64,000 bases of DNA from Deltaproteobacteria bacterium. GTDB taxonomy: Bacteria; Myxococcota; Myxococcia; Myxococcales; Anaeromyxobacteraceae. The stretch spans positions 434,001 through 498,000 of the forward strand of contig JACRMN010000012.1 in the NCBI GenBank assembly GCA_016214955.1, given 5' to 3'. Below are positions 1 through 64,000 of this stretch, piece after piece (within the stretch, counting starts at the first letter, position 1; each line of letters begins with the position of its first letter). The position numbers were made by a program, and so were the translations under genes. The notes below the pieces were generated by a model. The model did no database searches, was not told where the DNA came from, and worked only from the letters and a program-made list of their open reading frames with translations.

Positions 1-249
<249 letters not shown>

Positions 250-260
<11 letters not shown>

Positions 261-429
261 CGTCGTCGCGAGCGAGGTGGTCGTCTACGGCTTCATGTTC
301 CTGAACATGGCCACCGTCGTCGTGGGGCTGCTGTGGGCCTGGCGGCGGAGGGCGATGTTCGCCAAGCAGGACGGGGAGATCCCGGGGCTCGGCCCCGAGA
401 TCCCCGCCCAGGAGACCCGCAATGTCTGA
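250..429 (+). CDS. Small single-span membrane protein of the cbb3 locus, CcoQ-like
   Basis: A 59-residue protein starts at an ATG overlapping the end of the CcoO-like gene and overlaps the next gene by 8 bp, so it looks translationally coupled. Residues about 8-30 form one membrane span (VVVYGFMFLNMATVVVGLLW), followed by a basic WRRRAMF stop-transfer and a short cytoplasmic tail. Size, topology and position between the cytochrome subunit and the next small protein match CcoQ, the small subunit that stabilises cbb3 oxidase. CcoQ proteins are poorly conserved, so the name rests mainly on context. Confidence 0.65.
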
Positions 430-616
430 GCCCAACGAGATCCACGAGTATCCCAGCGAGCTGAAGGAGCGGGGCGGTGGACCGATCCCGCTGTTCCTGA
501 AGCTCACCTACATCGGCTTCACCGTGTTCGGCCTCTCCTACTGGTTCCTGTATCGGGCCGGCGACGGTGCACCGTTGGTGAAGCTGTTCAACGCGGCAAC
601 CGGCAACGGTCCGTAG
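422..616 (+). CDS. Stand-alone CcoP N-terminal-type membrane anchor
   Basis: This 64-residue protein has a polar N-terminus, then one membrane span at about residues 23-43 (PLFLKLTYIGFTVFGLSYWF) and a short tail. The arrangement of an acidic head, Pro-Ile-Pro, a span and a YWFLYRAGDG segment resembles the FixP/CcoP N-terminal domain, but there is no CxxCH heme motif. It therefore looks like the CcoP anchor without its cytochrome domains. A parallel 69-residue protein lies at 7254 in the second locus. What replaces the missing heme domains for this locus is unknown. Confidence 0.6.
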   Translation: MSEPNEIHEYPSELKERGGGPIPLFLKLTYIGFTVFGLSYWFLYRAGDGAPLVKLFNAATGNGP

Positions 617-703
617 CAGGTTCGATGCGGCAACGGGCCACGGCCCGCGGCAGAATCCCACCACGCATCAAATGGCTCATGAGGCGTTAGAGGACTATTC
701 CAG

Positions 704-1942
704 ATGATCCCTAACGCAACATGGGTCCGGCCTCCCGCGCGCGCCGGGCTTCACAAGGCCCGGCGCGCGTTCCAGATCGTCACCTCCTTCCTCTTCATCA
801 TCGCCCCGTTCGTCGACCTGCTCCGGTTCGACCTCAAGAACGGGCGGCTGATCCTCTTCGGCGTGCACCTGGGGCTGGGCGAGCTGGGCGTCGCCTACGC
901 CATCATCCTCGCCTCCTTCATCCTGGTCTTCGCCGGCGCCCTGCTCTACGGCCGCATCTACTGCGGCTGGATGTGCCCGCAGACCACCCTCTCCGAGCTG
1001 GTGGCCACCCTGGAGCGGTGGGTGTGCCCCAAGCGCGGCGAGCGCACCACCAAGTGCAAGGTGATGTCGGTGGCGGCCGCGCTGGTGGTGGCGCTCTTCG
1101 TGTCCTGGAGCCTGGTGGCCTACTTCCTGGACCGCTCCGAGTGGTTCTGGCCCAGCGCCACCGTGTGGATCGTCTGGCTCATCACCGCCGGCGTCCTGGC
1201 CGCCGACTTCCTCTGGCTGCGCCACCGGTTCTGCGTCGGCGTCTGCCCCTACGGCCTCCTGCAGAACATCATCCAGGACAACCGCACCCTGGGGGTCGAG
1301 CTCGATCCTGCCCGGGCGTCGGAGTGCACCAACTGCCTCCTCTGCGTCCGGGCCTGCTTCATGGGCGTCGACATCCGCAAGCAGGCCTTCGACCCCATGT
1401 GCCTCAACTGCGGCGACTGCATCGCAGCCACCCGCCTGGCCAAGACCTGCCCCGAGGAGCCGCTCATCCGCTTCCGCTACGGCACCCAGCCCTCGCGCTG
1501 GCCGGCGTGGCTGCGCAAGGCCGGCGTGCTCGACGGGCGCCGGGCGGTGGTGGCGGGCCTCTTCTTCCTCTCGGTGGCGGCCACCGCCATGGCCACCGGC
1601 TCGCGCGCCGACCTCGACCTGCAGATCGCCGGGCAGTTCGACCGGACCCGCGTCGACGCCCAGGGCACGGTACACAACGAGTACAAGCTCACCCTCGGCA
1701 ACCGGCTCCACGAGCCCGTGAAGCTGACGCTGCAGGTGGAGGGCGTGCAAGGGCTCACGGTGCTCGAGCCCACCGGCGAGCTGGCGCTCGACGCCGGCGA
1801 GCGGAGCCTGCGGCCGGTGGTCCTGGCTGCACCTTCCGCGGGCAACCCGGCCGGTGCCCATCCCATCAAGGTGCGTACCCTCGACGGACCGAAGGTCGTC
1901 GGGGAGCTGTCGGCCATCTTCTTCGTCCCGGAAAAGGGGTAG
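704..1942 (+). CDS. ccoG: Cytochrome oxidase accessory ferredoxin-type protein CcoG (copy 1)
   Basis: CcoG (RdxA/FixG) is a membrane iron-sulfur protein needed for cbb3 oxidase assembly; known homologues reduce Cu(II) for delivery to the copper site. The 412-residue protein has several spans in the first half, including the conserved YCGWMCPQT motif (Cys87 and Cys91), then two ferredoxin clusters: CTNCLLCVRAC starting near Cys208 and CLNCGDC near residue 232. After a further span near 280 comes a periplasmic Ig-like FixG C-terminal domain. The ATG at 704 follows a purine-rich AGAGGA. A second, divergent CcoG is encoded at 7712. Confidence 0.93.
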   Translation: MIPNATWVRPPARAGLHKARRAFQIVTSFLFIIAPFVDLLRFDLKNGRLILFGVHLGLGELGVAYAIILASFILVFAGALLYGRIYCGWMCPQTTLSELVATLERWVCPKRGERTTKCKVMSVAAALVVALFVSWSLVAYFLDRSEWFWPSATVWIVWLITAGVLAADFLWLRHRFCVGVCPYGLLQNIIQDNRTLGVELDPARASECTNCLLCVRACFMGVDIRKQAFDPMCLNCGDCIAATRLAKTCPEEPLIRFRYGTQPSRWPAWLRKAGVLDGRRAVVAGLFFLSVAATAMATGSRADLDLQIAGQFDRTRVDAQGTVHNEYKLTLGNRLHEPVKLTLQVEGVQGLTVLEPTGELALDAGERSLRPVVLAAPSAGNPAGAHPIKVRTLDGPKVVGELSAIFFVPEKG

Positions 1943-1945
1943 CCC

Positions 1946-2080
1946 ATGCGCAAGATCATCGCCGCCACCATCGTGCTCTTCTGCGGGATCCTCGTCGCCT
2001 CCTGGTGCGTGGCCGAGAAGGCGAACCCCAGGATGATCGACGTGGACCCGGCCAAGGTCGCCCACCCGCAGCACCACTAG
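1946..2080 (+). CDS. 44-residue membrane-anchored peptide between ccoG and ccoI
   Basis: A short frame sits between ccoG and ccoI, 3 bp after the former and 10 bp before the latter. It encodes a 44-residue peptide with a basic start, one hydrophobic segment (IIAATIVLFCGILVASWCV) and a polar tail ending PQHH. The terminal histidines and two cysteines could bind metal, but this is speculation. Its position, where CcoH lies in many loci, suggests a role in assembly, yet it is far too short for CcoH. No family recognised. Confidence 0.5.
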   Translation: MRKIIAATIVLFCGILVASWCVAEKANPRMIDVDPAKVAHPQHH

Positions 2081-2090
2081 AGGGCCTGCC

Positions 2091-4538
2091 ATGAGCGCCC
2101 CGCCCGCCGTCACCGGTTGCCAGCTCTGCGGCGGGGCGCTCCCCGAGCCCCCTCCCGCCCCGGGCTTCTGCTGCGAGGGGTGCGTCCGGGTCTCGGAGAT
2201 CCTCGACGCCTCCGGCTTCCGCGGCGACCGGCGCCAGAGCGCCGCCTGGCTCCAGGCGGCGCGCGCGGGCCTGGTGCCGGCGGAGGGCGCCCCGGCGCCC
2301 GCGGCCCAGGCGGCGCGGGCCGGCTCGGGCGACGTCCGGGAGCTGTGCCTGGGGCTCGACGGGCTCTGGTGCCCGTCGTGCGGCTGGCTGGTGGAGGAGG
2401 TCCTGGCCCGCACCCCCGGCGTGCGCTCGGCGCGGGTGGCCTTCTTCGCCGACCTCGCCGAGGTGAAGTTCGACCCGGCACGCGTGGGCGAGAAGGAGCT
2501 GGAGAAGGCCATCGAGGAGCTGGGCTACAGGGTCCGGCGCGAGGGCGAGGCCGCCGATCGCGGGCCGCTCATCCGCTTCGGCTACGCCGCCTTCCTGCAG
2601 ATGAACATCATGTGGATGACGCTGGCCCTCTACACCTACGCCGAGGGCCAGGCGCTCGAGGGCGTGGCCCGGGCGCTGCCCTGGCTGCTCGCCATCCTCT
2701 CGGTGCCGGTGATCTTCCTCGCCGGCGCGCCCACCCTGATCCGCGCCTGGAAGGCGCTGCGCAGCGGTGCGCTGGTGATGGACTCCCTCATCTCCTTCGG
2801 CTCTCTGGCCGCCTTCGGCTACAGCCTGGTGATGGCCTACCGCGGCAGCACCTCGCTCTACTTCGACGGCGCCTGCGGCCTCATCACCTTCCGGCTCCTG
2901 GGGAGGCTGCTGGAGCAGGCCGCCTTCCGCAGCGCCACCCGCGCCGGCGAGGTGGTGCGCCGCCTGCTACCGCGCAAGGCCCGCAAGCTCGACGAGCGCG
3001 GCCCGAGCTGGGTCCCGGCCGACGCGCTGCTGCCCGGCGATCGCATCCGGGTGGCCCCCGGCGAGCGGGTGCCGCTCGACGGCAGGGTGGTGGTGGGCAC
3101 CGGGCGGGTGAGCACCGCGGTGGTGGACGGCGAGCCGCGGCCGCGCCAGGTGCAGATCGGCGACGAGATCCCGGGCGGCTCGGTCTGCGGCGAGGCGGCG
3201 CTCGACCTGGAGGTCACCGCGCCCGCCGGCCGCTCGCTGCTGGCCCGGGTGGCCGAGCACGTGGCCCGGGCCTCGGGCCGCCGCGGCGCCGCGCCCGACA
3301 TGGCCGACACCCTGGCGCGCCTCTTCATCCCCGGCGTGCTGGTCCTCTCCTTCCTGGTCTTCGCCGGCTGGATCGCCGCCGGGCTGCCCTTCGGCACCGC
3401 CTTCGAGCGCGGCCTGGCGGTGCTGGTGGTCTCCTGCCCCTGCGCCCTGGGCCTGGCAGCCCCGCTCTGCCGCGTGGTGGCCGCCGGCTCGCTGGCCCGC
3501 CGCGGGATCGTGGCGCGCGGTGAGGGAGCGCTCGACCAGGTGGCCGCGGCCTCGCTGGTGGCCTTCGACAAGACCGGCACCCTCACCGCCGGCCGCCCGG
3601 TGCTGGGCGCTCTGCAGGCCTGGGGCTCGAGCCCGGGAGAGGCGCTGGCGGCGCTGGCGGGCCTGGAGGAGCGGGCCGGCCACCCCATCGCCGCCGCGGT
3701 GCGCGAGGCGCTGCCGGCGGGGGTGAGCCCGCTGGCCGCCGCCGACCAGAAGGTGGTGCCCGGTTGCGGCGTCACCGGCACGGTGCAGGGCCGGCCCGCC
3801 TTCGCCGGCCGGCCGGAGTGGGTCGAGTCCCGGAGGGGAGAAGCCTGCCCGGCCGCGCTGCGGGAGCTGGCCGAGGCCGAGGAGCAGAAGGGGCGCACCG
3901 CCATCCTCCTCGCCTGGGGCGAGGGGCGCTGGGCGGCGCTCTCCTTCGGCGACACGCTGCGGGCCGACGCCCCGGCGACCATGGCCGAGCTCGAGGGGCT
4001 GGGGCTGCGCACGGTGGTGCTCTCCGGCGACGCCCCACAGGCCGCCGCCAAGGTGGCGCGCCAGGCAGGGGCCGGCAGCGCCGTGGGCGGCTGCCTCCCC
4101 GAGGGCAAGGCGGCGTGGCTGGAGAAGGCCCACGCCGACGGCGGCCAGCGCCCGCTCTTCGTCGGCGACGGCATCAACGACGCGCCGGGCATGGCCGCCT
4201 CGGTGGGCATCGCGGTGGCGAGCGGCACCGACTTCGCGCGCGAGACCGCCGACGTGCTGCTGCTCGAGCCGGGCGTGCGACCCATCCCCGAGCTGGTGCG
4301 GACCGCCCGGCGGATGCGCCGCACCATCCGCCAGAACCTGGCCTGGGCGGCGCTCTACAACGCCTTCCTCATCCCGCTGGCCGCCACCGGCCACCTCTCG
4401 CCGGTGTGGGCCGCCGCCGCCATGGTGGCGAGCGGCCTTCTGGTGGTGGGCAACGCGCTCCGGCTCCAGGGCAGGGGTGAGCCGCGGCTGGCCGGGCAGC
4501 ACGGCGCCGCGCCCGCTGCCGGGCCGGCGATCGCGTAG
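2091..4538 (+). CDS. ccoI: P1B-type copper-transporting ATPase CcoI/FixI (copy 1)
   Basis: This 815-residue pump moves copper across the inner membrane for cbb3 oxidase maturation. It opens with a Cys-rich segment (CQLCGG and CCEGC) typical of FixI/CcoI, then an HMA-like domain with CPSCGW near residue 95. Membrane spans follow, with the SCPCALG transport motif near residue 450. The phosphorylation site DKTGTLT and the hinge GDGINDAPG are intact, so it should be active. The A-domain TGE is altered to DGE. It ends the first locus; the second locus has its own CcoI at 10168, and the two differ throughout. Confidence 0.93.
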   Translation: MSAPPAVTGCQLCGGALPEPPPAPGFCCEGCVRVSEILDASGFRGDRRQSAAWLQAARAGLVPAEGAPAPAAQAARAGSGDVRELCLGLDGLWCPSCGWLVEEVLARTPGVRSARVAFFADLAEVKFDPARVGEKELEKAIEELGYRVRREGEAADRGPLIRFGYAAFLQMNIMWMTLALYTYAEGQALEGVARALPWLLAILSVPVIFLAGAPTLIRAWKALRSGALVMDSLISFGSLAAFGYSLVMAYRGSTSLYFDGACGLITFRLLGRLLEQAAFRSATRAGEVVRRLLPRKARKLDERGPSWVPADALLPGDRIRVAPGERVPLDGRVVVGTGRVSTAVVDGEPRPRQVQIGDEIPGGSVCGEAALDLEVTAPAGRSLLARVAEHVARASGRRGAAPDMADTLARLFIPGVLVLSFLVFAGWIAAGLPFGTAFERGLAVLVVSCPCALGLAAPLCRVVAAGSLARRGIVARGEGALDQVAAASLVAFDKTGTLTAGRPVLGALQAWGSSPGEALAALAGLEERAGHPIAAAVREALPAGVSPLAAADQKVVPGCGVTGTVQGRPAFAGRPEWVESRRGEACPAALRELAEAEEQKGRTAILLAWGEGRWAALSFGDTLRADAPATMAELEGLGLRTVVLSGDAPQAAAKVARQAGAGSAVGGCLPEGKAAWLEKAHADGGQRPLFVGDGINDAPGMAASVGIAVASGTDFARETADVLLLEPGVRPIPELVRTARRMRRTIRQNLAWAALYNAFLIPLAATGHLSPVWAAAAMVASGLLVVGNALRLQGRGEPRLAGQHGAAPAAGPAIA

Positions 4539-4635
4539 CCGGCGGCGTCGCAAGCGTTCGCTGACGAGGCCACCCGCGCCGAAGATGCGCAGGGGCGGCT
4601 ATCCGGGATTCGCCCGGGCCCTCGCCCACATGGCG

Positions 4636-4654
4636 CTGCGGATTTCACCCGCAG
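4636..4654 (+). terminator. Weak hairpin after ccoI
   Basis: A 6-bp perfect stem (CTGCGG and CCGCAG) with a 7-nt AT-rich loop lies about 100 bp after the ccoI stop in the 291-bp gap before ccoN. There is no T run. It may end the first cbb3 transcript or be chance in GC-rich DNA. Confidence 0.2.
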
Positions 4655-4699
4655 AGCACCCGGCCGCACGCTAGACCTCAGGTCGGGCTTGCCTCCAAC

Positions 4700-4711
4700 A
4701 CCCCATGGGGT
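4700..4711. promoter_or_regulatory. Perfect 12-bp palindrome upstream of ccoN
   Basis: ACCCCATGGGGT is a perfect inverted repeat in the gap upstream of ccoN, about 120 bp before its start. No FNR-type TTGAT-N4-ATCAA box was found here, which would be the usual control for a cbb3 oxidase. The palindrome is a candidate operator only. Confidence 0.2.
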
Positions 4712-4829
4712 ACACATCGTCGCCCCGTTGCCGCGCACCGGGACCCGTGCGTCCTGCGCCCGGTGGCGCGCGGGGTCGAAGAGGCGCGAATCGCCTCGCC
4801 GCCGGATGGGCCGGAGGCCCGAGGGTGCG

Positions 4830-6251
4830 ATGAACGAATACCGGTACGACAACCAGACGGTCCAGGGCTTCATCCTCTCGTCCATCTTCTGGGGCGTGGT
4901 GGGGATCCTGGTAGGCCTCCTCATCTCCATGCAGCTCTGGGCGCCGGCCCTCAACTTCACGCCCTGGCTCTCCTACGGGCGGCTGCGCCCGGTGCACACC
5001 AACGGCCTGGCCCTGGGCCTGGGCGTGGGCGCGATCTTCGGGCTCACCTACTACGTGGTGATGCGGCTCTGCCGCCGGCCGCTGGTCTTCCCGCGGCTGG
5101 CCCGGGCCCAGCTCTGGATCTTCAACCTGGCCATCGCCGCCGCGGCCGTGACCCTGATGATGGGGAAGACCCAGAGCCTGGAGTACGCCGAGCTGGAGTG
5201 GCCCCTCGACATCGGCGTGGTGGTGCTGTGGGTGATGTTCGCGGTCAACGTCTTCGCGACCATCGTCAAGCGCCGCGAGGAGCAGATGTACGTGTCGCTC
5301 TGGTACGTCATCGCCACGGTGGTGGCGGTGGCCATCCTCTACCTGGTGAACAACGCCTTCATCCCCGCCGGCCTGTGGAAGAGCTACCACGCCTACGCCG
5401 GGCTCAACTCGGCCAACGTGCAGTGGTGGTACGGCCACAACGCCGTGGGCTTCATCTTCACCACGCCCATCCTGGCCTTCTTCTACTACTTCCTCCCCAA
5501 GACCACCGGCCTTCCCATCTTCAGCCACCGGCTCTCCATCGTCAGCTTCTGGTCGCTGGTGTTCGCCTACCTCTGGACCGGTGCCCACCACCTGGTCTAC
5601 ACGCCGCTCCCCGACTGGATCCAGACGCTGGCCATCGTCTTCACCATGTTCCTCATCGCGCCGTCGTGGGGCTCGGTGGTGAACGGCTACTACACGGTGG
5701 GGGCCGACTGGTCGAAGATGCGCTCGCAGTACCTCACCAAGTTCTTCGTGGTGGGCATCACCTTCTACGGCCTGCAGACCGTCCAGGGGCCGACGCAGGC
5801 GCTGCGGGTGGTCTCGCAGCTCATCCACTACACCGACTGGGTCCCGGGCCACGTGCACATGGGCACCATGGGCTGGGTGACGATGACCATCTGCGGCTCG
5901 ATCTACTACGTCATCCCCCGCATCTACGGGACCGAGATCCACTCCGAGAAGGTCGCCAACCTGCACTTCTGGCTGGTGCTGGTGGGCCAGCTCATCTTCT
6001 CCATCACCATGTGGATCACCGGCATCCAGCAGGGCGCCATGTGGAAGGTGATGAACGCCGACGGGACGCTCAAGTACACCTTCATGGACGGCCTGGTGCG
6101 CAACTACCCCTACTGGCACACGCGCACGCTGGGCGGGATCATCTTCACCGCCGGCATGGTGCTGTTCGTCTACAACGTGCTCAAGACCATCCAGAAGGGG
6201 AAGGCGCTGCAGGCCTCCCAGGACCCCTCGCCGGCTCCGGCCGCGGCCTAG
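4830..6251 (+). CDS. ccoN: cbb3-type cytochrome c oxidase catalytic subunit I (CcoN)
   Basis: CcoN is the heme-copper subunit that reduces oxygen to water. The 473-residue protein has about twelve spans and all expected ligand histidines: His56 (RPVHTN), His203 (WWYGHNAVGF), His253/His254 (AHHLVYTPLPDW) and His341/His343 (GHVHMGTMGW). The ATG at 4830 (MNEYRYDN) is preferred because it begins the conserved region and follows a GGAGGCCCGAGGG purine stretch; an upstream in-frame extension to 4689 is Arg/Pro-rich and unlike the family. It starts the second, apparently complete cbb3 operon. Confidence 0.96.
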   Translation: MNEYRYDNQTVQGFILSSIFWGVVGILVGLLISMQLWAPALNFTPWLSYGRLRPVHTNGLALGLGVGAIFGLTYYVVMRLCRRPLVFPRLARAQLWIFNLAIAAAAVTLMMGKTQSLEYAELEWPLDIGVVVLWVMFAVNVFATIVKRREEQMYVSLWYVIATVVAVAILYLVNNAFIPAGLWKSYHAYAGLNSANVQWWYGHNAVGFIFTTPILAFFYYFLPKTTGLPIFSHRLSIVSFWSLVFAYLWTGAHHLVYTPLPDWIQTLAIVFTMFLIAPSWGSVVNGYYTVGADWSKMRSQYLTKFFVVGITFYGLQTVQGPTQALRVVSQLIHYTDWVPGHVHMGTMGWVTMTICGSIYYVIPRIYGTEIHSEKVANLHFWLVLVGQLIFSITMWITGIQQGAMWKVMNADGTLKYTFMDGLVRNYPYWHTRTLGGIIFTAGMVLFVYNVLKTIQKGKALQASQDPSPAPAAA

Positions 6252-6267
6252 GAAAGGAGGACGTACG

Positions 6268-7257
6268 ATGGCAGGCGCGATCTACAGGAAGCCGGTCTCC
6301 TTCGCCCTCATGGCCACGGTGGCCGTGCTGGTCGGCAGCGTGGTGACGATGGCCTACCCCATGCTGCGGCCGGAGATGCACCCCAGGCTCGACTCCCTGA
6401 AGGCCTTCACCGCCCTGCAGCTCGCCGGGCGCGACGTGTACCAGCGCGAGGGGTGCGTCAACTGCCACACGCAGACGGTGCGGCCGCTCCGGAGCGAGGT
6501 GGTGCGCTACGGCGACTACTCCAAGGCCGGCGAGTTCTACTACGACCGCCCCTTCCTCTGGGGCTCCAAGCGCACCGGGCCCGACCTGGCGCGCGAGGGA
6601 GGCAAGCGGCCCGACGCCTGGCACTACAAGCACTACGCCAATCCCCAGTCGATCGAGAAGAAGTCCAACATGCCGAAGTACGCCTTCCTGGCCGAGGCCA
6701 GGCTCGATCCCGCCGAGGTGGCGAGCCACATGAGGGCGCTCGGCCTGGCCGCCGCGCCGGAGGAGCTGGCGGCGCTGGCCCAGAAGACCGAGATGGATGC
6801 GCTGGTGGCCTACACCCAGTGGCTGGGCCACGCCGTGCAGCGCAAGGCCGGCGGCGGCGCGCTGGACCTGGCGGCGGTGAACCCGCTGGGCGACTCGCCC
6901 CACGCCATCGCCCGCGGCCAGAAGGTGTTCGCCGACAACTGCACCGCCTGTCACGGCGACGAGGGGCACGGCGTCCCCGAGGTGGCGCCCGACCTCCTCG
7001 ACGACAGCTTCCTGGGCGAGAAGCCCGACATGCCCGACGGCGCCTGGTTCGCGCTCATCCACGACGGCTCCGACGCCAAGGGCGCGCTGGGGCGCAAGGG
7101 CATGGAGAACGGCGGCATGACCGCCTTCGGCGGCCAGATCCCCGACGACGACATCTGGGCCGTCATCTCCTACCTCCGGGCCCAGATGGCCCACGAGAAG
7201 AAGGAGGCGCCGACGATGGAGAAGGTCGAGCACAAGGGGCAGGAGCGGAAGCCATGA
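6268..7257 (+). CDS. ccoO: CcoO with fused C-terminal cytochrome c domain (CcoO-CcoP hybrid)
   Basis: The first ~190 residues are a normal CcoO: one N-terminal anchor (residues 9-29), heme site CVNCH (Cys63, Cys66, His67), and the FLWGSKRTGPDLAREGG signature. A linker then leads to a second cytochrome c domain with CTACH at Cys225/Cys228/His229 and a GGMTAFGGQIPDDD methionine-ligand region, as found in CcoP. Residues 315-329 are charged. The protein thus joins the electron-entry cytochrome of CcoP to CcoO, while the CcoP-type anchor is a separate gene overlapping its end by 4 bp (7254). A GGAAAGGAGG sequence precedes the start. Confidence 0.92.
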   Translation: MAGAIYRKPVSFALMATVAVLVGSVVTMAYPMLRPEMHPRLDSLKAFTALQLAGRDVYQREGCVNCHTQTVRPLRSEVVRYGDYSKAGEFYYDRPFLWGSKRTGPDLAREGGKRPDAWHYKHYANPQSIEKKSNMPKYAFLAEARLDPAEVASHMRALGLAAAPEELAALAQKTEMDALVAYTQWLGHAVQRKAGGGALDLAAVNPLGDSPHAIARGQKVFADNCTACHGDEGHGVPEVAPDLLDDSFLGEKPDMPDGAWFALIHDGSDAKGALGRKGMENGGMTAFGGQIPDDDIWAVISYLRAQMAHEKKEAPTMEKVEHKGQERKP

Positions 7258-7463
7258 GCGACATCCCGGATACCGCCGAGGCCATGGAGGCCAAGGAGAC
7301 GTCGCGCACCCTGCCGCTGGGCTGGCGGCTGCTCTTCTGGGGGCTCATCGCCTGGGGCGCCGCCTACCTCTGGCTGTACACCCCGGCCACCAGCGGCTGG
7401 TCGCAGGCCGGCGAGTACGAGAAGGCCACCGCCGCGCCGGCCGCCGCCAGGCCGGCCAAGTGA
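7254..7463 (+). CDS. Stand-alone CcoP N-terminal-type anchor (69 aa)
   Basis: It starts with ATGA overlap on the CcoO-hybrid stop. The 69-residue protein has a 20-residue acidic head, the LPLGWRLLFWGLIAWGAAYLW membrane span and a YTPATSGWSQAGEYEK segment. This head-span-tail pattern resembles the FixP/CcoP N-terminal domain, in which a W...W/Y span leads to a SGWSQxxxY stretch before the heme domains. There is no heme motif, because the cytochrome part is fused to CcoO next door. Likely an integral small subunit of the oxidase. Confidence 0.68.
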   Translation: MSDIPDTAEAMEAKETSRTLPLGWRLLFWGLIAWGAAYLWLYTPATSGWSQAGEYEKATAAPAAARPAK

Positions 7464-7471
7464 GGGAACCG

Positions 7472-7576
7472 ATGGAAGACACCGTCGCCGTCACCATCGC
7501 CGCCACCGTCTTCTTCACCGCCGCGCCGGCCGCCGCGGCCCTCTACCTCTGGGTCCGCAACCGCAAGAGGGGCTAG
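7472..7576 (+). CDS. 34-residue single-span peptide, CcoQ candidate
   Basis: A tiny frame between the anchor and the next small gene encodes 34 residues: MEDT, one alanine-rich membrane span, then WVRNRKRG as a basic cytoplasmic end. Spacing is 8 bp to the gene before and 2 bp to the gene after, and AGGGAACCG precedes the start. Size and topology suit a minimal CcoQ, but sequence alone cannot decide. Confidence 0.5.
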   Translation: MEDTVAVTIAATVFFTAAPAAAALYLWVRNRKRG

Positions 7577-7578
7577 CC

Positions 7579-7728
7579 GTGCCCGGTCCCGAGCTCGCCT
7601 ACCTGGTCTTCGGGCTCGTCCTGTGCGCGCTGCTGGCGGGCGCCATCGCCTACTACTTCTCCGCAAAGCGCAAGGCGAAGGTGGAGGAGGCCAAGTACAA
7701 GATGCTGCAGGATGACGACGAGCCCTAG
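7579..7728 (+). CDS. 49-residue CcoS/CcoQ-like membrane peptide
   Basis: This frame starts at GTG 7579 and ends inside the next gene. It encodes an N-terminal span (LAYLVFGLVLCALLAGAIAY), a lysine-rich stretch and a C-terminus KYKMLQDDDEP. The end closely resembles the CcoS tail at 12638 (KYRMLEEDEP), so it may be a short CcoS paralogue or a CcoQ-type subunit. It overlaps ccoG by 17 bp, indicating coupled translation. Confidence 0.55.
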   Translation: MPGPELAYLVFGLVLCALLAGAIAYYFSAKRKAKVEEAKYKMLQDDDEP

Positions 7729-8953
7729 CCGCTGGGTCTCTCGCCGCCGCGCCGCCGGGCTGGCGCAGGCGGCGCTCTGGCTGGGCATCCCCTTCCTGGA
7801 GGTGGGCGGCGAGAGCGCGCTGCGCTTCGACGTCCCCACGCTGAGGCTCCACGTCCTCGGCGCCTCGCTGGCGCTCGACGAGCTGTACCCGGTGCTGGCG
7901 GTGACGCTGCTGGCCACCTTCGCCTTCCTGCTCGCCACCCTGGTGCTGGGGCGGGCCTGGTGCGGCTGGGCCTGCCCGCAGACGGTGCTCGCCGACCTCA
8001 CCGCGCCGTTCGATCGCTGGCGCCACCGGGGCGGCGCCCGGGCCGCGGCCGCCTGGCTCGGCCTGGCGCTGGGCTCGGCCGTGGTGGGCGCCAGCCTGGT
8101 CTGGTACTTCGTGGCGCCGGGCCCCTTCGCGCGCGGCCTCCTCGCCGGCACGCTCCACCCCTGGGCTTGGGGCTCCTGGGCGGTGCTTTCGCTGGTGCTG
8201 TTCCTCGACCTCGCCTTCCTGCGGGCCCGCTTCTGCGCCACTGCCTGCCCCTACGCCAGGCTGCAGGGCGTGCTCTTCGACCGCCACTCCCTGGTGGTGG
8301 CCTACGACGCCGGCCGCGCCGCCGACTGCATCGACTGCGGCGCCTGCGTGCGCTGCTGCCCCACCGGCATCGACATCCGCCGCGGGCTGCAGATGGAATG
8401 CATCGCCTGCGCCGCCTGCATCGACGCCTGCCAGCCCATCATGCGGAAGCTGCGGCGGCCGCCCGACCTGGTGGGCTACTTCTTCGGCCAGCCCGGCGGG
8501 CGGGCGCGGCTCCGCCGGCCGGCGGTGCTGGCGCTCTCGGCGCTCACCGCCGCCGCCCTGGTGCTGCTGGCCGCCAGCGCCGCCGCCCGCACGCCCCTCG
8601 ACCTGCGGGTCGAGCCGGCCGCCGGCTTCGCCCCGCGGCGCGGGGCCGACGGCGCCGCCGTCAACGCCTTCGAGGTGACGCTGGAGAACCGCGACCGCGC
8701 CCCGGCGACGCTGCGCCTCTGGCTGGAATCGCCCGGAGTCGAGGTATCGTTGCGGCCCCAGGAGGTGACGCTGGCCCCCGGCGAGCTGCGCAGGCTGCGG
8801 GTGCTGGCGCTGGTGGCCTCCCCGGGGCCGGAGGCGCGGGTCGTCGCCGGCGCGCTGCGGGCTGTGTCCCCGGCCGGGCGCGGCCCGGCGCCGCGGCCGG
8901 TGGAGCTGCGGGTGCCGGCGGAGAAGGGAAGGGGAGAGGAGCAGGCCAGGTGA
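7712..8953 (+). CDS. ccoG: Cytochrome oxidase accessory protein CcoG (copy 2)
   Basis: The 413-residue protein repeats the CcoG plan: N-terminal spans with WCGWACPQT, a ferredoxin cluster CIDCGACVRCC followed by CIACAACIDAC, a span near residue 265, and a periplasmic Ig-like C-terminal domain with alternating hydrophobic strands. It differs strongly from the copy at 704, and its second cluster keeps four closely spaced cysteines where copy 1 has CLNCGDC and a more distant CP. It overlaps the preceding peptide and the following ccoH, so the operon is tightly coupled. Confidence 0.9.
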   Translation: MTTSPSRWVSRRRAAGLAQAALWLGIPFLEVGGESALRFDVPTLRLHVLGASLALDELYPVLAVTLLATFAFLLATLVLGRAWCGWACPQTVLADLTAPFDRWRHRGGARAAAAWLGLALGSAVVGASLVWYFVAPGPFARGLLAGTLHPWAWGSWAVLSLVLFLDLAFLRARFCATACPYARLQGVLFDRHSLVVAYDAGRAADCIDCGACVRCCPTGIDIRRGLQMECIACAACIDACQPIMRKLRRPPDLVGYFFGQPGGRARLRRPAVLALSALTAAALVLLAASAAARTPLDLRVEPAAGFAPRRGADGAAVNAFEVTLENRDRAPATLRLWLESPGVEVSLRPQEVTLAPGELRRLRVLALVASPGPEARVVAGALRAVSPAGRGPAPRPVELRVPAEKGRGEEQAR

Positions 8954-9495
8954 GGACCGGGACCTTCATCGCGGTGGCGGCGGTGGCCACGCTGGGCGCC
9001 GTGGGTGCCGTGGTCGCCAACTTCGTGGTCGGCGGCCGGCTCTTCGAGGAGACGGTGGTGAAGGACCCGTACGAGGCCGGGCTCCGCTACCAGAAGCTGC
9101 GGGAGCCGGAGCGGAAGCGGGCCCCGGGGGTGGACTGCGACATCGACCGCGGCCCCTGCGAGAAGCAGGGGCCGGGGGACCTCAGGCTGGCGCTGGAGAT
9201 CGGGCCGCGTCCGGTGAAGGCCATGGTCGACCTTCAGTTCACGGTCCGTGCATGGCGCGGCGGCCGGCCGCTGGCCGGGCAGGCCGGGGAGATCTCGCTC
9301 CAGATGCCCGGGATGTACATGGGGGAGAACCGGGTGAAGCTCGCGGCGCAGGCCGACGGGAGCCTGCAGGGCAAGGGGTTGCTGGTGCGCTGCCCCACCG
9401 GCCGGCGGGTCTGGGCCGCCGAGGTGGCGCTGCCGGGCGGCGACCCGGCGGCGGCGCCCCTGAAGGACACCTTCACCTTCGAGCTGGCCGAGTGA
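8950..9495 (+). CDS. ccoH: FixH/CcoH-family cbb3 assembly protein
   Basis: Starting at GTG 8950 with a GTGA overlap on ccoG, it encodes 181 residues: an N-terminal membrane anchor (about residues 5-27), then the FixH/YtkA region with DPYEAGLRYQ near residue 40 and a beta-rich periplasmic domain containing LQMPGMYMGENR, which recalls the metal-related motif of YtkA-type domains. An inserted segment has two cysteines (DCDIDRGPC) that is unusual for the family. CcoH helps mature cbb3 oxidase. Only one CcoH is present for two ccoG/ccoI pairs. Confidence 0.85.
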   Translation: MRTGTFIAVAAVATLGAVGAVVANFVVGGRLFEETVVKDPYEAGLRYQKLREPERKRAPGVDCDIDRGPCEKQGPGDLRLALEIGPRPVKAMVDLQFTVRAWRGGRPLAGQAGEISLQMPGMYMGENRVKLAAQADGSLQGKGLLVRCPTGRRVWAAEVALPGGDPAAAPLKDTFTFELAE

Positions 9496-10178
9496 ACCGC
9501 CTGTACGAGCTGCTCGTCTCGCTGGGCCCCATCGGCACCGGCCTGCTCGGCGGCTTCGGCCACTGCGCCGGGATGTGCGGCCCCATCGTCGGCGCGGTGA
9601 GCCTGGCGGCCGGGCCGCGGCTCGGCTGGAAGAAGACGCTGCCGCTCCACCTGGCCTACAACGCCGGCCGGGTGCTCACCTACACGGCGGCCGGCGCCGC
9701 CATGGGCCTGGTGGGCTCGGTGGTGAACATCGCCGGCCGCGCCGCCGGCCTGCAGCAGGTGGTGGCGGTGCTGGCCGGGGCGCTGATGATGGTGATGGGG
9801 CTGGGCGCCGCCGGGGTGCTGCCCGTCGCCCGGCGGCTGGAGCAGGGGGTGTCGAGCCGGCTCTTCTCCGGCGCCGGCGGGCTGCTCCGGGCCGGCGGCC
9901 TGCCGCGGACCTTCGCGCTGGGCCTGTTCCTGGGGCTGCTCCCCTGCGGCCTCTCCTGGTCCGCCTTCGTGGGCGCGGCCGCCACCGGCGGCACGCTCCC
10001 GGGGGCGCTCTTCGCCCTCTCCTTCGCCCTCGGCACCGTGCCGGCGCTCCTGCTGGTGGGCAGCGCCGCCACCCTCCTCTCGGTCAGGCTGCGCGGGGTC
10101 CTGCTCCGCGTGGGCGGCGTGGCGGTGGCGCTGCTGGGGCTGCTCTTCCTGCTCCGGGGCCTGGGCCTTGCGGTGTGA
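9492..10178 (+). CDS. SafE/DsbD-like membrane protein of the cbb3 assembly operon
   Basis: GTG 9492 overlaps the ccoH stop by 4 bp. The 228-residue protein has about six spans with the typical start GGFGHCAGMCGP and, in the second half, LGLLPCGLSWSAF: paired Cys/Pro-containing helices of the TauE/SafE and DsbD transmembrane type. Such proteins are regularly encoded with ccoGHIS and are thought to aid copper or thiol handling in assembly; the exact role is not established. Its end overlaps the start of the next copper ATPase. Confidence 0.85.
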   Translation: MNRLYELLVSLGPIGTGLLGGFGHCAGMCGPIVGAVSLAAGPRLGWKKTLPLHLAYNAGRVLTYTAAGAAMGLVGSVVNIAGRAAGLQQVVAVLAGALMMVMGLGAAGVLPVARRLEQGVSSRLFSGAGGLLRAGGLPRTFALGLFLGLLPCGLSWSAFVGAAATGGTLPGALFALSFALGTVPALLLVGSAATLLSVRLRGVLLRVGGVAVALLGLLFLLRGLGLAV

Positions 10179-12597
10179 CCACTGCCTGCTGGAGATCCCC
10201 GAGCGCGAGGCGGTGCGCGAGGAGATCGGCGGCGCGCCGCGCGCCTTCTGCTGCAGCGGCTGCGCCGGTGTCTACCGGCTGATCGTCGGCGAGGGGCTGG
10301 ACCGCTTCTACGAGGGGCGGCGCTGGGAGGAGCCGGGCCTGGCGGCAACGCCGGGCGGCGCCGACCCCGAGGCCTTCGCGCCGCTGGTGCGCGAGGTGAG
10401 CGGCGGCGAGCGGGAGCTCGACCTGTGCATCGACGGCATCCGCTGCGCCTCCTGCGTCTGGCTCGCCGAGCGGGTGCTCGGGCGCACGCCGGGCGTGGCG
10501 GCGGCGCGGGTCAATTACGCCACCCACCGGGCCCGCGTCCGCTTCCGGCCCGCCGAGGTCGACCTCGCCGCGGTGCTGCGGCGCATCGAGTCCATCGGCT
10601 ACGCGCCACGCCCCTGGAGCGAGAGCGAGCAGGGCAGGGCCCGCGAGGCGGAGCGGCGCGACCTCCTCCTGCGCCTGGGCACCGCGGGCTTCCTGGCCTC
10701 GCAGCTCATGATCTACTCGGCGGCCCTCTACGCCGGCTACTTCCAGGGCATCGAGCCCTCGCTGCAGCGGCTCCTGGAGTGGATCGCCCTGGGGCTCACC
10801 CTGCCGGTGGTCTTCTACGCCGGGGCGCCCTTCCTGCGCGCCGCCTGGGCCGGCCTGCGCCACGGCCGCTTCAACATGGACTCGCTCATCGCCCTGGGGG
10901 CGCTCGCCTCGCTGGCGCTTTCGCTGGCCCAGATGGCCCGCGGCGGCGAGGTCTACTTCGACACCGCCGCCATGATCGTGGCCCTGATCCTCACCGGCCG
11001 CTACCTGGAGGCTTCCGCCAAGGGGCGGGCCTCCGAGGCGGTGGCCCGGCTCCACCGGCTGGCGCCGCGCCAGGCCCGGCGGGTGTCGGTGGGGGAGGGC
11101 GGGCTGCGGCGGCGCGAGCAGGTGCCGGTGGAGGCGGTGCGGCCCGGCGACCTGCTCGAGGTGGCGCCGGGCGAGCGCATCGCCCTCGACGGTGAGGTGC
11201 AGGAGGGGACGAGCGAGGTGGACGAGTCGCTCCTCACCGGCGAGGCCCGGCCGGTGGCGAAGGGGCCGGGCGCCGCCGTCATCGGCGGCACGGTGAACCA
11301 GCAGGGCAGCCTGCTCCTGCGCGTCACCCGCGTGGGCGAGGAGACGGTGCTGGCCGGCATCGCCCGCGCCGTGGAGGAGGCCCAGGCGCGCAAGCCCCGG
11401 CTCCAGGCGGTGGCCGACCGGGTGGTGGGAGTCTTCGTCCCGCTGGTGCTGCTGCTCGCGGTCGCCACCGTGGCCGGCTGGCTCTGGGCCGGCGCCAGCC
11501 CGGCGCGGGCGCTGATGCACGGCGTGGCGGTGGTGGTCATCGCCTGCCCCTGCGCCCTGGGCCTGGCCACGCCGCTGGCGGTGCTGGTGGCCACCGGCCG
11601 GGCCACCGCCCGCGGCCTCCTGCTCCGCGGTGGCGACGTGCTGGAGCGGCTGGCGGCGGTGGACGAGATGTGGCTCGACAAGACCGGCACCCTCACCCGC
11701 GGGCGGCCGGCGCTGCGCCAGGTCTGGGCGCTCGACGGCGGGCCGACGGAGCCGCACCTGCGCCTGGCGGCGGCGGTGGAGCGGCGCAGCGAGCACCACG
11801 TGGGCCGGGCCATCGCCGCGGCGGAGCGGGCGCTGCCGGAGGTGCCGGAGCCGGCGCTGGAGGGGTTCCGGGCGCTGCCCGGGCGCGGCGTCGAGGCCCG
11901 GGTGGAGGGCCGGCCGGTGCGGCTCGGCAACCGGGCGCTGCTGGCCGAGGCGGGCCTCTCGCTCCCGCCCGAGGCCGACGCCCGGGCGCGCGCGCTGGAA
12001 GGGCGGGGTGAGACGGTGGTCTTCCTGGCCGACGGGGCGCGGGTGGCGGCGCTCCTCTCGGTGACCGACCCGGTGCGCGAGGAGGCTGGCGAGGCGCTGG
12101 CGCGGCTGCGGGCGCAGGGCCTGGCGCTGGGGCTGGTCACCGGCGACAACCGGGCCACCGCAGCGGCGGTGGCTGGAGGCCTGGGCCTCGAGCGCGTCGC
12201 CGCCGAGACCTCGCCGGCCGGGAAGCGGGCGCTGGTGGAGGAGCGGCAGCGCGCCGGCGCCCGGGTGGCGGCAGTGGGCGACGGCATCAACGACGCGCCG
12301 CTGCTCTCCCAGGCGCACGTGGGGCTGGCGATGGGGCGAGGCACCGACGTGGCGCTGGAGAGCGCCGACGCGGTGCTCGTCCGCGAGGACCTGCGCCTGC
12401 TGCCCGAGGCGGTGGCCCTCTCGCGGCGCGCCACCCGCGTCATCCGGCAGAACGTCTTCTGGGCCTTCTTCTACAACGCGGTGGCCATCCCGCTGGCGGT
12501 GGCCGGCCTGCTCCACCCCATCGTCGCCGCGGCCGCCATGGCCGCCTCCAGCCTCTTCGTGGTCGGGAACTCCATGCGGATCCGCTCGGGCGGCTGA
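10168..12597 (+). CDS. ccoI: P1B-type copper-transporting ATPase CcoI/FixI (copy 2)
   Basis: An 809-residue copper ATPase for the second oxidase. It begins at TTG 10168, overlapping the preceding stop, with a Cys-rich head (RCDHC and FCCSGCAG), HMA-like CIDGIRCASCVW near residue 90, intact TGEA actuator motif, ACPCALG transport motif, DKTGTLT and GDGINDAPLL. Compared with copy 1 at 2091 it keeps the canonical TGE. The unusual TTG start is chosen because no ATG or GTG lies nearer the conserved Cys-rich head in frame. Confidence 0.92.
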   Translation: MRCDHCLLEIPEREAVREEIGGAPRAFCCSGCAGVYRLIVGEGLDRFYEGRRWEEPGLAATPGGADPEAFAPLVREVSGGERELDLCIDGIRCASCVWLAERVLGRTPGVAAARVNYATHRARVRFRPAEVDLAAVLRRIESIGYAPRPWSESEQGRAREAERRDLLLRLGTAGFLASQLMIYSAALYAGYFQGIEPSLQRLLEWIALGLTLPVVFYAGAPFLRAAWAGLRHGRFNMDSLIALGALASLALSLAQMARGGEVYFDTAAMIVALILTGRYLEASAKGRASEAVARLHRLAPRQARRVSVGEGGLRRREQVPVEAVRPGDLLEVAPGERIALDGEVQEGTSEVDESLLTGEARPVAKGPGAAVIGGTVNQQGSLLLRVTRVGEETVLAGIARAVEEAQARKPRLQAVADRVVGVFVPLVLLLAVATVAGWLWAGASPARALMHGVAVVVIACPCALGLATPLAVLVATGRATARGLLLRGGDVLERLAAVDEMWLDKTGTLTRGRPALRQVWALDGGPTEPHLRLAAAVERRSEHHVGRAIAAAERALPEVPEPALEGFRALPGRGVEARVEGRPVRLGNRALLAEAGLSLPPEADARARALEGRGETVVFLADGARVAALLSVTDPVREEAGEALARLRAQGLALGLVTGDNRATAAAVAGGLGLERVAAETSPAGKRALVEERQRAGARVAAVGDGINDAPLLSQAHVGLAMGRGTDVALESADAVLVREDLRLLPEAVALSRRATRVIRQNVFWAFFYNAVAIPLAVAGLLHPIVAAAAMAASSLFVVGNSMRIRSGG

Positions 12598-12637
12598 GCG
12601 GGGCGGCGCCGCGACCTCGGCGCTAGACTGTGGCGTC

Positions 12638-12838
12638 GTGTGGACCCTGGGCTTCCTCATCCTCCTCTCCCTCTCGCTGGGCGTCGGCACCTGGCTGCTC
12701 TTCGTCTGGTCGGTGAAGAGCGGCCAGTACGAGGATCCCGAGGGACCGAAGTACCGGATGCTGGAGGAGGACGAGCCCGCGCCCGCGGAGCGGGGCAAGG
12801 AACCGCGCGCGCCCGGCGCGGGTCGGCCCGGCCGCTGA
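12638..12838 (+). CDS. ccoS: cbb3 oxidase maturation protein CcoS
   Basis: This 66-residue protein has a single N-terminal span, then VWSVKSGQYEDPEGPKYRMLEEDE, which is the recognisable CcoS signature (W..KSGQ.DD.EGP..R.L.D). CcoS is needed for cofactor insertion in cbb3 oxidase. A TAGACT -10-like hexamer ends 8 nt before the GTG start and no ribosome binding site is seen, so it may be transcribed separately as a leaderless message. It follows ccoI by 40 bp. Confidence 0.9.
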   Translation: MWTLGFLILLSLSLGVGTWLLFVWSVKSGQYEDPEGPKYRMLEEDEPAPAERGKEPRAPGAGRPGR

Positions 12839-12896
12839 GCGCCTCGCCCTCCGCGGTCCCGAACGGCCGCTGACAGGTCTCGCCCCCTGCGGGCGC

Positions 12897-12925
12897 TTGC
12901 CCGTGGCGGGGATGCCCGCTATCCT
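12897..12925 (+). promoter_or_regulatory. Sigma-70-type promoter for the cupin gene
   Basis: TTGCCC at 12897-12902 and TATCCT at 12920-12925 are separated by exactly 17 nt. The cupin start lies 34 nt further on with its own GGGAGGTG ribosome binding site. Confidence 0.5.
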
Positions 12926-12959
12926 GCGCATCCGTTCAGCAGGCACGGGAGGTGAAACC

Positions 12960-13460
12960 ATGGCGGAACCGAAGCGCGAGTCCGAGGGCGGTGGCGTGGC
13001 GGTGGTCCGGACCTCCACCCAGCCGTGGGCCGAGGTGCCTCACCAGGGCAGGTTCCAGCAGCGGCGCAAGCACCTGGGAGGCGAGCGGCTCTCCTGCGGC
13101 CTGTGGGAGCTCCCGCCGGGAAAGAAGTCCTTCCCGCTCCACGTGCACCACTGCACCGAGGAGGCGCTGTTCGTGATCTCCGGCTGCGGGCAGGTGCGCA
13201 CGCCCGGCGGGCTCACCGCCGTCGGGCCGGGAGACTTCGTCTCCTTCCCGGCCGGCGGCCCCGCCCACCAGCTCGTCAACGACGGCACCGAGCCGCTCGT
13301 CTACGTGGCCATGGCCGCCGTGGGCGAGGCCGACGTGGTCGAGTACCCGGACGGCGACAAGGTCGGCGTCCTCGTCCGCAAGGGCGCCCAGGCCGGGAAG
13401 CGCTTCCTCTTCAGGCCCGGGGCGCAGGTGGGGTACTACGACGGGGAGCCCGACGCCTGA
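12960..13460 (+). CDS. Cupin-domain protein
   Basis: A 166-residue single-domain cupin. Motif 1 is in LHVHHCTEEALFVISGCGQVR and motif 2 in VGPGDFVSFPAGGPAHQLVN, giving His and Glu metal ligands as usual. The start at 12960 follows GGGAGGTGAAACC. The C-terminal part (VVEYPDGDKVGVLVR and FRPGAQVGYYDGEPDA) is typical of a cupin subfamily whose substrate is unknown. It is followed 28 bp later by the DUF2461 gene and may form an operon with it. Confidence 0.85.
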   Translation: MAEPKRESEGGGVAVVRTSTQPWAEVPHQGRFQQRRKHLGGERLSCGLWELPPGKKSFPLHVHHCTEEALFVISGCGQVRTPGGLTAVGPGDFVSFPAGGPAHQLVNDGTEPLVYVAMAAVGEADVVEYPDGDKVGVLVRKGAQAGKRFLFRPGAQVGYYDGEPDA

Positions 13461-13488
13461 GGGGGCGCGAGGGCAAGGGGGGCGAGCG

Positions 13489-14217
13489 ATGGCACCGAGG
13501 GCCTCTTCCGCGAAGGGCGAGAGCGCGGTCCGCTTCCAGGGGTTCGCCGACAAGGGCGGCCGCTTCTTCGAGGAGCTCACGCTCCACAACCACCGGGACT
13601 GGTTCGAGGCGCACCGCGACCAGTACCAGGAGGGCTGGCTCCAGCCGATGCAGACGCTCTTCGCCGAGGTCCGGGGCCGGCTCGCCCGCGTCTACCCCGG
13701 CGACGCGATCGAGAAGCCCAAGGTGTTCCGCATCCACAGGGACATCCGCTTCTCGAAGGACAAGACGCCCTACAAGACCCACATCGGCGGGCTCCTGACG
13801 CTGGCCGCGGCCACCGGCGGCCGCTCGCAGGTGGAGGTGCCGGCGGCCCTCTACTTCCACGTGAGCCACACGGAGATCTTCGCCGCCGCCGGGCTCTACG
13901 GCATGGACCCGGGAACGCTCGCCAGCCACCGCAGGGCCCTCCTCGACCCGCGGCGCGGCAGGGAGCTGGACCGGATCCTGGCGGCGCTGCGCAAGAAGGG
14001 GTTCGCCATCGAGGCGCGCGAGAGCCTGAAGCGGCCGCCGCCAGGCGTCGATCCGGAGCACCCGCGGGTGGAGCTGCTCCGCATGAAGGGGCTCATCGCC
14101 GTGTCGCCGGAGCTGCCGCGCAAGCTGCTCGCCAGCGCCCGGCTGGTGGACCGGCTCGCCGAGATCGCCACCGCCTGCGCGCCGCTGAACCGCTGGCTGC
14201 TCCGGGTCTGCGGGTAG
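13489..14217 (+). CDS. DUF2461 family protein
   Basis: The 242-residue protein has the DUF2461 hallmarks: HNHRDWFEAHRDQY near the N-terminus, then KVFRIHRDIRFSKDKTPYKTHIGG and later RRALLDPRRGRELDRIL. The family is widespread and without a proven function. It ends facing the gene on the other strand, with a strong hairpin between them. Confidence 0.88.
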   Translation: MAPRASSAKGESAVRFQGFADKGGRFFEELTLHNHRDWFEAHRDQYQEGWLQPMQTLFAEVRGRLARVYPGDAIEKPKVFRIHRDIRFSKDKTPYKTHIGGLLTLAAATGGRSQVEVPAALYFHVSHTEIFAAAGLYGMDPGTLASHRRALLDPRRGRELDRILAALRKKGFAIEARESLKRPPPGVDPEHPRVELLRMKGLIAVSPELPRKLLASARLVDRLAEIATACAPLNRWLLRVCG

Positions 14218-14228
14218 GCCGGAGCGGC

Positions 14229-14253
14229 GCCGCCCGCCGGAGCGGCGGGCGGC
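14229..14253. terminator. Bidirectional hairpin between convergent genes
   Basis: An 11-bp perfect GC stem with a 3-nt loop (GAG) lies between the converging stops of the DUF2461 gene and the aromatic-rich exported protein. It lacks a T run in either direction, as is common in such GC-rich genomes. Confidence 0.6.
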
Positions 14254-14260
14254 AGGCTGG

Positions 14261-14911
14261 CTACCGGTGCGGTCGCGAGCCGCCTCCGCGCAGGCGCGGC
14301 GGCGAGGGCGCCGCCTGGGCCGGGCGCGGAGGGCCGGGGCGCCACGGCGCGGGCCTCACGCCGGGCCCCCAGGGGCGATGGCCCGGGCCCCAGTAGTTGC
14401 CGTGGCCGTAGCCGCGCCACCAGCCGCCGTACCAGGGGCGGTAGAACGAGTAGTACGGCCAGCCGCCCCAGGCCCAGCCGAAGTCCCAGAACCAGGGTGC
14501 CGCGGCCCAGCGCCAGCCGTAGGCCGGGTAGTAGACGTAGGCGTAGGGGTCGCCGCCGGGCGGCGCGTGCAGGTACCGGTCGCCGTACGGCAGCCACACC
14601 CAGCCCTCGGCGGTCCACACCCACTGGCCCGACGGCGCGGCCTGCGCCGGCGGCTGGGTCTGCACCTGCGGCGGCTGGGGCGCCGGTGCCACCGGGCCCG
14701 GCTCGGGAGGGAAGGTCGTCTTCGGCTCGGGCGCGGCGGCAGCCTTCTGGTCGGAGGCCGCGGGAGCCTGGGGCTCGGGGGGTGGGGCCGGTGCCACCGC
14801 CGATTCGGGCGACGGGGGCGCGCCGGGGCTCGGCGCCTGGGCACCCGCGAGCGCAGGCGCCAGGACCAGGGAGAGGAGCAGCGATGGGACGAAGCGGCGA
14901 AGTGCGGTCAT
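14261..14911 (-). CDS. Exported Pro-rich and Trp/Tyr/Gly-rich protein
   Basis: The 216-residue product begins at ATG 14911, after an AGGTGA ribosome binding site, with a signal peptide (basic start, LLLSLVLAPALAGAQA). A proline/alanine-rich spacer of about 75 residues follows, then a compact region QWVWTAEGWVWLPYGDRYLH and a long low-complexity stretch dominated by Trp, Tyr, Gly, Arg and Pro (for example GGWPYYSFYRPWYGGWWRGYGHG). Such tails occur in cell-surface proteins of uncertain role. No catalytic motif is visible. Confidence 0.75.
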   Translation of the reverse strand: MTALRRFVPSLLLSLVLAPALAGAQAPSPGAPPSPESAVAPAPPPEPQAPAASDQKAAAAPEPKTTFPPEPGPVAPAPQPPQVQTQPPAQAAPSGQWVWTAEGWVWLPYGDRYLHAPPGGDPYAYVYYPAYGWRWAAAPWFWDFGWAWGGWPYYSFYRPWYGGWWRGYGHGNYWGPGHRPWGPGVRPAPWRPGPPRPAQAAPSPPRLRGGGSRPHR

Positions 14912-15072
14912 GGCATCACCTGGCATCCGTTCAAACACCCAGCGGGGCCGTCTGGTTGCAGGAAGCCCCGCGCCCGGGCGGGGGTCTGCGGCCGCTGACG
15001 CCGGGAGCGGAATTCACAGTGTCCCGGCCGCGCCACGCAGGCTCCTGCCAGCCGGTGCGGAAGGGCTCGCTT

Positions 15073-15411
15073 TCAGCGGCCCGGCCGTCCGGCCTCGATG
15101 AGGTGAAGCAGATCCCGGGCCAGCGGACGCAGCGCCGAGGGCGCGGCGCCGGAGTCGAGGGCGCGGCGCAGCGAGCCTGCCTGCGCCAGCACCTGGCGCC
15201 GCACCTCGGCCCAGTTGCGCAGGCCGCCGGTGCCGGTCTCGTAGACCGCCTCGATGGCGTCGAGCGCCTCGCCCAGCCCTGCGGCGGCCGCGCCCGCGCC
15301 CCGGCGCGCGCCGCGCCCGTCCTCGTGCCGCGGCCGCTCGCCGGCCACCTCGCCGAGAAGGGCCACGGCGGCGGCGAAGCGGTTGACGAACTGGTTGGTC
15401 TCGTCGCCCAA
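15073..15411 (-). CDS. Hypothetical helical protein (112 aa)
   Basis: Read from a TTG at 15411 preceded by a clear GAGGAGGGACC ribosome binding site, the gene encodes a soluble, largely helical protein (FVNRFAAAVALLGEVAG, IEAVYETGTGGLRNWAEVRRQVL, LRPLARDLLHLIEAG) with a Gly/Ala/Arg-rich middle. No domain is recognised. It follows the DUF456 gene on the same strand by 18 bp and is probably co-transcribed with it. Confidence 0.6.
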   Translation of the reverse strand: MGDETNQFVNRFAAAVALLGEVAGERPRHEDGRGARRGAGAAAAGLGEALDAIEAVYETGTGGLRNWAEVRRQVLAQAGSLRRALDSGAAPSALRPLARDLLHLIEAGRPGR

Positions 15412-15429
15412 GGTCCCTCCTCGCCGGAT

Positions 15430-15909
15430 TCACCAGAGCAGCGCCAGCACCACCAGCCCCACCAGCACCATGCCCAGCGTCACCTTGACGGCCGTGCCGA
15501 GCAGGAAGCCCACCAGCACGCCGGTGCCGGCCTTGGCGGCCCGCGGCAGGTCGGGGTCCTTCCAGAGCTCGAAGGCCACGGCGCCGATGGCAGGGCCGAA
15601 GACGATGCCGGGGATGCCGAAGAAGAGCCCCACCAGCGCCCCCGCGAGCGCGCCCCACATCGCCCAGCGCGAGGCGCCGAAGGCCTTGGCGCCGAGCACC
15701 CCCGCCACCCAGTCCACCGCCAGCATGAGGCCGGTGATCACCGCCGCCGCGGCGATGGTGCCCCAGCCGATGGCGGTGAAGTGGCCGCCCCAGGCGACGA
15801 GCACCACGCCGACGAGCAGGAGCGGTGCGCCGGGCAGCACCGGGAGCACCAGGCCCGCCAGGCCCGCGGCCAGCGCCAGGACGCCGAGGACGTAGAGCGC
15901 GATCTCCAT
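15430..15909 (-). CDS. DUF456 family membrane protein
   Basis: The 159-residue product starts at ATG 15909 and is almost entirely hydrophobic, with about four to five spans. It shows the DUF456 features: LVLPVLPGAPLLLVGVVL early, GAKAFGASRWAMWGALAGALVG in the middle, and FFGIPGIVFGPAIGAVAFELW. Function is unknown. A TAGCCT hexamer ends 8 nt upstream of the start and no ribosome binding site is evident, suggesting a leaderless message divergent from the ArgJ-like gene. Confidence 0.85.
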   Translation of the reverse strand: MEIALYVLGVLALAAGLAGLVLPVLPGAPLLLVGVVLVAWGGHFTAIGWGTIAAAAVITGLMLAVDWVAGVLGAKAFGASRWAMWGALAGALVGLFFGIPGIVFGPAIGAVAFELWKDPDLPRAAKAGTGVLVGFLLGTAVKVTLGMVLVGLVVLALLW

Positions 15910-15930
15910 CGACCGGGAGGCTAGCACGCG

Positions 15931-15959
15931 TTGACGGGCCGAGGCCTGCGCGGTAGACG
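15931..15959 (+). promoter_or_regulatory. Sigma-70 promoter giving a leaderless ArgJ-like mRNA
   Basis: TTGACG at 15931-15936 and TAGACG at 15954-15959 are spaced by 17 nt, close to consensus for a vegetative promoter. The -10 ends only 5 nt before the ATG at 15965, so transcription should begin at or beside the start codon. Confidence 0.65.
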
Positions 15960-15964
15960 GGGCC

Positions 15965-17278
15965 ATGCCGAGCACCTCGCTCACCTTCGCCGGCCGCGAA
16001 GCCCACCGGGCCTGGCTCGCCACCCAGGCGCCGCTGCCCGAGGGCTTCCGGGTGGGGACCGCCGCCTTCGAGTTCCTGCCGGCCGAGGCGCCGAAGCCGG
16101 GCCGCATGCGGCTCACGCTGCTGGCCCTCGACCGGCCCACCGACGCCTTCGCGCTCCAGTTCACCCGCAATGCCTTCCCCGGCGCACCGGTGCTGGTGGG
16201 GCGGCAGCGGCTCCAGGCGCCGCGCCTGGGCGCGGTGATCGTCAACAACAAGATCTCCAACGTGGCAGCGCCCGGCGGCGTCGAGGCGGCCGAGCGGGTC
16301 TGCGCCGAGGTGGCCCGCCTCCTCGGCATCCAGGCCGGCGAGGTGCTGCCCTCGTCCACCGGCGTCATCGGCTGGCGGCTGCCGGTGCCCGAGATGCTGG
16401 CGGCGCTGCCGGCGGCGGCGGAGGCGCTGCAGTCCACCTCGGTGATGCCCGCGGCCGAGGCCATCATGACCACCGATCTCTACCCCAAGGTGCGGCGGGC
16501 CACGGCCGGCGCCGCCACGCTGGTGGGCATCGCCAAGGGCGCGGGCATGGTCGAGCCCAACCTGGCGACCATGCTCTCCTACCTGCTCACCGACGCCGAC
16601 CTGCCGCGCCAGGCGCTGCGGGAGGCGCTCTCCGAGGCGGTGGAGGCGAGCTTCAACCTGGTCTCGGTGGACGGCGACACCTCCACCAGCGACACGGTGG
16701 CGCTCCTCTCCTCGCGCCGCCGCCCCGTGGAGCCGTCCGCCTTCCGGGCGGCGCTGCGCCAGGTGTGCCGCGACCTCGCCGAGGACCTGGTCCGCAACGG
16801 CGAGGGGGTGCACCACGTGATGCGGGTGCGGGTCTCGGGTGCGCCCGAGGAGGCGCTGGCCCGCGCCGTCGGCAAGGCGGTGGTCAACTCACCGCTGGTG
16901 AAGTGCGCCGTGGCCGGCAACGACCCCAACGTCGGGCGCCTGGTGGCCGCGGTGGGCAAGCTCTGCGGCGAGCGGGGCCTGGCCCTCGACGCCGGGCGGG
17001 TACGGCTGGCGATGGGCGGCGAGGTGCTCTTCGAGGGCGGGGCCATGCGCCTCGACCCCGCCAGGGAGAAGCGGCTGGTGGCCCACCTGGCCGGGGCCGA
17101 GCTCTACCGGAGCGCCGCCGCTCCCGACGGCAACTTCAGGCCCCCGGTGGACTACCCGCCCCACGAGCGCTGCGTGGAGATCGAGGTCGGCCTGGGGCTG
17201 GGCCAGGCGTCGGCCGAGGTGCTGGGCGCCGACCTGACCCACGAGTACGTCACCGAGAACGCGGACTACCGCAGCTAG
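15965..17278 (+). CDS. argJ: ArgJ-family ornithine acetyltransferase / N-acetylglutamate synthase, divergent
   Basis: ArgJ transfers acetyl groups in arginine synthesis and cleaves itself at an internal Thr. The 437-residue protein keeps STGVIG, the cleavage region KGAGMVEPNLATML (Thr of ATM as nucleophile) and the C-terminal VTENADYRS. The usual NSGNAN motif is replaced by VNNKISNVAAPGG, and other N-terminal segments are unlike typical ArgJ. No other arginine gene is adjacent. It is either a divergent true ArgJ or a relative with another acyl substrate. Confidence 0.8.
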   Translation: MPSTSLTFAGREAHRAWLATQAPLPEGFRVGTAAFEFLPAEAPKPGRMRLTLLALDRPTDAFALQFTRNAFPGAPVLVGRQRLQAPRLGAVIVNNKISNVAAPGGVEAAERVCAEVARLLGIQAGEVLPSSTGVIGWRLPVPEMLAALPAAAEALQSTSVMPAAEAIMTTDLYPKVRRATAGAATLVGIAKGAGMVEPNLATMLSYLLTDADLPRQALREALSEAVEASFNLVSVDGDTSTSDTVALLSSRRRPVEPSAFRAALRQVCRDLAEDLVRNGEGVHHVMRVRVSGAPEEALARAVGKAVVNSPLVKCAVAGNDPNVGRLVAAVGKLCGERGLALDAGRVRLAMGGEVLFEGGAMRLDPAREKRLVAHLAGAELYRSAAAPDGNFRPPVDYPPHERCVEIEVGLGLGQASAEVLGADLTHEYVTENADYRS

Positions 17279-17335
17279 CACCGGGTCTGCGCGCCGGGCC
17301 ACGCGCCCGGTGCGTCCCGCGGTAGACTCGGGGGC

Positions 17336-18211
17336 GTGGACCGCCGGGAGTCCGATTCCGAGGTGGCGGAGGCGGCGGGAGCCGGGGCGGCGCCCGCGCT
17401 CCTCGGCCTCGCCGTGGCGCTGGGGGCGGCCGGGCTGCTGGCGCGCGCCGGTGCCGGCCCCGAGGTGCACGGCGCGCTGGTGCTGGCGGCGGCGCTGGTG
17501 GCCCGCTCGCTCGGCCCCGCGGGCGCCGCGGCGGCCCTGGCGCTGGTGGCCGCGGCGGCGCCGGCGCTGGCCGCGGCCGGGCTCGCCCCCGGGCTGGTCC
17601 TCTCGCGCCACCTCACCGCGGTGCTCCCCGCCTGGGCCTTCGCCGCCGGGGCGCTGGCCCTCCTGGAGATGCGGCGGGTGGAGACGGCCCGGCTGCGCGC
17701 CGAGCTGCGGGAGCGGGCCGAGGCCGACGGGCTCACCGGCGTGGGCAGCCGCCGCGAGCTCCTGCGCCGCGGCGAGATGCTCATGGCGCTGGCGCGGCGC
17801 AGCGGGCGGCCGCTCTCGCTCCTGGCCCTCGACGTCGACGGGCTCGCCGACCTCAACGGCCGCCACGGCAGCGAGCTGGGCGACGAGGTGCTGCGGCTGG
17901 TGGCGACCCGGCTCAGGGACGCGCTCCGCACCACCGACGCCGTGGGCCGGGTGGACGGCGGGCGCTTCGCGGTGGTGATGCCCGACACGGCGCTCGCCGG
18001 GGCGCGGGCCGCCGCCGAGCGGGCCCGCATCGCCGTGGCCGAGGAGGCGCTCTTCGCGCCCGGCGGCGGGGAGCGCATCCGCTTCACGGTCAGTGCCGGC
18101 GTGGTGGAGCTGGGGAGCGCCGACGCCGCCGCCGAGGCGCTGCTGGGCCGGGCCGACCGGGCGCTGGCCGCGGCCAAGCAGGCCGGGCGGGACCGCGTGG
18201 AGGTCGCCTGA
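17336..18211 (+). CDS. Membrane GGDEF-type protein with degenerate active site
   Basis: The first ~110 residues contain about four hydrophobic segments (ALLGLAVALGAAGLL onward), then a GGDEF-fold domain: DGLTGVGSRRELLRR, LLALDVDGLADLNGRHG, LGDEVLRLVATRLRDALR and SAGVVELG. At the active-site turn, where diguanylate cyclases have GGDEF, it reads VDGGRFAVV, so the catalytic acidic residues are lost. It is therefore probably a receptor or scaffold rather than a cyclic-di-GMP synthase. A TAGACT hexamer ends 7 nt before the GTG start. Confidence 0.82.
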   Translation: MDRRESDSEVAEAAGAGAAPALLGLAVALGAAGLLARAGAGPEVHGALVLAAALVARSLGPAGAAAALALVAAAAPALAAAGLAPGLVLSRHLTAVLPAWAFAAGALALLEMRRVETARLRAELRERAEADGLTGVGSRRELLRRGEMLMALARRSGRPLSLLALDVDGLADLNGRHGSELGDEVLRLVATRLRDALRTTDAVGRVDGGRFAVVMPDTALAGARAAAERARIAVAEEALFAPGGGERIRFTVSAGVVELGSADAAAEALLGRADRALAAAKQAGRDRVEVA

Positions 18212-18350
18212 GCAAGCCGCTCCGCCCCGCGGTGCGCCCCGGCCACGAAGCGCAGACATATCCATGGCTTGGGCCCCATCATCTCCCTCGCCAGGGGGGC
18301 TGGCCGGTGCGAGAATACGTGCCGCTGCTGGTCGGGGGAGGGGGTCCACC

Positions 18351-19760
18351 ATGCCGAGCATCGAGGCCCGTCCGAAGCCGGAACTTCACCCGGAGTTCTG
18401 CAAGGGGTGCGGCCGCTGCATCGAGGCCTGCTCCGTCCACCACTGCATCGCCGAGGGGCGCGACATCCACGCCCAGAGCGGCCTGGTGCCGGTGGCCTTC
18501 CACCCCGACGGCTGCAACGGCTGCAACCTGTGCGTCGAGGCCTGCCCCGAGCCCTACGCGCTCATGGCCGGCGATGCGGCCGGGCCGGAGGAGCACCCGG
18601 TGGTCTCGCGCCACCGCGCCCCGGCGCCCCAGACCGTGCCCGACGAGCGCGTGGCGTTCGCCGAGGGGAAGACGCTGGTGGTGAAGGGCGCCCATGCCGC
18701 CGCCATCGGCGCGCTGCTGGCCGGCTGCCGCCACTTCTTCGGCTACCCCATCACCCCCTCCACCGAAGGCGCCGAGCTGATGGCCAAGCTCCTGCCCAGG
18801 CTGGGCGGGACCTTCCTGCAGGCGGTGAGCGAGGTCGCGGCCGTCAACATGATGTACGGCTGCGGCGGCGGCGGGAAGCCGTGCATGACCTTCACCTCCT
18901 CGCCCGGCTTCAGCCTCATGCTCGAGGGGGTCTCGTACCTGATCGGCTCGGAGATCCCGGGCGTGATCGTCAACGTGATGCGCGCCGGCCCCGGCCTCGG
19001 CAACATCGGCCCGGCCCAGGCCGACATCAAGCTCACCTGCCGCGGGCTCGGCCACGGCGCCACCCACGCCGTCGCGCTGGCGCCCTCGACCCCGCAGGAG
19101 ATGCTCGACCACGCCATGCTGGCCTTCGAGCTCTCCTTCAAGTACCGCAACCCGGTCGTCATCCTCGCCGACGGCTACCTGGGCCAGATGACCGGGCGGG
19201 TGCGGCTGCCCGGAGCGCTGGTGAAACCGGGCCTGCCGGCCTGGGCGGTGTCGGGCGACGCCGCCCACCGCAAGAACGTCCACACCTCCATCTACCTCAA
19301 CGAGGCCGACCAGGAGGCCCACGACGAGCACATCCTCGCCAAGTACGCCGCCATGACCGAGGCCGAGCAGCGGGCCGACCTGTACCGCTGCGAGGACGCC
19401 GAGGTGCTGCTGGTGGCCTGCAACACGCCGGCGCGCATGGCCAAGGGCGCGGTGCGGGCGCTGCGCGACGAGGGAGTGGCCGCCGGCCTCTTCCGGCCGC
19501 AGACCATCTGGCCCTTCCCGGCGAAGGTGCTGGTGCCGCTCCTGCCGCGGGTGCGCCGCCTGGTGGTGGTCGAGGCCAGCGAGGGGCAGCTCGAGGACGA
19601 GCTGCGGCTGGCGCTCTCCCACGCCGGCGCCGGCCAGGCCATCCCCATCGACCACGTGCGCCGCCAGGGCGGCAACCTGCCCTCGCAGCGCGAGATCCTG
19701 GAGGGCGTGCGCGGCCCGCGGGCGCCCCGCGCCACCGCACGGAAGGTGGTGACGGCATGA
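18351..19760 (+). CDS. 2-oxoacid:ferredoxin oxidoreductase, fused ferredoxin (delta) and alpha subunits
   Basis: These enzymes oxidatively decarboxylate 2-oxoacids to acyl-CoA while reducing ferredoxin. The N-terminus holds two [4Fe-4S] motifs (CKGCGRCIEAC and CNGCNLCVEAC); from residue ~105 comes the alpha subunit with GYPITPSTEGAELMA, SEVAAVNMMYG and the AGPGLGNIGPAQAD segment. The start at 18351 follows GGGGGAGGGGGTCCACC. It overlaps the beta-gamma gene by 4 bp. The VorA/KorA branch is likely; the particular 2-oxoacid cannot be fixed from sequence. Confidence 0.9.
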   Translation: MPSIEARPKPELHPEFCKGCGRCIEACSVHHCIAEGRDIHAQSGLVPVAFHPDGCNGCNLCVEACPEPYALMAGDAAGPEEHPVVSRHRAPAPQTVPDERVAFAEGKTLVVKGAHAAAIGALLAGCRHFFGYPITPSTEGAELMAKLLPRLGGTFLQAVSEVAAVNMMYGCGGGGKPCMTFTSSPGFSLMLEGVSYLIGSEIPGVIVNVMRAGPGLGNIGPAQADIKLTCRGLGHGATHAVALAPSTPQEMLDHAMLAFELSFKYRNPVVILADGYLGQMTGRVRLPGALVKPGLPAWAVSGDAAHRKNVHTSIYLNEADQEAHDEHILAKYAAMTEAEQRADLYRCEDAEVLLVACNTPARMAKGAVRALRDEGVAAGLFRPQTIWPFPAKVLVPLLPRVRRLVVVEASEGQLEDELRLALSHAGAGQAIPIDHVRRQGGNLPSQREILEGVRGPRAPRATARKVVTA

Positions 19761-21202
19761 GCACCTTCTACGAGCGCTTCGAGCGCCACGACCACGCCGC
19801 CGGCCTCAAGGGCCACACCACCCACTACTGCGCCGGCTGCGGCCACGGCCTGGCCCACAAGTACCTGGCCGAGGCCATCGAGGAGCTGGGGATCCAGGAC
19901 CGCACCATCGCCATCTCGCCGGTGGGCTGCAGCGTCTTCCTCTACTACTACCTCGACGTCGGCAACACCCAGGCGGCCCACGGCCGGGCGGCAGCGGTGG
20001 CGCTGGGCCACAAGGTGGCCAACCCCGAGGCGGTGGTGGTGAGCTACCAGGGCGACGGCGACCTGGCCTCCATCGGCCTCGCCGAGATCATGCAGGCGGC
20101 CGAGCTGGCGCTGCCGATCAGCGTGGTCTTCGTCAACAACGCCATCTACGGCATGACGGGCGGGCAGCTGGCCCCCACCTCGCTCATGGGCCAGGTCACC
20201 AGCACCTCGCCCGGCGGCCGGGACCACTTCATGGGCCAGCCCGCGCGCATGGCCGAGATCATCGCCGGCCTCGACGGCCCCATCTACGTGGAGCGGGTGG
20301 CGCTCTTCGACGCCAAGCAGCGCGTGCGGGCGCGGAAGGCCATCCAGAAGGCACTCCGCAACCAGGCCGAGAACCGCGGCTTCTCCTTCGTGGAGGTGCT
20401 GGCCGAGTGCCCCACCCACCTGAAGCTCACGCCCACCGAGGCCGAGGCCTGGGTGAAGGAGAGGATGCTCCCGGTCTTCCCGCTGGGCGTGAAGAAGGAC
20501 ATCTCGCCGGAGAGCTGGGGCACCTGGCCCAGGCCCACCTTCGAGCCCGAGGCGGTCCTGCGGGCCGTGGGCGCGCTGGCCGAGCCGGCGCAGCGCTTCG
20601 CCCGCGGCTTCCCCCGCACCCCGTTCGGCGACGACATCGCGCTCAAGCTGGCCGGCGCCGGGGGCGACGGCGCCCAGACGGCCGCCATGCTCATCGCCCG
20701 CGCCGCCATCAACGAGGGCTTCGACGCCACCCACATCCCCAGCTACGGCCCCGAGTCGCGGGGCGGCACCTCCTACGCCGACGTCCGCGTCGCCAGGGAG
20801 GAGGTGCTCTCGCCGGCCGCGCCCCACCCGCACGTGCTGCTGGCCTTCAACGCCCCCAGCCTGGCCAAGTTCGGCCCCACGGTGGAGGCGGGCGGGGTGG
20901 TGGTCTACGACAGCTCGGTGATCACCGAGCCGCCGCAGGTCGACCCGTCGGTGCGGCTGCTGGGCGTGCCCTGCGCCGCCATCGCCCAGGAGCTGGGCAA
21001 GTCGATGGTGAAGAACGTCGTCGCCCTGGGCGCGCTGCACGGGGCCACCGGATTCTTCCCCGACGAGACCTACCTGGCGGCGCTGCACCAGGCGCTGGGC
21101 GGCAAGACCGAGCTCTGGGCGGTGAACGAGGAGGCCTTCAAGCGAGGCATGGCGGCGGCCTCGTCGCCGGCCGGCAGCGGCTTCTTCGGCTGGTGGAGCT
21201 GA
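19757..21202 (+). CDS. 2-oxoacid:ferredoxin oxidoreductase, fused beta and gamma subunits
   Basis: The 481-residue partner carries the thiamine-diphosphate beta subunit first (YCAGCGHGLAHK, then YQGDGDLASIGLAEIMQA and NNAIYGMTGGQ) and a gamma domain from about residue 285 (LAGAGGDGAQTAAMLIARAA, SYGPESRGGTSYADV). With the preceding gene, the usual four subunits are condensed into two polypeptides. The final SGFFGWWS tail is unusual. The gene stops 7 bp before the convergent heme A synthase gene. Confidence 0.9.
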   Translation: MSTFYERFERHDHAAGLKGHTTHYCAGCGHGLAHKYLAEAIEELGIQDRTIAISPVGCSVFLYYYLDVGNTQAAHGRAAAVALGHKVANPEAVVVSYQGDGDLASIGLAEIMQAAELALPISVVFVNNAIYGMTGGQLAPTSLMGQVTSTSPGGRDHFMGQPARMAEIIAGLDGPIYVERVALFDAKQRVRARKAIQKALRNQAENRGFSFVEVLAECPTHLKLTPTEAEAWVKERMLPVFPLGVKKDISPESWGTWPRPTFEPEAVLRAVGALAEPAQRFARGFPRTPFGDDIALKLAGAGGDGAQTAAMLIARAAINEGFDATHIPSYGPESRGGTSYADVRVAREEVLSPAAPHPHVLLAFNAPSLAKFGPTVEAGGVVVYDSSVITEPPQVDPSVRLLGVPCAAIAQELGKSMVKNVVALGALHGATGFFPDETYLAALHQALGGKTELWAVNEEAFKRGMAAASSPAGSGFFGWWS

Positions 21203-21209
21203 CGCCGCA

Positions 21210-22145
21210 CTAGGCGGCGGCGGAGACCGCGCCGGCCCGGACCCGCTCGGCAGGGCCCAGCGCCGCCGAGGCCAGGAGCACCAGCGCGATCCAGGTGAGG
21301 TCGGCCACCAGCAGGTGGGCGAGCTGCAGCGCCACCGGCGCCAGCAGCGCCACGTTCACGGCGCCGAGCACGAGCTGCCCGGCCACCAGGGTGAGGACCG
21401 CCGTCGCCAGGCCAGGGACGCGCCCGCGGGGGCGGGCGTGGAGCGCGCCGCGGGCCGCCAGCGCCGTGGCCACGGCCGCGGCCACCGCCACGAAGGGGTG
21501 GAGGAGCCGCAGCCGCAGGAGCAGCGTCGCGCCCGGCGCCAGCTCCTGCTCGAGGCCGTGGGCCAGGCTGCGCGCCGGGTAGAGGGTGTCGCCCAGCGCG
21601 GCGATGGCGCCGGTGATGCCGGTGACGAGGACGGCCAGCAGCGCCACGCCGAGGAGCGTGCGCAGCCGGCCCGGGGGCGCCGCCAGCCCGCCGGGGCGGC
21701 GGCTCCACTCGGCGCAGAGGGCCAGCGCCGCCAGCAGGAGGAAGGTGTTGGTGAGGTGGATGGCCATCACCCACCCGCGGGCCGCCGAGGTGTCCCGGGC
21801 CACCCAGCCGTAGAGCACCAGCCCTGCGCCCACCAGCGCCTCGGAGATCATGAAGGCCAGCGCCGCGACCGCCGCCTTCCGGGCCGCGTGGCCGCGGGGG
21901 AAGGCGCGGAAGGCCCAGACGAGGAGCACGACCACCAGCACGAGCGCGATGCCGCTGGTGGCCCGGTGGGTGAACTCGATGACCGTCTCCAGGCGCGGGG
22001 CCCGCGGCAGCACCTGGCCGTTGCAGGTGGGCCAGTGCTGGCCGCACCCGGCGCCGGAGCCGGTGGCCCGCACGAAGGCGCCCCAGGCGACCACCAGCAG
22101 GTTGTAGCCGAGCACGGCCCAGGCGAAGCGGGTGAAGGCGGGCAT
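21210..22145 (-). CDS. ctaA: Heme A synthase / COX15-CtaA family membrane protein
   Basis: The 311-residue, eight-span protein matches CtaA: FVRATGSGAGCGQHWPTCNGQVLP after the first span, EFTHRATSGIAL, HLTNTFLLLAALAL in the middle and a C-terminal repeat with LRLLHPFVAVAAAVATAL and LQLAHLLVADLTWIAL, giving the heme-ligand histidines. It converts heme O to heme A for aa3-type oxidases. The cbb3 enzymes in this window do not use heme A, so it presumably serves an oxidase encoded elsewhere. It lies downstream of arsR on the same strand. Confidence 0.9.
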   Translation of the reverse strand: MPAFTRFAWAVLGYNLLVVAWGAFVRATGSGAGCGQHWPTCNGQVLPRAPRLETVIEFTHRATSGIALVLVVVLLVWAFRAFPRGHAARKAAVAALAFMISEALVGAGLVLYGWVARDTSAARGWVMAIHLTNTFLLLAALALCAEWSRRPGGLAAPPGRLRTLLGVALLAVLVTGITGAIAALGDTLYPARSLAHGLEQELAPGATLLLRLRLLHPFVAVAAAVATALAARGALHARPRGRVPGLATAVLTLVAGQLVLGAVNVALLAPVALQLAHLLVADLTWIALVLLASAALGPAERVRAGAVSAAA

Positions 22146-22203
22146 GCGGAAGTGAAAGCACCCCGGCCCCGGCGGCGCAACAGCCGAGGCGGGGGGCGGC
22201 GCC

Positions 22204-22320
22204 CTACGGCCTCGCCTCCCCGGCGCCCGCCGGGAAGCTGCCGGCGCAGTCGCGCAGCCCGGCCAGGCGGGCGGTCTTGCCGGGGAGGCGGCGGGCGACG
22301 CCGGCGGCGGGCTGGGTCAC
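22204..22320 (-). CDS. 38-residue peptide downstream of arsR
   Basis: A short frame starts at a GTG preceded by CTAGGAGCACCCC, a good ribosome binding site, 9 bp after the arsR stop. It encodes a basic peptide (TQPAAGVARRLPGKTARLAGL) with one cysteine. No family is recognised. The ribosome binding site argues for translation, but a GC-rich frame this short could be chance. Confidence 0.35.
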   Translation of the reverse strand: MTQPAAGVARRLPGKTARLAGLRDCAGSFPAGAGEARP

Positions 22321-22329
22321 GGGGTGCTC

Positions 22330-22680
22330 CTAGAGGCTGCCCACGAGGGCCTTGAGGCGCCGCATGGCGCGGGGCTCGACGCAGTAGCACACGCGCGGCC
22401 CGTCGATGTCGCCGCGGACGAGCCCCGCCCCCCTGAGCACCTCGAGGTGCTGGGAGACGGTGGACTGGGCCAGCGGCAGCTCGTCGACGATGTCGCCGCA
22501 GACGCAGGACTCGCGCCGGGCCAGCAGGCGCAGGATCTGGACGCGGGCCGGGTGGCCCACCGCCTTGGCGAGGAGCGCCAGCTCCTCGTCGGCGGCCTTG
22601 CCCTCGACGGGGCGGAGGTCGGGAGCCTCCCGGGGGGCCGTCACCGGCTCACACGGGCTCTTCCTGAGGGCGCTGGGCAT
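22330..22680 (-). CDS. arsR: ArsR-family winged-helix repressor
   Basis: The 116-residue protein has the ArsR/SmtB fold: [51 protein letters not shown]. The ESCVCGDI part holds the two cysteines of the classical ELCVCDL metalloid-binding site in helix 3, and a further Cys pair occurs in RVCYCVEP, so soft-metal or arsenite sensing is plausible. It is divergent from the thioredoxin/permease cluster, whose promoter contains an inverted repeat. A TAGAAC hexamer ends 7 nt before its ATG. Confidence 0.9.
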
Positions 22681-22785
22681 GGACGAGGTTCTACGATGAG
22701 CGAGGGAGTCTGCGTAACGCGACCGGAGGACCTTGTCGGGCCTTCGCGGTGCGGTGGATGAGGCATCCAGCCCCTTCTCCCGTCC

Positions 22786-22814
22786 TTGCCGTCAAATCGT
22801 CAACATGCGATAAG
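22786..22814 (+). promoter_or_regulatory. Sigma-70 promoter with candidate ArsR operator
   Basis: TTGCCG (22786-22791) and GATAAG (22809-22814) are spaced by 17 nt. Between and over them lies the inverted repeat ATCG-N8-CGAT (22796-22811), where a bound repressor would block polymerase. A second perfect repeat, TGGATG-AGG-CATCCA, is at 22755-22769. Both are candidates only. Confidence 0.4.
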
Positions 22815-22835
22815 CGACCCCCGGGAGGTCGCGGG

Positions 22836-23228
22836 ATGATCTGGAGGACAGCCGGGGTGGTGGCCGTGGTCGCCGCGAGCCTGGCATGGGTCGCGCTGAG
22901 GCGGCCGGCCGCACCGCCGGCGCCCGCCGCGCGGGTGGCAACCGCCCAGGCGGTTCCGCGCCTGGTGGACCTCGGCGCCGGCAAGTGCATCCCCTGCAAG
23001 GCCATGGCGCCCATCCTGGAGGGCCTGCGGGTCGAGTACGCCGGCCGGATGGAGGTGCAGTTCATCGACGTCTGGCAGGACCCCGATGCGGCCAGGCCCT
23101 ACGGCATCCGCATGATCCCCACGCAGATCTTCTACGGCGCCGACGGCAAGGAGCTGGCCCGCCACCAGGGGTTCATGTCGCGCGAGGATATCCTCGCCCA
23201 GTGGCGGGCGGTCGGGGTGAGCCTCTAG
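22836..23228 (+). CDS. Membrane-anchored exported thioredoxin-like protein
   Basis: A 130-residue protein with an N-terminal anchor (residues 2-21, TAGVVAVVAASLAWVAL), a Pro/Ala linker and a thioredoxin domain with active site GKCIPCKAM and the cis-proline loop RMIPTQIFY. The start at 22836 follows CCGGGAGGTCG. It should act on the outer face of the inner membrane as a disulfide reductase fed by the CcdA-like protein encoded 8 bp downstream. Divergent ArsR is the likely regulator. Confidence 0.88.
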   Translation: MIWRTAGVVAVVAASLAWVALRRPAAPPAPAARVATAQAVPRLVDLGAGKCIPCKAMAPILEGLRVEYAGRMEVQFIDVWQDPDAARPYGIRMIPTQIFYGADGKELARHQGFMSREDILAQWRAVGVSL

Positions 23229-23236
23229 GGCCGGCG

Positions 23237-23938
23237 ATGGTCGAGCTGCTCACATCCTTCGGGCGGGCCTTCGAGGCCCCCGCGGCCCTGGCCCTGCCGG
23301 CCGCTCTCCTCTGGGGCGTCCTCTCGGTGGTGCTCTCGCCCTGCCACCTCTCGAGCATCCCGCTCGTCGTGGCCTACATGAGCGGCGGCACGGAGCTCCC
23401 CTCGGGGCGCCGCGCCGTCCTCCTGTCGGGGAGCTTCGCGCTCGGCATCCTCGGGAGCATCGCCGCCGTAGGCGCCATCACGCTCGCCGCGGGCCGCATG
23501 GCGGGCGACGTGGGCCGCGTCGGGAGCTTCCTGCTCGCGGCCGTGTTCTTCGCGGTGGGCTTGAACCTCCTGGGCCTGCTGCCGCTGCCCAGCTGGTCGG
23601 CCGGCCCCACGTCGCCGGGCCGCCGAGGGCCGGCGGGCGCGCTGCTCCTGGGTCTGGTGTTCGGGGCCGCCCTCGGCCCCTGTACCTTCGCCTTCATGGC
23701 GCCGCTGCTCGGGCTGGCCTTCCGGGCCGGGGACGCTAACCTGGCTTTCGGCGCCCTGCTGGTGGCGATGTACGGCCTCGGCCACTCGCTGGCCATCGTG
23801 GCCGCGGGTGCCTCGGCCCAGGGCGTCCAGCGGTGGCTCTCCTGGAGGGCAGGCGCGCGGGCCGCCGTGCTGGTGCGAGGCGGCGCGGGAATCGCCGTCA
23901 TCTTCGGCGGTCTCTACTTCCTCTACACGGCCACCTGA
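23237..23938 (+). CDS. CcdA/DsbD-type electron-transfer membrane protein
   Basis: The 233-residue, six-span protein has the paired helices of the CcdA family: VLSPCHLSSIPLVVAYMSGG and, in the second half, ALGPCTFAFMAPLLGLAF, each with a cysteine beside proline. It transfers electrons from cytoplasmic thioredoxin to exported thioredoxins. The flanking thioredoxin genes (22836 and 25085) are natural partners on the outer and inner faces. Confidence 0.88.
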   Translation: MVELLTSFGRAFEAPAALALPAALLWGVLSVVLSPCHLSSIPLVVAYMSGGTELPSGRRAVLLSGSFALGILGSIAAVGAITLAAGRMAGDVGRVGSFLLAAVFFAVGLNLLGLLPLPSWSAGPTSPGRRGPAGALLLGLVFGAALGPCTFAFMAPLLGLAFRAGDANLAFGALLVAMYGLGHSLAIVAAGASAQGVQRWLSWRAGARAAVLVRGGAGIAVIFGGLYFLYTAT

Positions 23939-23958
23939 GCCAGGAGCGCCACGACGCG

Positions 23959-25071
23959 ATGAGCCGGCCCACCATCGAGAGCGGTACCCCGCCGGCCCCC
24001 TGCTGCGGCGACGCCTGGTCCGGCGTGACGCCCGGCGCGCCGCCCGCGTCCCGCCTGCCCGGGACCCTGGCACTCCTGGCGCTGGCGCTCGCCGCCTGGG
24101 CCGCCGCCTACGCCGCCATCCTCCCGCTGTCGGAGTGGATCACCTTCCGGCTCCTGGGGCTCTCGCCCGGCTCGCGCCTCGGCCAGAGCGTGGCCTTCTT
24201 CCTGTACGACGCCCCCAAGGTGCTGCTGCTCCTCACCCTGGTGGTCTTCCTGGTGGGGATCGTCCGCTCCTTCTTCACCCCGGAGCGGACCCGGGCGCTC
24301 CTGGCGGGCCGCCGCGAGTCGGTGGGCAACGTGCTGGCGGCCGCCCTGGGCATCGTCACCCCCTTCTGCTCCTGCTCGGCGGTGCCCCTCTTCATCGGCT
24401 TCGTCGAGGTGGGCATCCCGCTGGGCGTCACGCTCTCCTTCCTGATCTCGGCGCCCATGGTGAACGAGGTGGCGCTGGTGCTGCTCTTCGGGCTCTTCGG
24501 CTGGAAGGTTGCCGCCCTCTACCTCGCCACCGGCCTCACCATCGCCATCCTGGCCGGCTTCGTGCTGGGGAGGCTGAAGCTGGAGCGGTTCGTGGAGCCG
24601 TGGGTCCACGAGTCGATGCAGGCCGCCGGGGCCACCTACCAGGCCGAGCGGCTCGGCTTCGCCGGGCGGGTGGAGAAGGGGACCGAGGCGGTGCGCGACG
24701 TGGTGGGCAAGGTCTGGCCCTGGGTCCTCCTCGGCATCGCGGTGGGAGCCGGGATCCACGGCTACGTGCCCGAGGGGCTCCTGGCCGGGGTGATGGGCAA
24801 GGCGGCCTGGTGGTCGGTGCCGGTGGCGGTGCTCATCGGCGTGCCCATGTACTCGAACGCCGCCGGCATCATCCCGGTGGTGGAGGCGCTGCTCGGCAAG
24901 GGCGCGGCCCTGGGCACCGTGCTGGCGTTCATGATGTCGGTCATCGCCCTCTCGCTGCCGGAGATGATCATCCTGCGCAAGGTGCTGCGCCCGCCGCTCA
25001 TCGCCGCCTTTGCCGGCGTGGTGGCGGTGGGGATCCTGCTGGTGGGCTGGCTGTTCAACGCGCTGCTCTGA
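23959..25071 (+). CDS. COG0701/ArsP-like permease
   Basis: The 370-residue protein has about eight spans and the family signatures TPFCSCSAVPLFIGF and, in the second half, IGVPMYSNAAGIIPVVEALLGKG. ArsP members export trivalent organoarsenicals; others in this family have unknown substrates. An N-terminal vicinal cysteine pair (PAPCCGDAW) is a possible thiophilic metal site. It lies between a CcdA-like protein and a small thioredoxin, under probable ArsR control, which supports a thiol-reactive substrate. Confidence 0.85.
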   Translation: MSRPTIESGTPPAPCCGDAWSGVTPGAPPASRLPGTLALLALALAAWAAAYAAILPLSEWITFRLLGLSPGSRLGQSVAFFLYDAPKVLLLLTLVVFLVGIVRSFFTPERTRALLAGRRESVGNVLAAALGIVTPFCSCSAVPLFIGFVEVGIPLGVTLSFLISAPMVNEVALVLLFGLFGWKVAALYLATGLTIAILAGFVLGRLKLERFVEPWVHESMQAAGATYQAERLGFAGRVEKGTEAVRDVVGKVWPWVLLGIAVGAGIHGYVPEGLLAGVMGKAAWWSVPVAVLIGVPMYSNAAGIIPVVEALLGKGAALGTVLAFMMSVIALSLPEMIILRKVLRPPLIAAFAGVVAVGILLVGWLFNALL

Positions 25072-25084
25072 GGAGGACAGGGAG

Positions 25085-25318
25085 ATGAGGATCCAGGTGC
25101 TGGGAACCGGTTGCCAGAAGTGCAAGCAGCTCACCGCCAACGCCGAGCAGGCGGTGGCCGAGCTGGCCCTGGGCGCGACGGTCGAGAAGGTGGAGGACCT
25201 CCGCGAGATCATGAAGTTCAGGGTGATGGCCACGCCGGCGCTGGTGGTGGACGGCCAGGTGCGCTCCGCCGGCAAGGTGCTGTCGCCGTCCGAGGTGAAG
25301 AAGGTCCTGGCCGGCTGA
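25085..25318 (+). CDS. Small thioredoxin-fold protein (redox-active disulfide protein 2 type)
   Basis: This 77-residue protein is a minimal thioredoxin fold with GTGCQKCKQL as its CxxC site and VMATPALVVDGQV as the cis-proline loop. It begins 13 bp after the permease with a GAGGAGGACAGGGAG ribosome binding site. Homologues regularly accompany COG0701 permeases. It has no signal, so it should act in the cytoplasm, perhaps reducing the permease cysteines or the CcdA-like protein. Confidence 0.9.
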   Translation: MRIQVLGTGCQKCKQLTANAEQAVAELALGATVEKVEDLREIMKFRVMATPALVVDGQVRSAGKVLSPSEVKKVLAG

Positions 25319-25360
25319 CGGTCGCCCCCGTGGCGGGGGGGCGCTATACACTCCCCACCC

Positions 25361-26725
<1,365 letters not shown>

Positions 26726-26726
26726 C

Positions 26727-28184
26727 TCAGCGCGGCGGCGGCGTCTCGGCCGGCGGCGCGGCGAGCCCGGGCGGAGCCTCGGGCAGCCAGAGGGTCGCCA
26801 CGGTGCCGCGCCCGGGGAACTCGAAGGAGAGCTCCCCGCCGTTGGCCTCGGCGATGGTGCGGGTGACCGAGAGCCCGAGCCCGGTGCCCTCGCCCTCGGG
26901 CTTGGTGCTGAAGAAGGGGTCGGTCACCCGCTCCCGGATCTCCGGCGGGATGCCGGGCCCGTCGTCCTCCACCGAGACGCCGCAGCGGCCCGGGCGGAGG
27001 CGGAGCCGGAGGCGGATCTCGCCGCCGTCGTGGGTCACGTAGCCGGCGTTGAGGAGCAGGTTGAGCAGCGCCTGGCCCACCTGCTTGCGGTCGGCCAGGG
27101 CCCGGGCGTCGCCGATGCCCTGGGAGACGAGCTGCACGGCGATGCGGCGCTTGCGGAGGATGGGCTCCACGAAGGACATGCCCTCGCGCGCCAGCTCGGC
27201 GAGCCGGACCGCCTCCAGGCGCGCCGGCATCGGGCGGGCGAAGTCCAGCAGCCGCGCCATGACGTGCTCGACCCGCTCCACCCCCTCCTCCATGAGCTCC
27301 AGGTACTCGTCGGCCGTCTCGGGAGGCAGGCGCTCGTGCCGCAGGCGGCGCAGGCAGCTCTTCACCCCCGCGAGCGGGTTGTTGACCTCGTGGGCCACGC
27401 CCGCCACCAGGGAGCCCAGGGCCGCCATCCGCTCGGTGGCCACCGCCTTCTGCCGCGCCCGCTCCTGCTCCTCGTGGGCGGTCCGCAGGCGGAGCATCAT
27501 CTGGTTGAACCGCTCGGCCAATCCGGCGATCTCCAGGCTGCCGCGGGGCCGGACCGGGGCCGGCGCCGCGGCGGGATCGAAGCGGTCGGCGGCCCGCAGC
27601 AGCTCTCCCAGCGGGCTGGCGATGCCCCGCCCCACCACCAGCGCCGCCACCAGGCCTCCGAGGATGACCACCACCGCCAGCAGGCCGAGGAGCGTGGCCA
27701 GGTTGCGCCGGGTGGCGGCCAGGATGGCCATGTCCATCCCCAGCCGCACCTCGCCCGCGGCTCCCCCCAGGATGGGCACGCGAAGGTCGAGGTAGCGCGC
27801 AGCCCCGTCCACCACCACCACCGGACCGTCGTCGGGGCGGGAGAGAGCGGCGAGTGCGGGCGGCGTGCCGTCGGCGAAGGAGGTGGCCACCACCCGCCCC
27901 TCGCGGAGGACGAAGCAGTAGGCCACGCCCTCGCCCGCGGTGGCGCCGGCCACGAGCTCGTTGAGGCTCACGAGGTCCTCCACCAGCAGCGGCTCCGTGG
28001 CCTGGAGCGCGATCTGGCGGGCGATGATGCGCCCCAGGGCGTCCTGCTCGCGCGCCAGGGCGCGGCTGGCGATCCGGTTGGCGAAGACCAGGTGGGCGGC
28101 ATGGGTGAGCACCACGCCCAGCGCGGCGAAGGCCGCCAGTTGCGTCCAGAGCCGCAGGCGCGGCCAGCGCGGCCAGCGGCTCAC
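26727..28184 (-). CDS. Membrane sensor histidine kinase
   Basis: The 485-residue kinase has an N-terminal span (LAAFAALGVVLTHAAHLVF), a periplasmic region of about 135 residues, a second span (TLLGLLAVVVILGGLVAALVV), a HAMP-like linker, the H-box VAGVAHEVNNPLAG and ATPase boxes (LLNLLLNAGY, DDGPGIPPEI, GTGLGLS). GTG 28184 overlaps the stop of the binding-protein gene by 4 bp, so the two are coupled. With that lipoprotein and the NtrC-type regulator it forms a three-part sensing system. Confidence 0.93.
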   Translation of the reverse strand: MSRWPRWPRLRLWTQLAAFAALGVVLTHAAHLVFANRIASRALAREQDALGRIIARQIALQATEPLLVEDLVSLNELVAGATAGEGVAYCFVLREGRVVATSFADGTPPALAALSRPDDGPVVVVDGAARYLDLRVPILGGAAGEVRLGMDMAILAATRRNLATLLGLLAVVVILGGLVAALVVGRGIASPLGELLRAADRFDPAAAPAPVRPRGSLEIAGLAERFNQMMLRLRTAHEEQERARQKAVATERMAALGSLVAGVAHEVNNPLAGVKSCLRRLRHERLPPETADEYLELMEEGVERVEHVMARLLDFARPMPARLEAVRLAELAREGMSFVEPILRKRRIAVQLVSQGIGDARALADRKQVGQALLNLLLNAGYVTHDGGEIRLRLRLRPGRCGVSVEDDGPGIPPEIRERVTDPFFSTKPEGEGTGLGLSVTRTIAEANGGELSFEFPGRGTVATLWLPEAPPGLAAPPAETPPPR

Positions 28185-29107
28185 CGCCGCTGCCCCACCA
28201 CGGCGGCGGCGCTGTCGAAGAGGCCCGGCTCCGGCGGGCCAAAGCGATCGATGCCCACGGCGCGGAGCTGGGCCGCGGCCTCCGGGTCGCGGTGCAGCCC
28301 GAGCAGCACGGCGCGGAGGCGGGCGCGGGTCTCGGCCGGGAGGCGGGTGGCGGCCACCACCGGCATGAGGCCGTAGGCCGGCGAGCGGTGGATGACCCGC
28401 ACCCGCGAGGAGAGCTGCGGGTCGCGGGCCAGCAGCGACTCGTACACCAGGCTGTCCACCGCGGCCCCGTCGGCCAGCCCCCGGGCGACGGCATCGATGG
28501 AGCGATCGTGACTGCGCGTGAATGAGGTGGAGGCGAAATGGTGGCGGGGGTCGAGGCCGAGGCCGCGGAAGAGGCTGCTGGGGTAGAGGTGGCCGGAGAA
28601 GGAGAGCTCGTCGGTGAAGGCGAAGCGCTTGCCGGCCAGATCGGCCGGGGCGGTCGCCGGGCTGGTGGCCGGCACGATGAGGAGCGAGTGGTAGGTGCTC
28701 CGTCCGCCGATGACGGGGACGGCCAGCACCTCGACCGCCCCGGGGTCCCGCGCCAGCAGGTCGAGGTAGCCCCCGGTGCAGACCAGGGCGGCGTCGAGCT
28801 GGCCGGTGAGGAGCAGGTCGTCCACCTCGGCGTAGGTGCGCCGCTGCAGGAAGCGGATCTCGGCGCCGAGGAGGGTGCCCATGCGGTCGAAGAAGCGGGA
28901 GTAGGCGGCGAAGGTGTCCTGCGGCGACTGGATGGCCGCCACCGAGAAGCGAAGCACCGGGCGGGAGGGGCGCTCGGGCCGGCTCTCCGTCCGCGCCGGC
29001 CGGGCGCTCATGTCCACCTCCACCTCGGGATAGGGGCTCTGCGAGCAGGCCAGCGCGGCGCAGAGCGCGCAGGGGGCGGCGAGCCGGGTGGCGGAGCGGA
29101 GGCGCAT
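28181..29107 (-). CDS. PhnD-like periplasmic binding lipoprotein (sensor partner)
   Basis: The 308-residue protein has a basic start and hydrophobic segment ending in LACSQS, a probable lipoprotein site. The mature part matches phosphonate-type binding proteins: FSVAAIQSPQDTFAAYSRFFDRM, TYAEVDDLLLTGQLDAALVCTGGYLDL, LAGKRFAFTDELSFSGHLYPSSLF and GLADGAAVDSLVYESLL. Relatives act as oxyanion receptors for kinases (AioX/ArxX type) or as the input domain of TtrS. A TAGCAT hexamer ends 8 nt before the ATG. No ABC transporter genes are adjacent, favouring sensing over uptake. Confidence 0.85.
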   Translation of the reverse strand: MRLRSATRLAAPCALCAALACSQSPYPEVEVDMSARPARTESRPERPSRPVLRFSVAAIQSPQDTFAAYSRFFDRMGTLLGAEIRFLQRRTYAEVDDLLLTGQLDAALVCTGGYLDLLARDPGAVEVLAVPVIGGRSTYHSLLIVPATSPATAPADLAGKRFAFTDELSFSGHLYPSSLFRGLGLDPRHHFASTSFTRSHDRSIDAVARGLADGAAVDSLVYESLLARDPQLSSRVRVIHRSPAYGLMPVVAATRLPAETRARLRAVLLGLHRDPEAAAQLRAVGIDRFGPPEPGLFDSAAAVVGQRR

Positions 29108-29156
29108 GGCGCCCCATGCTACCCACCGGGCCGGCTCCCGGGCAGGCCCGGTCGGT

Positions 29157-29172
29157 GTTTCCAGAACGAAAC
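29157..29172. promoter_or_regulatory. Enhancer-like site 1 for the NtrC-type regulator
   Basis: GTTTCCAGAACGAAAC is a perfect inverted repeat (GTTTC-N6-GAAAC; flanking T and A extend the arms to 6). It shares the format GTTTCC-N5-G-N-AAC with site 2 and lies about 187 bp before the predicted transcription start. Confidence 0.6.
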
Positions 29173-29200
29173 ATCCGCGCGCACCCGCCCCTGCCGCGCC

Positions 29201-29216
29201 GTTTCCCTCTGGGAAC
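29201..29216. promoter_or_regulatory. Enhancer-like site 2 for the NtrC-type regulator
   Basis: GTTTCCCTCTGGGAAC is a near-perfect inverted repeat whose centre is 44 bp from site 1, about four helical turns, so both sites face the same side of the DNA. It lies about 143 bp before the predicted start of ttrB transcription. Confidence 0.6.
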
Positions 29217-29325
29217 GGTACCGCGTCCCGCCGTCCCTCACCGGCCGAGCCTCGGGTGGGCGCGCGGCGCCAAGCGGGCGCCGCGCCGCGCGAATCCCAT
29301 CGTCGACCTCGGCGGTCGGCTTCCC

Positions 29326-29341
29326 TGGACCCCGGCTTGCT
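29326..29341 (+). promoter_or_regulatory. Sigma-54 -24/-12 promoter for ttrBA
   Basis: TGGACCCCGGCTTGCT contains the invariant GG (29327-29328) and GC (29339-29340) exactly 10 nt apart and a TTGCT -12 half, close to the consensus TGGCAC-N5-TTGCW. The predicted start is near 29352, 45 nt before the ttrB ATG. Confidence 0.75.
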
Positions 29342-29396
29342 AAGGGCCGGGCAGTCCGGGAGCGAGCCGGGCGGAACGACGAACGAGAGGACGTGC

Positions 29397-30143
29397 ATGG
29401 ACACCCTGATCAGGATGCAGGAAGACCTGGAGCGGGCCCTCGAGAAGCCGCCCGAGAAGCGGCGCTGGGCGATGCTGCTCGACGTGCGCAAGTGCGTGGG
29501 CTGCCACGCCTGCACGGTGGCCTGCGCCTCCGAGAACAAGCTCCCGCCCGGCCAGGTGTACCGGCCGGTCTTCGAGTACGAGCGGGGCCAGTACCCCGCC
29601 GTCACCCGCACCTTCCTGCCGCGCCCCTGCATGCAGTGCGACAAGCCTCCGTGCGTGAAGCCGTGCCCCGTGCCCAAGGGCCAGGCCACCCGCAAGGAGA
29701 AGAGGGGTGCCTCGGCGGGGCTGGTGGTCATCGACTACGCCGAGTGCATCGGCTGCGGCCAGTGCGTGGACGCCTGCCCCTACGGCGCACGCGCGGTCGA
29801 CGAGGGGAGGAACCACTCCGACGGCACCCCCGCCCCCCAGCCCTACGAGGTGGCGGCCTCCTTCGAGTACGGCCGCAAGCGGCAGCGGAATGCCAAGGCC
29901 GACCCCGTCGGCAAGGCCCGCAAGTGCCACTTCTGCGTCCACCGGCTGCAGGAGGGGATGCTGCCGCAGTGCATCTCCAGCTGCATCGGCCGCGCCGGCT
30001 ACTTCGGCGACGAGAGCGATCCGAAGAGCCTCATCGCCGAGGTGAAGAAGGCGAGCAAGGTCCAGGTGCTCAAGGCCAGGAAGGGCACGGCGCCGCGCGT
30101 CTACTACGTCGCCAGCGAGAAGCTGGAGGTGATCTATGGCTAA
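29397..30143 (+). CDS. ttrB: TtrB-like iron-sulfur electron-transfer subunit
   Basis: A 248-residue ferredoxin-type subunit with four [4Fe-4S] motif groups: CVGCHACTVAC, CMQCDKPPCVKPCP, CIGCGQCVDACP and CHFCVHRLQEGMLPQCISSC. Both the start (RRWAMLLDVRKCVG) and the end (VQVLKARKGTAPRVYYV) resemble TtrB of tetrathionate reductase. There is no signal peptide, so it would have to ride out with TtrA through the Tat system. An insertion of about 35 residues separates clusters three and four. It overlaps ttrA by 8 bp; the ATG follows GAGAGG. Confidence 0.88.
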   Translation: MDTLIRMQEDLERALEKPPEKRRWAMLLDVRKCVGCHACTVACASENKLPPGQVYRPVFEYERGQYPAVTRTFLPRPCMQCDKPPCVKPCPVPKGQATRKEKRGASAGLVVIDYAECIGCGQCVDACPYGARAVDEGRNHSDGTPAPQPYEVAASFEYGRKRQRNAKADPVGKARKCHFCVHRLQEGMLPQCISSCIGRAGYFGDESDPKSLIAEVKKASKVQVLKARKGTAPRVYYVASEKLEVIYG

Positions 30144-33100
30144 GAAGAACGGTACCTCGCGCCGCGACTTCCTGAAGACCGGTGCCATCGGCTGTGGCGC
30201 GCTCGCCATCTCCCAGCTCGACTTCGCCCGGGGCATCCTGGCCCGGGCCGAGGCCGGGGAGCTCACCGCCAAGGAGCTCTACGAGCTCGCCCAGGTCGAG
30301 AACCAGCTCTTCACCGTCTGCCTGAACTGCAACACCGGGTGCGGCATCAAGGTGAAGATCCTCGACGGCGTCGCCGCCAAGATCGACGGCAGCCCCTACA
30401 GCCCCTGGACGCTCACGCCGCACCTTCCCATGAGCGAGCCCCTGTCCCGGGCCGCCAAGGTCGACGGCGCCATCTGCCCCAAGGGACAGGCTGGCCACCA
30501 GGGAGCCTACGACCCCTACCGCATCCGCAAGGTGCTGAAGCGGGCCGGCAAGCGCGGCGAGGGGAAGTGGCAGAGCATTCCCTTCGACCAGGCCATCGGC
30601 GAGATCGTGAACGGCGGCAAGCTCTTCGCCCAGGTGCCCGGCGAGGAGACGCGCGAGGTGGCGGGCCTGAAGGCCCTCTACGCGCTCAAGGACCCCAAGG
30701 CCTTCGCCGACATGGGCGCCGACGTGGCCGCCCTCCGCAAGAAGAAGATGACCGTGGCCGAGTTCAAGGCCAAGCACGCCGCCCACCTCGACAAGCTCAT
30801 CGATCCCGACCACCCCGACTTCGGCCCCAGGAACAACCAGTTCGTCTACATGTGGGGCCGCAAGAAGGGCGGCCGGTCCGACTTCTCCAAGCGCTTCTAC
30901 GAGGCCTTCGGCACCGCCAACTTCCACGGCCACACCACGGTGTGCCAGGGCTCGCTCTACTTCGCCTGCAAGGCCATGAGCGAGCAGTACGTGGGCGACA
31001 CCTTCAAGGACGGCCAGAAGTTCTACTGGCAGGCCGACCTGGAGAACTCCGAGTACGTGGTCTTCGTGGGCTCGAACCTGTTCGACGCCAACTACGGCCC
31101 GCCCAACCGCACCCCGCGCATCACCCAGCGGCTGGTGGACGGCAAGCTCAAGATCGCGGTGCTCGATCCGCGCTTCTCCAAGCTCGCCTCGCGCGCCCCC
31201 GGGAGCTGGATCCCGGTGAAGCCCGGGACCGACGCCGCCTTCGCCATGGGCATGACCCGCTGGATCCTCGAGAACCAGCGCTTCGACGCCAAGTTCCTGG
31301 CCAACGCCAACAAGGCCGCGGCCGCCGCCGACAAGGAGAGCACCTGGTCGAACGGCGCCTGGCTGGTGAAGCTGGGCAAGGACGGGACCCCGGGCGGCTT
31401 CCTGCGGGCCTCGGAGATCGGGCTCAAGGCCAAGGAGGTCCGCAAGGACAAGGAGGGCAAGGAGTACGACTTCGAGTGGCTGGTGGTCCTCAAGGACGGC
31501 AAGCCGGTCGCCTTCGACCCCAACGACGAGAAGGAAGCGGTGGAGGGCGACCTCTTCGTCGACGCCGAGCTCCCGGCAGACAAGGCCGGAAGCATCCGGG
31601 TGAAGAGCGGCCTTCAGCTCATGAAGGAGGCCGCGCTGGAGAAGACCATCGCGGGGTACGCCGACCTCTGTGGCATCGAGGCCAAGGTGATCGAGGAGGT
31701 GGCCCGCGAGTTCACCTCCCACGGCAAGAAGGCGGCGGTGGACATGCACCGCGGGCCGGCCCAGCACACCAACGGCTTCTACAACATCTCGGCGCTGATG
31801 AGCCTCAACCTCCTGGTCGGGAACTTCGACTGGACTGGCGGGATGATTGCGGCCTCCACCTGGAACACCGACGGCTCCAAGACCGAGAAGCAGCCCTTCC
31901 CCCTGAAGAAGCTCTCGCCCAAGGTCGGGAAGGCCTTCGGCCTCTCCATCATCCGCCACGACGCCAAGTACGAGGAGTCCACCCTCTTCGAGGCGGCCAG
32001 GTACCCGGCCAAGCGCAACTGGTGGCCGCTCTCCTCCGACGTCTACGAGGAGATCCTGCCCTCCATCGCCGACGCCTACCCGTACCCGGCCAAGGCCCTG
32101 TTCTCGTACATGGCGGCTCCGACCTACGCGCTGCCGGCGGGCCACACCAACATCGAGGCGCTCACCGACCTGGAGCGGCTGCCGCTCTACTTCGCGAGCG
32201 ACATCACCATCGGCGTGACCTCCATGTACGCCGACTACCTCTTCCCCGACCTGCACTACCTCGAGCGCTGGGAGTTCCACGGCTCGCACCCCAACATGCC
32301 GGTCAAGGTGCAGCCGGTGCGGCAGCCCGTCATCGCCTCGCCCAACGAGGTGGTGAAGGTCTTCGGCGAGGAGCAGCCCATCTCCTACGAGACCGTCTGG
32401 CTGGCGCTGGCGGAGAAGCTCGGCCTGCCGGGCTTCGGCAAGGATGGCTTCGGGCCCGGCCAGGACTTCTGCCGGCCCGACGATCTCTACGTCCGCATGG
32501 TGGCCAACATCGCCTTCGACGGGAAGGAGCCTGTCGCCGACGCCGGCGCCGAGGACCTGCGCGTCTTCCAGGCGAGCCGCCGCCACCTGCCGAAGAACGT
32601 CTTCGACCAGGGCCGCTGGGAGAAGATCTGCGGCGCTGCCTGGGCCAAGGTGGTGACGGTGCTCTCGCGCGGGGGCCGGTTCGACACCCAGGAGGCCGCC
32701 TACAAGGGCGACCACGTCGCCAACAAGTACGGGAAGCTCATCAACCTGTACCAGGAGAAGACCGCCAAGGCGAAGGACGCCTTCACCGGCAAGCCCTACT
32801 TCGGGGCGGCGCGCTACGTGCCGGTGGTCGACACCCTGGGGCGCGAGCCCACCGCGCTGGCGGAGGGGTTCGACCTGCACCTCATCACGCAGCGCGACGT
32901 GCGCATGACCAAGTCGCGGACCATCACCCACAGCTACCTGACGTCGAGCCTCCCCGAGAACGCCATCCTGGTGAACGGGGCCGACGCCCGACGCCTCGGT
33001 CTCAAGACGGGCTCGAAGGTGAAGGTGGTCTCGGCCACCAACCCGGAGGGCGTCTACGACCTGAAGAACGGGGTGAAGAAGCCGATGGTGGGCGTGGTCC

Positions 33101-33345
33101 AGGTCACCGAGACCATCCGGCCCGGGATCGTCACCTTCACGGTGGGTCACGGCCACTGGGCCACCGGCGCCGCCGACGTCACCATCGACGGCAAGGTGGT
33201 GAGGGGCGACCCGCGGAGGGCGTCCGGCATCCACGCCAATGCTGCCATGTGGATCGACCCGCACCTCAAGAACACCTGCTTCATCGACAAGGTGGGCGGC
33301 AGCGTCTCGTTCTACGACACCCGGGTGAGGCTGGTCCCGGCCTAG
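30136..33345 (+). CDS. ttrA: TtrA-like molybdopterin oxidoreductase catalytic subunit
   Basis: This 1069-residue enzyme has a Tat signal (SRRDFLKTGAIGCGALAIS), an N-terminal [4Fe-4S] site (Cys62, Cys65, Cys69, Cys114) and a probable molybdenum-ligand Cys270 in GHTTVCQGS. GKRGEGKWQSIPFDQAIGEI, FTSHGKKAAV and NGFYN are hallmarks of the tetrathionate reductase TtrA branch. This branch also contains selenate reductases, so the oxyanion is not settled. Genes run B then A as in ttrBCA, but the NrfD-type membrane subunit TtrC is missing. A strong hairpin follows the stop. Confidence 0.9.
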   Translation: MAKKNGTSRRDFLKTGAIGCGALAISQLDFARGILARAEAGELTAKELYELAQVENQLFTVCLNCNTGCGIKVKILDGVAAKIDGSPYSPWTLTPHLPMSEPLSRAAKVDGAICPKGQAGHQGAYDPYRIRKVLKRAGKRGEGKWQSIPFDQAIGEIVNGGKLFAQVPGEETREVAGLKALYALKDPKAFADMGADVAALRKKKMTVAEFKAKHAAHLDKLIDPDHPDFGPRNNQFVYMWGRKKGGRSDFSKRFYEAFGTANFHGHTTVCQGSLYFACKAMSEQYVGDTFKDGQKFYWQADLENSEYVVFVGSNLFDANYGPPNRTPRITQRLVDGKLKIAVLDPRFSKLASRAPGSWIPVKPGTDAAFAMGMTRWILENQRFDAKFLANANKAAAAADKESTWSNGAWLVKLGKDGTPGGFLRASEIGLKAKEVRKDKEGKEYDFEWLVVLKDGKPVAFDPNDEKEAVEGDLFVDAELPADKAGSIRVKSGLQLMKEAALEKTIAGYADLCGIEAKVIEEVAREFTSHGKKAAVDMHRGPAQHTNGFYNISALMSLNLLVGNFDWTGGMIAASTWNTDGSKTEKQPFPLKKLSPKVGKAFGLSIIRHDAKYEESTLFEAARYPAKRNWWPLSSDVYEEILPSIADAYPYPAKALFSYMAAPTYALPAGHTNIEALTDLERLPLYFASDITIGVTSMYADYLFPDLHYLERWEFHGSHPNMPVKVQPVRQPVIASPNEVVKVFGEEQPISYETVWLALAEKLGLPGFGKDGFGPGQDFCRPDDLYVRMVANIAFDGKEPVADAGAEDLRVFQASRRHLPKNVFDQGRWEKICGAAWAKVVTVLSRGGRFDTQEAAYKGDHVANKYGKLINLYQEKTAKAKDAFTGKPYFGAARYVPVVDTLGREPTALAEGFDLHLITQRDVRMTKSRTITHSYLTSSLPENAILVNGADARRLGLKTGSKVKVVSATNPEGVYDLKNGVKKPMVGVVQVTETIRPGIVTFTVGHGHWATGAADVTIDGKVVRGDPRRASGIHANAAMWIDPHLKNTCFIDKVGGSVSFYDTRVRLVPA

Positions 33346-33374
33346 CGCAGGACGGGGCCGCGCTGCGCTTCGCC

Positions 33375-33408
33375 GGCGGGCCGGGGGAGAGGTCTCCTCC
33401 GGCCCGCC
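33375..33408 (+). terminator. Strong hairpin terminator after ttrA
   Basis: A 16-bp stem with one G-U pair and a minimal 2-nt apex follows the ttrA stop by about 30 bp. No T run follows. It directly precedes the TACCCT -10 element of the next gene, so it separates the two transcription units. Confidence 0.65.
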
Positions 33409-33423
33409 CTGCTACCCTGGGGC

Positions 33424-33843
33424 ATGCCCTTCCAGGTCCAGAAGCAGGTCCGCTTCGCCCACTGCGATCCGGCCGGCATCGTCTTCTACCCGCGCTACAC
33501 CGCGCTCGTGAACGAGGTGGTGGAGGACTGGTTCGCCGCCGGGCTGGGGGTGGGCTTCCCGGAGCTCCACGAGCAGCGGAGGCTCGGCATCCCGGTGGTG
33601 CGCCTGGAGATGGACTTCCTCGCCACCAGCCGCTACGGCGAGCGGCTCGACTTCACCCTGCGTGTGCGAGAGCTGGGCCGGAGCTCGGCGCTCCTGGAGA
33701 TCGCCGCCGCCTGCGGGGCCGAGCAGCGCGTCCGGGCCCGGCTGAAGGTGGTGCTCATGTCGCTCGCCACCCACAAGGCCGTGCCCTTCGACGACGACTG
33801 GCGGGCGCGGCTGCAGCCCTTCGTCGAGCCGGCCGGCGACTGA
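33424..33843 (+). CDS. Hotdog-fold acyl-CoA thioesterase (4-HBT/YbgC type)
   Basis: The 139-residue protein has the catalytic signature FAHCDPAGIVFYPRYTALVNEVVEDWF near its N-terminus, matching 4-hydroxybenzoyl-CoA thioesterase-type enzymes that hydrolyse acyl- or aroyl-CoA; the Asp is the expected catalytic residue. Full length for the family. TACCCT ends 5 nt before its ATG with no ribosome binding site, suggesting a leaderless mRNA independent of ttrBA. The substrate cannot be told. Confidence 0.88.
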   Translation: MPFQVQKQVRFAHCDPAGIVFYPRYTALVNEVVEDWFAAGLGVGFPELHEQRRLGIPVVRLEMDFLATSRYGERLDFTLRVRELGRSSALLEIAAACGAEQRVRARLKVVLMSLATHKAVPFDDDWRARLQPFVEPAGD

Positions 33844-33989
33844 CCGGGAACCCCCGCGCCCGCCGGAACCCGAAAGGGCCCGGGGCCGTGACCGCGGCCG
33901 GAGGTCTGTGCTCTGCTGCGGCCCCTGGCTCCCGTCCTTCCCGCGCCGAGGCCGTCCCCCCGGCCCGCGCCCCTCCGGAGGTGCACCCC

Positions 33990-34943
33990 ATGAGGAAGCT
34001 CTTCGCCGTCGCCCTGGCCCTGGCCGTCTCGCCGGCGTTCGCCCAGCAGACGCCGGTCCGCCTCTCGATCGCCACCGGCGGCACCGGCGGCGTCTACTAC
34101 CCCCTCGGCGGCGGCATGGCCGCAATGCTCTCCAGGACCATCCCGGGCGTCGAGGCCACCGCCGAGGTGACGAGCGCCTCGGTGGACAACGTCAAGCTGG
34201 TGGCTGCGGGCAAGGCCGACATCGCCTTCGTCCTCGGAGACACCGCCGCCGAGGGCTTCGCCGGCACCGGCAAGTTCAAGGAGAAGGCGCCCATCCGCGC
34301 CATCGCCGTGCTCTACGCCAACAAGGGGCAGTGGGTCACGGTGGAGGGCACCGGCGTGGAGAAGATGCAGGACCTGAAGGGCCGGCGCATCGCCACCGGC
34401 GCGCCCGGCTCCGGCACCGAGATCATCGCCATCCGCACCCTGGAGGCCTACGGCCTCGACCCCGACAAGGACGTGAAGCGCGAGAAGCTCTCGGTGGCCG
34501 AGTCGGTCAACGCCCTCAAGGACCGCAAGATCGACGCCTTCTTCTGGTCGGGCGGCGTGCCCACCGCCGCCGTCACCGACCTGGGCGCCACCCCGGGCGT
34601 GAAGATCAAGCTCATCGACCACGCCGACGGCGTGCCCGCCATGGTGAAGAAGTACGGCCCGCTCTACGTGAAGGGCACCATTCCCGCCAGGTCCTACCCG
34701 GGCCAGACCAGGGAAGCGGCCGTGGCCGACGTGTGGAACGTGCTCCTGGTCCACGAGAAGATGGACGAGAAGCTGGTCCACGACGTGGTGAAGGCCGTCT
34801 TCGAGAAGAAGGCCGACCTGGTGGCGGTGCACGCGGAGGCCCAGAACCTGGACCTGGCGGTCCAGCTCCAGGGCGGCTCGCCCATCCCCTTCCACCCCGG
34901 GGCACTGCGCTACTTCGCCGAGAAGGGCGTGAAGGGCAAGTAG
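33990..34943 (+). CDS. TAXI-family TRAP transporter solute-binding protein
   Basis: The 317-residue protein has a signal peptide (residues 1-18, KLFAVALALAVSPAFAQ) and the TAXI hallmarks LSIATGGTGGVYYPLGGGMA, TSASVDNVKLVAAGKADIAFVLGD and ATGAPGSGTEIIAIRTLEAYGL. It captures a small solute for the fused permease at 35430; known TAXI ligands include glutamate and other organic acids. The start follows a GGAGGTG ribosome binding site. The DUF1850 gene overlaps its stop by 1 bp. Confidence 0.93.
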   Translation: MRKLFAVALALAVSPAFAQQTPVRLSIATGGTGGVYYPLGGGMAAMLSRTIPGVEATAEVTSASVDNVKLVAAGKADIAFVLGDTAAEGFAGTGKFKEKAPIRAIAVLYANKGQWVTVEGTGVEKMQDLKGRRIATGAPGSGTEIIAIRTLEAYGLDPDKDVKREKLSVAESVNALKDRKIDAFFWSGGVPTAAVTDLGATPGVKIKLIDHADGVPAMVKKYGPLYVKGTIPARSYPGQTREAAVADVWNVLLVHEKMDEKLVHDVVKAVFEKKADLVAVHAEAQNLDLAVQLQGGSPIPFHPGALRYFAEKGVKGK

Positions 34944-35413
34944 TGGTGGGCCGGGCCCTGCGCCTCCCCGCCCTGGCCGGCATCGTCGCACTGCTGGCTG
35001 GCCTGTGGCCGGTGGAGGGGCTGGAGATCGAGAACGCCGCCCGCAAGGGGCGCTGGCGCCTGGCGCTGCCCTCGGGCGGCGCCTTCGCCATCACCTCGCA
35101 CCACTCCATGTACGAGCAGCCCTACACCGAGCGCTTCGCCGTGGACGGCGAGGGGCACATTTTGCTGCGCGAGGTCTCGAGCCCCAGCGCCGCCGTGCGC
35201 GAGTACCTGGGCATCACCGGGCCGGGCGAGCGCCACCCGGCCTCGCGGGTGCTGCCGGAGCTGGTGCTGCGGGTGGCCGCCGGCGAGGCGCAGGAGCTGA
35301 CCATCGGCGACAGGGCGCGCTCGCTGCTGGGCTACGGGGCTCACGGCGACCGGCTGGTGCTGCGCGCCGTCCGCCGGCCCATGCTGGCCCGTCTCCTCCC
35401 CGGCGGTCCCTGA
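34943..35413 (+). CDS. DUF1850 protein of the TRAP-TAXI operon
   Basis: Of 156 residues, the first ~22 form a signal or anchor, and the rest contains LPSGGAFAITSHHSMYEQPYTERFAVD and RARSLLGYGAHGDRLVL, typical of DUF1850, a family found almost only between TAXI binding protein and permease genes. Start may be GTG 34943 (1-bp overlap with the previous stop) or the next GTG at 34946. Its role in transport is unknown. Confidence 0.85.
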   Translation: MVGRALRLPALAGIVALLAGLWPVEGLEIENAARKGRWRLALPSGGAFAITSHHSMYEQPYTERFAVDGEGHILLREVSSPSAAVREYLGITGPGERHPASRVLPELVLRVAAGEAQELTIGDRARSLLGYGAHGDRLVLRAVRRPMLARLLPGGP

Positions 35414-35429
35414 ATCGCGAAAGGAAGCC

Positions 35430-37421
35430 ATGGCCGAGACCGAGCAGCAGCCCGCCCCCGCCGAGGTGGTCGTCGACGAGGAGGCCCGCCGCAAGGCCGA
35501 GGAGTTCGTCGAGGAGGAGGAGGGGGCCACCAGCCACCACCAGGGCTGGCTCGCCCGGTTCCTCACCGTGACCGCGGTGGTGATGACGGCGTTCCACCTC
35601 TACGCCGCCTACGCCATCGTCCCGCAGCAGATCCTCCGGGCCATCCACCTGGGGTTCGTGCTCTTCCTCAGCTACCTGCTCTTCCCGGCGCTCAAGCGGC
35701 TGCGCCACAAGCTCCAGTGGTGGGACGTGGGGCTGGCGCTGCTCTCGCTGGCGGTCATCGGCTGGATGCTCGTCGACTTCGACGACTTCATCGAGCGGGC
35801 CGTCACCCCCAACCGCTGGGACATGTTCTTCGGCGTGGCCCTCGTCCTGCTGGTGCTGGAGGCCACCCGGCGCACCTCGGGCCTGGTCCTCACCCTGGTG
35901 GTGACGCTGTTCCTGGTCTACGCCTTCGTCGGCCCCTGGCTGCCGGCCCCCTGGACCCACCGCGGCTACGACCTGGAGCGGCTGGTGGGCCACATGTACA
36001 TGACGCTGGAGGGGATCTTCGGCTCGGCCATCGACGTCTCGGCCACCTTCATCATCCTCTTCACCATCTACGGCGCGGTGCTGCAGCACTCCGGCGCCGG
36101 CGAGTTCTTCATCGACTTCTCCTTCGCCGCCACCGGCGGCAAGCGGGCCGCCGCCGGCCGCACCATCGTGCTCTCCTCGTTCCTGCTGGGCGGCCCCTCG
36201 GGCAGCGGCGTGGCCACCACCGTCACGCTGGGCTCGGTGGCCTGGCCCATGCTGGCGCGCGCCGGCTACGGGAAGGAGCAGGCCGGCGGCCTGCTGGCCG
36301 CGGGCGGCCTCGGCGCCATCATCTCGCCCCCGGTGCTGGGGGCGGCGGCCTTCCTCATCGCCGAGTTCCTGAAGATCTCCTACATGGACGTGATCTGGAT
36401 GGCGACCATCCCGACCGTCCTCTACTACCTGGCCCTCTTCCTGATGGTGGAGCTGGACGCCGCCAAGCTGGGCATGAAGGAGGTGGCCGTCGAGCGCCGG
36501 GAGAGCCTGTGGCAGATGGCCAAGGGGCGCGGCTTCCACTTCCTCTCGCTGGTGGCCATCGTCCTCTTCATGGTGGCCGGCTTCAGCCCCATCATCGCCG
36601 TCTTCTGGGCCATCGTGCTGGCGGCGGCGCTCTCCTTCCTGCGCAGGGACACGGCGCTCACCTTCTGGCCCACGCCCGGCACGCCCTTGCTGCAGACCAA
36701 GATGGTGAAGGCCCTGGCCGGTGGCTCGCTGGGGGTGCTCAACGTGGCCGCCACCTGCGCCTCGGCCGGCATCATCGTGGGCGTGGTGACGCTCACCGGC
36801 CTGGGGCTCAAGTTCAGCTCCATCGTCATCGACCTGGCCGGCAGCAACCTGGCGCTCACCGCCATCTACACCGGGCTGGTGGTCTGGGTGGTGGGCCTGG
36901 CCGTGCCGGTGACCGCCAGCTACATCATCTGCGCCGTCATCGCCGCGCCGGCCCTCACCAAGCTGGGCGTGCCAGACTACGCCGCCCACATGTTCATCTT
37001 CTACTACGCGGTGCTCTCCGAGGTGTCGCCGCCCACCGCGCTCTCGCCGTTCGCCGCCGCCGCCATCACCGGCGGCGATCCCTACCGGACGACGCTGCAG
37101 TCCTGGAAGTACACGCTGCCCGCGTTCCTGGTGCCCTTCGCCTTCGTGCTCGAGAAGGACGGCGCCGGCCTGCTCCTCAAGGGCAGCGCCTGGGGAGTGG
37201 TCCACACCGCCGCCACCGCGGTGGTGGGCATCGCCGCCCTGGCCTTCGGCGTCCAGGGCTGGATGTTTCGCCGCACCACCGCCCTGGAGCGAGTAGCGCT
37301 CATCGCCGCCGGCCTGCTGCTGGTATACCCGTCCACGGTCGCCGACGTCGCCGGCGTGGGGCTGGTGGCGGCGGTGGCGCTGTGGCAGTGGAGCGGCAAG
37401 CGGCGGGCCCTGCCCGCCTGA
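35430..37421 (+). CDS. TRAP transporter permease, fused small and large membrane subunits
   Basis: The 663-residue protein has an acidic cytoplasmic head, about four spans of the DctQ-like region, then the DctM-like large subunit with GGPSGSGVATTVTLGS, the GGLGAIISPPVLGAAAFLIAEF motif and SEVSPPTALSPFAAAAITGGDPYRT near the end. It uses an ion gradient to drive uptake of the solute bound by the TAXI protein. The extra C-terminal spans (ALIAAGLLLVYPSTVADV) are normal for this type. Confidence 0.93.
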   Translation: MAETEQQPAPAEVVVDEEARRKAEEFVEEEEGATSHHQGWLARFLTVTAVVMTAFHLYAAYAIVPQQILRAIHLGFVLFLSYLLFPALKRLRHKLQWWDVGLALLSLAVIGWMLVDFDDFIERAVTPNRWDMFFGVALVLLVLEATRRTSGLVLTLVVTLFLVYAFVGPWLPAPWTHRGYDLERLVGHMYMTLEGIFGSAIDVSATFIILFTIYGAVLQHSGAGEFFIDFSFAATGGKRAAAGRTIVLSSFLLGGPSGSGVATTVTLGSVAWPMLARAGYGKEQAGGLLAAGGLGAIISPPVLGAAAFLIAEFLKISYMDVIWMATIPTVLYYLALFLMVELDAAKLGMKEVAVERRESLWQMAKGRGFHFLSLVAIVLFMVAGFSPIIAVFWAIVLAAALSFLRRDTALTFWPTPGTPLLQTKMVKALAGGSLGVLNVAATCASAGIIVGVVTLTGLGLKFSSIVIDLAGSNLALTAIYTGLVVWVVGLAVPVTASYIICAVIAAPALTKLGVPDYAAHMFIFYYAVLSEVSPPTALSPFAAAAITGGDPYRTTLQSWKYTLPAFLVPFAFVLEKDGAGLLLKGSAWGVVHTAATAVVGIAALAFGVQGWMFRRTTALERVALIAAGLLLVYPSTVADVAGVGLVAAVALWQWSGKRRALPA

Positions 37422-37433
37422 CGAGGAGGACCC

Positions 37434-38366
37434 ATGTCTCCCGCGGAACGCGCACCCCGGCCCGCCGGCGTGCTGGCGCCGGTGCTCACCCCCTTCGGCG
37501 CCGATCTGGCGCCCGACGCCGGCCGCCTGCTGCGCCACTGCCGCTGGCTCCTGGCCCAGGGCTGCGCCGGCCTGGCGGTGTTCGGCACCACCAGCGAGGC
37601 CAACTCGCTCTCGGTGGAGGAGAAGGAGGCGCTGCTCGACGCGCTCGTCGAGGGCGGGATCGATCCCTCCCGGCTCCTGCCCGGCACCGGGGCCTGCGCC
37701 CTCACCGACGCGGTGCGGCTCACCCGGCGCGCGGTGCAGCGCGGCTGCGCCGGGGTGCTGATGCTGCCGCCCTTCTACTACAAGGCGGTGAGCGAGGACG
37801 GCCTCTTCCGCAGCTTCGCCGAGGTCATCGAGCGGGTGGGGGACGATCGACTGCGAGTGTACCTGTACCACATCCCCCCGGTGGCCCAGGTGCCCATCGG
37901 GCCGGGCCTCATCGAGCGGCTGCTGCGGGCCTACCCGAAGGCCGTGGCCGGCATCAAGGACTCGAGCGGCGACTGGAACAACACCCGCATGCTCCTCGAC
38001 GGGTTCGCCGCCCGGGGCTTCGACGTCTTCGCCGGCAGCGAGCGCTTCCTGCTCGACAACCTGCGCGGCGGCGGCGCGGGCTGCATCACCGCCACTGCCA
38101 ACGTGAACCCGGGGGCCATCGCCCGGCTGGCGCGGGAGTGGCGCGGCCCCGAGGCCGACGCCCAGCAGGCCGGGCTCAACGCGGTGCGCGGTGCGGTGGA
38201 GAAGGTGCCGGTCATCGCCGGGCTCAAGGAGATCGTGGCCCACCACGCCGCCGACCCGGCCTGGCGCACGGTGCGGCCGCCGCTCTCCGGCCTCGCGCCG
38301 GCCCAGGCCGAGGGGCTGCTGTCCTCCCTGGCGGCGCTGGGCTTTTCCATGCCGGGGCTCCGGTAA
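37434..38366 (+). CDS. DapA-family class I aldolase/lyase
   Basis: A 310-residue TIM-barrel enzyme with the Schiff-base lysine in VAGIKDSSGDWNN, the catalytic tyrosine in YLYHIPPVAQVPIG and the GTTSEANSLSVEEK segment at the substrate carboxylate site. The family includes dihydrodipicolinate synthase, N-acetylneuraminate lyase and 2-keto-3-deoxy-sugar acid aldolases. Linkage 12 bp after the TRAP permease suggests it acts on the transported organic acid rather than in lysine synthesis. Its stop codon is inside the predicted -35 of the next gene. Confidence 0.88.
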   Translation: MSPAERAPRPAGVLAPVLTPFGADLAPDAGRLLRHCRWLLAQGCAGLAVFGTTSEANSLSVEEKEALLDALVEGGIDPSRLLPGTGACALTDAVRLTRRAVQRGCAGVLMLPPFYYKAVSEDGLFRSFAEVIERVGDDRLRVYLYHIPPVAQVPIGPGLIERLLRAYPKAVAGIKDSSGDWNNTRMLLDGFAARGFDVFAGSERFLLDNLRGGGAGCITATANVNPGAIARLAREWRGPEADAQQAGLNAVRGAVEKVPVIAGLKEIVAHHAADPAWRTVRPPLSGLAPAQAEGLLSSLAALGFSMPGLR

Positions 38367-38388
38367 CCTCCGGGGGAGCGGCTCGTCC
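38362..38388 (+). promoter_or_regulatory. ECF-type promoter motif, site 1 (sigma factor gene)
   Basis: GGTAACC (38362-38368), 15 nt, CGTCC (38384-38388). The same format occurs at 39639 and 41697. A -35 of GGAAC/GGTAAC type and a CGTC -10 are typical of ECF sigma factors. This copy lies directly in front of the ECF sigma gene, implying self-activation. Confidence 0.7.
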
Positions 38389-38396
38389 ATACTGGG

Positions 38397-39038
38397 GTGG
38401 TGCCCACCCCGCGTCCCCCCTGGCTCCGGCCGGTCCCCGCCCCCGCGGGCGGGAGCGGAGAGGCGCGCGCCGCCGAGGAGGCCGGCGACGCGGCCGACCG
38501 GGACGCGGTGGAGCGGGTGCTCGACGGCGACTCGCGGGCCTTCGACCCGGTGGTGCGCCGCCACGGCGCCCGGCTGGTGGCTCTGTGCTCCCGGGTCACG
38601 GGCACGCGCGACGTGGGCGAGGAGCTGGCGCAGGAGACGCTGGCGCGGGCCTACGCCAGCCTGGGCAGCTACCGGGGCGACTGCCAGGTGCGCCACTGGC
38701 TGATGCGCATCGCGCTCAACGGCTGCCGCGACTGGCTCAAGGCCGGGGCCCGCGCCGAGCGGCCCGCGGAGATCGCCGAGGAGGCGCTCTCGACGGCCCT
38801 GGCGCCCGACGAGGAGCTGGCGGGGCGGCAGGCGCTCTCGGCGCTGGAGAAGGCGCTGCGCTCGCTGCCCGACGTCTACCGCGAGGCCTTCGTGCTCTTC
38901 CACGTGGAGAACCTGAGCTACCTGGAGATGAGCCGGGTCACCGGGGCGCGGGTCGGCGCCCTCAAGGTGCGGGTGCACCGGGCCCGGGAGATGTTGCGCG
39001 ACCAGCTCGGCGAGCGGCTGGAGCTGGTATGGGGGTGA
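38397..39038 (+). CDS. ECF-subfamily RNA polymerase sigma factor
   Basis: The 213-residue protein has a Pro/Ala-rich head, region 2 (VLDGDSRAFDPVVRRHGARLVALC through ELAQETLARAYASLGSYRG, with the WLMRIALNGCRDWLK segment) and region 4 (ALRSLPDVYREAFVLFHVENLSYLEMSRVTGARVGALKVRVHRARE). The start is GTG 38397 or the next GTG at 38400. It is followed after 4 bp by its probable anti-sigma partner, and its own promoter motif recurs before two downstream units. Confidence 0.92.
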   Translation: MVPTPRPPWLRPVPAPAGGSGEARAAEEAGDAADRDAVERVLDGDSRAFDPVVRRHGARLVALCSRVTGTRDVGEELAQETLARAYASLGSYRGDCQVRHWLMRIALNGCRDWLKAGARAERPAEIAEEALSTALAPDEELAGRQALSALEKALRSLPDVYREAFVLFHVENLSYLEMSRVTGARVGALKVRVHRAREMLRDQLGERLELVWG

Positions 39039-39042
39039 GATC

Positions 39043-39630
39043 GTGGACCCGAGAGTGAAGAGGCTGCTCGACCGGGAGCTGGGGGCGCGCGAGGCGCTCG
39101 AGCTGGTGGCCGCGCTGCCCGAAGGCGAGCGCAAGGAGGTCCTGGCCTACCTGCGCCTCTCGTCGCTGGCGTCGGCGCTGCCGGCGGTGGAGCCCTCCGA
39201 GGGCTTCGAGGAGCGGGTGCGGGCCCGGATCCGGGCCCGCCCGGCGCCGCGCCGAGGCCTGTGGACCTGGCTGCGCACGCCGCGCCTCTCGCCCCTCGGG
39301 GCCCTGGGCGCGGTGGCGGCGGCGGTGGCCCTGGTGCTCGTGCCCGGCCTGCGGGAGCGGCCGCAGCCGCCCCAGGACCGGCTGGTGGCGCGGCTGGCGC
39401 TGCGGGCCCCGGAGGCGCGGCGGGTGTCGGTGGCCGGCGACTTCAACGGCTGGAGCACCGAGGCCACGCCGCTCCGGCGCGGCCCCGGCGGCGCCTGGAC
39501 CGTCGAGCTGCCGCTCGGTCCCGGCCGCCACCAGTACCAGTTCGTGGTCGACGGCACCTTCGTCCCCGACCCGGCGGCCCCCACCGTGGACGACGGCTTC
39601 GGCGGCCGGAACGCCATCCTCGACCTTTGA
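39043..39630 (+). CDS. Probable anti-sigma factor with periplasmic CBM48-like domain
   Basis: About 80 N-terminal residues form a helical cytoplasmic part (VKRLLDRELGAREALELVAAL), followed by one span (LGALGAVAAAVALVLVPGL) and, from about residue 110, an Ig-like isoamylase N-terminal/CBM48-type domain with VSVAGDFNGWSTEATPLRR and LGPGRHQYQFVVDG, ending DDGFGGRNAILDL. Position right after the sigma gene and one-span topology point to an anti-sigma factor. CBM48 domains bind alpha-glucans in known enzymes; here the periplasmic domain could sense a glycan or envelope protein. The role is inference. Confidence 0.72.
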   Translation: MDPRVKRLLDRELGAREALELVAALPEGERKEVLAYLRLSSLASALPAVEPSEGFEERVRARIRARPAPRRGLWTWLRTPRLSPLGALGAVAAAVALVLVPGLRERPQPPQDRLVARLALRAPEARRVSVAGDFNGWSTEATPLRRGPGGAWTVELPLGPGRHQYQFVVDGTFVPDPAAPTVDDGFGGRNAILDL

Positions 39631-39638
39631 TGGCGACC

Positions 39639-39665
39639 GGTAACCTTCCTCCGCCAGCGTCGTCC
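39639..39665 (+). promoter_or_regulatory. ECF-type promoter motif, site 2
   Basis: GGTAACC (39639-39645), 15 nt, CGTCC (39661-39665), 21 nt before the DUF4382 lipoprotein start. Identical spacing to sites 1 and 3. Confidence 0.7.
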
Positions 39666-39686
39666 GTACGGGGGAAAGGAGCCACC

Positions 39687-40364
39687 ATGAACCGCAACCT
39701 CGCGGCTTCGCTGGCCGCCCTGGGCCTCGCGGCCTGCGGCACCGGCAGCTCGACCCTCAACCTGGGGCTCACCAGCAACGACGCCACGGCTGCCTCGGCC
39801 GCCCAGGCCGCCAGGCCCACCGGCGACCTCATCGGCGTGAAGTCCATCGTGGTGACCGTGGCCAGCGTCTCGGTCCACGTCGCCGGCGGCGCCAGCGCCG
39901 ACCCGGCGGTCCCGCCCACGGCCGACGACGGCCCGGGCTGGGTGGTGCTCACCGACGTGCCCAAGGTCTACGACCTCGTGGCCCTGAGGGACGACTTCAC
40001 CGCCCCGCTGGCGAGCGGGACCGTGCCCGAGGGCAAGATCACCCAGATCCGCCTGGCGCTCTCCACCTCCGCCCCCGAGACCGGCGAGGGCGCGGACGCG
40101 ACCGCCGCCGCCGGCGGCCCGCCCCACGACGTCATCCCCGGCGCGGTGACCGAGCTCGACGACACCGTCTGCGACCTGCTCGTGCCCCGCTCGGCCTTCC
40201 GGCCCGGCATCAAGATCGTCCACCCCTTCCAGGCGCTCCCCGTCCCCGCGGGCGGCACCGTCGATGCGGTGGTGAACCTGCGCGTCAGGGACTCGGCGCG
40301 CGAGACCACCCCCGCGGGCTGCGCCTATCGCCTCAACCCGGTCATCCAGGTGACCGGTCGCTGA
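39687..40364 (+). CDS. DUF4382-type lipoprotein
   Basis: The 225-residue product has a lipoprotein signal (ASLAALGLAACGTGSS, lipid Cys at about 17), then an Ala-rich linker and a beta-rich domain resembling DUF4382: IGVKSIVVTVASVSVHV, VLTDVPKVYDLVALRD and LPVPAGGTVDAVVNLRVRD. Two further cysteines could form a disulfide. The gene has a GGAAAGGAG ribosome binding site and is preceded by an ECF-type promoter motif, so it should be a target of the sigma factor at 38397. Confidence 0.78.
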   Translation: MNRNLAASLAALGLAACGTGSSTLNLGLTSNDATAASAAQAARPTGDLIGVKSIVVTVASVSVHVAGGASADPAVPPTADDGPGWVVLTDVPKVYDLVALRDDFTAPLASGTVPEGKITQIRLALSTSAPETGEGADATAAAGGPPHDVIPGAVTELDDTVCDLLVPRSAFRPGIKIVHPFQALPVPAGGTVDAVVNLRVRDSARETTPAGCAYRLNPVIQVTGR

Positions 40365-40384
40365 ACCGGCGTGTCGCCGGGACA

Positions 40385-40422
40385 CGGCGGCGGCGAGGCC
40401 CCCCGCAACCTCGCCGCCGCCG
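40385..40422 (+). terminator. Hairpin terminator after the DUF4382 gene
   Basis: A 14-bp perfect GC stem with a 10-nt loop lies 21 bp after the stop codon. There is no T run. It separates the lipoprotein gene from the next gene, which has its own -10-like TAGAAT. Confidence 0.6.
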
Positions 40423-40469
40423 GCAGCACTCCGGGTGGCCGTCTCGCGGCCGTCCGCTAGAATGGCGCG

Positions 40470-41366
40470 GTGCTCCGCCCGGCCGCGCTCCTCGTCCTCC
40501 TGGTGCCGGCCGCAGCGGGAGCTACGCACGGCCGGCTCCAGCTCTCCCTCTACGCAGGCGGCGGGCTGGCGAGCGACCTCTTCGTCGGCGCCGGCCTGGG
40601 GCGCGACGGGATCCTGGAGCTGCAGCCCGAGGCGCGGCTCGACCTCTCCCTGTCGCCGCGGTGGAAGCTGGCGACGCGCCTCTCGGGCGGCTACGCCTCC
40701 TTCACCCGCTCCGGCTTCTCGGCAGGCAGCGGCGCCGCCGAGTCGCAGCTCCGCTGGCTCGGAGAGGAGCGCGAGGGGGGCCTGGCCCTCGCCGCCGAGC
40801 AGGTCGCCTACTCCACCGGCGCGCCGCTCGACCCCACGCTGCCCTCGTCTCCGACCGTCACCCGCAGCCGCGCCCTGCGGCTCACGCCGCTGGTCCGCTG
40901 GCAGGGCTGGGGCGCCCAGTGGCGGCTGGCGGCGCCGCTCGCCTACCAGTCCTCCTCCGCCGCAGGCCAGGACGTGGCCGAGCGGGACGGGGCGCTGCTC
41001 GCCGGCGCGGCGCTGCAGCTCGGCCCCTGGGCGCTGGCCGGCAGCTACCGGCTGCAGCGGGCCGAGAGCGACAGGCCCGACTTCACCGCCACCTCCCACG
41101 GCCTCTTCGCCACCGCCGGGAGGCCGGCCGGCCCGGTGGAGCTCGAGGGGCAGCTCCAGGGGCTCTGGCTCCACACCGGCGCCGGCACCCGCGAGCAGCT
41201 CCTGCGCGCCGGCCTGTCGGCGGCCTGGCCCTTCGCCCGGGGGCTGTGGCTCGAGGCGGTCTACGGCTTCGCCGGTGCCTGGACCGACGCGCCCGGCGAG
41301 GGCTTCTCCTCCCGCCACCAGGTGACGCTGGGGCTGCGCGGCAAGGTGGAGGCGGTGTCGTGGTGA
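40470..41366 (+). CDS. Predicted outer-membrane beta-barrel protein
   Basis: The 298-residue protein has a short signal (LLVLLVPAAAGATH) and alternating amphipathic strands with Gly/Ser/Thr turns throughout (WKLATRLSGGYASFT, WGAQWRLAAPLAYQS, WALAGSYRLQRAES, LWLEAVYGFAGAW), ending in RHQVTLGLRGKVEAVSW, a plausible terminal strand with aromatic last residue. The pattern suits a small barrel. No named family is recognised. GTG 40470 lies 7 nt after TAGAAT. It overlaps the CBM48-like lipoprotein gene by 4 bp. Confidence 0.65.
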   Translation: MLRPAALLVLLVPAAAGATHGRLQLSLYAGGGLASDLFVGAGLGRDGILELQPEARLDLSLSPRWKLATRLSGGYASFTRSGFSAGSGAAESQLRWLGEEREGGLALAAEQVAYSTGAPLDPTLPSSPTVTRSRALRLTPLVRWQGWGAQWRLAAPLAYQSSSAAGQDVAERDGALLAGAALQLGPWALAGSYRLQRAESDRPDFTATSHGLFATAGRPAGPVELEGQLQGLWLHTGAGTREQLLRAGLSAAWPFARGLWLEAVYGFAGAWTDAPGEGFSSRHQVTLGLRGKVEAVSW

Positions 41367-41701
41367 GGGGGATGGCCCTGGCACTCGCGCTCCTCGCCGC
41401 GGCCTGCGCCGCGCCGGGGTCGTCGCTGCGGCCCGGGACCGGCGGTGGCGAGACCACCTTCCGGGTCCACGGGCCGGCGGACGAGGTCTGGCTGGTCGGC
41501 AGCATGACCGGCTGGCGGCCCGTCCCGCTGGCGAGGGACGGCGACCAGTGGGTGCTCCGGCTCCCCCTCGAGCCGGGCAGGTACGAGTACCGGCTGGAGG
41601 TGCGCGAGCACGGCGTCACCCGGGTGGAGTGGCTGCCGGGGGCGGAGCGGGCCGACGACGGCTTCGGGGGGGAGAATGGCATCCTGCGCGTCGAGCGGTA
41701 A
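41363..41701 (+). CDS. Lipoprotein with CBM48-like domain
   Basis: GTG 41363 gives a 4-bp overlap with the preceding stop; ATG 41372 is an alternative. A lipoprotein-type signal (ALALALLAAACAAPG) precedes one Ig-like domain: TTFRVHGPADEVWLVGSMTGW, WVLRLPLEPGRYEYRLEV and DDGFGGENGILRVE. This is the same domain, with the same DDGFGG-N-IL ending, as in the anti-sigma candidate at 39043. The two may compete for or share a ligand. The domain lacks any catalytic part. Confidence 0.75.
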   Translation: MRGMALALALLAAACAAPGSSLRPGTGGGETTFRVHGPADEVWLVGSMTGWRPVPLARDGDQWVLRLPLEPGRYEYRLEVREHGVTRVEWLPGAERADDGFGGENGILRVER

Positions 41702-41723
41702 CCTCGAACGGGGCCTGTCGTCT
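41697..41723 (+). promoter_or_regulatory. ECF-type promoter motif, site 3
   Basis: GGTAACC (41697-41703) overlaps the end of the CBM48-like lipoprotein gene; after 15 nt comes CGTCT (41719-41723), 14 nt before the start of the next gene. Same format as sites 1 and 2. Confidence 0.65.
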
Positions 41724-41737
41724 GGAAGGGGAGAGCC

Positions 41738-42616
41738 GTGAGAACCATCGCCGCCATCGCCGCCGCCCTCCTCCTCCCCCTGGGAGCGCACGCCGAGCCC
41801 GTGGCCGACGCGGTCGCGGCCGGCGTCCCCGCCGCCGTGGCCCGCCAGGTGGCCGAGCGGGCCGAGGGGCGCGGGGTGCCCGCGGCGCTGGTGCTGGCCC
41901 CGGTGGCCGACGCCGCCCGGCTCGGCGTGCCCGGCGAGCTGGTGGCCGACAAGGTGCTCGAGGGGCTGGCCAAGGGTGTCCCCGGGGAGCGCATCGCCGC
42001 AGTGGCCCGCGGGCTGGGCGAGCGGCTGGCGGAGGCCGAGCGGATCCTGCGCGCCGCGCGCCAGGCCGGGTTGCCGGCGCCGGCGGAGCGACGCGCCGCC
42101 CTCACCGACCTGGCCCAGTCGCTCCAGGCCGGGGCGCCGCGTCCGGCGCTCGACGATCTCCTCTCCGCGGCGCGCGCCGCCCGCACCGGCTCCGACGCGG
42201 TGGTGGCCGCCGCCCATTCCCTGGGCGAGCTGGCCCGGCGCGGCGTCCCCCCGGCGGACGCCCTGCCGCTGGCCCGCGCCCTGGCCGGCAGCCGGGGCCC
42301 GGCCGGCGACCCGGTGGCGGTGTTCGACGCCTGGCGCGCCGAGGGCGGGCGCGACGTGGCCGGGTTCCTCTCCGAGGCCACCCGCCGCGTCGAGTCGGGC
42401 AGGAAGCTCGACGGCATGGTGGACTACTTCGGCGAGAGCGCCGACAAGCTGCAGCGCTCCCGCTCCGAGGAGCGCGGCGAGCGAGGAGCCGACCCCGAGA
42501 AGGGCAAGGGGCTCTCGCCGGCCGAACGGCCCGACGCCGCCCGCGGGGCGGTGCCGGGTCTCGACGACGCTGCGCGCGGCCGCAAGGGTGGCAAGCCCCC
42601 CCGGGGCAGGCCCTAG
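41738..42616 (+). CDS. Exported helical repeat-like protein
   Basis: The 292-residue protein starts at GTG 41738 after GGAAGGGGAGAG and has a signal peptide (TIAAIAAALLLPLGAHAEP). The mature part is Ala-rich and helical with a recurring theme of GVPAALV / GVPGELV / GVPGERI / GVPPADAL turns at intervals of about 20-45 residues, indicating short helical repeats. The C-terminus is charged and disordered. No family is recognised. The ECF promoter motif just upstream suggests sigma control. Confidence 0.7.
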   Translation: MRTIAAIAAALLLPLGAHAEPVADAVAAGVPAAVARQVAERAEGRGVPAALVLAPVADAARLGVPGELVADKVLEGLAKGVPGERIAAVARGLGERLAEAERILRAARQAGLPAPAERRAALTDLAQSLQAGAPRPALDDLLSAARAARTGSDAVVAAAHSLGELARRGVPPADALPLARALAGSRGPAGDPVAVFDAWRAEGGRDVAGFLSEATRRVESGRKLDGMVDYFGESADKLQRSRSEERGERGADPEKGKGLSPAERPDAARGAVPGLDDAARGRKGGKPPRGRP

Positions 42617-42675
42617 CGCCGCGCATCGCCCCTCTCCCCGACCCGAAGGCTCTCCCTCCCGAGGAGGACTCTGCC

Positions 42676-44097
42676 GTGCGCCTCGAACGACTCGCCGCGC
42701 CGCTGCTCGCCACCCTGCTCTGGGCCTGCAGCAGCAGCAGCCACCCCACCTGCGATCCCGCCAGCCCCACCTCCTGCCCGGCCGGCCGGGTCTGCGAGAC
42801 GGTGAGCGGCGCGCCGCCCGCCTGCGTGCCTCCGCTGGTGATCCGCGGGACGGTGCGCGACCTCGCCTCCGGCGCCGCGGTGGCCGGGGCCCGGGTGGTG
42901 GCGCTCGACCAGAACCGGGCGCCGGCCAGCGCCGTGGCCACCACCGCCGCCGACGGCACCTACGCGCTCGAGGTACCGGCGGCGCGCGACGGCTCCGGCG
43001 CCCCGGCCGCGGCCGGGGTGACGCTGCGGGCCGACGCCGACGGCTACCAGAGCTTCCCCGGCGGCGTGCGCACGGCGCTGCCCATCGACCTGGCCACCGC
43101 CGCCTACGCCTCCGGCGCCGGGCGGTGGGAGCTGTCCGGCTCGCTCACCCAGGTCGGGCTCATCGCCTTGCCCGCCGACGCCACCCGCGCCCGCATCCAC
43201 GGCACCGTGGCGGTGCCCCCCTCGCGCGTGGGCGTGCTGGTGGTGGCCGAGCAGGGCGGGGTGGGCCGCGCCGTCATCGCCGACCGCAACGGCGGCTACG
43301 TGATCTTCAACCTGCCGGTGCCGGCCGATCCCACCCCCTACCGGGTGGAGGCCTACGCCCAGGGCGTGCAGTTCGCACCGGTGAACGTCGACCTCTCGCC
43401 CGGCGGCGACGGCCAGGCCAACCTCGCCATCTCCGGCGCGGCCGCCATCGGCTTCGGCGGCAACCTCATCTACAACAACGGCGTGGGCCCGCCGACGCAG
43501 GTGGCGCTGGCGGTGGCCTCCACCTACCTGGCCTCGCTCGACCGGGGCGAGACGCCGCCCGGGCTGGTGGCCCGCGTGGCCACGGGCAGCACCTACGCCT
43601 TCCAGGGCGTGCCCGACGGCACCTACCGGGTGCTGGCCTCCTTCGACGTGGACGGGGCGGTGCGCGACGTCTCCGGCGGTGGCAACACCGATTCGCCGAC
43701 GGTGACGGTGAGCGGCGGGGCGGTGCAGGGGGCGGTGCCGGGCTTCAAGCTCTGCGGGGCGGTGGACCTCACCTCCATCGACGGCCAGACCAGCCTGGGC
43801 ACGGCGCCGGTGGCGCTCACCCACGCCGCTCCGGCCTTCGTCTGGCAGAGGCAGTCCACCTATGCCAGCGCCGCGTACTACCGCATCCAGGTGATCGACG
43901 CCCTGGGCCAGCCGACCTGGGAGGTGGAGCAGGCGGCGACCGCCGGCACCAACCAGGTCACCTACGCCGGCCCGGCGCTGGCGCCGGGCATGTACTACCA
44001 GCTCCGCATCCAGGCCCTCGACGGCGCCTCGAGCGATCCGCTCACGGTGCAGCTCTCGCAGACCGAGGACCTGAAGGGCGTGTTCACGCTGCCGTAG
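42676..44097 (+). CDS. Lipoprotein with carboxypeptidase-regulatory-like (Ig) domains
   Basis: GTG 42676 follows GAGGAGG with good spacing. The 473-residue product has a lipoprotein signal (PLLATLLWACSSSS), a Cys-rich short stretch (CDPASPTSCPAGRVCE) and a CarboxypepD_reg-type domain (IRGTVRDLASGAAVAGARVVAL, ADGTYALEVP). Further beta domains follow, including IHGTVAVPPSRVGVLV and VATGSTYAFQGVPDGTYRVLASF. The last part resembles a fibronectin-like domain. Probably surface-exposed and structural or ligand-binding; it lies 60 bp after the helical protein in the same unit. Confidence 0.75.
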   Translation: MRLERLAAPLLATLLWACSSSSHPTCDPASPTSCPAGRVCETVSGAPPACVPPLVIRGTVRDLASGAAVAGARVVALDQNRAPASAVATTAADGTYALEVPAARDGSGAPAAAGVTLRADADGYQSFPGGVRTALPIDLATAAYASGAGRWELSGSLTQVGLIALPADATRARIHGTVAVPPSRVGVLVVAEQGGVGRAVIADRNGGYVIFNLPVPADPTPYRVEAYAQGVQFAPVNVDLSPGGDGQANLAISGAAAIGFGGNLIYNNGVGPPTQVALAVASTYLASLDRGETPPGLVARVATGSTYAFQGVPDGTYRVLASFDVDGAVRDVSGGGNTDSPTVTVSGGAVQGAVPGFKLCGAVDLTSIDGQTSLGTAPVALTHAAPAFVWQRQSTYASAAYYRIQVIDALGQPTWEVEQAATAGTNQVTYAGPALAPGMYYQLRIQALDGASSDPLTVQLSQTEDLKGVFTLP

Positions 44098-44100
44098 CCA

Positions 44101-44127
44101 GCTCGGCCGGGGGCTTGCGCGCCGAGC
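44101..44127 (+). terminator. Possible hairpin terminator of the ECF block
   Basis: Perfect 7-bp arms (GCTCGGC and GCCGAGC) with a 13-nt loop lie 4 bp after the lipoprotein stop codon. No T run. Confidence 0.4.
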
Positions 44128-44197
44128 CGCGGCGAAGGTCCAGGCTCGCCGATCCGGACGGATCCCGGAAGGGCCGCGCCGGCGCGCCCACCCGGAC

Positions 44198-44971
44198 GTG
44201 GACGCGCCCGAGGCGCCCGTGCTCTCCTGCCTCCCCGTGGAACGGCTCACCGAGAGCATCACCGTTCGCGTCCTCGACGCCGACGCCTTCGGCCTCCTGA
44301 CCCCCGTGGCCCTGGCGGGCTACCTCTCCGAGGTGGCCGGCCGCCACGCCCAGGCGCTCGACGCCGGCATGGACCTGCTGGCCTCTCGGGGCCAGGCCTG
44401 GGTGCTGGCCCGGAGCCGGATGGAGATCGCCGGCGAGGCCCGCGCGGGCGACCTGCTCGAGGTGGAGACCTGGCCCTCGGGCGCGAGCCGGCTCTGGGCG
44501 CTGCGCGACTTCCGGGTGCGGAGCGGGCGCGGAGAGGTAGCCCGGGCCATCACCGCCTGGCTGGTGATCGACCTGGCCACGCGCCGGCCGGTCCGGCCCG
44601 ACAAGGTGCTCGACCCGCGCCTCCACCCGGAGCGCGAGCACGCGCTGCCGCCGCCGGAGGAGAAGCTGCCGCCGCTCGAGGCGGCCGCCTGGGAGCGCCG
44701 CTTCTCCATCCGCTGGCTCGACATCGACCGGAACCGGCACGCCACCAACACCGCCTACCTGGGCTGGGCGCTGGAGGCGGTGCCGGAGGAGACCTGGGGC
44801 GGCGGGCGCGTGACCGGCCTGGAGGTGCACTACCTGGCCGAGTGCACCTACGGCAGCAAGGTGCTGTCGCGAGCCGCTCCCGGAGCGCCGGGCGAGCTCC
44901 GACACGCCGTGGTGCGCGAGGAGGACGGCAAGGAGCTGGCGCGGCTGTCGACGCGCTGGGCGCCGCGGTAG
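44198..44971 (+). CDS. Acyl-ACP thioesterase (FatA/FatB family)
   Basis: The 257-residue protein has two hotdog domains. The second contains SIRWLDIDRNRHATNTAYLGWALE, matching the plant-type acyl-ACP thioesterase catalytic pattern with the Asp, Asn and His residues; the first contains FGLLTPVALAGYLSEVAGRHA. It would release free fatty acids from acyl carrier protein. The GTG at 44198 starts the conserved region. It converges on the membrane protein at 44976, with 4 bp between the stops. Confidence 0.85.
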   Translation: MDAPEAPVLSCLPVERLTESITVRVLDADAFGLLTPVALAGYLSEVAGRHAQALDAGMDLLASRGQAWVLARSRMEIAGEARAGDLLEVETWPSGASRLWALRDFRVRSGRGEVARAITAWLVIDLATRRPVRPDKVLDPRLHPEREHALPPPEEKLPPLEAAAWERRFSIRWLDIDRNRHATNTAYLGWALEAVPEETWGGGRVTGLEVHYLAECTYGSKVLSRAAPGAPGELRHAVVREEDGKELARLSTRWAPR

Positions 44972-44975
44972 CGCG

Positions 44976-45569
44976 CTACGGCATCCGGCCCGGTGGGACC
45001 TTCGCCAGGAACTCCAGCTCGGCGCGGGCCTCGGTGGCCGACTGCAGCACCGCTGGCGGCAAGCTGACGAGCGCGTGCTGGGCGAAGTCGCCGATGCCCT
45101 CGAGATCGACGGGCACCCAGAGCCAGGCGCCGGCGGCGACGATGAAGAACCAGCGCGAGCCGGGGTTCCAGGTGATGCGCTCCACCTCGCTCCACCTCAC
45201 CCGCAGCCTGGTGATGGCGAAGACGCGCTCGATGGTCCGCCCGTCCACCCGCAGACACTGGCGGAACTCGGCTGCCGCCAGCCACACCACCAGCCAGCCG
45301 CCCAGCGCCAGCAGCCCCGCCGCCAGCACCAGGCCGAACTGGCCGTTCTGGCCCTCGCGCCCCACCTTGGCGAGCACCGCCACCAGCAGCATGGTGGGCC
45401 CGAGCGCCAGCCCGGCGAACATCAGGTTGCGGCCGCGCGGCGGGCGGAGCACCGCGACCCCGTTTTGCAGCGGGACGCGGGAGCGGAGGCCGGTGGGGCG
45501 GAGCAGGAGGAACCGCCAGCCGAGCATGAGGGCGGTCATCACCAGCAGGCTGACGATCTGCAGCTTCAT
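44976..45569 (-). CDS. Membrane protein with PH-like domain
   Basis: The 197-residue protein has an N-terminal span (LQIVSLLVMTALMLGWRF) and two central spans, then a domain with CLRVDGRTIERVFAITRLRVRWSEVERITW, recalling bacterial PH-like modules found after transmembrane pairs. The start at 45569 follows AAGGCAGG and is preceded by a CCTTG-N8-CAAGG repeat. Function unknown. Confidence 0.7.
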   Translation of the reverse strand: MKLQIVSLLVMTALMLGWRFLLLRPTGLRSRVPLQNGVAVLRPPRGRNLMFAGLALGPTMLLVAVLAKVGREGQNGQFGLVLAAGLLALGGWLVVWLAAAEFRQCLRVDGRTIERVFAITRLRVRWSEVERITWNPGSRWFFIVAAGAWLWVPVDLEGIGDFAQHALVSLPPAVLQSATEARAELEFLAKVPPGRMP

Positions 45570-45898
45570 CCTGCCTTGTACATTTGCAAGGTGAGGGCCG
45601 CGCGCAAGGGGTTTGATGCGGGTAGCGACTGGTCCTTCCGGGGGCGGTTCGGCGCCGCGGACGGCGCCGGACGCGCCGGAGTGGCGCGGTTCCTTGCACT
45701 GCGCACGCAGGGAATGCCGGAAGTACGGGCAGATCGGGGGGGTCCAGGCGGCGGGTCTCCCGTGCCGGTGGCGGAGAGGTGACCCCTCCTTCCGCGGGTG
45801 GTGGAGCCGGTGTGGTCCGGGCTGGGAGATATGCCCCAGGGGCGCGTGATCCTTCCCAGCTCCGGGCGGCGCCGCGCGGCTGCCGCGGCGGGATTCCC
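45570..45898. other. 329-bp gap with an inverted repeat near the start of the PH-like gene
   Basis: No convincing gene was found here. At 45574-45591 lies CCTTG-N8-CAAGG with an unusually AT-rich centre, right before the start of the leftward PH-like gene, so it is a candidate operator or promoter part. The rest is GC-rich with several small self-complementary stretches and nothing recognisable. Confidence 0.4.
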
Positions 45899-46753
45899 TC
45901 ACGGCAGGACGGCGCCGGTGGCGGCGACGTGCGGTGCCCAGAAGCGGAGGTGGGCGCCCTTGTACCAGCCGTGCGCGGCCATCGGCAGCCGCCGGCCCGC
46001 CAGCCGGTAGAGCCGGCCGGGGTTGATGTCGAAGGAGAAGGAGAGGGCCTCCTCCACGCTGGGCGTGTGGTGGGGGAAGCCCTTCTTCCGGGGCTCGATG
46101 CTCCAGAAGATGTCCTCGTGGAAGTGGTGCGTCCCCTGGTTGCGCAGGTAGTGGTCGATGGCGCCCTTCATCTCCACCGTGAGCCGGTGGTGGGTGGACA
46201 CCTTGCGCAGCGAGAAGCCGCCGTTGCCGACGCGGTTGCGGGTCTCGTAGCGGTAGACCTTGTCCTGCGGCCCGAGCACCAGCTTCGAGACCTCCATCTT
46301 GATCCGGTGGAGGCCGGCCGAGACGGGTGACTTGGAGAGCCAGGGCGCTCCGACGTAGTCGTAGCCCCGCTCCACCCAGCTCGCCAGCTCGTCGCGGAAG
46401 ACGAAGACGTCGAGCTGGCAGATGAGCAGGTACTCGCTCCGCTGGAATCGCTGGTAGAAGCCGGTGGAGAGCAGCAGCCGGTTGTAGCCCTGGATGGAGC
46501 GGAAGTAGTCGGGGTCGAAGGTCTCGACCGCGCGGAAGGGCCAGCGCCGCTCGAGGGCCGAGGTGTCGAGCCCCTCCGGCTTCACCATCACCAGGTGCTG
46601 CCCGCCCAGCACCTGGAAGCAGCGGTCCAGCGACAGCGTCTCGTAGGGGTCGAGGTCGGTGCGGTACACCGGCACCGCCACCGAGAGCCGGTCGGCACCG
46701 AGCTTCTCGCCGGTGGGGCCCGGGGGCCCGGGCTGGTTCCCGGTGGTGCGCAT
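45899..46753 (-). CDS. DUF5672 family protein (glycosyltransferase-like)
   Basis: The 284-residue protein has VAVPVYRTDLDPYETLSLDRCFQVL, QRSEYLLICQLDVFVFRDEL with a DxD-like QLDVF motif, VGAPWLSK and NRVGNGGFSLRKVS, then HEDIFWSIE, all typical of DUF5672 proteins related to glycosyltransferases. ATG 46753 is preferred; the upstream extension is Arg/Pro-rich. No other glycan synthesis gene is adjacent, so its acceptor is unknown. Confidence 0.8.
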   Translation of the reverse strand: MRTTGNQPGPPGPTGEKLGADRLSVAVPVYRTDLDPYETLSLDRCFQVLGGQHLVMVKPEGLDTSALERRWPFRAVETFDPDYFRSIQGYNRLLLSTGFYQRFQRSEYLLICQLDVFVFRDELASWVERGYDYVGAPWLSKSPVSAGLHRIKMEVSKLVLGPQDKVYRYETRNRVGNGGFSLRKVSTHHRLTVEMKGAIDHYLRNQGTHHFHEDIFWSIEPRKKGFPHHTPSVEEALSFSFDINPGRLYRLAGRRLPMAAHGWYKGAHLRFWAPHVAATGAVLP

Positions 46754-46911
46754 GGAGGGGCCGAAGGCCGGGCCAATCTGGCACGGGCGCCGGGGAGCGG
46801 CAAGCGGCCGGGCAGGAGGTCTGCGGAGCACCAGCCGTCCGGCCCAGGAGCAGTCCGCCCCTCGCGGTCCCCGGTAGGCGCAGGGGTCGGTGCGGTGCGA
46901 GAATCCCGCAG

Positions 46912-47691
46912 GTGAGGACCGTGGTCGCCACTCGCTACGTCACCCCGCTGCGCGAGGGCGGCTCCCTGCCGGCCATCGTCGAGGGCGACGACCAGGGGCT
47001 CTACGTCGTCAAGTTCCGCGGCGCCGGCCAGGGTCCCAAGGCGCTGGTGGCCGAGTGGGTGGCCGGCGAGCTGGCCCGGGCCGCCGGGCTCCAGGTGCCG
47101 GAGCTGGTGCGGGTGGAGGTGAGCCCGGCGCTGGGCCGCAACGAGCCCGACGGCGAGATCCGCGACCTGCTCAGGGCCAGCGCCGGCGAGAACCTCGGCC
47201 TCGACTACCTGCCCGGCAGCGTCACCTTCGACCCGGCCGTGGAGCCGGCGCCCGGCGGCGGAGAGGCCTCGGAGGTGGTCTGGTTCGACGCCCTGGTCCA
47301 GAACGTGGACCGCACCCCCCGCAACCCCAACCTGCTCCTCTGGCACCGGCGGCTCTGGCTCATCGACCACGGCGCCGCGCTCTACTTCCATCACGACTGG
47401 GCCCGCGCGGCGGCGGCCGCCGCCTCGCCCTTCCCGCAGGTGAAGGAGCACGTGCTGCTCCGCTGGGCCGACGACCTGCCCGGCGCCGGCGCCCGCCTCG
47501 TCAAGCGCCTCGGCCCCGAGGTGGTGGGCCGGATCCTGGCCGCCCTCCCGGACGCCTGGCTCCCGGCCGAGCCCCTGCTCCGAGATCCCGCTGCCCACCG
47601 GGCCGCCTACGCCGCCCAGCTGGCGCGGCGGCTCGCGGCGGCCCCCACCTTCGTCGAGGAGGCGGTGCGTGCCCGCGCAGCGATCGTTTGA
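46912..47691 (+). CDS. HipA-like kinase-fold protein
   Basis: The 259-residue protein resembles the stand-alone HipA-like family: YVVKFRGAGQGPKALVAEWVAGELARAAGL at the nucleotide-binding Lys region, then VVWFDALVQNVDRTPRNPNLLLWHRRLWLIDHGAALYFHH with N-V-D-R-T and I-D-H-G kinase-type motifs. GTG 46912 lies 7 nt after a GAGAAT hexamer. It overlaps the DUF3037 gene by 23 bp, a pairing common in other genomes. Not shown to be a toxin. Confidence 0.82.
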   Translation: MRTVVATRYVTPLREGGSLPAIVEGDDQGLYVVKFRGAGQGPKALVAEWVAGELARAAGLQVPELVRVEVSPALGRNEPDGEIRDLLRASAGENLGLDYLPGSVTFDPAVEPAPGGGEASEVVWFDALVQNVDRTPRNPNLLLWHRRLWLIDHGAALYFHHDWARAAAAAASPFPQVKEHVLLRWADDLPGAGARLVKRLGPEVVGRILAALPDAWLPAEPLLRDPAAHRAAYAAQLARRLAAAPTFVEEAVRARAAIV

Positions 47692-48070
47692 CTACGCCGT
47701 CGTCCGGGTGGTCCCGCGCGTCGAGCGCGAGGAGTTCCTCAACGCCGGGGTGATCCTCTGGTGCGCCGAGGCCGACTGGCTGGGGGCCCGGGTCGAGCTC
47801 TCGCCGGAGCGTCTCCGGGCGCTGGCGCCAGAGGTGGATGCGGCGCTGGTGGCGGCGCACCTCGAGGCCATCCCGCGCATCGCCGCGGGCGACCCCGGCG
47901 CCGGCCCCATCGCCCGGCTCTCGCGCCGCGAGCGCTGGCACTGGCTGGTGGCGCCGCGCAGCACCATCCTGCAGGTGTCGCCGGTGCACGCCGGCCTCTG
48001 CCAGGAGCCTGCCCGCGCGCTGGAGCACCTCCTCGACCGGATGGTGCGCCTGCCGCCTACCGGAAGGTGA
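47669..48070 (+). CDS. DUF3037 family protein
   Basis: The 133-residue protein begins FDYAVVRVVPRVEREEFLNAGVILWC, the defining start of DUF3037, and later has WHWLVAPRSTILQVSPVHAGLCQEP. Function is unknown, but the family is regularly encoded after the HipA-like protein, as here. Its 3' end overlaps the opposite-strand gene by 14 bp. Confidence 0.85.
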   Translation: MPAQRSFDYAVVRVVPRVEREEFLNAGVILWCAEADWLGARVELSPERLRALAPEVDAALVAAHLEAIPRIAAGDPGAGPIARLSRRERWHWLVAPRSTILQVSPVHAGLCQEPARALEHLLDRMVRLPPTGR

Positions 48071-48461
48071 CGTCGCGGTCCACCTCGGGCGGTGGATCCT
48101 CCGCCTCGAGCACCAGGTACTTGGCCTCCTCGGAGAAGGACCCGGTCCGCCAGGCGGCCCAGCCGGAGCCCAGCACCGCAAGCCCGCCCGCCGCCAGCAG
48201 GACGTGGGTGAGCAGCGTGCCGTGGCGCACGTCCATGACGATGCCCGCCGTGGCGCCGGCGATCCCGACGGCCAGGTTGGCGAGGGTCATCGCGGTGACG
48301 AGCGGGCCCCGCGTCTCGCCCTGGTGGTGGTCGCAGGGCGCGTCCTGCACCCGCACCCAGCCCGGGCGGTGGGGGCACTTGCCGTAGGTGGCGAGGCCCG
48401 GCGTCGAGGAGCGCGCCAGCAGCTCGCAGGTCCCGCAGCGCCTGGTCGAGGGCCCGGCCAC
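48057..48461 (-). CDS. Hypothetical membrane protein with N-terminal Cys motif
   Basis: From GTG 48461 the protein has 134 residues. The first part holds RRCGTCELLARS, YGKCPH and DAPCDHH, a C-x2-C ... C ... C arrangement that could bind zinc. Two spans follow (LANLAVGIAGATAGIVM and THVLLAAGGLAVLGSGWAA), then a charged C-terminus. The start is uncertain; an in-frame start at 48536 gives a longer, less convincing N-terminus. Confidence 0.55.
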   Translation of the reverse strand: MAGPSTRRCGTCELLARSSTPGLATYGKCPHRPGWVRVQDAPCDHHQGETRGPLVTAMTLANLAVGIAGATAGIVMDVRHGTLLTHVLLAAGGLAVLGSGWAAWRTGSFSEEAKYLVLEAEDPPPEVDRDVTFR

Positions 48462-48532
48462 GAGTCGATCATGGCGATGGCGCGGCGGGAGCGCCAGTGC
48501 ACCTGGAGCGCAGCCCGCCGGGGGGCCAGCGG

Positions 48533-48736
48533 TCACTCACCGCTGGGGTCGCAGCCACCGGTCGCGAGCTCGACCTCGAGCTCCGGGTGGCGCTCCCGGA
48601 GCATGGCGGCGTGGGCCTCGAGGCGGTGGCGGTCGCGGCTCCGGCAGAAGGGCGGGTCGAGCCGCTCGCTCTCCGGCAGGAGCCAGCAGGCGCACGCGGG
48701 CATGCCGTTCACGCGGATGTGCCAGACCGAGGACAC
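48533..48736 (-). CDS. Small Cys-containing hypothetical protein (67 aa)
   Basis: GTG 48736 starts a 67-residue protein with VWHIRVNGMPACACWLLPESERLDPPFCRSRDRHRLEAHAAML and a late Cys. A TAGAAG hexamer ends 7 nt before the start, on the strand divergent from the YcaQ-like gene. Four cysteines suggest metal binding, but no family is recognised. Confidence 0.5.
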   Translation of the reverse strand: MSSVWHIRVNGMPACACWLLPESERLDPPFCRSRDRHRLEAHAAMLRERHPELEVELATGGCDPSGE

Positions 48737-48794
48737 GGCCGGTCTTCTACACCGGATCCCTTCCCCTGTCGCACCCGGGCGGCATGATGGCGCC

Positions 48795-49913
48795 GTGCCC
48801 GGCACCCTCGATCTCGCGCGCCTGCGCCGCCACGCCGTGGCCCGCAGCCTCCTCGCGCCCACCTCGCTCCCGCGGGCCATCGAGCGGCTGGGCTTCGTCC
48901 AGGCCGATCCCATCCGCGCGCCGGCGCGGGCCCAGGATCTGATCCTCCGGCACCGGGTGGAGGGGTACCGGGCCGACGAGGTGGAGCGCCGCTACCCGCG
49001 CCTGGCGCTGGAGGAGGACTGGCTGGTGAACTACGGCCTGCTCCCGCGCCGCCACCTGGCGCTCCTCCACCCCCGCACCCCGCGCCGGCGCTGGAGCGCG
49101 CTGGAGCGGCGCCGGGCCGCGGCCCTCCTGGCCTTCGTCCGCGAGCGGGGCCCCTGCTCCTGGCGCGAGGTGGAGGAGGCCTTCGACCACGGCCGCACCC
49201 GCAACGACTGGGGCGGGACCTCGCGCGCCACCACCCGGCTGCTCGACGGCCTGCACTACCGCGGGCTCCTGCGGGTGGCGCGCCGCGAGCAGGGGCTGCG
49301 GGTCTTCGAGGCCGCGCCCCCTCGCCTCGAGGACGGGCTCGGCCCGGCCGGTCGGGCCGACGCCCTCCTCGGCCTGGCCCTCGCCGCCTACGCCCCGCTG
49401 CCGGAGGCCAGCCTGGGCACGCTGGCCCGCTTCCTCCGGGCGGGCGCGCCCCACCTCGCCGCCGAGCTGCTGCGGGCCCGGGACCGGGCGCTGGGCCGGC
49501 TGCCGCGGGCCGAGGTGGGCGGGGAGCGCTGGTGCTGGCCCGAGGGCGAGGACCCGCGCGACCCGCGCTGGGAGGAGGCGGAGGGGGAGCGGGTGCGGCT
49601 GCTCGCGCCCTTCGACCCGGTGGTGTGGGACCGGCGGCGCTTCGAGGTGCTCTGGGGCTGGTCCTACCGCTTCGAGGCCTACCTCCCGGAGCCGCGGCGC
49701 CGCCGGGGCTACTACGCGCTGCCGCTCCTCTGGCGCGACCGGGTGGTGGGCTGGGCCAACCTCTCGGTGGAGGGCGGGCGGCTCCGCTGCGCCACCGGCT
49801 TCGAGGGGGCGCCGCCGCGCGGGCGCGCCTTCCGCCGGGGGCTGGAGGAGGAGCTGGCCGGCATGGGCCGCTTCCTCGGGCTCACCGGGGAAGCGGCCGC
49901 CGCCGGGTGCTAG
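48795..49913 (+). CDS. YcaQ-like winged-helix DNA glycosylase family protein
   Basis: The 372-residue protein matches the HTH_42/YcaQ family: LARLRRHAVARSLL, LGFVQADPIRAPARAQDLILRHRVEGY, DDW-type EEDWLVNYGLLPRR and, at the C-terminal half, LLAPFDPVVWDRRRFEVLWGWSYRFEAYLPEPRRRRGYYALPLLWRDRVVGW. Relatives unhook DNA interstrand crosslinks or excise alkylated bases; members with a catalytic QxD have QADP, present here. Start GTG 48795. It overlaps the oppositely oriented pepF by 4 bp at the stops. Confidence 0.85.
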   Translation: MPGTLDLARLRRHAVARSLLAPTSLPRAIERLGFVQADPIRAPARAQDLILRHRVEGYRADEVERRYPRLALEEDWLVNYGLLPRRHLALLHPRTPRRRWSALERRRAAALLAFVRERGPCSWREVEEAFDHGRTRNDWGGTSRATTRLLDGLHYRGLLRVARREQGLRVFEAAPPRLEDGLGPAGRADALLGLALAAYAPLPEASLGTLARFLRAGAPHLAAELLRARDRALGRLPRAEVGGERWCWPEGEDPRDPRWEEAEGERVRLLAPFDPVVWDRRRFEVLWGWSYRFEAYLPEPRRRRGYYALPLLWRDRVVGWANLSVEGGRLRCATGFEGAPPRGRAFRRGLEEELAGMGRFLGLTGEAAAAGC

Positions 49914-51811
49914 CGGCTGGAGCCCTTCCCGGCCAGCAGCCGCTCCATCTCGGACACGGTCCGGTCGAGGAGCCGGGCGGCCGCCTCGACCGCCTCCGGC
50001 CGCGTCAGGTCCACGCCGGCGCCGCGGAGCAGGTCGAGGGGAGGCCTGGAGGAGCCGCCGCGCAGCATCCCCAGGTAGGCGTCGCGGGCCGGTGCCCCCT
50101 GCTTCTCGATGCGCTCCGCCAGGGCGATGCCCGCCGAGAGGCCCGTGGCGTACGAGAACATGTAGTACTTGTAGTAAAAGTGCGGAACCATGGCCCACTC
50201 CACCTCGTCGTCCGGGCCGACCTCGAAGTCGGGGCCGTACCAGGCGCGCACCAGCTCCCCGTAGGTGCGGTTGAGCCAGCCGGCGTTGAGCGGCGTTCCC
50301 TTCTCGGCCGCCTCGTGGGCCCGCAGCTCGAACTCGGCGAACAGGGTCTGGCGGTAGATGGTGGTGCGGATCTTGTCGGCCAGCTCCGACAGCAGGACCA
50401 GCCGCTCGCCGTCGCTCCTGGCGTGGCGCATCAGGTGGTCGGAGAGCAGCTTCTCGTTCACCGTCGAGGCGATCTCGGCCACGAAGGGCACGTAGCCCGA
50501 GGTGACGTAGGGCTGGGCCTGGCCGGCCAGCCAGCTGTGCAGGGCGTGGCCGAACTCGTGGGCCAGCGTGGAGAGGTCGTCCACGTCGTCCTGGTAGTTC
50601 ATGAAGACGAAGGGGTGGACGCCGTGCACGAAGCTGCAGGAGGCGCCGCTGTCCTTGTCCTGGTGCGGGTAGAGGTCGAGCCAGCCGGAGCGCGGGTCCA
50701 GCCCCTGCCGCAGCACCCTGCCGTACTCGGGCCCCAGCGGTGCCAGGGCCTCGGGCAGGATGCGCTGGGCCTCGGCGTAGGGCACCTTCTGCGAGGCGCC
50801 CGGGGTGATGGGCGGGTACAGGTCGAAGTAGCGGACCTTGTCGAGCTTCATCACCTTCTTGCGCAGGGAGACGTACCGGTGCAGGGGCGCCAGGTTGCTA
50901 CGCACCGCCGAGACCAGGTTGCGGTAGACGGCCGGGTCGATCTCGTCCTTGTCGAGGTAGGCCTCGAGCGCGGTGGGATAGTGGCGGGCGCGGGCCAGCA
51001 TCACGTCGAGGTTCATCTGGCCGGCGAAGGTGGCGGCGAAGGCGTCCTGGTAGCGGCGCAGCGTGCCCAGGACCGCGTCGGTGGCCTCCTGGCGCACCTT
51101 GCGGTCGGGCGAGGCGCGCAGCGCGCCGAAGCGGGAGAAGCTGAGCGCCACCTGCTTGCCGGTCTCGTCGTGCACCGGGGGCAGCGCCAGGTCGGCCCGC
51201 AGCGCCTTGAAGGCCTTCTCGTGGTCGGAGGGAAGCTCGTTGAGGTCGATCTCGGCCCAGAGGTTGTCGCCGGCAAGCGACAGGACGCGCTCGGCCTCGG
51301 GGGGCAGCACCCGGGCCCGGCGGCGGCGCAGGCCGTCGAGGTAGGGCCGGTAGCCTGCCAGGCGCGGCTCGGCGACGTTTGCCCGGGCCAGGGCCGCGTC
51401 GTCGAGCGCCAGCACCTCGTCGCGCAGGTTCGCCGAGAGGGTCATGAGCTTCGACATGGCGTCGAGCGCCCGGTCGTTGCGGTCCTGGGCAGCCGCGTCG
51501 CGCAGGGCCGTGTGCTGCCGGAGGTTGGCCCAGAGGGTGAGCTTGTTGGTGAGCAGCCGGGCCTCGAAGTAGACGGCCAGGGCGTCGGCCAGCGCCCGGG
51601 GCTCGGCCAGCTTGCCGCGCGCCGCCAGCCGCTCGCGCAGGCGGGCGGCCTGCGCCAGCCCTTCCTCGAAGGCCTTCTCGCCGTCGACGAGCGGCGAGAG
51701 GTTCCACTTGTAGACGTCCGGGATCCGGGCCCTGTCGGCGGCGGCGTCGGGAGCGTGGTTCGGCAGCGGCGCGGCGGCGGCCAGGGTGGCGGCGAGGAGG
51801 GGAGCGAGCAT
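49910..51811 (-). CDS. pepF: Oligoendopeptidase F family M3 metallopeptidase
   Basis: The 633-residue protein has the zinc site HEFGH (His418, Glu419, His422) in LAHEFGHALHSW, and the typical downstream ETVNEKLLS equivalent (STVNEKLLSDHLM) with the third ligand Glu. It cleaves short peptides. The N-terminus (LAPLLAATLAAAAPLPNHAP) looks like a signal peptide although it lacks positive charges, so the enzyme may be periplasmic, unlike most PepF proteins. Full length otherwise. Confidence 0.9.
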   Translation of the reverse strand: MLAPLLAATLAAAAPLPNHAPDAAADRARIPDVYKWNLSPLVDGEKAFEEGLAQAARLRERLAARGKLAEPRALADALAVYFEARLLTNKLTLWANLRQHTALRDAAAQDRNDRALDAMSKLMTLSANLRDEVLALDDAALARANVAEPRLAGYRPYLDGLRRRRARVLPPEAERVLSLAGDNLWAEIDLNELPSDHEKAFKALRADLALPPVHDETGKQVALSFSRFGALRASPDRKVRQEATDAVLGTLRRYQDAFAATFAGQMNLDVMLARARHYPTALEAYLDKDEIDPAVYRNLVSAVRSNLAPLHRYVSLRKKVMKLDKVRYFDLYPPITPGASQKVPYAEAQRILPEALAPLGPEYGRVLRQGLDPRSGWLDLYPHQDKDSGASCSFVHGVHPFVFMNYQDDVDDLSTLAHEFGHALHSWLAGQAQPYVTSGYVPFVAEIASTVNEKLLSDHLMRHARSDGERLVLLSELADKIRTTIYRQTLFAEFELRAHEAAEKGTPLNAGWLNRTYGELVRAWYGPDFEVGPDDEVEWAMVPHFYYKYYMFSYATGLSAGIALAERIEKQGAPARDAYLGMLRGGSSRPPLDLLRGAGVDLTRPEAVEAAARLLDRTVSEMERLLAGKGSSR

Positions 51812-52065
51812 GCGGGCGATCTCCGGGTTGGCGGCGGCGCGGGCGGGCGGGCCGCCCGCGGGGCAGCGCAGGATAGCGCCGCGCCAGGCGGAGTCGAGGG
51901 GCCGGCGGACGCTGGCCCACCCATCGGGGTTCGCCCTCCCGCCCCCTTCTCACCCGAAGCACTGGACACGGGCCGTGCTTTCCCCGGACGATCGCCGGAC
52001 AGCGGGGCGGGATCTCGAGGCAGCGGCGCGGGGCCCCCGTCTCCCCGCGCCGGCGGAGGCAGTCC

Positions 52066-52869
52066 ATGGCGACCTTGCTCAGCGTGATCAGCCTGAAGGG
52101 CGGCGTGGGCAAGACCACGGTGAGCCTCAACCTGGCAGTGGCCCTGGCGCAGCGCGGGCGCAGCACCCTCCTCGCCGACCTCGATCCCCAGGGCGGCATC
52201 GGCCACGCCCTGGCCCGCCCCGACACCGAGCTGCGCGGGCTGGCCGAGCTGCTCATGCACGAGGCCACGCCGGCGCAGGCCGTGCTCCGCACCACCATCC
52301 CCAACCTGTCGCTCCTGCCGCGCGGGCGCCTCGACCCGGTGCAGATCCCGGCCTACGAGGAGGCGATGGCGCGGGGCGCGCTGCCGGCGCCGATGCGGCA
52401 GGTGGAGCAGGGCTTCGACCTGGTGCTGCTCGACACCCCGGCCGGCCTCGGGCCGGTGACGCGGGCGGCGCTGGCCCTGTCTCGCTACGTGCTGGTGGCC
52501 ACCCAGGCCGAGCCGCTGGCGCTGCGCTCGGTGGGCCAGGTGCTGCGGGTGGTGGAGCACGTGCGCACCCATGAGAACCCGGGGCTGCGGCTGCTCGGGA
52601 TCTTGCCCACCATGGTGGACGGGAGCGGCGGCACGGGCCTGGCGGAGCTGCCGGGCGACCTCACCAGCGTGCTCTCGGCGGTGATCCCCCGCTCCGAGGC
52701 CATCTCCGAGGCCAGCCGGCGCGGCCTCCCGCTGGCCATGCTGGAGCAGCCGCTCCGGGCCGAGGCCAACCACTTCGCGGTGCTGGCCGCCGAGGTGGAG
52801 GCGCTGGTGGAGCGGCATGCACGGGGCGAGGCGCCACCCGAGGGGCACGCCCTCGGCGCCGGGCGCTAG
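52066..52869 (+). CDS. ParA/MinD-family ATPase (orphan)
   Basis: The 267-residue protein has the deviant Walker A KGGVGKTTV (about residue 10), Walker A-prime LLADLDPQGGIGHAL and Walker B VLLDTPAGLGP. ParA-type ATPases move DNA or protein cargos. No ParB or parS-like repeat is adjacent, so it is more likely an accessory positioning ATPase, as are several in myxobacteria. The following LysM gene lies 143 bp away. Confidence 0.85.
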   Translation: MATLLSVISLKGGVGKTTVSLNLAVALAQRGRSTLLADLDPQGGIGHALARPDTELRGLAELLMHEATPAQAVLRTTIPNLSLLPRGRLDPVQIPAYEEAMARGALPAPMRQVEQGFDLVLLDTPAGLGPVTRAALALSRYVLVATQAEPLALRSVGQVLRVVEHVRTHENPGLRLLGILPTMVDGSGGTGLAELPGDLTSVLSAVIPRSEAISEASRRGLPLAMLEQPLRAEANHFAVLAAEVEALVERHARGEAPPEGHALGAGR

Positions 52870-53012
52870 CCGGAGCCGCGGGCGGAGGCGGCACTTCGCG
52901 CCGCGTACCCAGATGGGTTCGGGTCGGTCCTCACCGCCGGCGCTAAGTTGCGGGCCTCCCGGTGAAGGTGGAGCCGCGCAGCGCCCGGGAGGACGCGTCC
53001 CGGAGGTGCACC

Positions 53013-53210
53013 ATGGCAGACGAGCCCAAGGCGCCGCCCGACAACGAGTTCACCCAGTGGCACGTGGTGGTGAAGGGCGACACGCTCGGCAAGATCTCCG
53101 CGAAGTACTACGGGGATCCCTCGCTGTACCGCAAGATCTTCGAGGCCAACCGCGACCTCATCAAGAACCCCGACCTCATCCAGGTCGGGTGGAAGATCCG
53201 CATCCCCTGA
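53013..53210 (+). CDS. Small LysM-domain protein (65 aa)
   Basis: The protein is essentially one LysM domain: WHVVVKGDTLGKISAKYYGDPSLYRKIFEANRDLIKNPDLIQVGWKIRIP. It has no signal peptide and resembles the short cytoplasmic LysM proteins related to YgaU/phage baseplate LysM. ATG 53013 follows CCGGAGGTGCACC. It is 25 bp upstream of a helical lipoprotein gene, with which it may be co-transcribed. Confidence 0.88.
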   Translation: MADEPKAPPDNEFTQWHVVVKGDTLGKISAKYYGDPSLYRKIFEANRDLIKNPDLIQVGWKIRIP

Positions 53211-53235
53211 GCGGCATTCACGGAGGGAGGACCAG

Positions 53236-53814
53236 ATGACGACCGCACGGAAGCTCCTGGCCACGATCGGAATGGCAACACTCCTGGTGGCGTGCACCGA
53301 CGCCGCCAAGGCGCCGGCCGAGGCGGCCATGAAGGCTGCCGAGACGGCCATGGGCGACCTCAAGGGCGAGGTGCTCAAGCTGGCCCCGGCCGAGGTGAAG
53401 GCGGCGCAGGACGCGTTCGCCGGCGCCAAGGCGCTCATCGCCAAGGAGGACTACAAGGGCGCGCTGGCAGCGGCCGGGGAGATCCCGGCCAAGGTGAAGG
53501 CGGCCCTGGCGGCCGCTGCCGCCAAGAAGGACGCGCTGCTGAAGACCTTCAACGAGGCGATCGGGAGCCTCCCCAACATGGCGTCGGCCATCAAGAGCCG
53601 GCTCGACATCCTCTCCCAGGCCAAGAAGCTCCCCGCCGGCCTCGACAAGGCCGGGCTGGACAAGGCCAAGGAGGGGCTGGCCGGCCTGGAGGCGGGGATC
53701 GCCAAGGCCACCGATCAGTTCAAGGGCGGCGCCATGGACGAGGCCATCGCCCAGGCCCAGGCGCTGAAGGCCAAGGGCACCGAGATCATGAAGTCCATCG
53801 GGCTGAGCCAGTAG
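53236..53814 (+). CDS. Helical lipoprotein, Ala/Lys-rich
   Basis: The 192-residue product has a lipoprotein signal (IGMATLLVACTDAAKAP, lipid Cys at about 20) and a mature part made of long amphipathic helices rich in Ala and Lys (EVKAAQDAFAGAKALIAKEDYKGALAAAGEIPAKVKAAL). It resembles periplasmic coiled-coil lipoproteins in overall character only. The GGAGGGAGG ribosome binding site is strong. A hairpin follows the stop. Confidence 0.78.
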   Translation: MTTARKLLATIGMATLLVACTDAAKAPAEAAMKAAETAMGDLKGEVLKLAPAEVKAAQDAFAGAKALIAKEDYKGALAAAGEIPAKVKAALAAAAAKKDALLKTFNEAIGSLPNMASAIKSRLDILSQAKKLPAGLDKAGLDKAKEGLAGLEAGIAKATDQFKGGAMDEAIAQAQALKAKGTEIMKSIGLSQ

Positions 53815-53835
53815 TCCAGCCGGGCAGACGATCGA

Positions 53836-53866
53836 GAGGGCGTCCGGGCGCTGCCCGGGCGCCCTC
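53836..53866 (+). terminator. Hairpin terminator after the helical lipoprotein gene
   Basis: A 14-bp stem with one G-U pair and a 3-nt loop lies 21 bp after the stop codon. No T run follows. Confidence 0.65.
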
Positions 53867-54023
53867 CTCGCTCGTGGGCCCGGCACGGAGGGCTGGCCCC
53901 TCGCGGCGCCCGCGCGCCGCGGAGGAGGGGCGGAGCCGGTGCGCCAGATCGGCCCTGCGCCACGGCGCCGCGCCGCGGTGAGCGGCCGCCGGCCGTGTCC
54001 GTCGCCGCGCGATACTAGGCTGC

Positions 54024-55145
54024 ATGGAGGACGCCAGCGCGCGGCACACGACCGGAGCCCCTGGCGAGCCCGCACCCGACGTGCGGCTGGGCCGCTACCG
54101 GGGCTGCCTGCTGGGCGGCGCCGTCGGCGACGCCCTCGGGGCCGCGGTCGAGTTCTCCACCCTCGACGAGATCCGGCGCGCCTTCGGCCCCAGGGGCATC
54201 CGCGAGCCGGCGCCGGCCCACGGCCGCACCGGCGCCATCACCGACGACACCCAGATGCTGCTCTTCACCGCCGAGGCGCTGATCCGCGCGCGCCACCGGC
54301 AGGCGGGCCAGGGCGTGGCCTCGCTGGAGCACGTCTGCCTCCAGGCCTACTGGCGCTGGCTGCGCACCCAGGGCGAGCGGCCGGCGACGCGCATCGGCGG
54401 CGCGGGCGAGGAGGGCTGGCTCTTCGGGCTGCGCAGCCTGCACGCCCGCCGCGCTCCGGGCAACACCTGCCTGGCGGCGCTGCGCTCCGGGCTGCTGGGG
54501 AGCCCCCGCGAGCCCCTCAACGACAGCAAGGGCTGCGGCGGTGTCATGCGCATCGCGCCGGTGGGGCTGGCGGCGGACGATCCCTTCGAGACGGGCCAGC
54601 GGCTGGCGGCGCTGACGCACGGCCACCCCACCGGCTACCTGGCCGCCGGCTTCTTCGCCGAGGTGATCGCCGTCCTGGCGCGGGGCCAGGGGCTGGGGCC
54701 GGCCATCGAGCAGGCACTGGAGCTGGCGCGGCGGACGCCCGGCGCGGCGGAGGTGGTGGCGGCGGTGGAGCGCGCCGTGCGGCTGGCGCGCTGCAGCGAC
54801 GGGACCTTCCAGGACGTGGAGAGCCTGGGGGCGGGATGGGTGGCCGAGGAGGCCCTGGCCATCGCCCTCTACAGCGCGCTCCAGGCCCGGGACTTCGCCC
54901 ACGGCGTGCGCATGGCGGTGAACCACTCCGGCGACAGCGACTCCACCGGCAGCATGGCCGGCAACCTCCTCGGCCTCCTGCACGGCGAGGAGGGCATCCC
55001 GGCGGGCTGGCTCGCCTGCCTGGAGCTGCGCGCCGAGATCGCCGAGGTGGCGCACGACCTGTGGTGGCACTTCGCGGCCGAGCCGCCGGCGCCCTGCGCG
55101 GAGCGGCCCGGCTGCGGCCAGTGGGAGAAGTACCCGGGCCTGTGA
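54024..55145 (+). CDS. ADP-ribosylglycohydrolase family protein
   Basis: The 373-residue protein has the ARH fold motifs: GCLLGGAVGDALGAAVEF, the metal-binding TDDTQM near residue 75 and the C-terminal NHSGDSDSTGSMAGNLLG, with the Asp residues that bind two magnesium ions. It removes ADP-ribose from proteins or small molecules. No DraT or toxin partner is adjacent. A GATACT hexamer ends 7 nt before the ATG. The C-terminal CAERPGCGQWEKYPG tail is extra. Confidence 0.9.
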   Translation: MEDASARHTTGAPGEPAPDVRLGRYRGCLLGGAVGDALGAAVEFSTLDEIRRAFGPRGIREPAPAHGRTGAITDDTQMLLFTAEALIRARHRQAGQGVASLEHVCLQAYWRWLRTQGERPATRIGGAGEEGWLFGLRSLHARRAPGNTCLAALRSGLLGSPREPLNDSKGCGGVMRIAPVGLAADDPFETGQRLAALTHGHPTGYLAAGFFAEVIAVLARGQGLGPAIEQALELARRTPGAAEVVAAVERAVRLARCSDGTFQDVESLGAGWVAEEALAIALYSALQARDFAHGVRMAVNHSGDSDSTGSMAGNLLGLLHGEEGIPAGWLACLELRAEIAEVAHDLWWHFAAEPPAPCAERPGCGQWEKYPGL

Positions 55146-55157
55146 CGGCGCCGCCGC

Positions 55158-56120
55158 TCACTCCCGGTACAGCCCGGCCAGCTCCTCCACCCGCTCCCGC
55201 AGCCCCTCGCGGGCCTCGGGCGGCGCCTCGATCTCCGCCTGGCCGCCCCAGCCCAGCACCCAGCCGTAGAGGTAGTTGCCGGGGGCGACCCGGGTGGTGA
55301 CGGCCACGCTGCCGCCGGGCCGCTCCTCGGCCTCGGGCCAGCGCTCCCTCGCCAGCGGCGCCGCGGCGCCGTCGAAGCGGACCTTCACCTCGCGCTCGTT
55401 GCCCGACTGGAAGTAGAGGTGGCGCGCCCGGTAGCGCGCCGGGTCGGGCCCGCGGTGCTCGGCGAAGGTGCGGGTGCCCAGCACCACCGAGACGATGCGG
55501 TCCAGCCGGTAGAGGTGCTCCTCGCCCTTCTCCACGTTCCAGGCCGCCAGGTACCAGTGGCCGTCCTGCGGGAACAGGAGGCGCGGCTCGAGGCGGCGGC
55601 GCGCCGAGGCGCCGACGTTCTCGGCCCGGTACTCCACCTCTGCCTCCAGCCTCCTCTCGATGGCCTCCTCCAGCGCGCTGGCCCACTCCCCCGGCGGCGC
55701 CACCAGGAAGTCGGTGCCGCGGGCCAGCCGCTCCGCCTCCTCGCGGAGCGACTCGGGAACGGCGCGGCGCAGCCGCTTCACCGCCGAGGAGACGGCCGCT
55801 CCGGCGTGGCCGTCGAGCGGCCGCAGCGCGGCCAGGAGCGCCGCCCCCTCGCGGAGCGAGAGCGGCGGCGGCGCCACGAAGCGGGACACGGCGTCGACGA
55901 TCACCCGGCCGTCCTCCACCGAGACGACGACGAAGTCCTCGGGCATGGAGGGGCCGATGTCGAGCGAGCCCACGGCGGTGACGTCGTCGAGCAGCTCGCG
56001 CTCGCTGCGGGCGCCGGTGAGCTTCACGGCCGCGGCGAGCGACAGGCCGCGGGGGCCGGCCTCGAAGCCGGCGGGGAGCAGGAGCAGCACGCGCCGCAGG
56101 CGGGCCAGGAAGGGCTTCAC
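55158..56120 (-). CDS. WYL-domain regulator (PafC-like position)
   Basis: The 320-residue protein starts at GTG 56120 with a 4-bp overlap on the preceding WYL gene. It begins with a helical HTH-like region (FLARLRRVLLLLPAG, LAAAVKLTGARSERELLDDV) and has a full WYL domain with HWYLAAWNVEKGEEHLYRLDRI and a C-terminal WCX-type extension (VAPGNYLYGWVLGWGGQAEI). WYL proteins bind nucleic acids or ligands; paired WYL proteins such as PafB/PafC control DNA-damage genes. Confidence 0.85.
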   Translation of the reverse strand: MKPFLARLRRVLLLLPAGFEAGPRGLSLAAAVKLTGARSERELLDDVTAVGSLDIGPSMPEDFVVVSVEDGRVIVDAVSRFVAPPPLSLREGAALLAALRPLDGHAGAAVSSAVKRLRRAVPESLREEAERLARGTDFLVAPPGEWASALEEAIERRLEAEVEYRAENVGASARRRLEPRLLFPQDGHWYLAAWNVEKGEEHLYRLDRIVSVVLGTRTFAEHRGPDPARYRARHLYFQSGNEREVKVRFDGAAAPLARERWPEAEERPGGSVAVTTRVAPGNYLYGWVLGWGGQAEIEAPPEAREGLRERVEELAGLYRE

Positions 56121-57172
56121 CGGGCGGCCTCCAGGCGGGAGCGCAGCCCGGCGAGGATCTGGCGGGCCAGGGCCCGCCCTTCGGCCGGCTCGATCAGCTC
56201 GGCCTCGGGCCCCCAGGCGAGCGCCTGGCGCACCAGCCCGGGCAGGTTGCGGACGGTGAGGCGGGCGGTGCGGGAGCCGTCCGGCTCGGTGGTGAGCTTC
56301 GCCCCGGGCAGGAGCCTCGCGGCCACGGCGGCCAGCGAGCCGCGGAAGCGGACCGCCGCCTCCCGCGGGCCGTGCGCCAGGTAGTCCCAGGGCTGCTGGC
56401 GCGACCAGGTGCGGATGTCGAAGCTGGCGGGGATCCGGTAGTCGGGCTTGCGCGGGTCCCGCGGCACGAGCTTCAGGGAGCGGACGCGGCGCAGGAAGAA
56501 CACCCGCGGCGCCTGCCGCAGGTGGCAGTGGCCGGCGAAGATCCACTCGCCGCGGCGCCAGGCGTAGCCGTGGAGGTCGAGCCGCCGCTCGGTGGGCTCC
56601 TCGCCCGGCCGCGCGTAGCGCAGGAGCAGGGTGTGGCGCCTCTCCAGCGCCTCGGCCAGCCGGGCGAGGTGCCTGCGCAGCGCCGCAGGCTCGGGGGAGA
56701 CGCCGTCGGTCTCCAGCGTGGCGGCCCGTGGCGGCAGGCCCCCGGTGCCCACAACCAGCTTGCGCAGCGCCAGCTCGAGCTCGTCGCGCAGCGGGTGGTC
56801 GTGGTTGCGCAGCGCCGACTGGCCGGCGAGCCACACCGCGGCCGCCTCCTGCGGCGGGAACTCCAGGCGGGGGAGGAAGGCGGCCCCGGTGTCCACCACG
56901 TAGGCGCCCGCCTCGCCCAGCTCGGCGACGTGGCGCACCGGCACGCCCAGCGACTCGAGGTCGCCCTTGTCGCGGGTGAACTTCTTCTCCCGCGCCGCGT
57001 CCGAGCCCACGTAGTCGTCGGGGAAGGCCTCGTAGATCTGCTCGCGGGTGACCGGCTCGCCCTGCGCCGCGAACCAGGCGGCCAGGCGGAGGAGACGCGT
57101 CTCGGCGGAGGGAGCCCGGGCCATCGAGGACCCCGAGTGTATCCGAAGCGCCGGGGGGCGCGGGCCGCTCAT
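56117..57172 (-). CDS. WYL-domain transcriptional regulator (PafB-like position)
   Basis: The protein has an N-terminal winged helix (ETRLLRLAAWFAAQGEPVTREQIYEAFPDDYVG, then KKFTRDKGDLESLGVPV), a WYL domain with GEWIFAGHCHLRQAPRVFFLRRV and a C-terminal WCX region. ATG 57172 overlaps the upstream gene by ATGA; ATG 57124 would fit the winged-helix start better and remains possible. With the next gene it forms a PafBC-like pair beside addAB. Confidence 0.87.
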   Translation of the reverse strand: MSGPRPPALRIHSGSSMARAPSAETRLLRLAAWFAAQGEPVTREQIYEAFPDDYVGSDAAREKKFTRDKGDLESLGVPVRHVAELGEAGAYVVDTGAAFLPRLEFPPQEAAAVWLAGQSALRNHDHPLRDELELALRKLVVGTGGLPPRAATLETDGVSPEPAALRRHLARLAEALERRHTLLLRYARPGEEPTERRLDLHGYAWRRGEWIFAGHCHLRQAPRVFFLRRVRSLKLVPRDPRKPDYRIPASFDIRTWSRQQPWDYLAHGPREAAVRFRGSLAAVAARLLPGAKLTTEPDGSRTARLTVRNLPGLVRQALAWGPEAELIEPAEGRALARQILAGLRSRLEAAR

Positions 57173-57720
57173 CGGCGCTCGTCCCCCGGTCTGGTGACGG
57201 CCGGCGGCGGGCCGAGCAGCTCCGCCCCCGGCCCCAGGGACGCGACAAGCTGCGTCAAGGCGAGGAGGTCGGTGACCCGCAGGTGGCAGAGGAGCAGCGC
57301 GGGACCGGCGCGCTCCTGGAGGGCGGCGGGGAAGAGCGCGCCGGCGAGGTCGAGGAGCGGCGGCGCCAGGCGCACCGTCGCCAGCACCGGCGCCGGGTCG
57401 CCGGGCCGGAGGTAGCCGACGAGCGAGAAGAAGGCGGCGTCGAGGCCGGAGGGCAGGAGCCGCTCGTCGGCCCGGCCCCGGGCCAGCCGGGCGTGGAGGA
57501 TGCGGTCGGCGCGGAAGTGGCGCAGCGCCCGGCGCAGGTGGCAGTGGGCGGCGAGCAGCCAGTGGTCGCCGCGCCAGCCGAGCGCGAGAGGGGTGACGGT
57601 GCGCGCCGTCTCGGTGCCGCCGGCGTCGAGGGTGCCGAGCCGCAGGCGGCGCCCCGACGACACGGCGCGGGCAACGGCGAGGAGCCGGGAGAGGCGCCCA
57701 GGCCCCGTCGCCGCGCCCAC
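57169..57720 (-). CDS. WYL-domain protein without DNA-binding part
   Basis: The 183-residue product, from GTG 57720, contains only a WYL-like core (ALGWRGDHWLLAAHCHLRRALRHFRADRI) and a WCX-like tail (PGDPAPVLATVRLAPPLLDLAGALF). It lacks the winged helix of its neighbour, and no earlier start codon extends the frame. It may be a truncated paralogue or a ligand-binding partner of the two downstream WYL proteins. Confidence 0.65.
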   Translation of the reverse strand: MGAATGPGRLSRLLAVARAVSSGRRLRLGTLDAGGTETARTVTPLALGWRGDHWLLAAHCHLRRALRHFRADRILHARLARGRADERLLPSGLDAAFFSLVGYLRPGDPAPVLATVRLAPPLLDLAGALFPAALQERAGPALLLCHLRVTDLLALTQLVASLGPGAELLGPPPAVTRPGDERR

Positions 57721-57733
57721 GCCGCCCCCCGCG

Positions 57734-58204
57734 TCAGGCCCGCGCCAGCGGGGCGTCGGCCCGCAGCTTCTCCGCGAAGCGGGCCGCCGCCCAGCGCAGC
57801 GCGCCCAGGCAGCGCTCCAGGTGGTGGGCGTTGAGCGGCTGGCCTCCCAGGAAGAGCTCGGCCTGCAGCTCGTAGAACTCGCCGGCCGGGTCGAGGAAGA
57901 ACTTCACCACCTTGGCGTCGGCCTGCGCGTCGTGCCCGGCGCGCAGCAGCGTCTCCGGCGGGAGGGTGGGCTCCTCGTCGAGCCGGTAGCCGAGGCAGAT
58001 GCCGACGAAGTCGGGGTCCTCCTCGTTGATCCGCAGGTTGAAGCGGCGGCCCTCGGCCTTGAAGTCGATGGAGTGGAAGGGACCGTCGGGGTCTCGCGGG
58101 TGGGGGCGGTAGCCCTCCTCGGCGAGCAGGTCGAGGAGCCGGGCTGCGGGGGAGGTGGTGTTCCGGGCCTTGGCGGGAACCTCGCTGGGAGTGATGGTTG
58201 CCAT
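57734..58204 (-). CDS. Hypothetical YbjN-like protein
   Basis: The 156-residue soluble protein has RLLDLLAEEGYRPHPRDPDGPFHSIDFKAEGRRFNLRINEEDPDFVGICLGYRL, which resembles the YbjN/type III chaperone-like fold, and a helical C-terminus (AHHLERCLGALRWAAARFAEKL). Function unknown. A TACGCT hexamer ends 6 nt before its ATG. Confidence 0.6.
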   Translation of the reverse strand: MATITPSEVPAKARNTTSPAARLLDLLAEEGYRPHPRDPDGPFHSIDFKAEGRRFNLRINEEDPDFVGICLGYRLDEEPTLPPETLLRAGHDAQADAKVVKFFLDPAGEFYELQAELFLGGQPLNAHHLERCLGALRWAAARFAEKLRADAPLARA

Positions 58205-58215
58205 GCCTGAAGCGT

Positions 58216-58242
58216 AGCCGGGGGACGGACACGGCCCCGGCT
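58216..58242 (-). terminator. Hairpin at the end of the addA gene
   Basis: Perfect 8-bp arms (AGCCGGGG and CCCCGGCT) with an 11-nt loop start at the last base of the addA stop codon, reading leftward. The stem partly covers the -10 hexamer of the next leftward gene. Confidence 0.4.
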
Positions 58243-61200
58243 CACCCCAGGGCCACCTCGGCTACCTCACCGCGGATGGGCAGGTGGATGAAGGAGGCGC
58301 GGAGCGGCTTGCCGAGGGCGCCGGCCAGCGACAGCGCGTACCAGCCGAGCTGCGGCGCCCACTCCCCGACGAGCCTCCGGTCCCGCTCCGCCTCGCCGCC
58401 CGGAAAGGACTTGTGGTCCACCAGCACGAAGCCGTCCGGGAGCTCCAGCACCAGGTCGGCCTCGCCGACCAGCAGCCGGGGCGGCGGCCCCGGGAGGCGC
58501 GCCCGTACCGGCCACTCCCGGAGCCAGCGGGCGCCGGGGTAGCGGGCCCCGGCCCAGGCGGTGAGCGCCCCCGAGACCTCGAGGAGCGTGCGCGGGTCGA
58601 TGGCTCCGGCCACGCCGTGGGCCGACAGGAGCCGCGCGGCCATCGCGAGCCGCCCCGGCTCGGCGCCGGGCGCATCGGCGGCCAGGAAGCCGTGGATGGC
58701 GTCGCCCACCTTGTTCATCTGGTCGGCGCGGGCGGCGAGCGGCCGCCGGCCGGCGAGCGGCGTGACCGCCACCAGGCGGGCGGCCAGCGAGGGCAGCGGC
58801 TCCGAGGAGGGGTTGACCCGCTCGGGCGGCCGGCTGGCCGGCGCCCCCGGCGCGTACCAGCGGACGGCGGCCGGCTCCGGCGCCTCGGCCGCGGGGGGCA
58901 GGCCGGAGAGCGCCCGCACCCGGCAGGGCCAGCGCTCCTCGCCCACGGTCACCTCGGCCAGGCCCGGAGGAGCGTCGAAGGGGAAGGCGGCCAGCGGTTG
59001 CCCGTCGCCGCCGGCGAACGGCGCCAGCGAGGCGGCGCCCAGCCCCTTCTTCGCGTCCAGGGCGGCCACCAGCACGATCAGGTCGCGCGCCCGCGTGAAG
59101 CCCACGTACAGCAGCCGGAGCTGCTCGGCGGCGTGGCGCGCCCGCGCCCGCCGGGCGGCGGGCGAGGCCGAGGCGGCATCGAGGTAGGAGAGGCCGGTGG
59201 ACATGTCTCCGTAGGGCCAGGGCCAGAAGCGCAGCCAGCGGCCGGCGAGCGGCGCCGCGAAGTCGAAGCGCCCCGCCGGCTCCACCGCCACCGCGAAGGG
59301 ATCGGGCGCGCGGGCGAAGTCGAGATCGGCGAGCACCACCACCGGCCACTCCAGCCCCTTGGCGGCGTGCCAGGTGGTGACCTGCACCGCGTCCTCGGCG
59401 GTGGGGGTGGCCTGCGGTGCCTCGCCGTCGAGGCCCGAGAGGTGGGCGACCAGCCCGAGCACCGTGGCCGCGGCGCGGCGCGCGCGGCAGAGCTCCTCGT
59501 AGGCGCGGGCCTCGGCCCGCAGCGCCTCCAGGTTGGCGAGCCGGCGGCCCGGCTCGGGCCAGCCCCGCAGGAGCTCCGGCAGGCCGGCCACGCGCAGCGC
59601 CAGGTCGAGCGCCTCGGCCGGGGAGAGGTGGGCGGAGGTGGCGGCCCGGAGCGCGGCCACGCGCGGGTCGTCGGCGAAGGGCGCGGGCATGCGCGGCCCC
59701 GGCGCGCCCGCCTTCTCGGCCTGGTCGCGCGCATCGCGCCAGGCCGCCATCTCCAGGAGCCGCCGCGAGAGCCAGGCGTCGGGGTCGGCCGCGCCGCGCC
59801 CGCCGAGCCAGCTCACCTCCAGGGCGGCGATCCCGTCCTCGGCGTCGGCCAGCAGCGCCAGCGCCGCGCGCGCCAGCAGGCACTCCGGCTCGGCGGCCAG
59901 GCCGGGGAGCGAGACCGTGGCCGGGATGCCCCGGGCCCGCAGCGCCTCGGCCACCTCGCGGCAGCGCTCGTTGCGCCGGGCGAGCACGGCCACGTCCCTC
60001 CGCCCCGCCGGCCTCAGCCGGTCCACGCCGCCGGCCACCCGCTCCCGCACCTGCGGCGGCGCCGCCAGCAGCGCCTCGACGCCGGCCGCCACCGCGTGGG
60101 CCTCGCTGGCCTTCACCACGGCGCCGTCCTGCTCCGCCTTCTCGGGCTGCCAGCGCCAGGTCTCGAGGGGCGGCTGCGCGTCGAGCGCCGCCGGGTCGGG
60201 CTTCTCCGGCGCCAGCCGCACCTGCTCCGCCGGGAAGCCGAGCGGCTCCAGGGCCCGGGAGAAGAGCCCGGAGCAGAGCGCCACCAGCGGCGGGCGCGAG
60301 CGGTAGGAGGTGCGGAGGAGGTCGGGGGGCCGGCCCTCGAGCGCGGCCTCCACCGCGGCGGTCATGAGGTCGGGATCGGAGCCCTGGAAGCCGAAGATGG
60401 CCTGCTTGCGATCGCCCACCCAGATGCTCCGCCGCGCCAGGGCGCCCAGCGAGGCCGCCACCGCGAGCTGGATGGGCGAGGTGTCCTGGAACTCGTCCAC
60501 CAGCACCAGGTCGAGCCGGGCCCGGAGCGCCTCGGCCACGCCCGGCCGGCCCAGGAGCCGGCTGGCGAGGGCCAGCATGTCGCCGAAGTCCACCACCCGG
60601 GAGCGGGCCTTCTCGGCGGCGAAGGCCGCCACCGCCTCGCCCGCCAGGCCGAAGAGCTCGGCCTGCAGCGCCCGCAGGTCGGACTGGAAGGGCTCGCTGC
60701 CGGTGTGGCCGTCCACCAGCGCGAGGAAGGGGCCGGCCGCCGGCGCCAGCTTCTTGACCCGGAGCTTGCCGGCCAGCTGCACCTGATCCTTCCAGGGCGC
60801 CAGCCCCCGCCGCATCAGCCGCTCGAGCCGATCGGCCGCGGCGGCGCGGCCCCGGGCGGCGCCGGTGCCCTCGGCGTCGGCCGCCTGGCGCAGCACCGGG
60901 AGGAGCGCGCCCAGGGAGCGCGCCAGCGCCCGCCGGTAGTCGGCTTCACGGGTCGTGACCGGCGGCAGGAGGGCATCGAGGGTGCGCCGGCTCTCGGCCG
61001 CCGAGGCGGCCAGCTCGGCGGCCTCCATGCCGTTCTCGCGGGCGCGCTCCACCAGGTCGCGCAACGGCACCTGCCAGTCCGGCAGCGAGAGGCGCCAGGC
61101 CAGCTCGTTGAGGGCCGACTCGCGGCCGGCGATCACCCGGGCGAGGGCGCGGGAGAAGAGGTGGCGGCGCTCCGAGTCCGGGATGGGCTCGAGGTAGGGG

Positions 61201-61484
61201 GAGAGGCCCGCCTCCAGCGCGAACTCCCGCAGCAGCCGCTGGCAGACGGCGTGGATGGTGCCGAGGTAGCCGTCGCGCACCCGGGCGGCGAGGTCGGGGC
61301 GGCGGTTCTCCAGCAGCTCGGCGCGGATGCGACTCTCCAGCTCCCCGGCCGCCTTCTTGGTGTAGGTGATGGCGACCACGCCCTCGGGCCGCGCGCTGCC
61401 CTCCAGCAGGGCGGCGGTGAGGTCGCGGGAGAGGCGCCAGGTCTTCCCGGTGCCGGCGCTGGCGCTAACGATCTCGACCTTCAC
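58242..61484 (-). CDS. addA: UvrD/RecB-family helicase-nuclease, AddA-like
   Basis: The 1080-residue protein starts at GTG 61484 with Walker A SASAGTGKTWRLS, then ITYTKKAAGEL, GTIHAVCQRLL, VDEFQDTSP, WVGDRKQAIFGFQGSD, TTWHAAKGLEWPVV and LLYVGFTRARD, a complete superfamily 1A helicase set. The C-terminus is a PD-(D/E)XK nuclease with GEADLVLELPDGFVLVDHKSF. With the overlapping upstream gene it forms an AddAB-type enzyme that processes double-strand DNA breaks for recombination. Confidence 0.92.
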   Translation of the reverse strand: MKVEIVSASAGTGKTWRLSRDLTAALLEGSARPEGVVAITYTKKAAGELESRIRAELLENRRPDLAARVRDGYLGTIHAVCQRLLREFALEAGLSPYLEPIPDSERRHLFSRALARVIAGRESALNELAWRLSLPDWQVPLRDLVERARENGMEAAELAASAAESRRTLDALLPPVTTREADYRRALARSLGALLPVLRQAADAEGTGAARGRAAAADRLERLMRRGLAPWKDQVQLAGKLRVKKLAPAAGPFLALVDGHTGSEPFQSDLRALQAELFGLAGEAVAAFAAEKARSRVVDFGDMLALASRLLGRPGVAEALRARLDLVLVDEFQDTSPIQLAVAASLGALARRSIWVGDRKQAIFGFQGSDPDLMTAAVEAALEGRPPDLLRTSYRSRPPLVALCSGLFSRALEPLGFPAEQVRLAPEKPDPAALDAQPPLETWRWQPEKAEQDGAVVKASEAHAVAAGVEALLAAPPQVRERVAGGVDRLRPAGRRDVAVLARRNERCREVAEALRARGIPATVSLPGLAAEPECLLARAALALLADAEDGIAALEVSWLGGRGAADPDAWLSRRLLEMAAWRDARDQAEKAGAPGPRMPAPFADDPRVAALRAATSAHLSPAEALDLALRVAGLPELLRGWPEPGRRLANLEALRAEARAYEELCRARRAAATVLGLVAHLSGLDGEAPQATPTAEDAVQVTTWHAAKGLEWPVVVLADLDFARAPDPFAVAVEPAGRFDFAAPLAGRWLRFWPWPYGDMSTGLSYLDAASASPAARRARARHAAEQLRLLYVGFTRARDLIVLVAALDAKKGLGAASLAPFAGGDGQPLAAFPFDAPPGLAEVTVGEERWPCRVRALSGLPPAAEAPEPAAVRWYAPGAPASRPPERVNPSSEPLPSLAARLVAVTPLAGRRPLAARADQMNKVGDAIHGFLAADAPGAEPGRLAMAARLLSAHGVAGAIDPRTLLEVSGALTAWAGARYPGARWLREWPVRARLPGPPPRLLVGEADLVLELPDGFVLVDHKSFPGGEAERDRRLVGEWAPQLGWYALSLAGALGKPLRASFIHLPIRGEVAEVALG

Positions 61485-64000
61485 GGCGGCGCCCCCTCGC
61501 CCACGCGGGTCCGGCACAGGGTCTCGACGCGGCAGAAGCGGCACGCCGCCTGGCGCAGCGCCTCGCCGGGTCCGTCCAGCTCCGGCCCGCCGGCCTCGGC
61601 CACCGGCCCCTGCCACGGCAGGTCGTCTGCGCAGACCGGCAGCGCCCCCTTGCGCAGCACCCCCTGCCAGGCCCGGAAGCGCTCCTCGGCGTCCCGCAGC
61701 GTCTCGTCGGAGGAGGGGCCGTCCACCACCGTGGCCCCGGGGAAGGCCCGCGGGCTCACCGTCAGGAGCTCGCCGTCGGCCAGGATGAAGAAGCCCGCCG
61801 GAGGCACGTCGCCGCCGCGCCGGAGGAGCGAGGCGTAGAGCGCGATCTGCAGGCCGTGCCCCTCCTCCAGCTCGGCGCGCCGGTGGCCGCCGTGCGCCAG
61901 CTTGAGGTCGAGGAGCGCGGGCTGGCCCCGCTTCTCCAGCACCAGGTCGACGTAGCCGTGCACCGGCAGCCCCGCGAAGCGCCCCTTCACCTCCAGCTCG
62001 GCGGCGGAGGGCCGCCAGCCGCCCTTCTGCAGGAGCGCCACCAGCGCGCCGGCCGCCCGGCCCACCAGCGCGCGGGCGCCGTCCCGCTCTGCCTCGCGCC
62101 CCAGCGCGGCGAGCGGCGCCGCCTCGGTGCCCACCCGGGCGTCGAAGGCGGCCAGGGCCCAGGCGCTCGCCTGGTCCGGCGTGCAGGTGGCGAGGTCGAG
62201 CCGCTGCGGGCCGAGCAGCATGTCCTGCAGGAGCGCGTGGGCGAAGGTGCCGAGCAGCCGGCTGCCGTCGGGCAGGTCGAGCGCGCGGCCGGGCTGGAGG
62301 CGCGCCTGGTGTTCCAGCGCCCAGCGGAAGGGGCAGCCGAGCAGCGCCTGGATGGTGGTGGCCGAGAGCTGGCCGCGCACCCCGAGCGCCGCGGGCGGGA
62401 CGGTCCACACCGCGCGCGGGCCGATGGGCGCGGCCGGCGGGACGGGGACGGTGGCCAGCGCCGGGGCCGCGCCCGCGAGGAGCCGCTCCGAGCTGCGGAT
62501 GCAGGCGGCGAGCGCGCCCGGCGCGGTGCGGACGCGCAGCTCGTCCTGCAGCGCGTGGGGCGCGACCGGATCGGCGCCATCGAGCCGCCAGCGCACCAGC
62601 GCTACCCGCTCGCGCGCCAGGAGGAGCGGCCGGCGCCAGCCGCCGGCCTCGACGCCGCGGGCCTCGCCGGGGGCCGCCAGCGACAGCCCCGCCTCCAGGA
62701 GGGTCCGGCGCTCCGCCTCGGTGAAGGGCTCGGGCGCGGCGGCGCCCTCGCCGTCCACGAAGCCGAACCAGAGGACGCTCGAGGCGCCGGGCTGCACCGC
62801 GCCCGGACCCGTGCACACGGCCGGACGGCCCGCCTCGGCCGCGAAGGGCGAGGCCTCGGCGCCGCTCCCCGCGGCGAGGTCGTGGAGCTGACCCAGCCCC
62901 AGCGGCGAGAGCCGCTCGCCCTGCGGCAGCGCGGTCAGGTTGCGGGCGAGCGTGTGGGCGGTGATCGACGCCTGGGACCAGAGCGCGGCGTCGAGCAGAT
63001 GGCCCTCCTCCTCGGCGCCGGCGGCCCGGGACCCGGCCCAGCTCCCCACCTGGCTCGCCAGCGCCGCCGCCTCCGGCGCGGGGATGCCGGCGGCCGGGTC
63101 GTGCGCCTCGCCGCCGAACCACTGCTCGACGCTGCGGCGCAGCGCGGCCCCCTCCTCGCCCGCCTCCGCGGCGAGTGCTTCCACCGCCTCCCTCCAGGCC
63201 GGGCTGCCCAGCCCGGGCTGCTCGGCGAGCGCGGAGAGCAGGGCGCGGCGCACCTTGCCGGGCAGCGGGCCGCCCGGCAGGAGGAGCAGCTCGGCGGCGC
63301 GGAGCGGATCGCGCGGGCGGAAGGCGAGCGCCAGGCGCAGCGGCAACACCTGGGCGTGGGGCCGCTGGGTGGAGGCGGTGGAGAGGCCGAGCGTGGGAAG
63401 CCCCTGCCGCGAGAGGGCGGCGTCGAGCGGCTCGGCGCCGGCGGTGACCACCGCGGTCGTCGAGGCCAGCGGCCAGGTGCGCAGCAGGGCCGCCGCCAGC
63501 TCGGCCGACTCGATGGGCGTGTCGGCCTCGAGCAGCAGGAACGAGCCGTCTCCCGCGAGCGCGGCCGGCGGCGCTCGCGGGTCGAGGAGGGCGCGCTGCA
63601 CGCGGCCCAGGTCGGTGCCGGCGGGCGCCAGCGGCGCGGCGGTCGCGGCCTCGCGCACCGTGGCGCCGGCCCGGGCGAGCGCCGCCAGGAGGTCCCGGAC
63701 CAGCGGGGCGTAGGCCTCGCGCTCGGCGGTGAGCTCGATCGCGAGCGGGCAGGGCAGCGGCGCGGCGCCGGCCGCGGCGACCAGGTCGCCGAGCAGGTCG
63801 GGCGCGCCCGGCGGAAGCGGCGGGGTGTCGAGCGCCTCCAGCCCCGAGAGGTCGAGGAGCCGCGGGCTGCCGGAGAGCGGGTCCCCGCGCCAGCCCGCCA
63901 GCCGGAGCCGGTCGCGCAGCGAGAGCAGGTGCGCCGCGACGCCGTAGGGGTCGGCGGCCCGCGAGGCGGAGTAGGAGCGTCGGCCGTCCTCGTGGACGGC
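61481..64000 (-). CDS. addB: AddB-like iron-sulfur nuclease subunit (N-terminus beyond window)
   Basis: The frame is open to the right edge, so at least 839 residues are present and the start lies outside. Near the edge is DPYGVAAHLLSLRDRLRLAGW, typical of AddB. The C-terminal nuclease has GYVDLVLEKRGQPALLDLKLA with the catalytic Asp and Lys, flanked by GCPFRWALEH and CRFCRVETLC, the four cysteines that hold the [4Fe-4S] cluster. The helicase part appears inactive as in AddB proteins. The stop overlaps the addA start by 4 bp. Confidence 0.88.
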   Translation of the reverse strand, partial: AVHEDGRRSYSASRAADPYGVAAHLLSLRDRLRLAGWRGDPLSGSPRLLDLSGLEALDTPPLPPGAPDLLGDLVAAAGAAPLPCPLAIELTAEREAYAPLVRDLLAALARAGATVREAATAAPLAPAGTDLGRVQRALLDPRAPPAALAGDGSFLLLEADTPIESAELAAALLRTWPLASTTAVVTAGAEPLDAALSRQGLPTLGLSTASTQRPHAQVLPLRLALAFRPRDPLRAAELLLLPGGPLPGKVRRALLSALAEQPGLGSPAWREAVEALAAEAGEEGAALRRSVEQWFGGEAHDPAAGIPAPEAAALASQVGSWAGSRAAGAEEEGHLLDAALWSQASITAHTLARNLTALPQGERLSPLGLGQLHDLAAGSGAEASPFAAEAGRPAVCTGPGAVQPGASSVLWFGFVDGEGAAAPEPFTEAERRTLLEAGLSLAAPGEARGVEAGGWRRPLLLARERVALVRWRLDGADPVAPHALQDELRVRTAPGALAACIRSSERLLAGAAPALATVPVPPAAPIGPRAVWTVPPAALGVRGQLSATTIQALLGCPFRWALEHQARLQPGRALDLPDGSRLLGTFAHALLQDMLLGPQRLDLATCTPDQASAWALAAFDARVGTEAAPLAALGREAERDGARALVGRAAGALVALLQKGGWRPSAAELEVKGRFAGLPVHGYVDLVLEKRGQPALLDLKLAHGGHRRAELEEGHGLQIALYASLLRRGGDVPPAGFFILADGELLTVSPRAFPGATVVDGPSSDETLRDAEERFRAWQGVLRKGALPVCADDLPWQGPVAEAGGPELDGPGEALRQAACRFCRVETLCRTRVGEGAPP

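Follow-up and report, generated by a model that had tools for sequence, protein, structure and literature searches.

Many genomic 'ttrA' genes have no known substrate, and Anaeromyxobacter sp. PSR-1 respires arsenate although it lacks arrAB (PMC4432346). The window (i.e. the whole stretch of 64,000 nucleotides of DNA analysed here, from a myxobacterium of the same family as Anaeromyxobacter) contains a pair of ttrBA-like genes preceded by apparent regulatory elements, raising the question of which signal controls these genes and what their products reduce. The likely answer is an oxyanion switch of the AioXSR/ArrX type with a new wiring, in which an ArrX-like receptor and a sigma-54 regulator drive a TtrA-like reductase.

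Twin boxes and a promoter-like element

All candidate elements were located between the divergent receptor gene (28181-29107, minus strand) and the ttrB-like gene, whose ATG is at 29397 on the plus strand. The distal putative activator box, GTTTCCAGAACGAAAC (29157-29172, plus strand), has the form GTT-N10-AAC, scores at 8/8 positions and is a perfect GTTTC-N6-GAAAC. The proximal putative box, GTTTCCCTCTGGGAAC (29201-29216, plus strand), lies 44 bp from it, start to start, and has one mismatch to the same palindrome. The boxes start at -240 and -196, respectively, relative to the ATG. A predicted sigma-54 (-24/-12) promoter-like element, TGGACCCCGGCTTGCT (TGGACC-N5-TTGCT; 29326-29341, plus strand), fits the GG-N10-GC pattern with TTGCW at exact spacing; it lies 125 bp from the proximal box, start to start, and is separated from the ATG by 55 nt. 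The preliminary description had reported the two 16-mers, their 44-bp distance and the exact GG-GC spacing of the TGGACC-N5-TTGCT element, all of which were found again. GTTTCN6GAAAC with at most one mismatch was observed twice against an expectation of 0.22 (4 of 100 shuffles reached two) and GTTN10AAC five times against 1.09. TGGNNCN5TTGCW was observed once against 0.39, a count that 32 of 100 shuffles reached. By frequency, therefore, the sigma-54 match has no significance of its own and the boxes have only mild significance.

Conservation was assessed in genomes of the phylum Myxococcota, 8 of 195 of which encode a receptor orthologue of at least 50% identity (i.e. the genome of the window itself (G000), G011, G012, Anaeromyxobacter sp. 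PSR-1 (G016), G018, G022, G125 and G109). A box pair was counted where two boxes lay at a distance of 43-44 bp and each matched 7 or more of the 8 scored positions. Twin GTT-N10-AAC boxes were present beside the receptor/kinase/regulator module in six of these eight genomes, with spacings of 44 bp in the window, 43 bp in G011, 44 bp in G012, 43 and 44 bp at two promoters of PSR-1, 43 bp in G125 and 44 bp in G109. In G018, two promoters each combine a single full box with a half-site at a distance of 44 bp, and G022 had the module and no box pair. Four more distant receptors, with 38-45% identity (one each in G192 and G021, two in G165), had no pair beside them, the upstream region of one being cut by a contig end. 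In an offset test of seven promoters, anchored on promoters already seen to contain a box, the score sum was 48 at 43-44 bp and averaged 18.3 (SD 4.0) at other offsets. Conservation of both 16-mers in related loci had been proposed as the check on their function, and it was borne out in the orthologous loci. The putative boxes rise above chance because both their pairing and the distance between them are conserved. Chance palindromes were rejected as an explanation on the grounds that the pair is conserved.

A scan of 58 loci of at least 5 kb (937,073 bases) returned 15 pairs 42-45 bp apart, three of which were the same DNA under two identifiers. Ten of the 12 distinct pairs were beside a receptor-kinase-regulator module, including the arx locus of Azoarcus and the aio loci of two Burkholderiaceae, and two were elsewhere. 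Among 26 related ttrBA loci, two had the module (L035 and L036), L041 and L054 were omitted as the region before ttrB was missing, and 22, in which no module reached 50% identity, served as controls. A box pair was found in none of these 22 controls, one of which (L046) offered only 139 bp before ttrB and another of which (L039, A. oryzisoli) has a 41% identical regulator and a 38% identical receptor nearby. As pairs occur beside the module and are absent from the ttrBA loci without it, the putative boxes follow the regulator, not the enzyme, on this comparative evidence. The genome of the window (5.3 Mb, 30 contigs) contains 23 distinct single-box sites; three had no locus and were left out, and the pair in the window was the only one among the 20 sites examined. 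A wider regulon in this genome was rejected, no second pair being found at those 20 of 23 sites.

The position of the boxes bears on whether they bind the regulator and mainly serve autoregulation of the divergent receptor/kinase operon, with ttrBA driven otherwise. In favour of this, the distal box starts 50 bp before the start codon of the receptor gene, several orthologous loci likewise have their boxes in a divergent intergenic region, and the sigma-54 match is weak by frequency. However, sigma-54-like elements in the box-to-ttrB orientation follow the boxes in five other promoters at 122, 115, 69, 103 and 123 bp (103 and 123 bp being measured from a half-site), and a further pair in PSR-1 precedes an operon that does not diverge from the receptor gene. 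A mainly autoregulatory role is accordingly considered improbable. Such elements are nearer to the boxes in G125 (36 bp) and G109 (57 bp), and the first PSR-1 promoter has twin boxes with no sigma-54 match.

Receptor, kinase and regulator

The receptor gene encodes a periplasmic ArrX/AioX-like protein of 308 aa with a Phosphonate-bd domain and a lipoprotein-like signal; six aligned myxobacterial receptors have a common Cys at the lipobox-like place. The nearest solved structures were ArrX (1.3e-41) and AioX (1.2e-28). The arsenite/phosphate pocket of AioX is described as Tyr88, Cys106, Tyr131, Ser161, Ser163, His192 and Asp210, of which Cys106 is given as absent in PhnD (PMC5908839). All seven residues are kept in the window receptor (i.e. 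Y88, C106, Y131, S161, S163, H192 and D210), the numbers landing exactly on NT-26 AioX; none of the seven was kept by the sensor domain of TtrS in the same alignment. Position 162 is Phe in the window receptor and ArrX, and Asn in AioX. In a receptor tree, the AioX/ArxX rows formed a 100/100 group that excluded the window receptor and ArrX, with most other branches lacking support and the ArrX row being long. Homology thus defined places the receptor in the AioX/ArrX family of arsenic-oxyanion receptors. In the G022 receptor (L104), His replaces Asp210.

A separate sensor histidine kinase of 485 aa (26727-28184, minus strand), whose gene has a GTGA overlap with the receptor gene, has the same domains as AioS (HAMP, HisKA and HATPase). 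Convergent with the kinase gene is the gene for an NtrC/AtoC-type sigma-54 response regulator of 454 aa (25361-26725, plus strand), so the x, s and r genes are not in one operon. The regulator has a receiver domain, an AAA+ domain with GAFTGA and a Fis-type HTH, in agreement with the earlier claim of an adjacent NtrC-type regulator carrying this loop. Its recognition helix, GISRKSLW, resembles that of AioR/ArxR; the LW is common to 5 of 21 readable HTHs in 32 loci of the same genome, the regulator itself included. When AioR was compared with the proteins of this genome, another protein was the best match and the window regulator ranked only 12th of 114 matches. Orthology to AioR is therefore unproven. 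The domain layout of receptor, kinase and regulator is that of AioXSR, not of TtrSR, in which TtrR is a 194-aa LuxR-type regulator and TtrS a fused sensor-kinase with a PhnD-like domain. TtrSR-type control was rejected on the differences in domain layout and receptor pocket.

These components suggest a scheme in which the periplasmic ArrX-like lipoprotein would bind an oxyanion, most likely arsenate and possibly antimonate, and would then signal to the membrane kinase. The kinase would phosphorylate the NtrC/AtoC-type regulator, which may bind both GTT-N10-AAC boxes, whose 44-bp separation amounts to about four helical turns. Its AAA+ GAFTGA domain would open sigma-54 polymerase at the predicted element, leading to transcription of the genes for the TtrA-like reductase and the FeS subunit. 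What was observed is the elements and the conservation of their layout; every arrow between them is drawn from family knowledge, and we infer the binding of the regulator to the boxes, the sigma-54 transcription start, the ligand and the substrate alike. The preliminary description had spoken of a closed circuit readable from sequence: promoter, twin boxes and regulator appear to belong together, as they are conserved, and the circuit itself is an inference.

The enzyme and its substrate

The ttrB-like gene (29397-30143, plus strand) encodes a 4Fe-4S subunit of 248 aa and overlaps by 8 bp the ttrA-like gene (30136-33345, plus strand), which encodes a molybdopterin catalytic subunit of 1069 aa with a Tat signal; there is no ttrC between them. 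TtrB and TtrA were the best-scoring NCBIfam models for the two subunits, with scores below cut-off in both cases (172.9 bits against 416 for TtrB; 474.6 bits against 1750 for the TtrA equivalog). An annotated TtrA of Citrobacter scores 2076 bits on the TtrA equivalog, and no protein of the genome of the window exceeded its cut-off. Identity of the catalytic subunit to an annotated TtrA is ~30%. In a 28-row enzyme tree, which has some long outside rows and no AnrA or SrdA reference, the catalytic subunit fell in a 20-row clade (100/100) apart from TtrA, together with both PSR-1 copies and rows from Geobacteraceae, Desulfobulbaceae, Acidobacteriota and Nitrospirota.

A tetrathionate-sensing circuit for a genuine tetrathionate reductase, with sigma-54 in place of TtrR, would accord with the best-scoring models and with the PhnD-like domain of TtrS. 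Against it stand the scores far below cut-off for both subunits, the low identity to annotated TtrA, the separate and well-supported clade, the missing ttrC, a pocket of AioX/ArrX rather than TtrS type and the LuxR-type nature of TtrR, and this explanation is regarded as very unlikely. The label 'ttrBA', under which the genes were first described, is not supported by the model scores, the AioX/ArrX-type receptor and the AioXSR layout. The TtrA-type sequence of Muramatsu et al. 2020 is described as possibly an As(V) reductase without tetrathionate reductase activity (PMC9751629). Within PSR-1, one enzyme 77% identical and one 53-55% identical to that of the window are both behind twin boxes and share the same module. 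The title of the 2020 paper by Muramatsu et al. names PSR-1. On the strength of these comparisons, the TtrA-like reductase probably uses arsenate or antimonate.

AnrA is said to be an antimonate reductase of Geobacter sp. SVR (Kambara et al. 2024). The same circuit could have antimonate or another oxyanion as ligand and substrate, with an enzyme of the AnrA type as in that strain; we consider this somewhat unlikely. The Geobacteraceae rows in the enzyme clade are consistent with such a substrate, as is the statement that the ligand cannot be read from the pocket residues by themselves; in the binding results of the same report, on the other hand, ArrX bound only arsenate and, weakly, phosphate among the ligands tried (PMC5908839). 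Arsenate is retained as the most likely ligand.

The neighbouring genes include those for an ArsR/SmtB-family repressor (22330-22680, minus strand), an ArsP_1-family permease (23959-25071, plus strand; PF03773, 1.3e-69) and, directly upstream of the regulator gene, an MTH895/ArsE-family thioredoxin-like protein (25085-25318, plus strand; TIGR00412 over cut-off). Genes for ArsR, ArsP and ArsE-like thioredoxins were also found around some related loci. Downstream of the ttrBA-like operon, the window encodes an NMT1_3-family binding protein and a fused TRAP permease (33990-37421). In G011, PSR-1 and G018, the sigma-54 element is separated from ttrB by a small multihaem c-type cytochrome gene (about 6930-7225 in L035, with the corresponding position in L036 and L103) that the window lacks. 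A frameshift or an assembly error may explain a ttrA-like gene of Geotalea toluenoxydans matched in several separate pieces (L059, 8084-11191) and a ttrB-like match of G012 with one internal TGA (C59, 5390-6121).

Spread of the module and comparison with known systems

Beyond the window, Myxococcota may have coupled an ArrX-type sensor of arsenate (or antimonate) to an AioR-like sigma-54 activator and placed the resulting module, with its fixed 43-44 bp twin boxes, before quite different respiratory machines, i.e. TtrA-like reductases in relatives of Anaeromyxobacter and, in G125, an MtrC/MtrF-like cytochrome with ten CxxCH motifs; this generalization is tentative, with the chances slightly against it. 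If true, the sensor would point to what TtrA-like enzymes really act on and would hint at extracellular oxyanion respiration. The pocket residues and the two-box promoter code (43-44 bp) would offer a cheap and testable means of sorting true tetrathionate reductases from arsenic/antimony reductases, and the same combination could find the regulon.

Several arrangements of the module were recorded. In PSR-1, a single kinase-receptor pair is surrounded by two ttrBA-like operons, both of which have their own twin boxes (43 and 44 bp; L102, 2999-16832); the first operon, where no sigma-54 match was found, starts with an NrfD-like membrane gene. Perfect twin boxes in G125 (L168, 9363-12877) precede a gene for a 1118-aa protein in which an MtrC/MtrF-type domain and a collagen-like stretch accompany 10 CxxCH motifs; an outer-membrane-type cytochrome is thus apparently under the control of this switch there. 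The twin boxes of G109 (L169, 3734-9211) are flanked on one side by a moaA-like gene and on the other by clustered genes for a collagen-like protein with 3 CxxCH, a 1011-aa molybdoenzyme that reached no NCBIfam cut-off and a DmsB-like FeS protein. In G022 (L104, 9864-13197), receptor, kinase and regulator occur without ttrBA and adjoin a cytochrome that combines 8 CxxCH with a carboxypeptidase-regulatory-like domain.

Aio/arx-type sigma-54 switches with twin palindromes are, from the published descriptions, of an already known kind (PMC3834237, PMC5335332). As far as the literature was searched, and with priority uncertain, the new features are an ArrX-like receptor combined with a sigma-54 regulator, the TtrA-like target of the switch, its distribution across Myxococcota and the constant box distance of 43-44 bp. 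AioR is reported to bind GTTN10AAC and was footprinted on a 16-mer of that form (PMC5335332), which the window boxes match in consensus and form. Tandem palindromes 100-200 nt before aioB, with -24/-12 boxes, are reported for 12/12 aioXSR-controlled operons (PMC3834237); the window promoter has the two palindromes and the -24/-12 element of AioXSR/ArxXSR promoters, its distal box lying slightly outside 200 nt. In 14 named aio/arx plasmid loci (a fifteenth, L109, was not scored, being alike to L107), the 8-position score found a 43-44 bp pair in three, i.e. Azoarcus KH32C, Caballeronia and Paraburkholderia, the latter two being alike, and a 31-bp pair in Sulfuricella; the other ten had no pair by this score. 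This score is stricter than the published one, given the two palindromes reported in 12/12 operons.

The AioXSR/aioBA system of Rhizobium NT-26, Agrobacterium and Sinorhizobium M14 shares with the window the PhnD fold and the seven pocket residues of the receptor, the HAMP kinase, the NtrC/AtoC regulator, the -24/-12 promoter with tandem palindromes (PMC3834237) and the GTTN10AAC box (PMC5335332). The window differs in its TtrA-like enzyme, which is not an arsenite oxidase, in its ArrX-like, lipoprotein-like receptor, in a convergent regulator gene behind arsP- and ArsE-like genes and in its myxobacterial host. The module would work like AioXSR, but it was not filed as a member proper because the x, s and r genes are not in one operon. 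The TtrSR-TtrBCA system of a Citrobacter plasmid has distantly related catalytic and FeS subunits and likewise a PhnD-like sensing fold, but its sensor is fused to the kinase, its regulator is LuxR-type and it has ttrC. ArrX of Chrysiogenes arsenatis is the closest solved structure, with Phe 162 in both receptors, whereas ArrR is described as CitB-like without AAA+ (PMC5908839) and the window regulator is of the sigma-54 type. The arx locus of Azoarcus KH32C has the same twin boxes 44 bp apart, a sigma-54 element and a divergent receptor gene; its enzyme is ArxA-type and its receptor is in the AioX/ArxX group. With PSR-1, the source of the TtrA homologue of Muramatsu et al. 2020, the window shares the same module, and that strain carries two related enzymes.

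Follow-up and report, generated by a model that had tools for sequence, protein, structure and literature searches.

We asked what substrate would be reduced, and by which electrons, at a locus that encodes a tetrathionate-reductase-like pair of subunits and no TtrC membrane subunit, within a 64,000-nucleotide stretch of DNA (the window).

Gene pair and flanking genes

The B-then-A arrangement that had been read from the sequence proved correct, with both frames intact at 29397-33345 and overlapping by 8 bases. The pair and its neighbours are listed by position and strand.

22330-22680, minus: ArsR/SmtB-type metalloregulator, above the NCBIfam cut-off
22749-23228, plus: thioredoxin-like protein
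23225-23938, plus: DsbD/CcdA-like membrane protein (PF02683, just below cut-off)
23959-25071, plus: ArsP_1-family permease (PF03773)
25085-25318, plus: MTH895/ArsE-type small thioredoxin, above the NCBIfam cut-off
25361-26725, plus: NtrC-type sigma-54-activating response regulator
26727-28184, minus: sensor histidine kinase (HAMP, HisKA, HATPase_c)
28181-29107, minus: PhnD-like (PF12974) lipoprotein-type binding protein, divergent from B
29108-29396: gap separating B from the PhnD-like gene, where the close relatives L048/L081 and L049 have a triheme cytochrome c7 gene
29325-29341, plus: sigma-54-like promoter site CTGGACCCCGGCTTGCT, 55 bases 5' of B, weak alone
29397-30143, plus: B, electron-transfer subunit, 248 aa, with four [4Fe-4S]-type Cys motifs
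30136-33345, plus: A, molybdopterin catalytic subunit, 1069 aa, predicted to be Tat-exported, with Cys270 as presumed Mo ligand
33375-33408, plus: 15-bp hairpin 3' of A without a T tract, a possible transcript end

The four motifs of B hold 16 cysteines. Its N-terminus, MDTLIRMQEDLERALEKPPEKRRWAML, has an RR pair at residues 22-23 that is not followed by a hydrophobic stretch, and judged by eye no signal peptide was seen, as originally predicted; TtrB, in contrast, has a Tat signal (Duval 2008). The Tat signal of A scored 22.8 bits with TIGR01409 (NCBIfam cut-off 16.7), C270 aligns with the Mo-ligand Cys of relatives, and the subunit carries the signatures HTTVCQGSLYF and HRGPAQHTNG. The terminator that had been placed directly after A was not recovered by a consensus scan, which leaves only the hairpin (z = −1.8) at this position.

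Placement outside the TtrA clade

Among NCBIfam models, A and B score best with TtrA and TtrB, and to this extent the hallmarks named in the original prediction are present, but the equivalog cut-offs were far from reached (A against NF011567, TtrA: 474.6 bits, cut-off 1750; B against NF011569, TtrB: 172.9 bits, cut-off 416). A was also below the cut-off for ArrA (NF041714, 106.3 bits, cut-off 1600), and ArrAB is ordered A-B where the window has B-A. In trees that excluded A fragments shorter than 850 aa (for example L126) and included Geobacterales rows from a genome search (L177, L178, L180-L185), window A fell inside a clade of 33 rows with support 99, recovered by two tree programs (the second with 32 rows), while the TtrA-type rows L044, L046, L047 and L052 formed a separate group, also with support 99. 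A TtrA phylogeny that excludes the enzyme from the Ttr branch had been named beforehand as a possible refutation; this is the result of the trees, and from these sequence comparisons the name "tetrathionate reductase" is not tenable.

The window enzyme shares with Salmonella-type TtrBCA (L047) the order of B before A, a Tat-exported Mo subunit with a Cys ligand and a four-cluster B, yet it is only 30-34% identical, belongs to a separate clade, has no TtrC and differs in its active-site signatures. Of 92 family rows, 90 carry the pattern HTTxCQGSLYF and 87 the pattern HRGxxQHTNG, against 0/11 outside rows; these counts describe the wider family rather than the clade and include the 26 sequences from which the patterns were derived. 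Both signatures are present in window A and absent from a PSR-like enzyme and from the ArrA of Geobacter OR-1 (L160), from which A also differs by its 24% identity and by the A-before-B gene order. A second comparison is the "Unk" BCA/BA clade of Duval et al. 2008 (PMC2500031), which likewise has the order BA and lacks the anchor in some members; in its anchor-less subgroup, however, A has no Tat signal and B is a 60-kDa protein, whereas the window pairs a Tat-bearing A with a B of 248 aa. ArrAB has also been found without an NrfD-type subunit (PMC2500031).

Structural comparison was uninformative as a guide to substrate. The AlphaFold model of A (mean pLDDT 79.8) gave nearly tied fold Z scores for acetylene hydratase (29.1), PsrA (28.3), PcrA (28.2) and ArrA (27.5; 6cz7, predicted to share the same fold with rmsd 2.9 over 707 residues), and PcrA and ArrA took the top Foldseek ranks.

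The missing anchor and a c7 gene common in the clade

The predicted absence of TtrC was confirmed: NrfD (PF03916) had seven matches in the genome and none on the 963-kb contig (C26) that carries the window. Judged by the ORFs around them, by heme motifs and by numbers of transmembrane segments, rather than by a family scan, all seven belong to other complexes (read as ACIII-like, hydrogenase-like, PSR-like molybdoenzyme, FeS-NrfD and Cbc-like sets), and we rejected an orphan TtrC elsewhere. The genome search that had been proposed for such a gene, run with a relative's operonic NrfD as query, returned one weak match of 30 bits and no dedicated TtrC homologue. Loss of the c7 and NrfD genes as an assembly artefact was also rejected, the window being interior to its contig.

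An operonic NrfD, counted if on the same strand and at most 3 kb before A, was found in 0/33 clade rows, while the sister clade retains B-NrfD-A, which indicates that the missing anchor is an old and heritable state. L095 and L109 have an NrfD on the opposite strand beside a separate B match, and L097 has an additional BCA operon. Directly 5' of B, a triheme cytochrome c7 gene was present in 20/29 scorable rows, another multiheme gene in 4/29, and no such gene in 5/29, including the window; L086, L089, L094 and L098, cut by contig ends, were unscored. The upstream cytochromes matched PF14522 c7 in 3/3 cases tested, and distances among c7 and among A sequences co-varied across 20 loci (Mantel r = 0.67, with 0/2000 permutations as high). 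Because this gene so often directly precedes B, a periplasmic cytochrome, c7, is the likely electron donor to the clade enzymes. Of the two alternative donors originally suggested, the periplasmic cytochrome is the one that gained support, a TtrC encoded elsewhere not having been found.

The lack of a linked c7 gene in the window, and of any multiheme gene in four further members, counts against the c7 route. Apart from B's own, no CXXCH motif occurred in six frames at 20001-42000, which indicates that no c7 gene lies beside the operon, and a hidden or decayed copy in the gap at 29108-29396 was rejected (no CXXCH, best tblastn E 1.2). With neither c7 nor NrfD nearby, the window copy could be an orphan that lost its c7 partner and ceased to respire. 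We give this hardly any credence, as the frames are intact, the catalytic signatures are retained, the four other members also have no linked multiheme gene, and the genome encodes 22 c7-type matches. Since the window enzyme has no dedicated c7 gene beside it, another c7-type cytochrome of the genome would be expected to serve, and a FeS-NrfD-c7-nonaheme-cytochrome b cluster in the same genome is a possible quinol module.

TtrAB clusters without TtrC have already been published; the consulted excerpt of PMC9751629 lists them for Desulfobulbus propionicus, Caldimicrobium thiodismutans, Desulfoluna, Desulfosarcina, Desulfuromusa and Dissulfuribacter. These clusters resemble the window in having A and B without C, and Caldimicrobium and Desulfobulbaceae loci also fall in its clade, but the excerpt mentions no cytochrome partner. 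No description of a c7-for-NrfD exchange was found in the literature examined.

Candidate substrates

Judged from sequence and gene context, arsenate is the most likely substrate of the window enzyme. The original suggestion of "tetrathionate, selenate or a related oxyanion" loses its Ttr membership, keeps its wider oxyanion idea and now has arsenate as the best supported candidate. Arsenic genes (Acr3, ArsD, ArsC, ArsP, ArsE) were present at 12/34 clade loci, 9/56 other family loci and 0/15 control loci. Counting against arsenate are the 22/34 clade loci without the listed genes within the flanking DNA examined and the sulfur-disproportionating lineages (Caldimicrobium, Desulfobulbaceae) within the clade.

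Anaeromyxobacter sp. PSR-1 reportedly respires arsenate without arrAB, and Muramatsu et al. 2020 are said to have proposed its TtrA homologue as the dissimilatory arsenate reductase. The genome matching PSR-1 (G016) encodes only two TtrA-family enzymes, 78% and 55% identical to A, either of which could be the published candidate; the first shares the clade of A, but a c7 gene precedes B in that genome and is absent in the window. The other PSR-1 copy has the gene order C-B-A. The contig of the two enzymes carries an arsD-arsC-uspA-acr3-arsR-arsM-like cluster (PMC4432346). According to the excerpt of PMC9751629, which cites Muramatsu 2020 on PSR-1, dissimilatory As(V) reduction may be the function of a tetrathionate-reductase-type sequence that lacks tetrathionate reductase activity. 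No ArrA was found in the window's genome at E 1e-100, a search that does find one in Geobacter OR-1. As OR-1 has a true ArrA as well as a clade enzyme, its arsenate reductase is not necessarily the clade enzyme.

The ArrA already present in OR-1 also speaks for reduction of another metalloid or chalcogen oxyanion, such as antimonate or selenate, over the same c7-fed route, and Acr3-/ArsR-type neighbours suit antimony as well as arsenic. Wells and colleagues, in the portion of PMC10100899 consulted, describe TtrA, the SrdA selenate reductase and an alternative arsenate reductase as one catalytically versatile family. We nonetheless consider this reading unlikely: AnrA is the published antimonate reductase of Geobacter sp. 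SVR, and a search of the genome taken as SVR (G272) gave no orthologue (best match 37 bits), so that SVR AnrA was rejected as one provided G272 is SVR.

A sulfur-compound enzyme that reduces tetrathionate or catalyses one step in thiosulfate disproportionation is less probable still. It would fit the best NCBIfam models, the Caldimicrobium and Desulfobulbaceae loci in the clade and, in the excerpt of PMC9751629, both the TtrC-less TtrAB of D. propionicus and C. thiodismutans and the production of Ttr-type proteins during thiosulfate disproportionation. Set against it are the position outside the TtrA clade, active-site signatures that differ from those of TtrA, the recurrence of arsenic genes nearby and, again from that excerpt, a PSR-1 homologue said to be without tetrathionate reductase activity.

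Regulatory context and proposed mechanism

PhnD-like sensing upstream is also a feature of TtrBCA (TtrS), similar to the PhnD-like neighbour in the window. A sigma-54 promoter score of at least 18 was reached before B in 6/12 loci with the regulator vs 7/67 without it (Fisher p = 0.003); since 10-12% of shuffles match the window site, a sigma-54 promoter before B is suggestive only. Expression would be expected under the periplasmic sensor, the histidine kinase and the adjoining sigma-54 regulator. The PhnD-like protein, kinase and regulator resemble the AioXSR/ArxXSR sets of arsenite oxidases, and a c7 carrier could take up electrons from arsenite or another oxidised donor. We regard such an oxidative direction as very unlikely, given the reductive role proposed for the PSR-1 homologue and an identity of only 24% between A and ArrA.

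On balance we slightly favour the view that B-A works in the periplasm as a respiratory oxyanion reductase, belongs to a clade adjoining but outside TtrA, is fed by c7 and reduces arsenate. A general quinol:cytochrome module would oxidise menaquinol at another site, and a small c7-type cytochrome would hand the electrons to B, whose four [4Fe-4S] clusters would relay them to the Mo-bisPGD in A; B is presumably exported by A via the Tat system. The arsenite that would form from arsenate may be handled with the help of the resistance genes nearby.

Implications for anchor-less reductases

Across the clade, we tentatively propose that a soluble triheme c7 replaced the NrfD quinol dehydrogenase and tied the reduction of arsenate, or a related compound, to the same pool of periplasmic cytochromes that is employed for metal oxides in Geobacter and Anaeromyxobacter, with the window lineage drawing on the shared pool without a dedicated partner. 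Such an exchange would account for Ttr-like enzymes without TtrC, and would alter energetics because electrons would come via periplasmic cytochromes and not straight from quinol. Arsenic in groundwater is mobilised by arsenate respiration, for which arrA is the survey marker gene. If the clade does respire arsenate, arrA surveys would overlook it in several groups, among them Anaeromyxobacteraceae, Geobacterales, Nitrospirota and Desulfobulbaceae.

The locus and its relation to tetrathionate reductase

The pair of genes originally predicted for an electron-transfer subunit (B) and a molybdopterin catalytic subunit (A) was confirmed, with both frames intact.

29397-30143: B, overlapping A by 8 bases
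30136-33345: A, overlapping B by 8 bases

A carries a Tat signal and is a molybdopterin oxidoreductase that includes the N-terminal [4Fe-4S] domain, and B has 16 Cys in total, in four ferredoxin-type Cys motifs, and, as predicted, no signal visible by inspection. The expected absence of TtrC, the NrfD-type membrane anchor, also held, since all 7 NrfD matches in this 96% complete genome of 5.3 Mb in 30 contigs lie on contigs other than the 963-kb one carrying the window. The terminator proposed directly after the enzyme did not hold up in that form: there is a hairpin 3' of A, but it has no T tract. G+C of the B-A segment is 67.9% compared to 74.7% for the window, which would be consistent with acquisition from outside. 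Downstream of A (33424-38366) are a thioesterase-like gene, a TAXI-type receptor, a fused TRAP permease (TIGR02123) and a DapA/aldolase-like gene; a second TAXI/TRAP-like set occurs at locus L013.

The prediction that the enzyme belongs to Ttr failed. The best NCBIfam models were TtrA (474.6 bits, cut-off 1750) and TtrB (172.9 bits, cut-off 416), and A fell outside the TtrA group in both our trees (105 and 71 rows). A TtrA-like enzyme (928 bits) with its own NrfD, from a genome of the same bacterial family (G004), grouped with TtrA and apart from the window's A in both. The nearest relatives in plasmid records had 30–33% identity, and the six plasmid loci opened were all B-C-A operons, C being the anchor gene, with one a typical TtrBCA. 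Judged by sequence comparison, the window's enzyme is not Ttr. One distant B-C-A relative (32%), on a Citrobacter freundii plasmid, sits amid ars operon genes, and a plasmid of Citrobacter arsenatis gave a similar match.

Scanning genome contigs gave 79 of at least 580 family loci, with 52–87% identity among the matches listed and a spread over many phyla; named isolates included Geobacter sp. OR-1, Anaeromyxobacter oryzisoli, Thermus arciformis, Carboxydocella thermautotrophica and Desulfosporosinus sp. SRJS8. The motifs HTTxCQGSLYF, around the Mo-ligand Cys, and HRGxxQHTNG, at a second site, were found in 90 and 87 of 92 family rows, respectively, and in 0 of 11 outside rows; both were absent from OR-1 ArrA and a PSR-like enzyme.

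Cytochrome c7 and the missing anchor

Operons were scored using HMMs and heme motifs. The window's clade (33 rows, support 99; 32 in the 71-row tree) had no operonic NrfD in any row, while its sister group was B-NrfD-A in 12 of 13 rows of the 105-row tree. By these trees, absence of the anchor characterises the clade as a whole. The BA/BCA state required about 11 changes over the whole 105-row tree, so such an exchange has also occurred outside this clade. Earlier work has already described TtrAB without TtrC (PMC9751629), Arr and Unk operons that lack the anchor (PMC2500031) and a new lineage that is sister to TtrA, SrdA and alternative ArrA (PMC10100899). One Geobacterales contig carries two B-A copies ~10 kb apart (L177 and L178, at 77% and 69% against A of the window).

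Contig ends cut 4 of the 33 rows, leaving 29 scored for an upstream cytochrome gene. In 20, B was immediately preceded by a small gene with three CXXCH motifs and no more; another multiheme gene was upstream in 4, and none was present in 5 (the window, A. oryzisoli L083, and Geobacterales L178, L183 and L184). All three triheme genes tested were cytochrome c7 (PF14522). Across 20 loci, distances for c7 and A were correlated (r = 0.67, a value reached in 0 of 2000 permutations), which shows shared inheritance; that c7 donates electrons to the enzyme is our inference. The open-access literature searched yielded no link between this enzyme and c7.

In the window's closest relative (L048, 87% in A), c7 lies between a PhnD-like gene and B; the corresponding 289 bases in the window contain no heme motif or c7 remnant. 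Among 22 other c7-type matches in the window's genome, the nearest to the L048 c7 (44%) belongs to a cluster that is plausibly a quinol-to-cytochrome module.

Contig C3, L014 5938-11136: FeS protein, NrfD, two H-protein-like small membrane proteins, triheme c7, 9-heme cytochrome, cytochrome b

Its make-up is unusual for a quinol:cytochrome module.

Regulation and candidate substrates

Genes for a PhnD-like protein, a kinase and an NtrC-type regulator adjoin B, with a sigma-54-like site, weak alone, 55 bases before it. Such sites were commoner at loci with the regulator (6/12) than without (7/67, p = 0.003). At L103, L177, L178 and L180, A has as neighbours a PstS-like binding protein together with a methyl-accepting chemotaxis-like protein, hinting that the cells may move towards the substrate as well; at L083 the latter type is paired with a PhnD-like protein.

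The window's enzyme is probably not AnrA, the antimonate reductase of Geobacter SVR, because the genome matching SVR has no orthologue of A (best match 37 bits). Arsenic genes were nearby at 12 of 34 loci in the clade, compared with 9 of 56 elsewhere in the family and 0 of 15 controls; upstream in the window are an ArsR-type regulator, an ArsE-type thioredoxin and an ArsP_1 permease. MoaA- and MoeA-like genes, named by eye, are also recurrent neighbours. The genome matching the arsenate respirer Anaeromyxobacter sp. PSR-1 has just two TtrA-family enzymes, a c7-B-A copy (78% to the window's A) and an NrfD-B-A copy (55%), on one contig (C340) that also encodes ArsD, LMW-phosphatase-type ArsC, Usp, an Acr3-like SBF-family transporter, ArsR and a methyltransferase. 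The two operons stand in tandem (L049) near this ars cluster, separated by a ferredoxin-type gene and PhnD-like/kinase genes. Citing Muramatsu 2020 on PSR-1, PMC9751629 states that a tetrathionate-reductase-type sequence may be a dissimilatory As(V) reductase and has no tetrathionate reductase activity. ArrA was absent at E 1e-100 from 11 genomes, including the window's; the same model finds OR-1 ArrA at 1007 bits. Against arsenate, OR-1 carries ArrA together with an enzyme of this family, and the clade takes in Caldimicrobium and Desulfobulbaceae; for these lineages PMC9751629 records TtrAB without TtrC as well as a connection to sulfur disproportionation. Given the arsenic-gene neighbours, the PSR-1-type enzymes, the PMC9751629 statement and the ArrA result, arsenate is our best guess for the substrate.

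Follow-up and report, generated by a model that had tools for sequence, protein, structure and literature searches.

Which factor reads the three copies of a short dyad, GGTAACC-N15-CGTC, that lie within one gene cluster of the 64,000-nt stretch of DNA analysed here (the window), and how far does its influence extend beyond that cluster? A sequence-only reading had taken the dyad as the recognition sequence of an autoregulated ECF sigma factor, encoded in the cluster, that controls a self-contained local envelope regulon. From sequence comparison we predict, with high confidence, that the three sites are promoters read by this adjacent ECF sigma factor.

The three sites and the genes of the locus

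An exact-match scan agreed with the earlier count: the window holds exactly three copies of GGTAACC-N15-CGTC, at positions 38362, 39639 and 41697, all on the plus strand, and 100 dinucleotide shuffles yielded none. The base after CGTC is C, C and T, respectively. The part common to the three sites, GGTAACCT-N13-TCGTC (13 fixed bases), is longer than first stated; in ECF promoter notation the same sites read GGTAAC-N16-CGTC. The features of the locus are as follows.

38362..38388, plus strand: predicted ECF-type promoter 1, GGTAACC-N15-CGTCC (exact match; none in 1000 shuffles of the upstream region)
38397..39038, plus strand: ECF sigma factor, GTG start at 38397 or 38400 (Pfam Sigma70_r2 and Sigma70_r4_2; TIGR02937)
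39043..39630, plus strand: putative membrane anti-sigma factor with a CBM48/AMPK1_CBM domain (profiles; adjacency to the sigma gene in relatives)
39639..39665, plus strand: predicted ECF-type promoter 2, GGTAACC-N15-CGTCC, intergenic (exact match; counterpart 5' of a DUF4382 lipoprotein gene in the relative G092)
39687..40364, plus strand: DUF4382 lipoprotein, lipobox LAAC, ATG start at 39687 (PF14321, 1.4e-12)
40386..40421, plus strand: 13-bp GC stem-loop directly 3' of the DUF4382 gene (fold z -2.43; no U tract)
40470..41366, plus strand: exported beta-barrel protein (predicted long antiparallel strands; conserved in the module)
41363..41701, plus strand: CBM48/AMPK1_CBM lipoprotein, GTG start at 41363 overlapping the barrel stop codon, or ATG at 41372 (AMPK1_CBM; conserved position)
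41697..41723, plus strand: predicted ECF-type promoter 3, GGTAACC-N15-CGTCT (exact match; same place in six other loci)
41738..42616, plus strand: helical exported protein, function unassigned, GTG start at 41738 (alignment of homologues)
42676..44097, plus strand: CarboxypepD_reg lipoprotein, encoded 3' of the helical gene (PF13620, 1.3e-14)

Each copy lies, as had been claimed, directly before a transcription unit on the same strand, with CGTC 9 nt from the start codon of the sigma gene, 22 nt from that of the DUF4382 lipoprotein gene and 15 nt from that of the helical exported protein, which heads the pair with the CarboxypepD lipoprotein. The sites share the features of ECF-type promoters, namely a -35 element with AAC, a -10 element CGT(C), a fixed spacing of 16-17 nt and a position close 5' of a gene; ECF holoenzymes require stringent -35 and -10 elements together with fixed spacing (PMC6411747). 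The TAA stop codon of a DHDPS-family gene falls within the -35 element of promoter 1, and the CBM48 lipoprotein gene ends with a TAA inside that of promoter 3. The two central genes of the locus, for the barrel and the CBM48 lipoprotein, lack a motif copy of their own, and the stem-loop at 40386..40421 is a possible transcription unit boundary. Repetition alone is weak evidence for a promoter, since over 30 further 8+5-base dyads, most of them very rich in GC, are found in the window three or more times inside a 5-kb span; what is exceptional about this motif is its AT-containing composition, its placement and its conservation.

The sigma factor consists only of regions 2 and 4, in about 200 aa, as is diagnostic of ECF (group IV) sigma factors; it scores 70.7 bits against the sigma70-ECF model TIGR02937 (cut-off 42.9), and its PDB relatives are RpoE, SigW and SigH. 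The product of 39043..39630 combines an N-terminal helical cytoplasmic part, one hydrophobic segment and a C-terminal CBM48/AMPK1_CBM domain (AMPK1_CBM 1.9e-12, 47.7 bits, cut-off 26.8; CBM_48 1e-9) that is expected to be periplasmic. Its position and a partial, sub-cut-off match to the anti-sigma model NF052375 (1.3e-6) make it a likely anti-sigma factor; folding from the single sequence was poor (pLDDT 54.7), with N-terminal helices predicted at low confidence. The best PDB match of its CBM48 domain is AMPK beta-2. Among the positions that we take to be glycan contacts in AMPK-type CBM48 domains, the Trp of FNxW and the Asn near the end align with AMPK, while the AMPK Lys is replaced by Gln and the second Trp by Phe.

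The product of 40470..41366 (about 298 aa) had no Pfam match, and Foldseek matched its predicted structure to porins and TonB barrels (OmpG, CymA and BtuB; E about 1e-5, low TM); on this model it is a probable outer-membrane barrel. The CBM48 lipoprotein carries a lipoprotein-like signal and matches AMPK1_CBM at 6.7e-6, 0.1 bit under the curated cut-off. The gene of the helical exported protein, which is present in 9 of 195 genomes of the phylum, is the most constant predicted target of the module. The CarboxypepD_reg lipoprotein, which has no homologue at the other module loci compared, is a lineage-specific addition.

Distribution in the genome and size of the regulon

Throughout the genome, a 5.3 Mb assembly that is 95.6% complete, the 13-base form is confined to the three sites of the locus. 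A fourth GGTAACC-N15-CGTC lies on another contig (G000:C15:137238) with a lipoprotein gene 45 nt downstream, so that all four genomic copies precede a gene; the two GGTAACC copies with other spacings (C9, C22) sit inside genes. Relaxing the pattern to VGTAAC-N15-TCGTC brings in one more site, located 22 nt upstream of the gene for an NtrC-type response regulator. Response-regulator genes stand near the sites at C4 and C19 and, like the C15 lipoprotein gene, are candidate members of the regulon. A large genome-wide regulon was rejected, because matches with at most two mismatches numbered 28 against 42 for the reversed control; nearly all those away from the locus fall within genes. Across the genomes of the family, off-locus matches are about as frequent as those of the reversed-pattern control. 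The predicted regulon is small, and mostly, not wholly, local. The proposal of a local envelope regulon is borne out to this extent, while "self-contained" was slightly too strong given the C15 copy.

Conservation of the module and its sites in relatives

Gene calls in relatives were made by a simple GC-frame method. The conserved block comprises the genes for the sigma factor, the CBM48 anti-sigma factor, the barrel, the CBM48 lipoprotein and the helical protein, often with a DUF4382 lipoprotein; it is kept in G035, G008, G123 (Anaeromyxobacter oryzae), G058 (A. oryzisoli, where it is split across two contigs) and G059, which belongs to another family. Reduced or rearranged forms occur in G001, G067 and G192. 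A scan of genome contigs returned two loci only, those of A. oryzae and A. oryzisoli.

The helical gene is directly preceded by GTAAC-N16-CGTC in all six GTAAC-type orthologous loci besides the window, an arrangement found in at most 0.4% of shuffles at each (1000 shuffles of 150-nt upstream regions, N16 spacing only); as G035 and G008 are near relatives, about five of the six loci are independent. In the window, as at the other loci read, the TAA stop of the gene before it falls inside the -35 element of this site, and part of the element's conservation may be coding in origin. The overlap does not account for the intergenic site at 39639 or for CGTC at exactly N16.

Upstream of the sigma gene the motif is more variable. 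It is exact in the window and in G092, which also carries it before a divergent DUF4382 lipoprotein gene; it has one mismatch in G059 and G001 and a 17-nt spacer in G072, and in the upstream-region test it was absent from the close orthologues G008, G035, G123 and G058. Because the motif precedes the sigma gene in some relatives and is missing in these four, autoregulation would be lineage-dependent, and control of the helical gene would be the constant feature. The earlier claim of an autoregulated sigma factor thus stands for this genome, G092, G059 and G001 and fails for the four close orthologues, and conservation of the motif before orthologous sigma genes, which had been named as a check, is found in part only.

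Some further matches and systems were recorded. Motif matches in G123 and in G067:C18 were set aside as lying within coding sequence; a match in G035 lies outside called genes and has no obvious target. A match at G059:C59:10996 precedes the gene of an Ig/RCC1-repeat lipoprotein, which is suggestive only. The second systems of G059 (C24, C36), as well as G194 and G188, encode relatives of the sigma factor or of the CBM48 anti-sigma factor, but no GTA(A/T)C-N16-CGT was found upstream of their sigma genes.

Co-divergence of the dyad and the sigma factor

The distant versions of the module have dyads of their own, with unchanged N16 spacing and almost confined to the locus. In G067, GTATC-N16-CGTTTT precedes both the sigma gene and the helical gene, which accounts for two of the three copies in that genome. 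In G192, GTATC-N16-CGTATT has just two copies in the genome, one ahead of the DUF4382 gene and the other ahead of a divergent lipoprotein gene; the G192 sigma gene has none upstream. G192 belongs outside the class of the window organism.

In a tree of 35 sigma factors, all those associated with GTAAC sites fall into one clade (support 100/99), which also includes one second G059 sigma factor without a site; the GTATC sigma factors lie elsewhere. Residue D112, in region 2.4, is invariant in all ten aligned module sigma factors and is the counterpart of the D of the DXXR motif that reads -12G in Tt-RpoE1 (PMC3397946). Its invariance is consistent with the invariant G of CGTN. The predicted promoter dyad changes in step with the sigma lineage. 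Together with the six orthologous upstream regions of the helical gene, the co-diverged dyads support the motif as the recognition sequence of the sigma factor.

Alternative explanations

The most serious alternative keeps the sites as ECF-type promoters but assigns them to another ECF sigma factor of the genome, or to several, in place of the adjacent one. Elements such as the AAC of the -35 and the CGTC of the -10 are common to many ECF sigma factors (PMC3397946), and other ECF sigma factors are encoded in the genome. We nevertheless consider this improbable, as the sites are concentrated at the locus of the sigma factor, three lineages each have a different dyad at the same module, and the GTAAC sites go with a single sigma clade. 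A binding site for a conventional regulator, which is not a promoter at all, would also look like a dyad upstream of genes; yet the two halves are neither palindromic nor direct repeats of each other, their orientation always matches that of the gene, the spacing is fixed at 16, the distances to the start codons are short, and the whole closely matches a mapped ECF promoter (PMC3397946). An operator is on these grounds very unlikely.

It is scarcely credible that the three copies are a chance repetition in a GC-rich window, with the -35 conserved through TAA stop codons. Other exact dyads do repeat three times in the window, and a stop codon falls within two of the three sites, but the shuffles yielded none, the 39639 site is intergenic, CGTC recurs at exactly N16 in six orthologous loci, and distant lineages have their own locus-restricted dyads. 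Recognition by the adjacent ECF sigma factor remains our preferred reading.

A putative envelope-responsive switch

From the motif, its spacing, placement, conservation and co-divergence, and from the domain content of the proteins, we read the module as an ECF switch that would respond to the envelope or to a glycan and control a small regulon close by. The -35 element GGTAACCT would be bound by region 4 of the sigma factor and the -10 element TCGTC by region 2; GTAAC and CGTC are 16 nt apart. The sigma factor would normally be held by the putative membrane anti-sigma factor encoded beside it, whose exported domain is a CBM48 domain (AMPK-type, alpha-glucan-binding), and an envelope signal would release it; the simplest candidates are a glycan acting as ligand and the condition of the barrel/CBM48 lipoprotein partner, with which the anti-sigma factor would communicate. 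Once freed, the sigma factor would transcribe its own operon, which in this genome would amount to positive feedback, along with the DUF4382 lipoprotein gene and the genes of the helical exported protein and the CarboxypepD lipoprotein; one lipoprotein gene elsewhere in the genome is a probable further target.

The unusual part of the module is its doubled CBM48 arrangement. In G067 and G192, barrel and CBM48 are fused into one protein. Since an outer-membrane barrel normally has its two termini on the periplasmic side, a CBM48 domain fused to it should be periplasmic, like that of the anti-sigma factor. We tentatively entertain, as a rather unlikely extension, a glycan- or barrel-responsive form of cell-surface signalling in Myxococcota in which an outer-membrane barrel with a periplasmic CBM48 domain, its own or that of a partner, would signal to a CBM48 anti-sigma factor without TonB-type signalling, and in which the -35/-10 pair would have drifted with the sigma factor between lineages.

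Comparison with known systems

The FecI/FecR/FecA system encodes an ECF sigma factor, a membrane anti-sigma factor and an outer-membrane barrel together, and the window likewise has an ECF sigma factor, a putative membrane anti-sigma factor and a barrel in one locus. No TonB-dependent receptor with an N-terminal signalling domain was found at the locus, where the barrel matches no Pfam family and has only about 298 aa, which sets it apart from FecIRA-type systems; the shared domain here is CBM48. In Bacillus, SigW, SigX and SigM use TGAAAC/TGTAAC-N16/17-CGT(A/C) promoters, are autoregulated and control envelope regulons, but these regulons are large and the sensor domains unrelated.

Closest in its promoter is Tt-RpoE1 of Thermoanaerobacter tengcongensis, an autoregulated sigma factor with the mapped promoter tGTTAC-N16-CGTC and an anti-sigma gene adjoining its own (PMC3397946). 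The N16 spacing and the CGTC -10 element are alike, as are the predicted autoregulation and the neighbouring, here putative, anti-sigma gene; the -35 element (GTAAC here, GTTAC there), the anti-sigma factor (CBM48 here, TolB-like there) and the phylum differ. The SigI/RsgI pairs of Clostridium thermocellum are reported to be polysaccharide-sensing systems in which the exterior domain of the anti-sigma factor is carbohydrate-binding (PMC12203970, PMC6056542). That exterior domain is the point of likeness to the putative anti-sigma factor here, whereas SigI is not of the ECF family of the window, the organism is Gram-positive, the CBM families are others and the regulon consists of cellulosome genes.

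Conclusions

For an ECF sigma factor that is uncharacterised, the analysis supplies a specific predicted promoter that can be put to the test, and it assigns candidate regulated genes among families of unknown function, namely the DUF4382 lipoproteins and the helical exported protein. A literature search that combined sigma factors with CBM48 or DUF4382 returned nothing relevant, and the presence of CBM48 on both the anti-sigma and the barrel/lipoprotein sides suggests a signalling route of which we found no description in the literature searched. The same module, with a shifted motif in distant lineages, offers a natural series for the co-evolution of sigma factor and promoter specificity. 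The switch is of an ordinary kind, here wired to poorly known proteins of the outer envelope.

Further copies of the promoter motif and the possible start of the sigma mRNA

Outside the window, its genome carries a fourth copy of the putative ECF promoter motif GGTAACC-N15-CGTC:
G000:C15:137238 (L037:3239-3264), motif copy 45 nt 5' of a lipoprotein gene
The encoded 378-aa lipoprotein gave no Pfam match, and its gene is a candidate distant member of the regulon. Near-motif copies at G000:C4:211307 and G000:C19:34406 adjoin response-regulator genes, encoding a receiver-domain protein and an NtrC-type activator, respectively. Repeatedly, the preceding gene ends inside the -35 element, which includes its TAA stop codon (38362-38368 and 41697-41703 in the window; about 8034 in L046, from the relative G001), and this holds also where that gene is unrelated.

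In Thermoanaerobacter tengcongensis, transcription from the Tt-RpoE1 promoter starts ~10 nt past CGTC (PMC3397946); assuming the same distance here (window 38387-38400), the 5' end of the sigma mRNA would fall at or beside its GTG codon, and the message would be leaderless or nearly so.

Sigma factor, anti-sigma and CBM48 arrangements in related genomes

In G001, a single open frame (L046:5284-6333) joins sigma region 2 to the CBM48 anti-sigma, with no Pfam match to sigma region 4, which reflects either a deletion that kept the reading frame or an error in the assembly. Recognisable promoters remain 5' of this frame and of the helical gene. Other relatives show further CBM48 arrangements:
L045:7573-8892 (G067), outer-membrane barrel and CBM48 domain in one protein
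L155:9890-11107 (G192), outer-membrane barrel and CBM48 domain in one protein
L195:4664-5874 (G194), ECF sigma gene, then a CBM48 protein containing a CxxC segment
The G067 and G192 fusion ties together two genes, barrel and CBM48, that stand apart in the window. Because the CxxC segment of the G194 protein resembles a zinc anti-sigma domain, this arrangement suggests that CBM48 has been joined to differing anti-sigma types.
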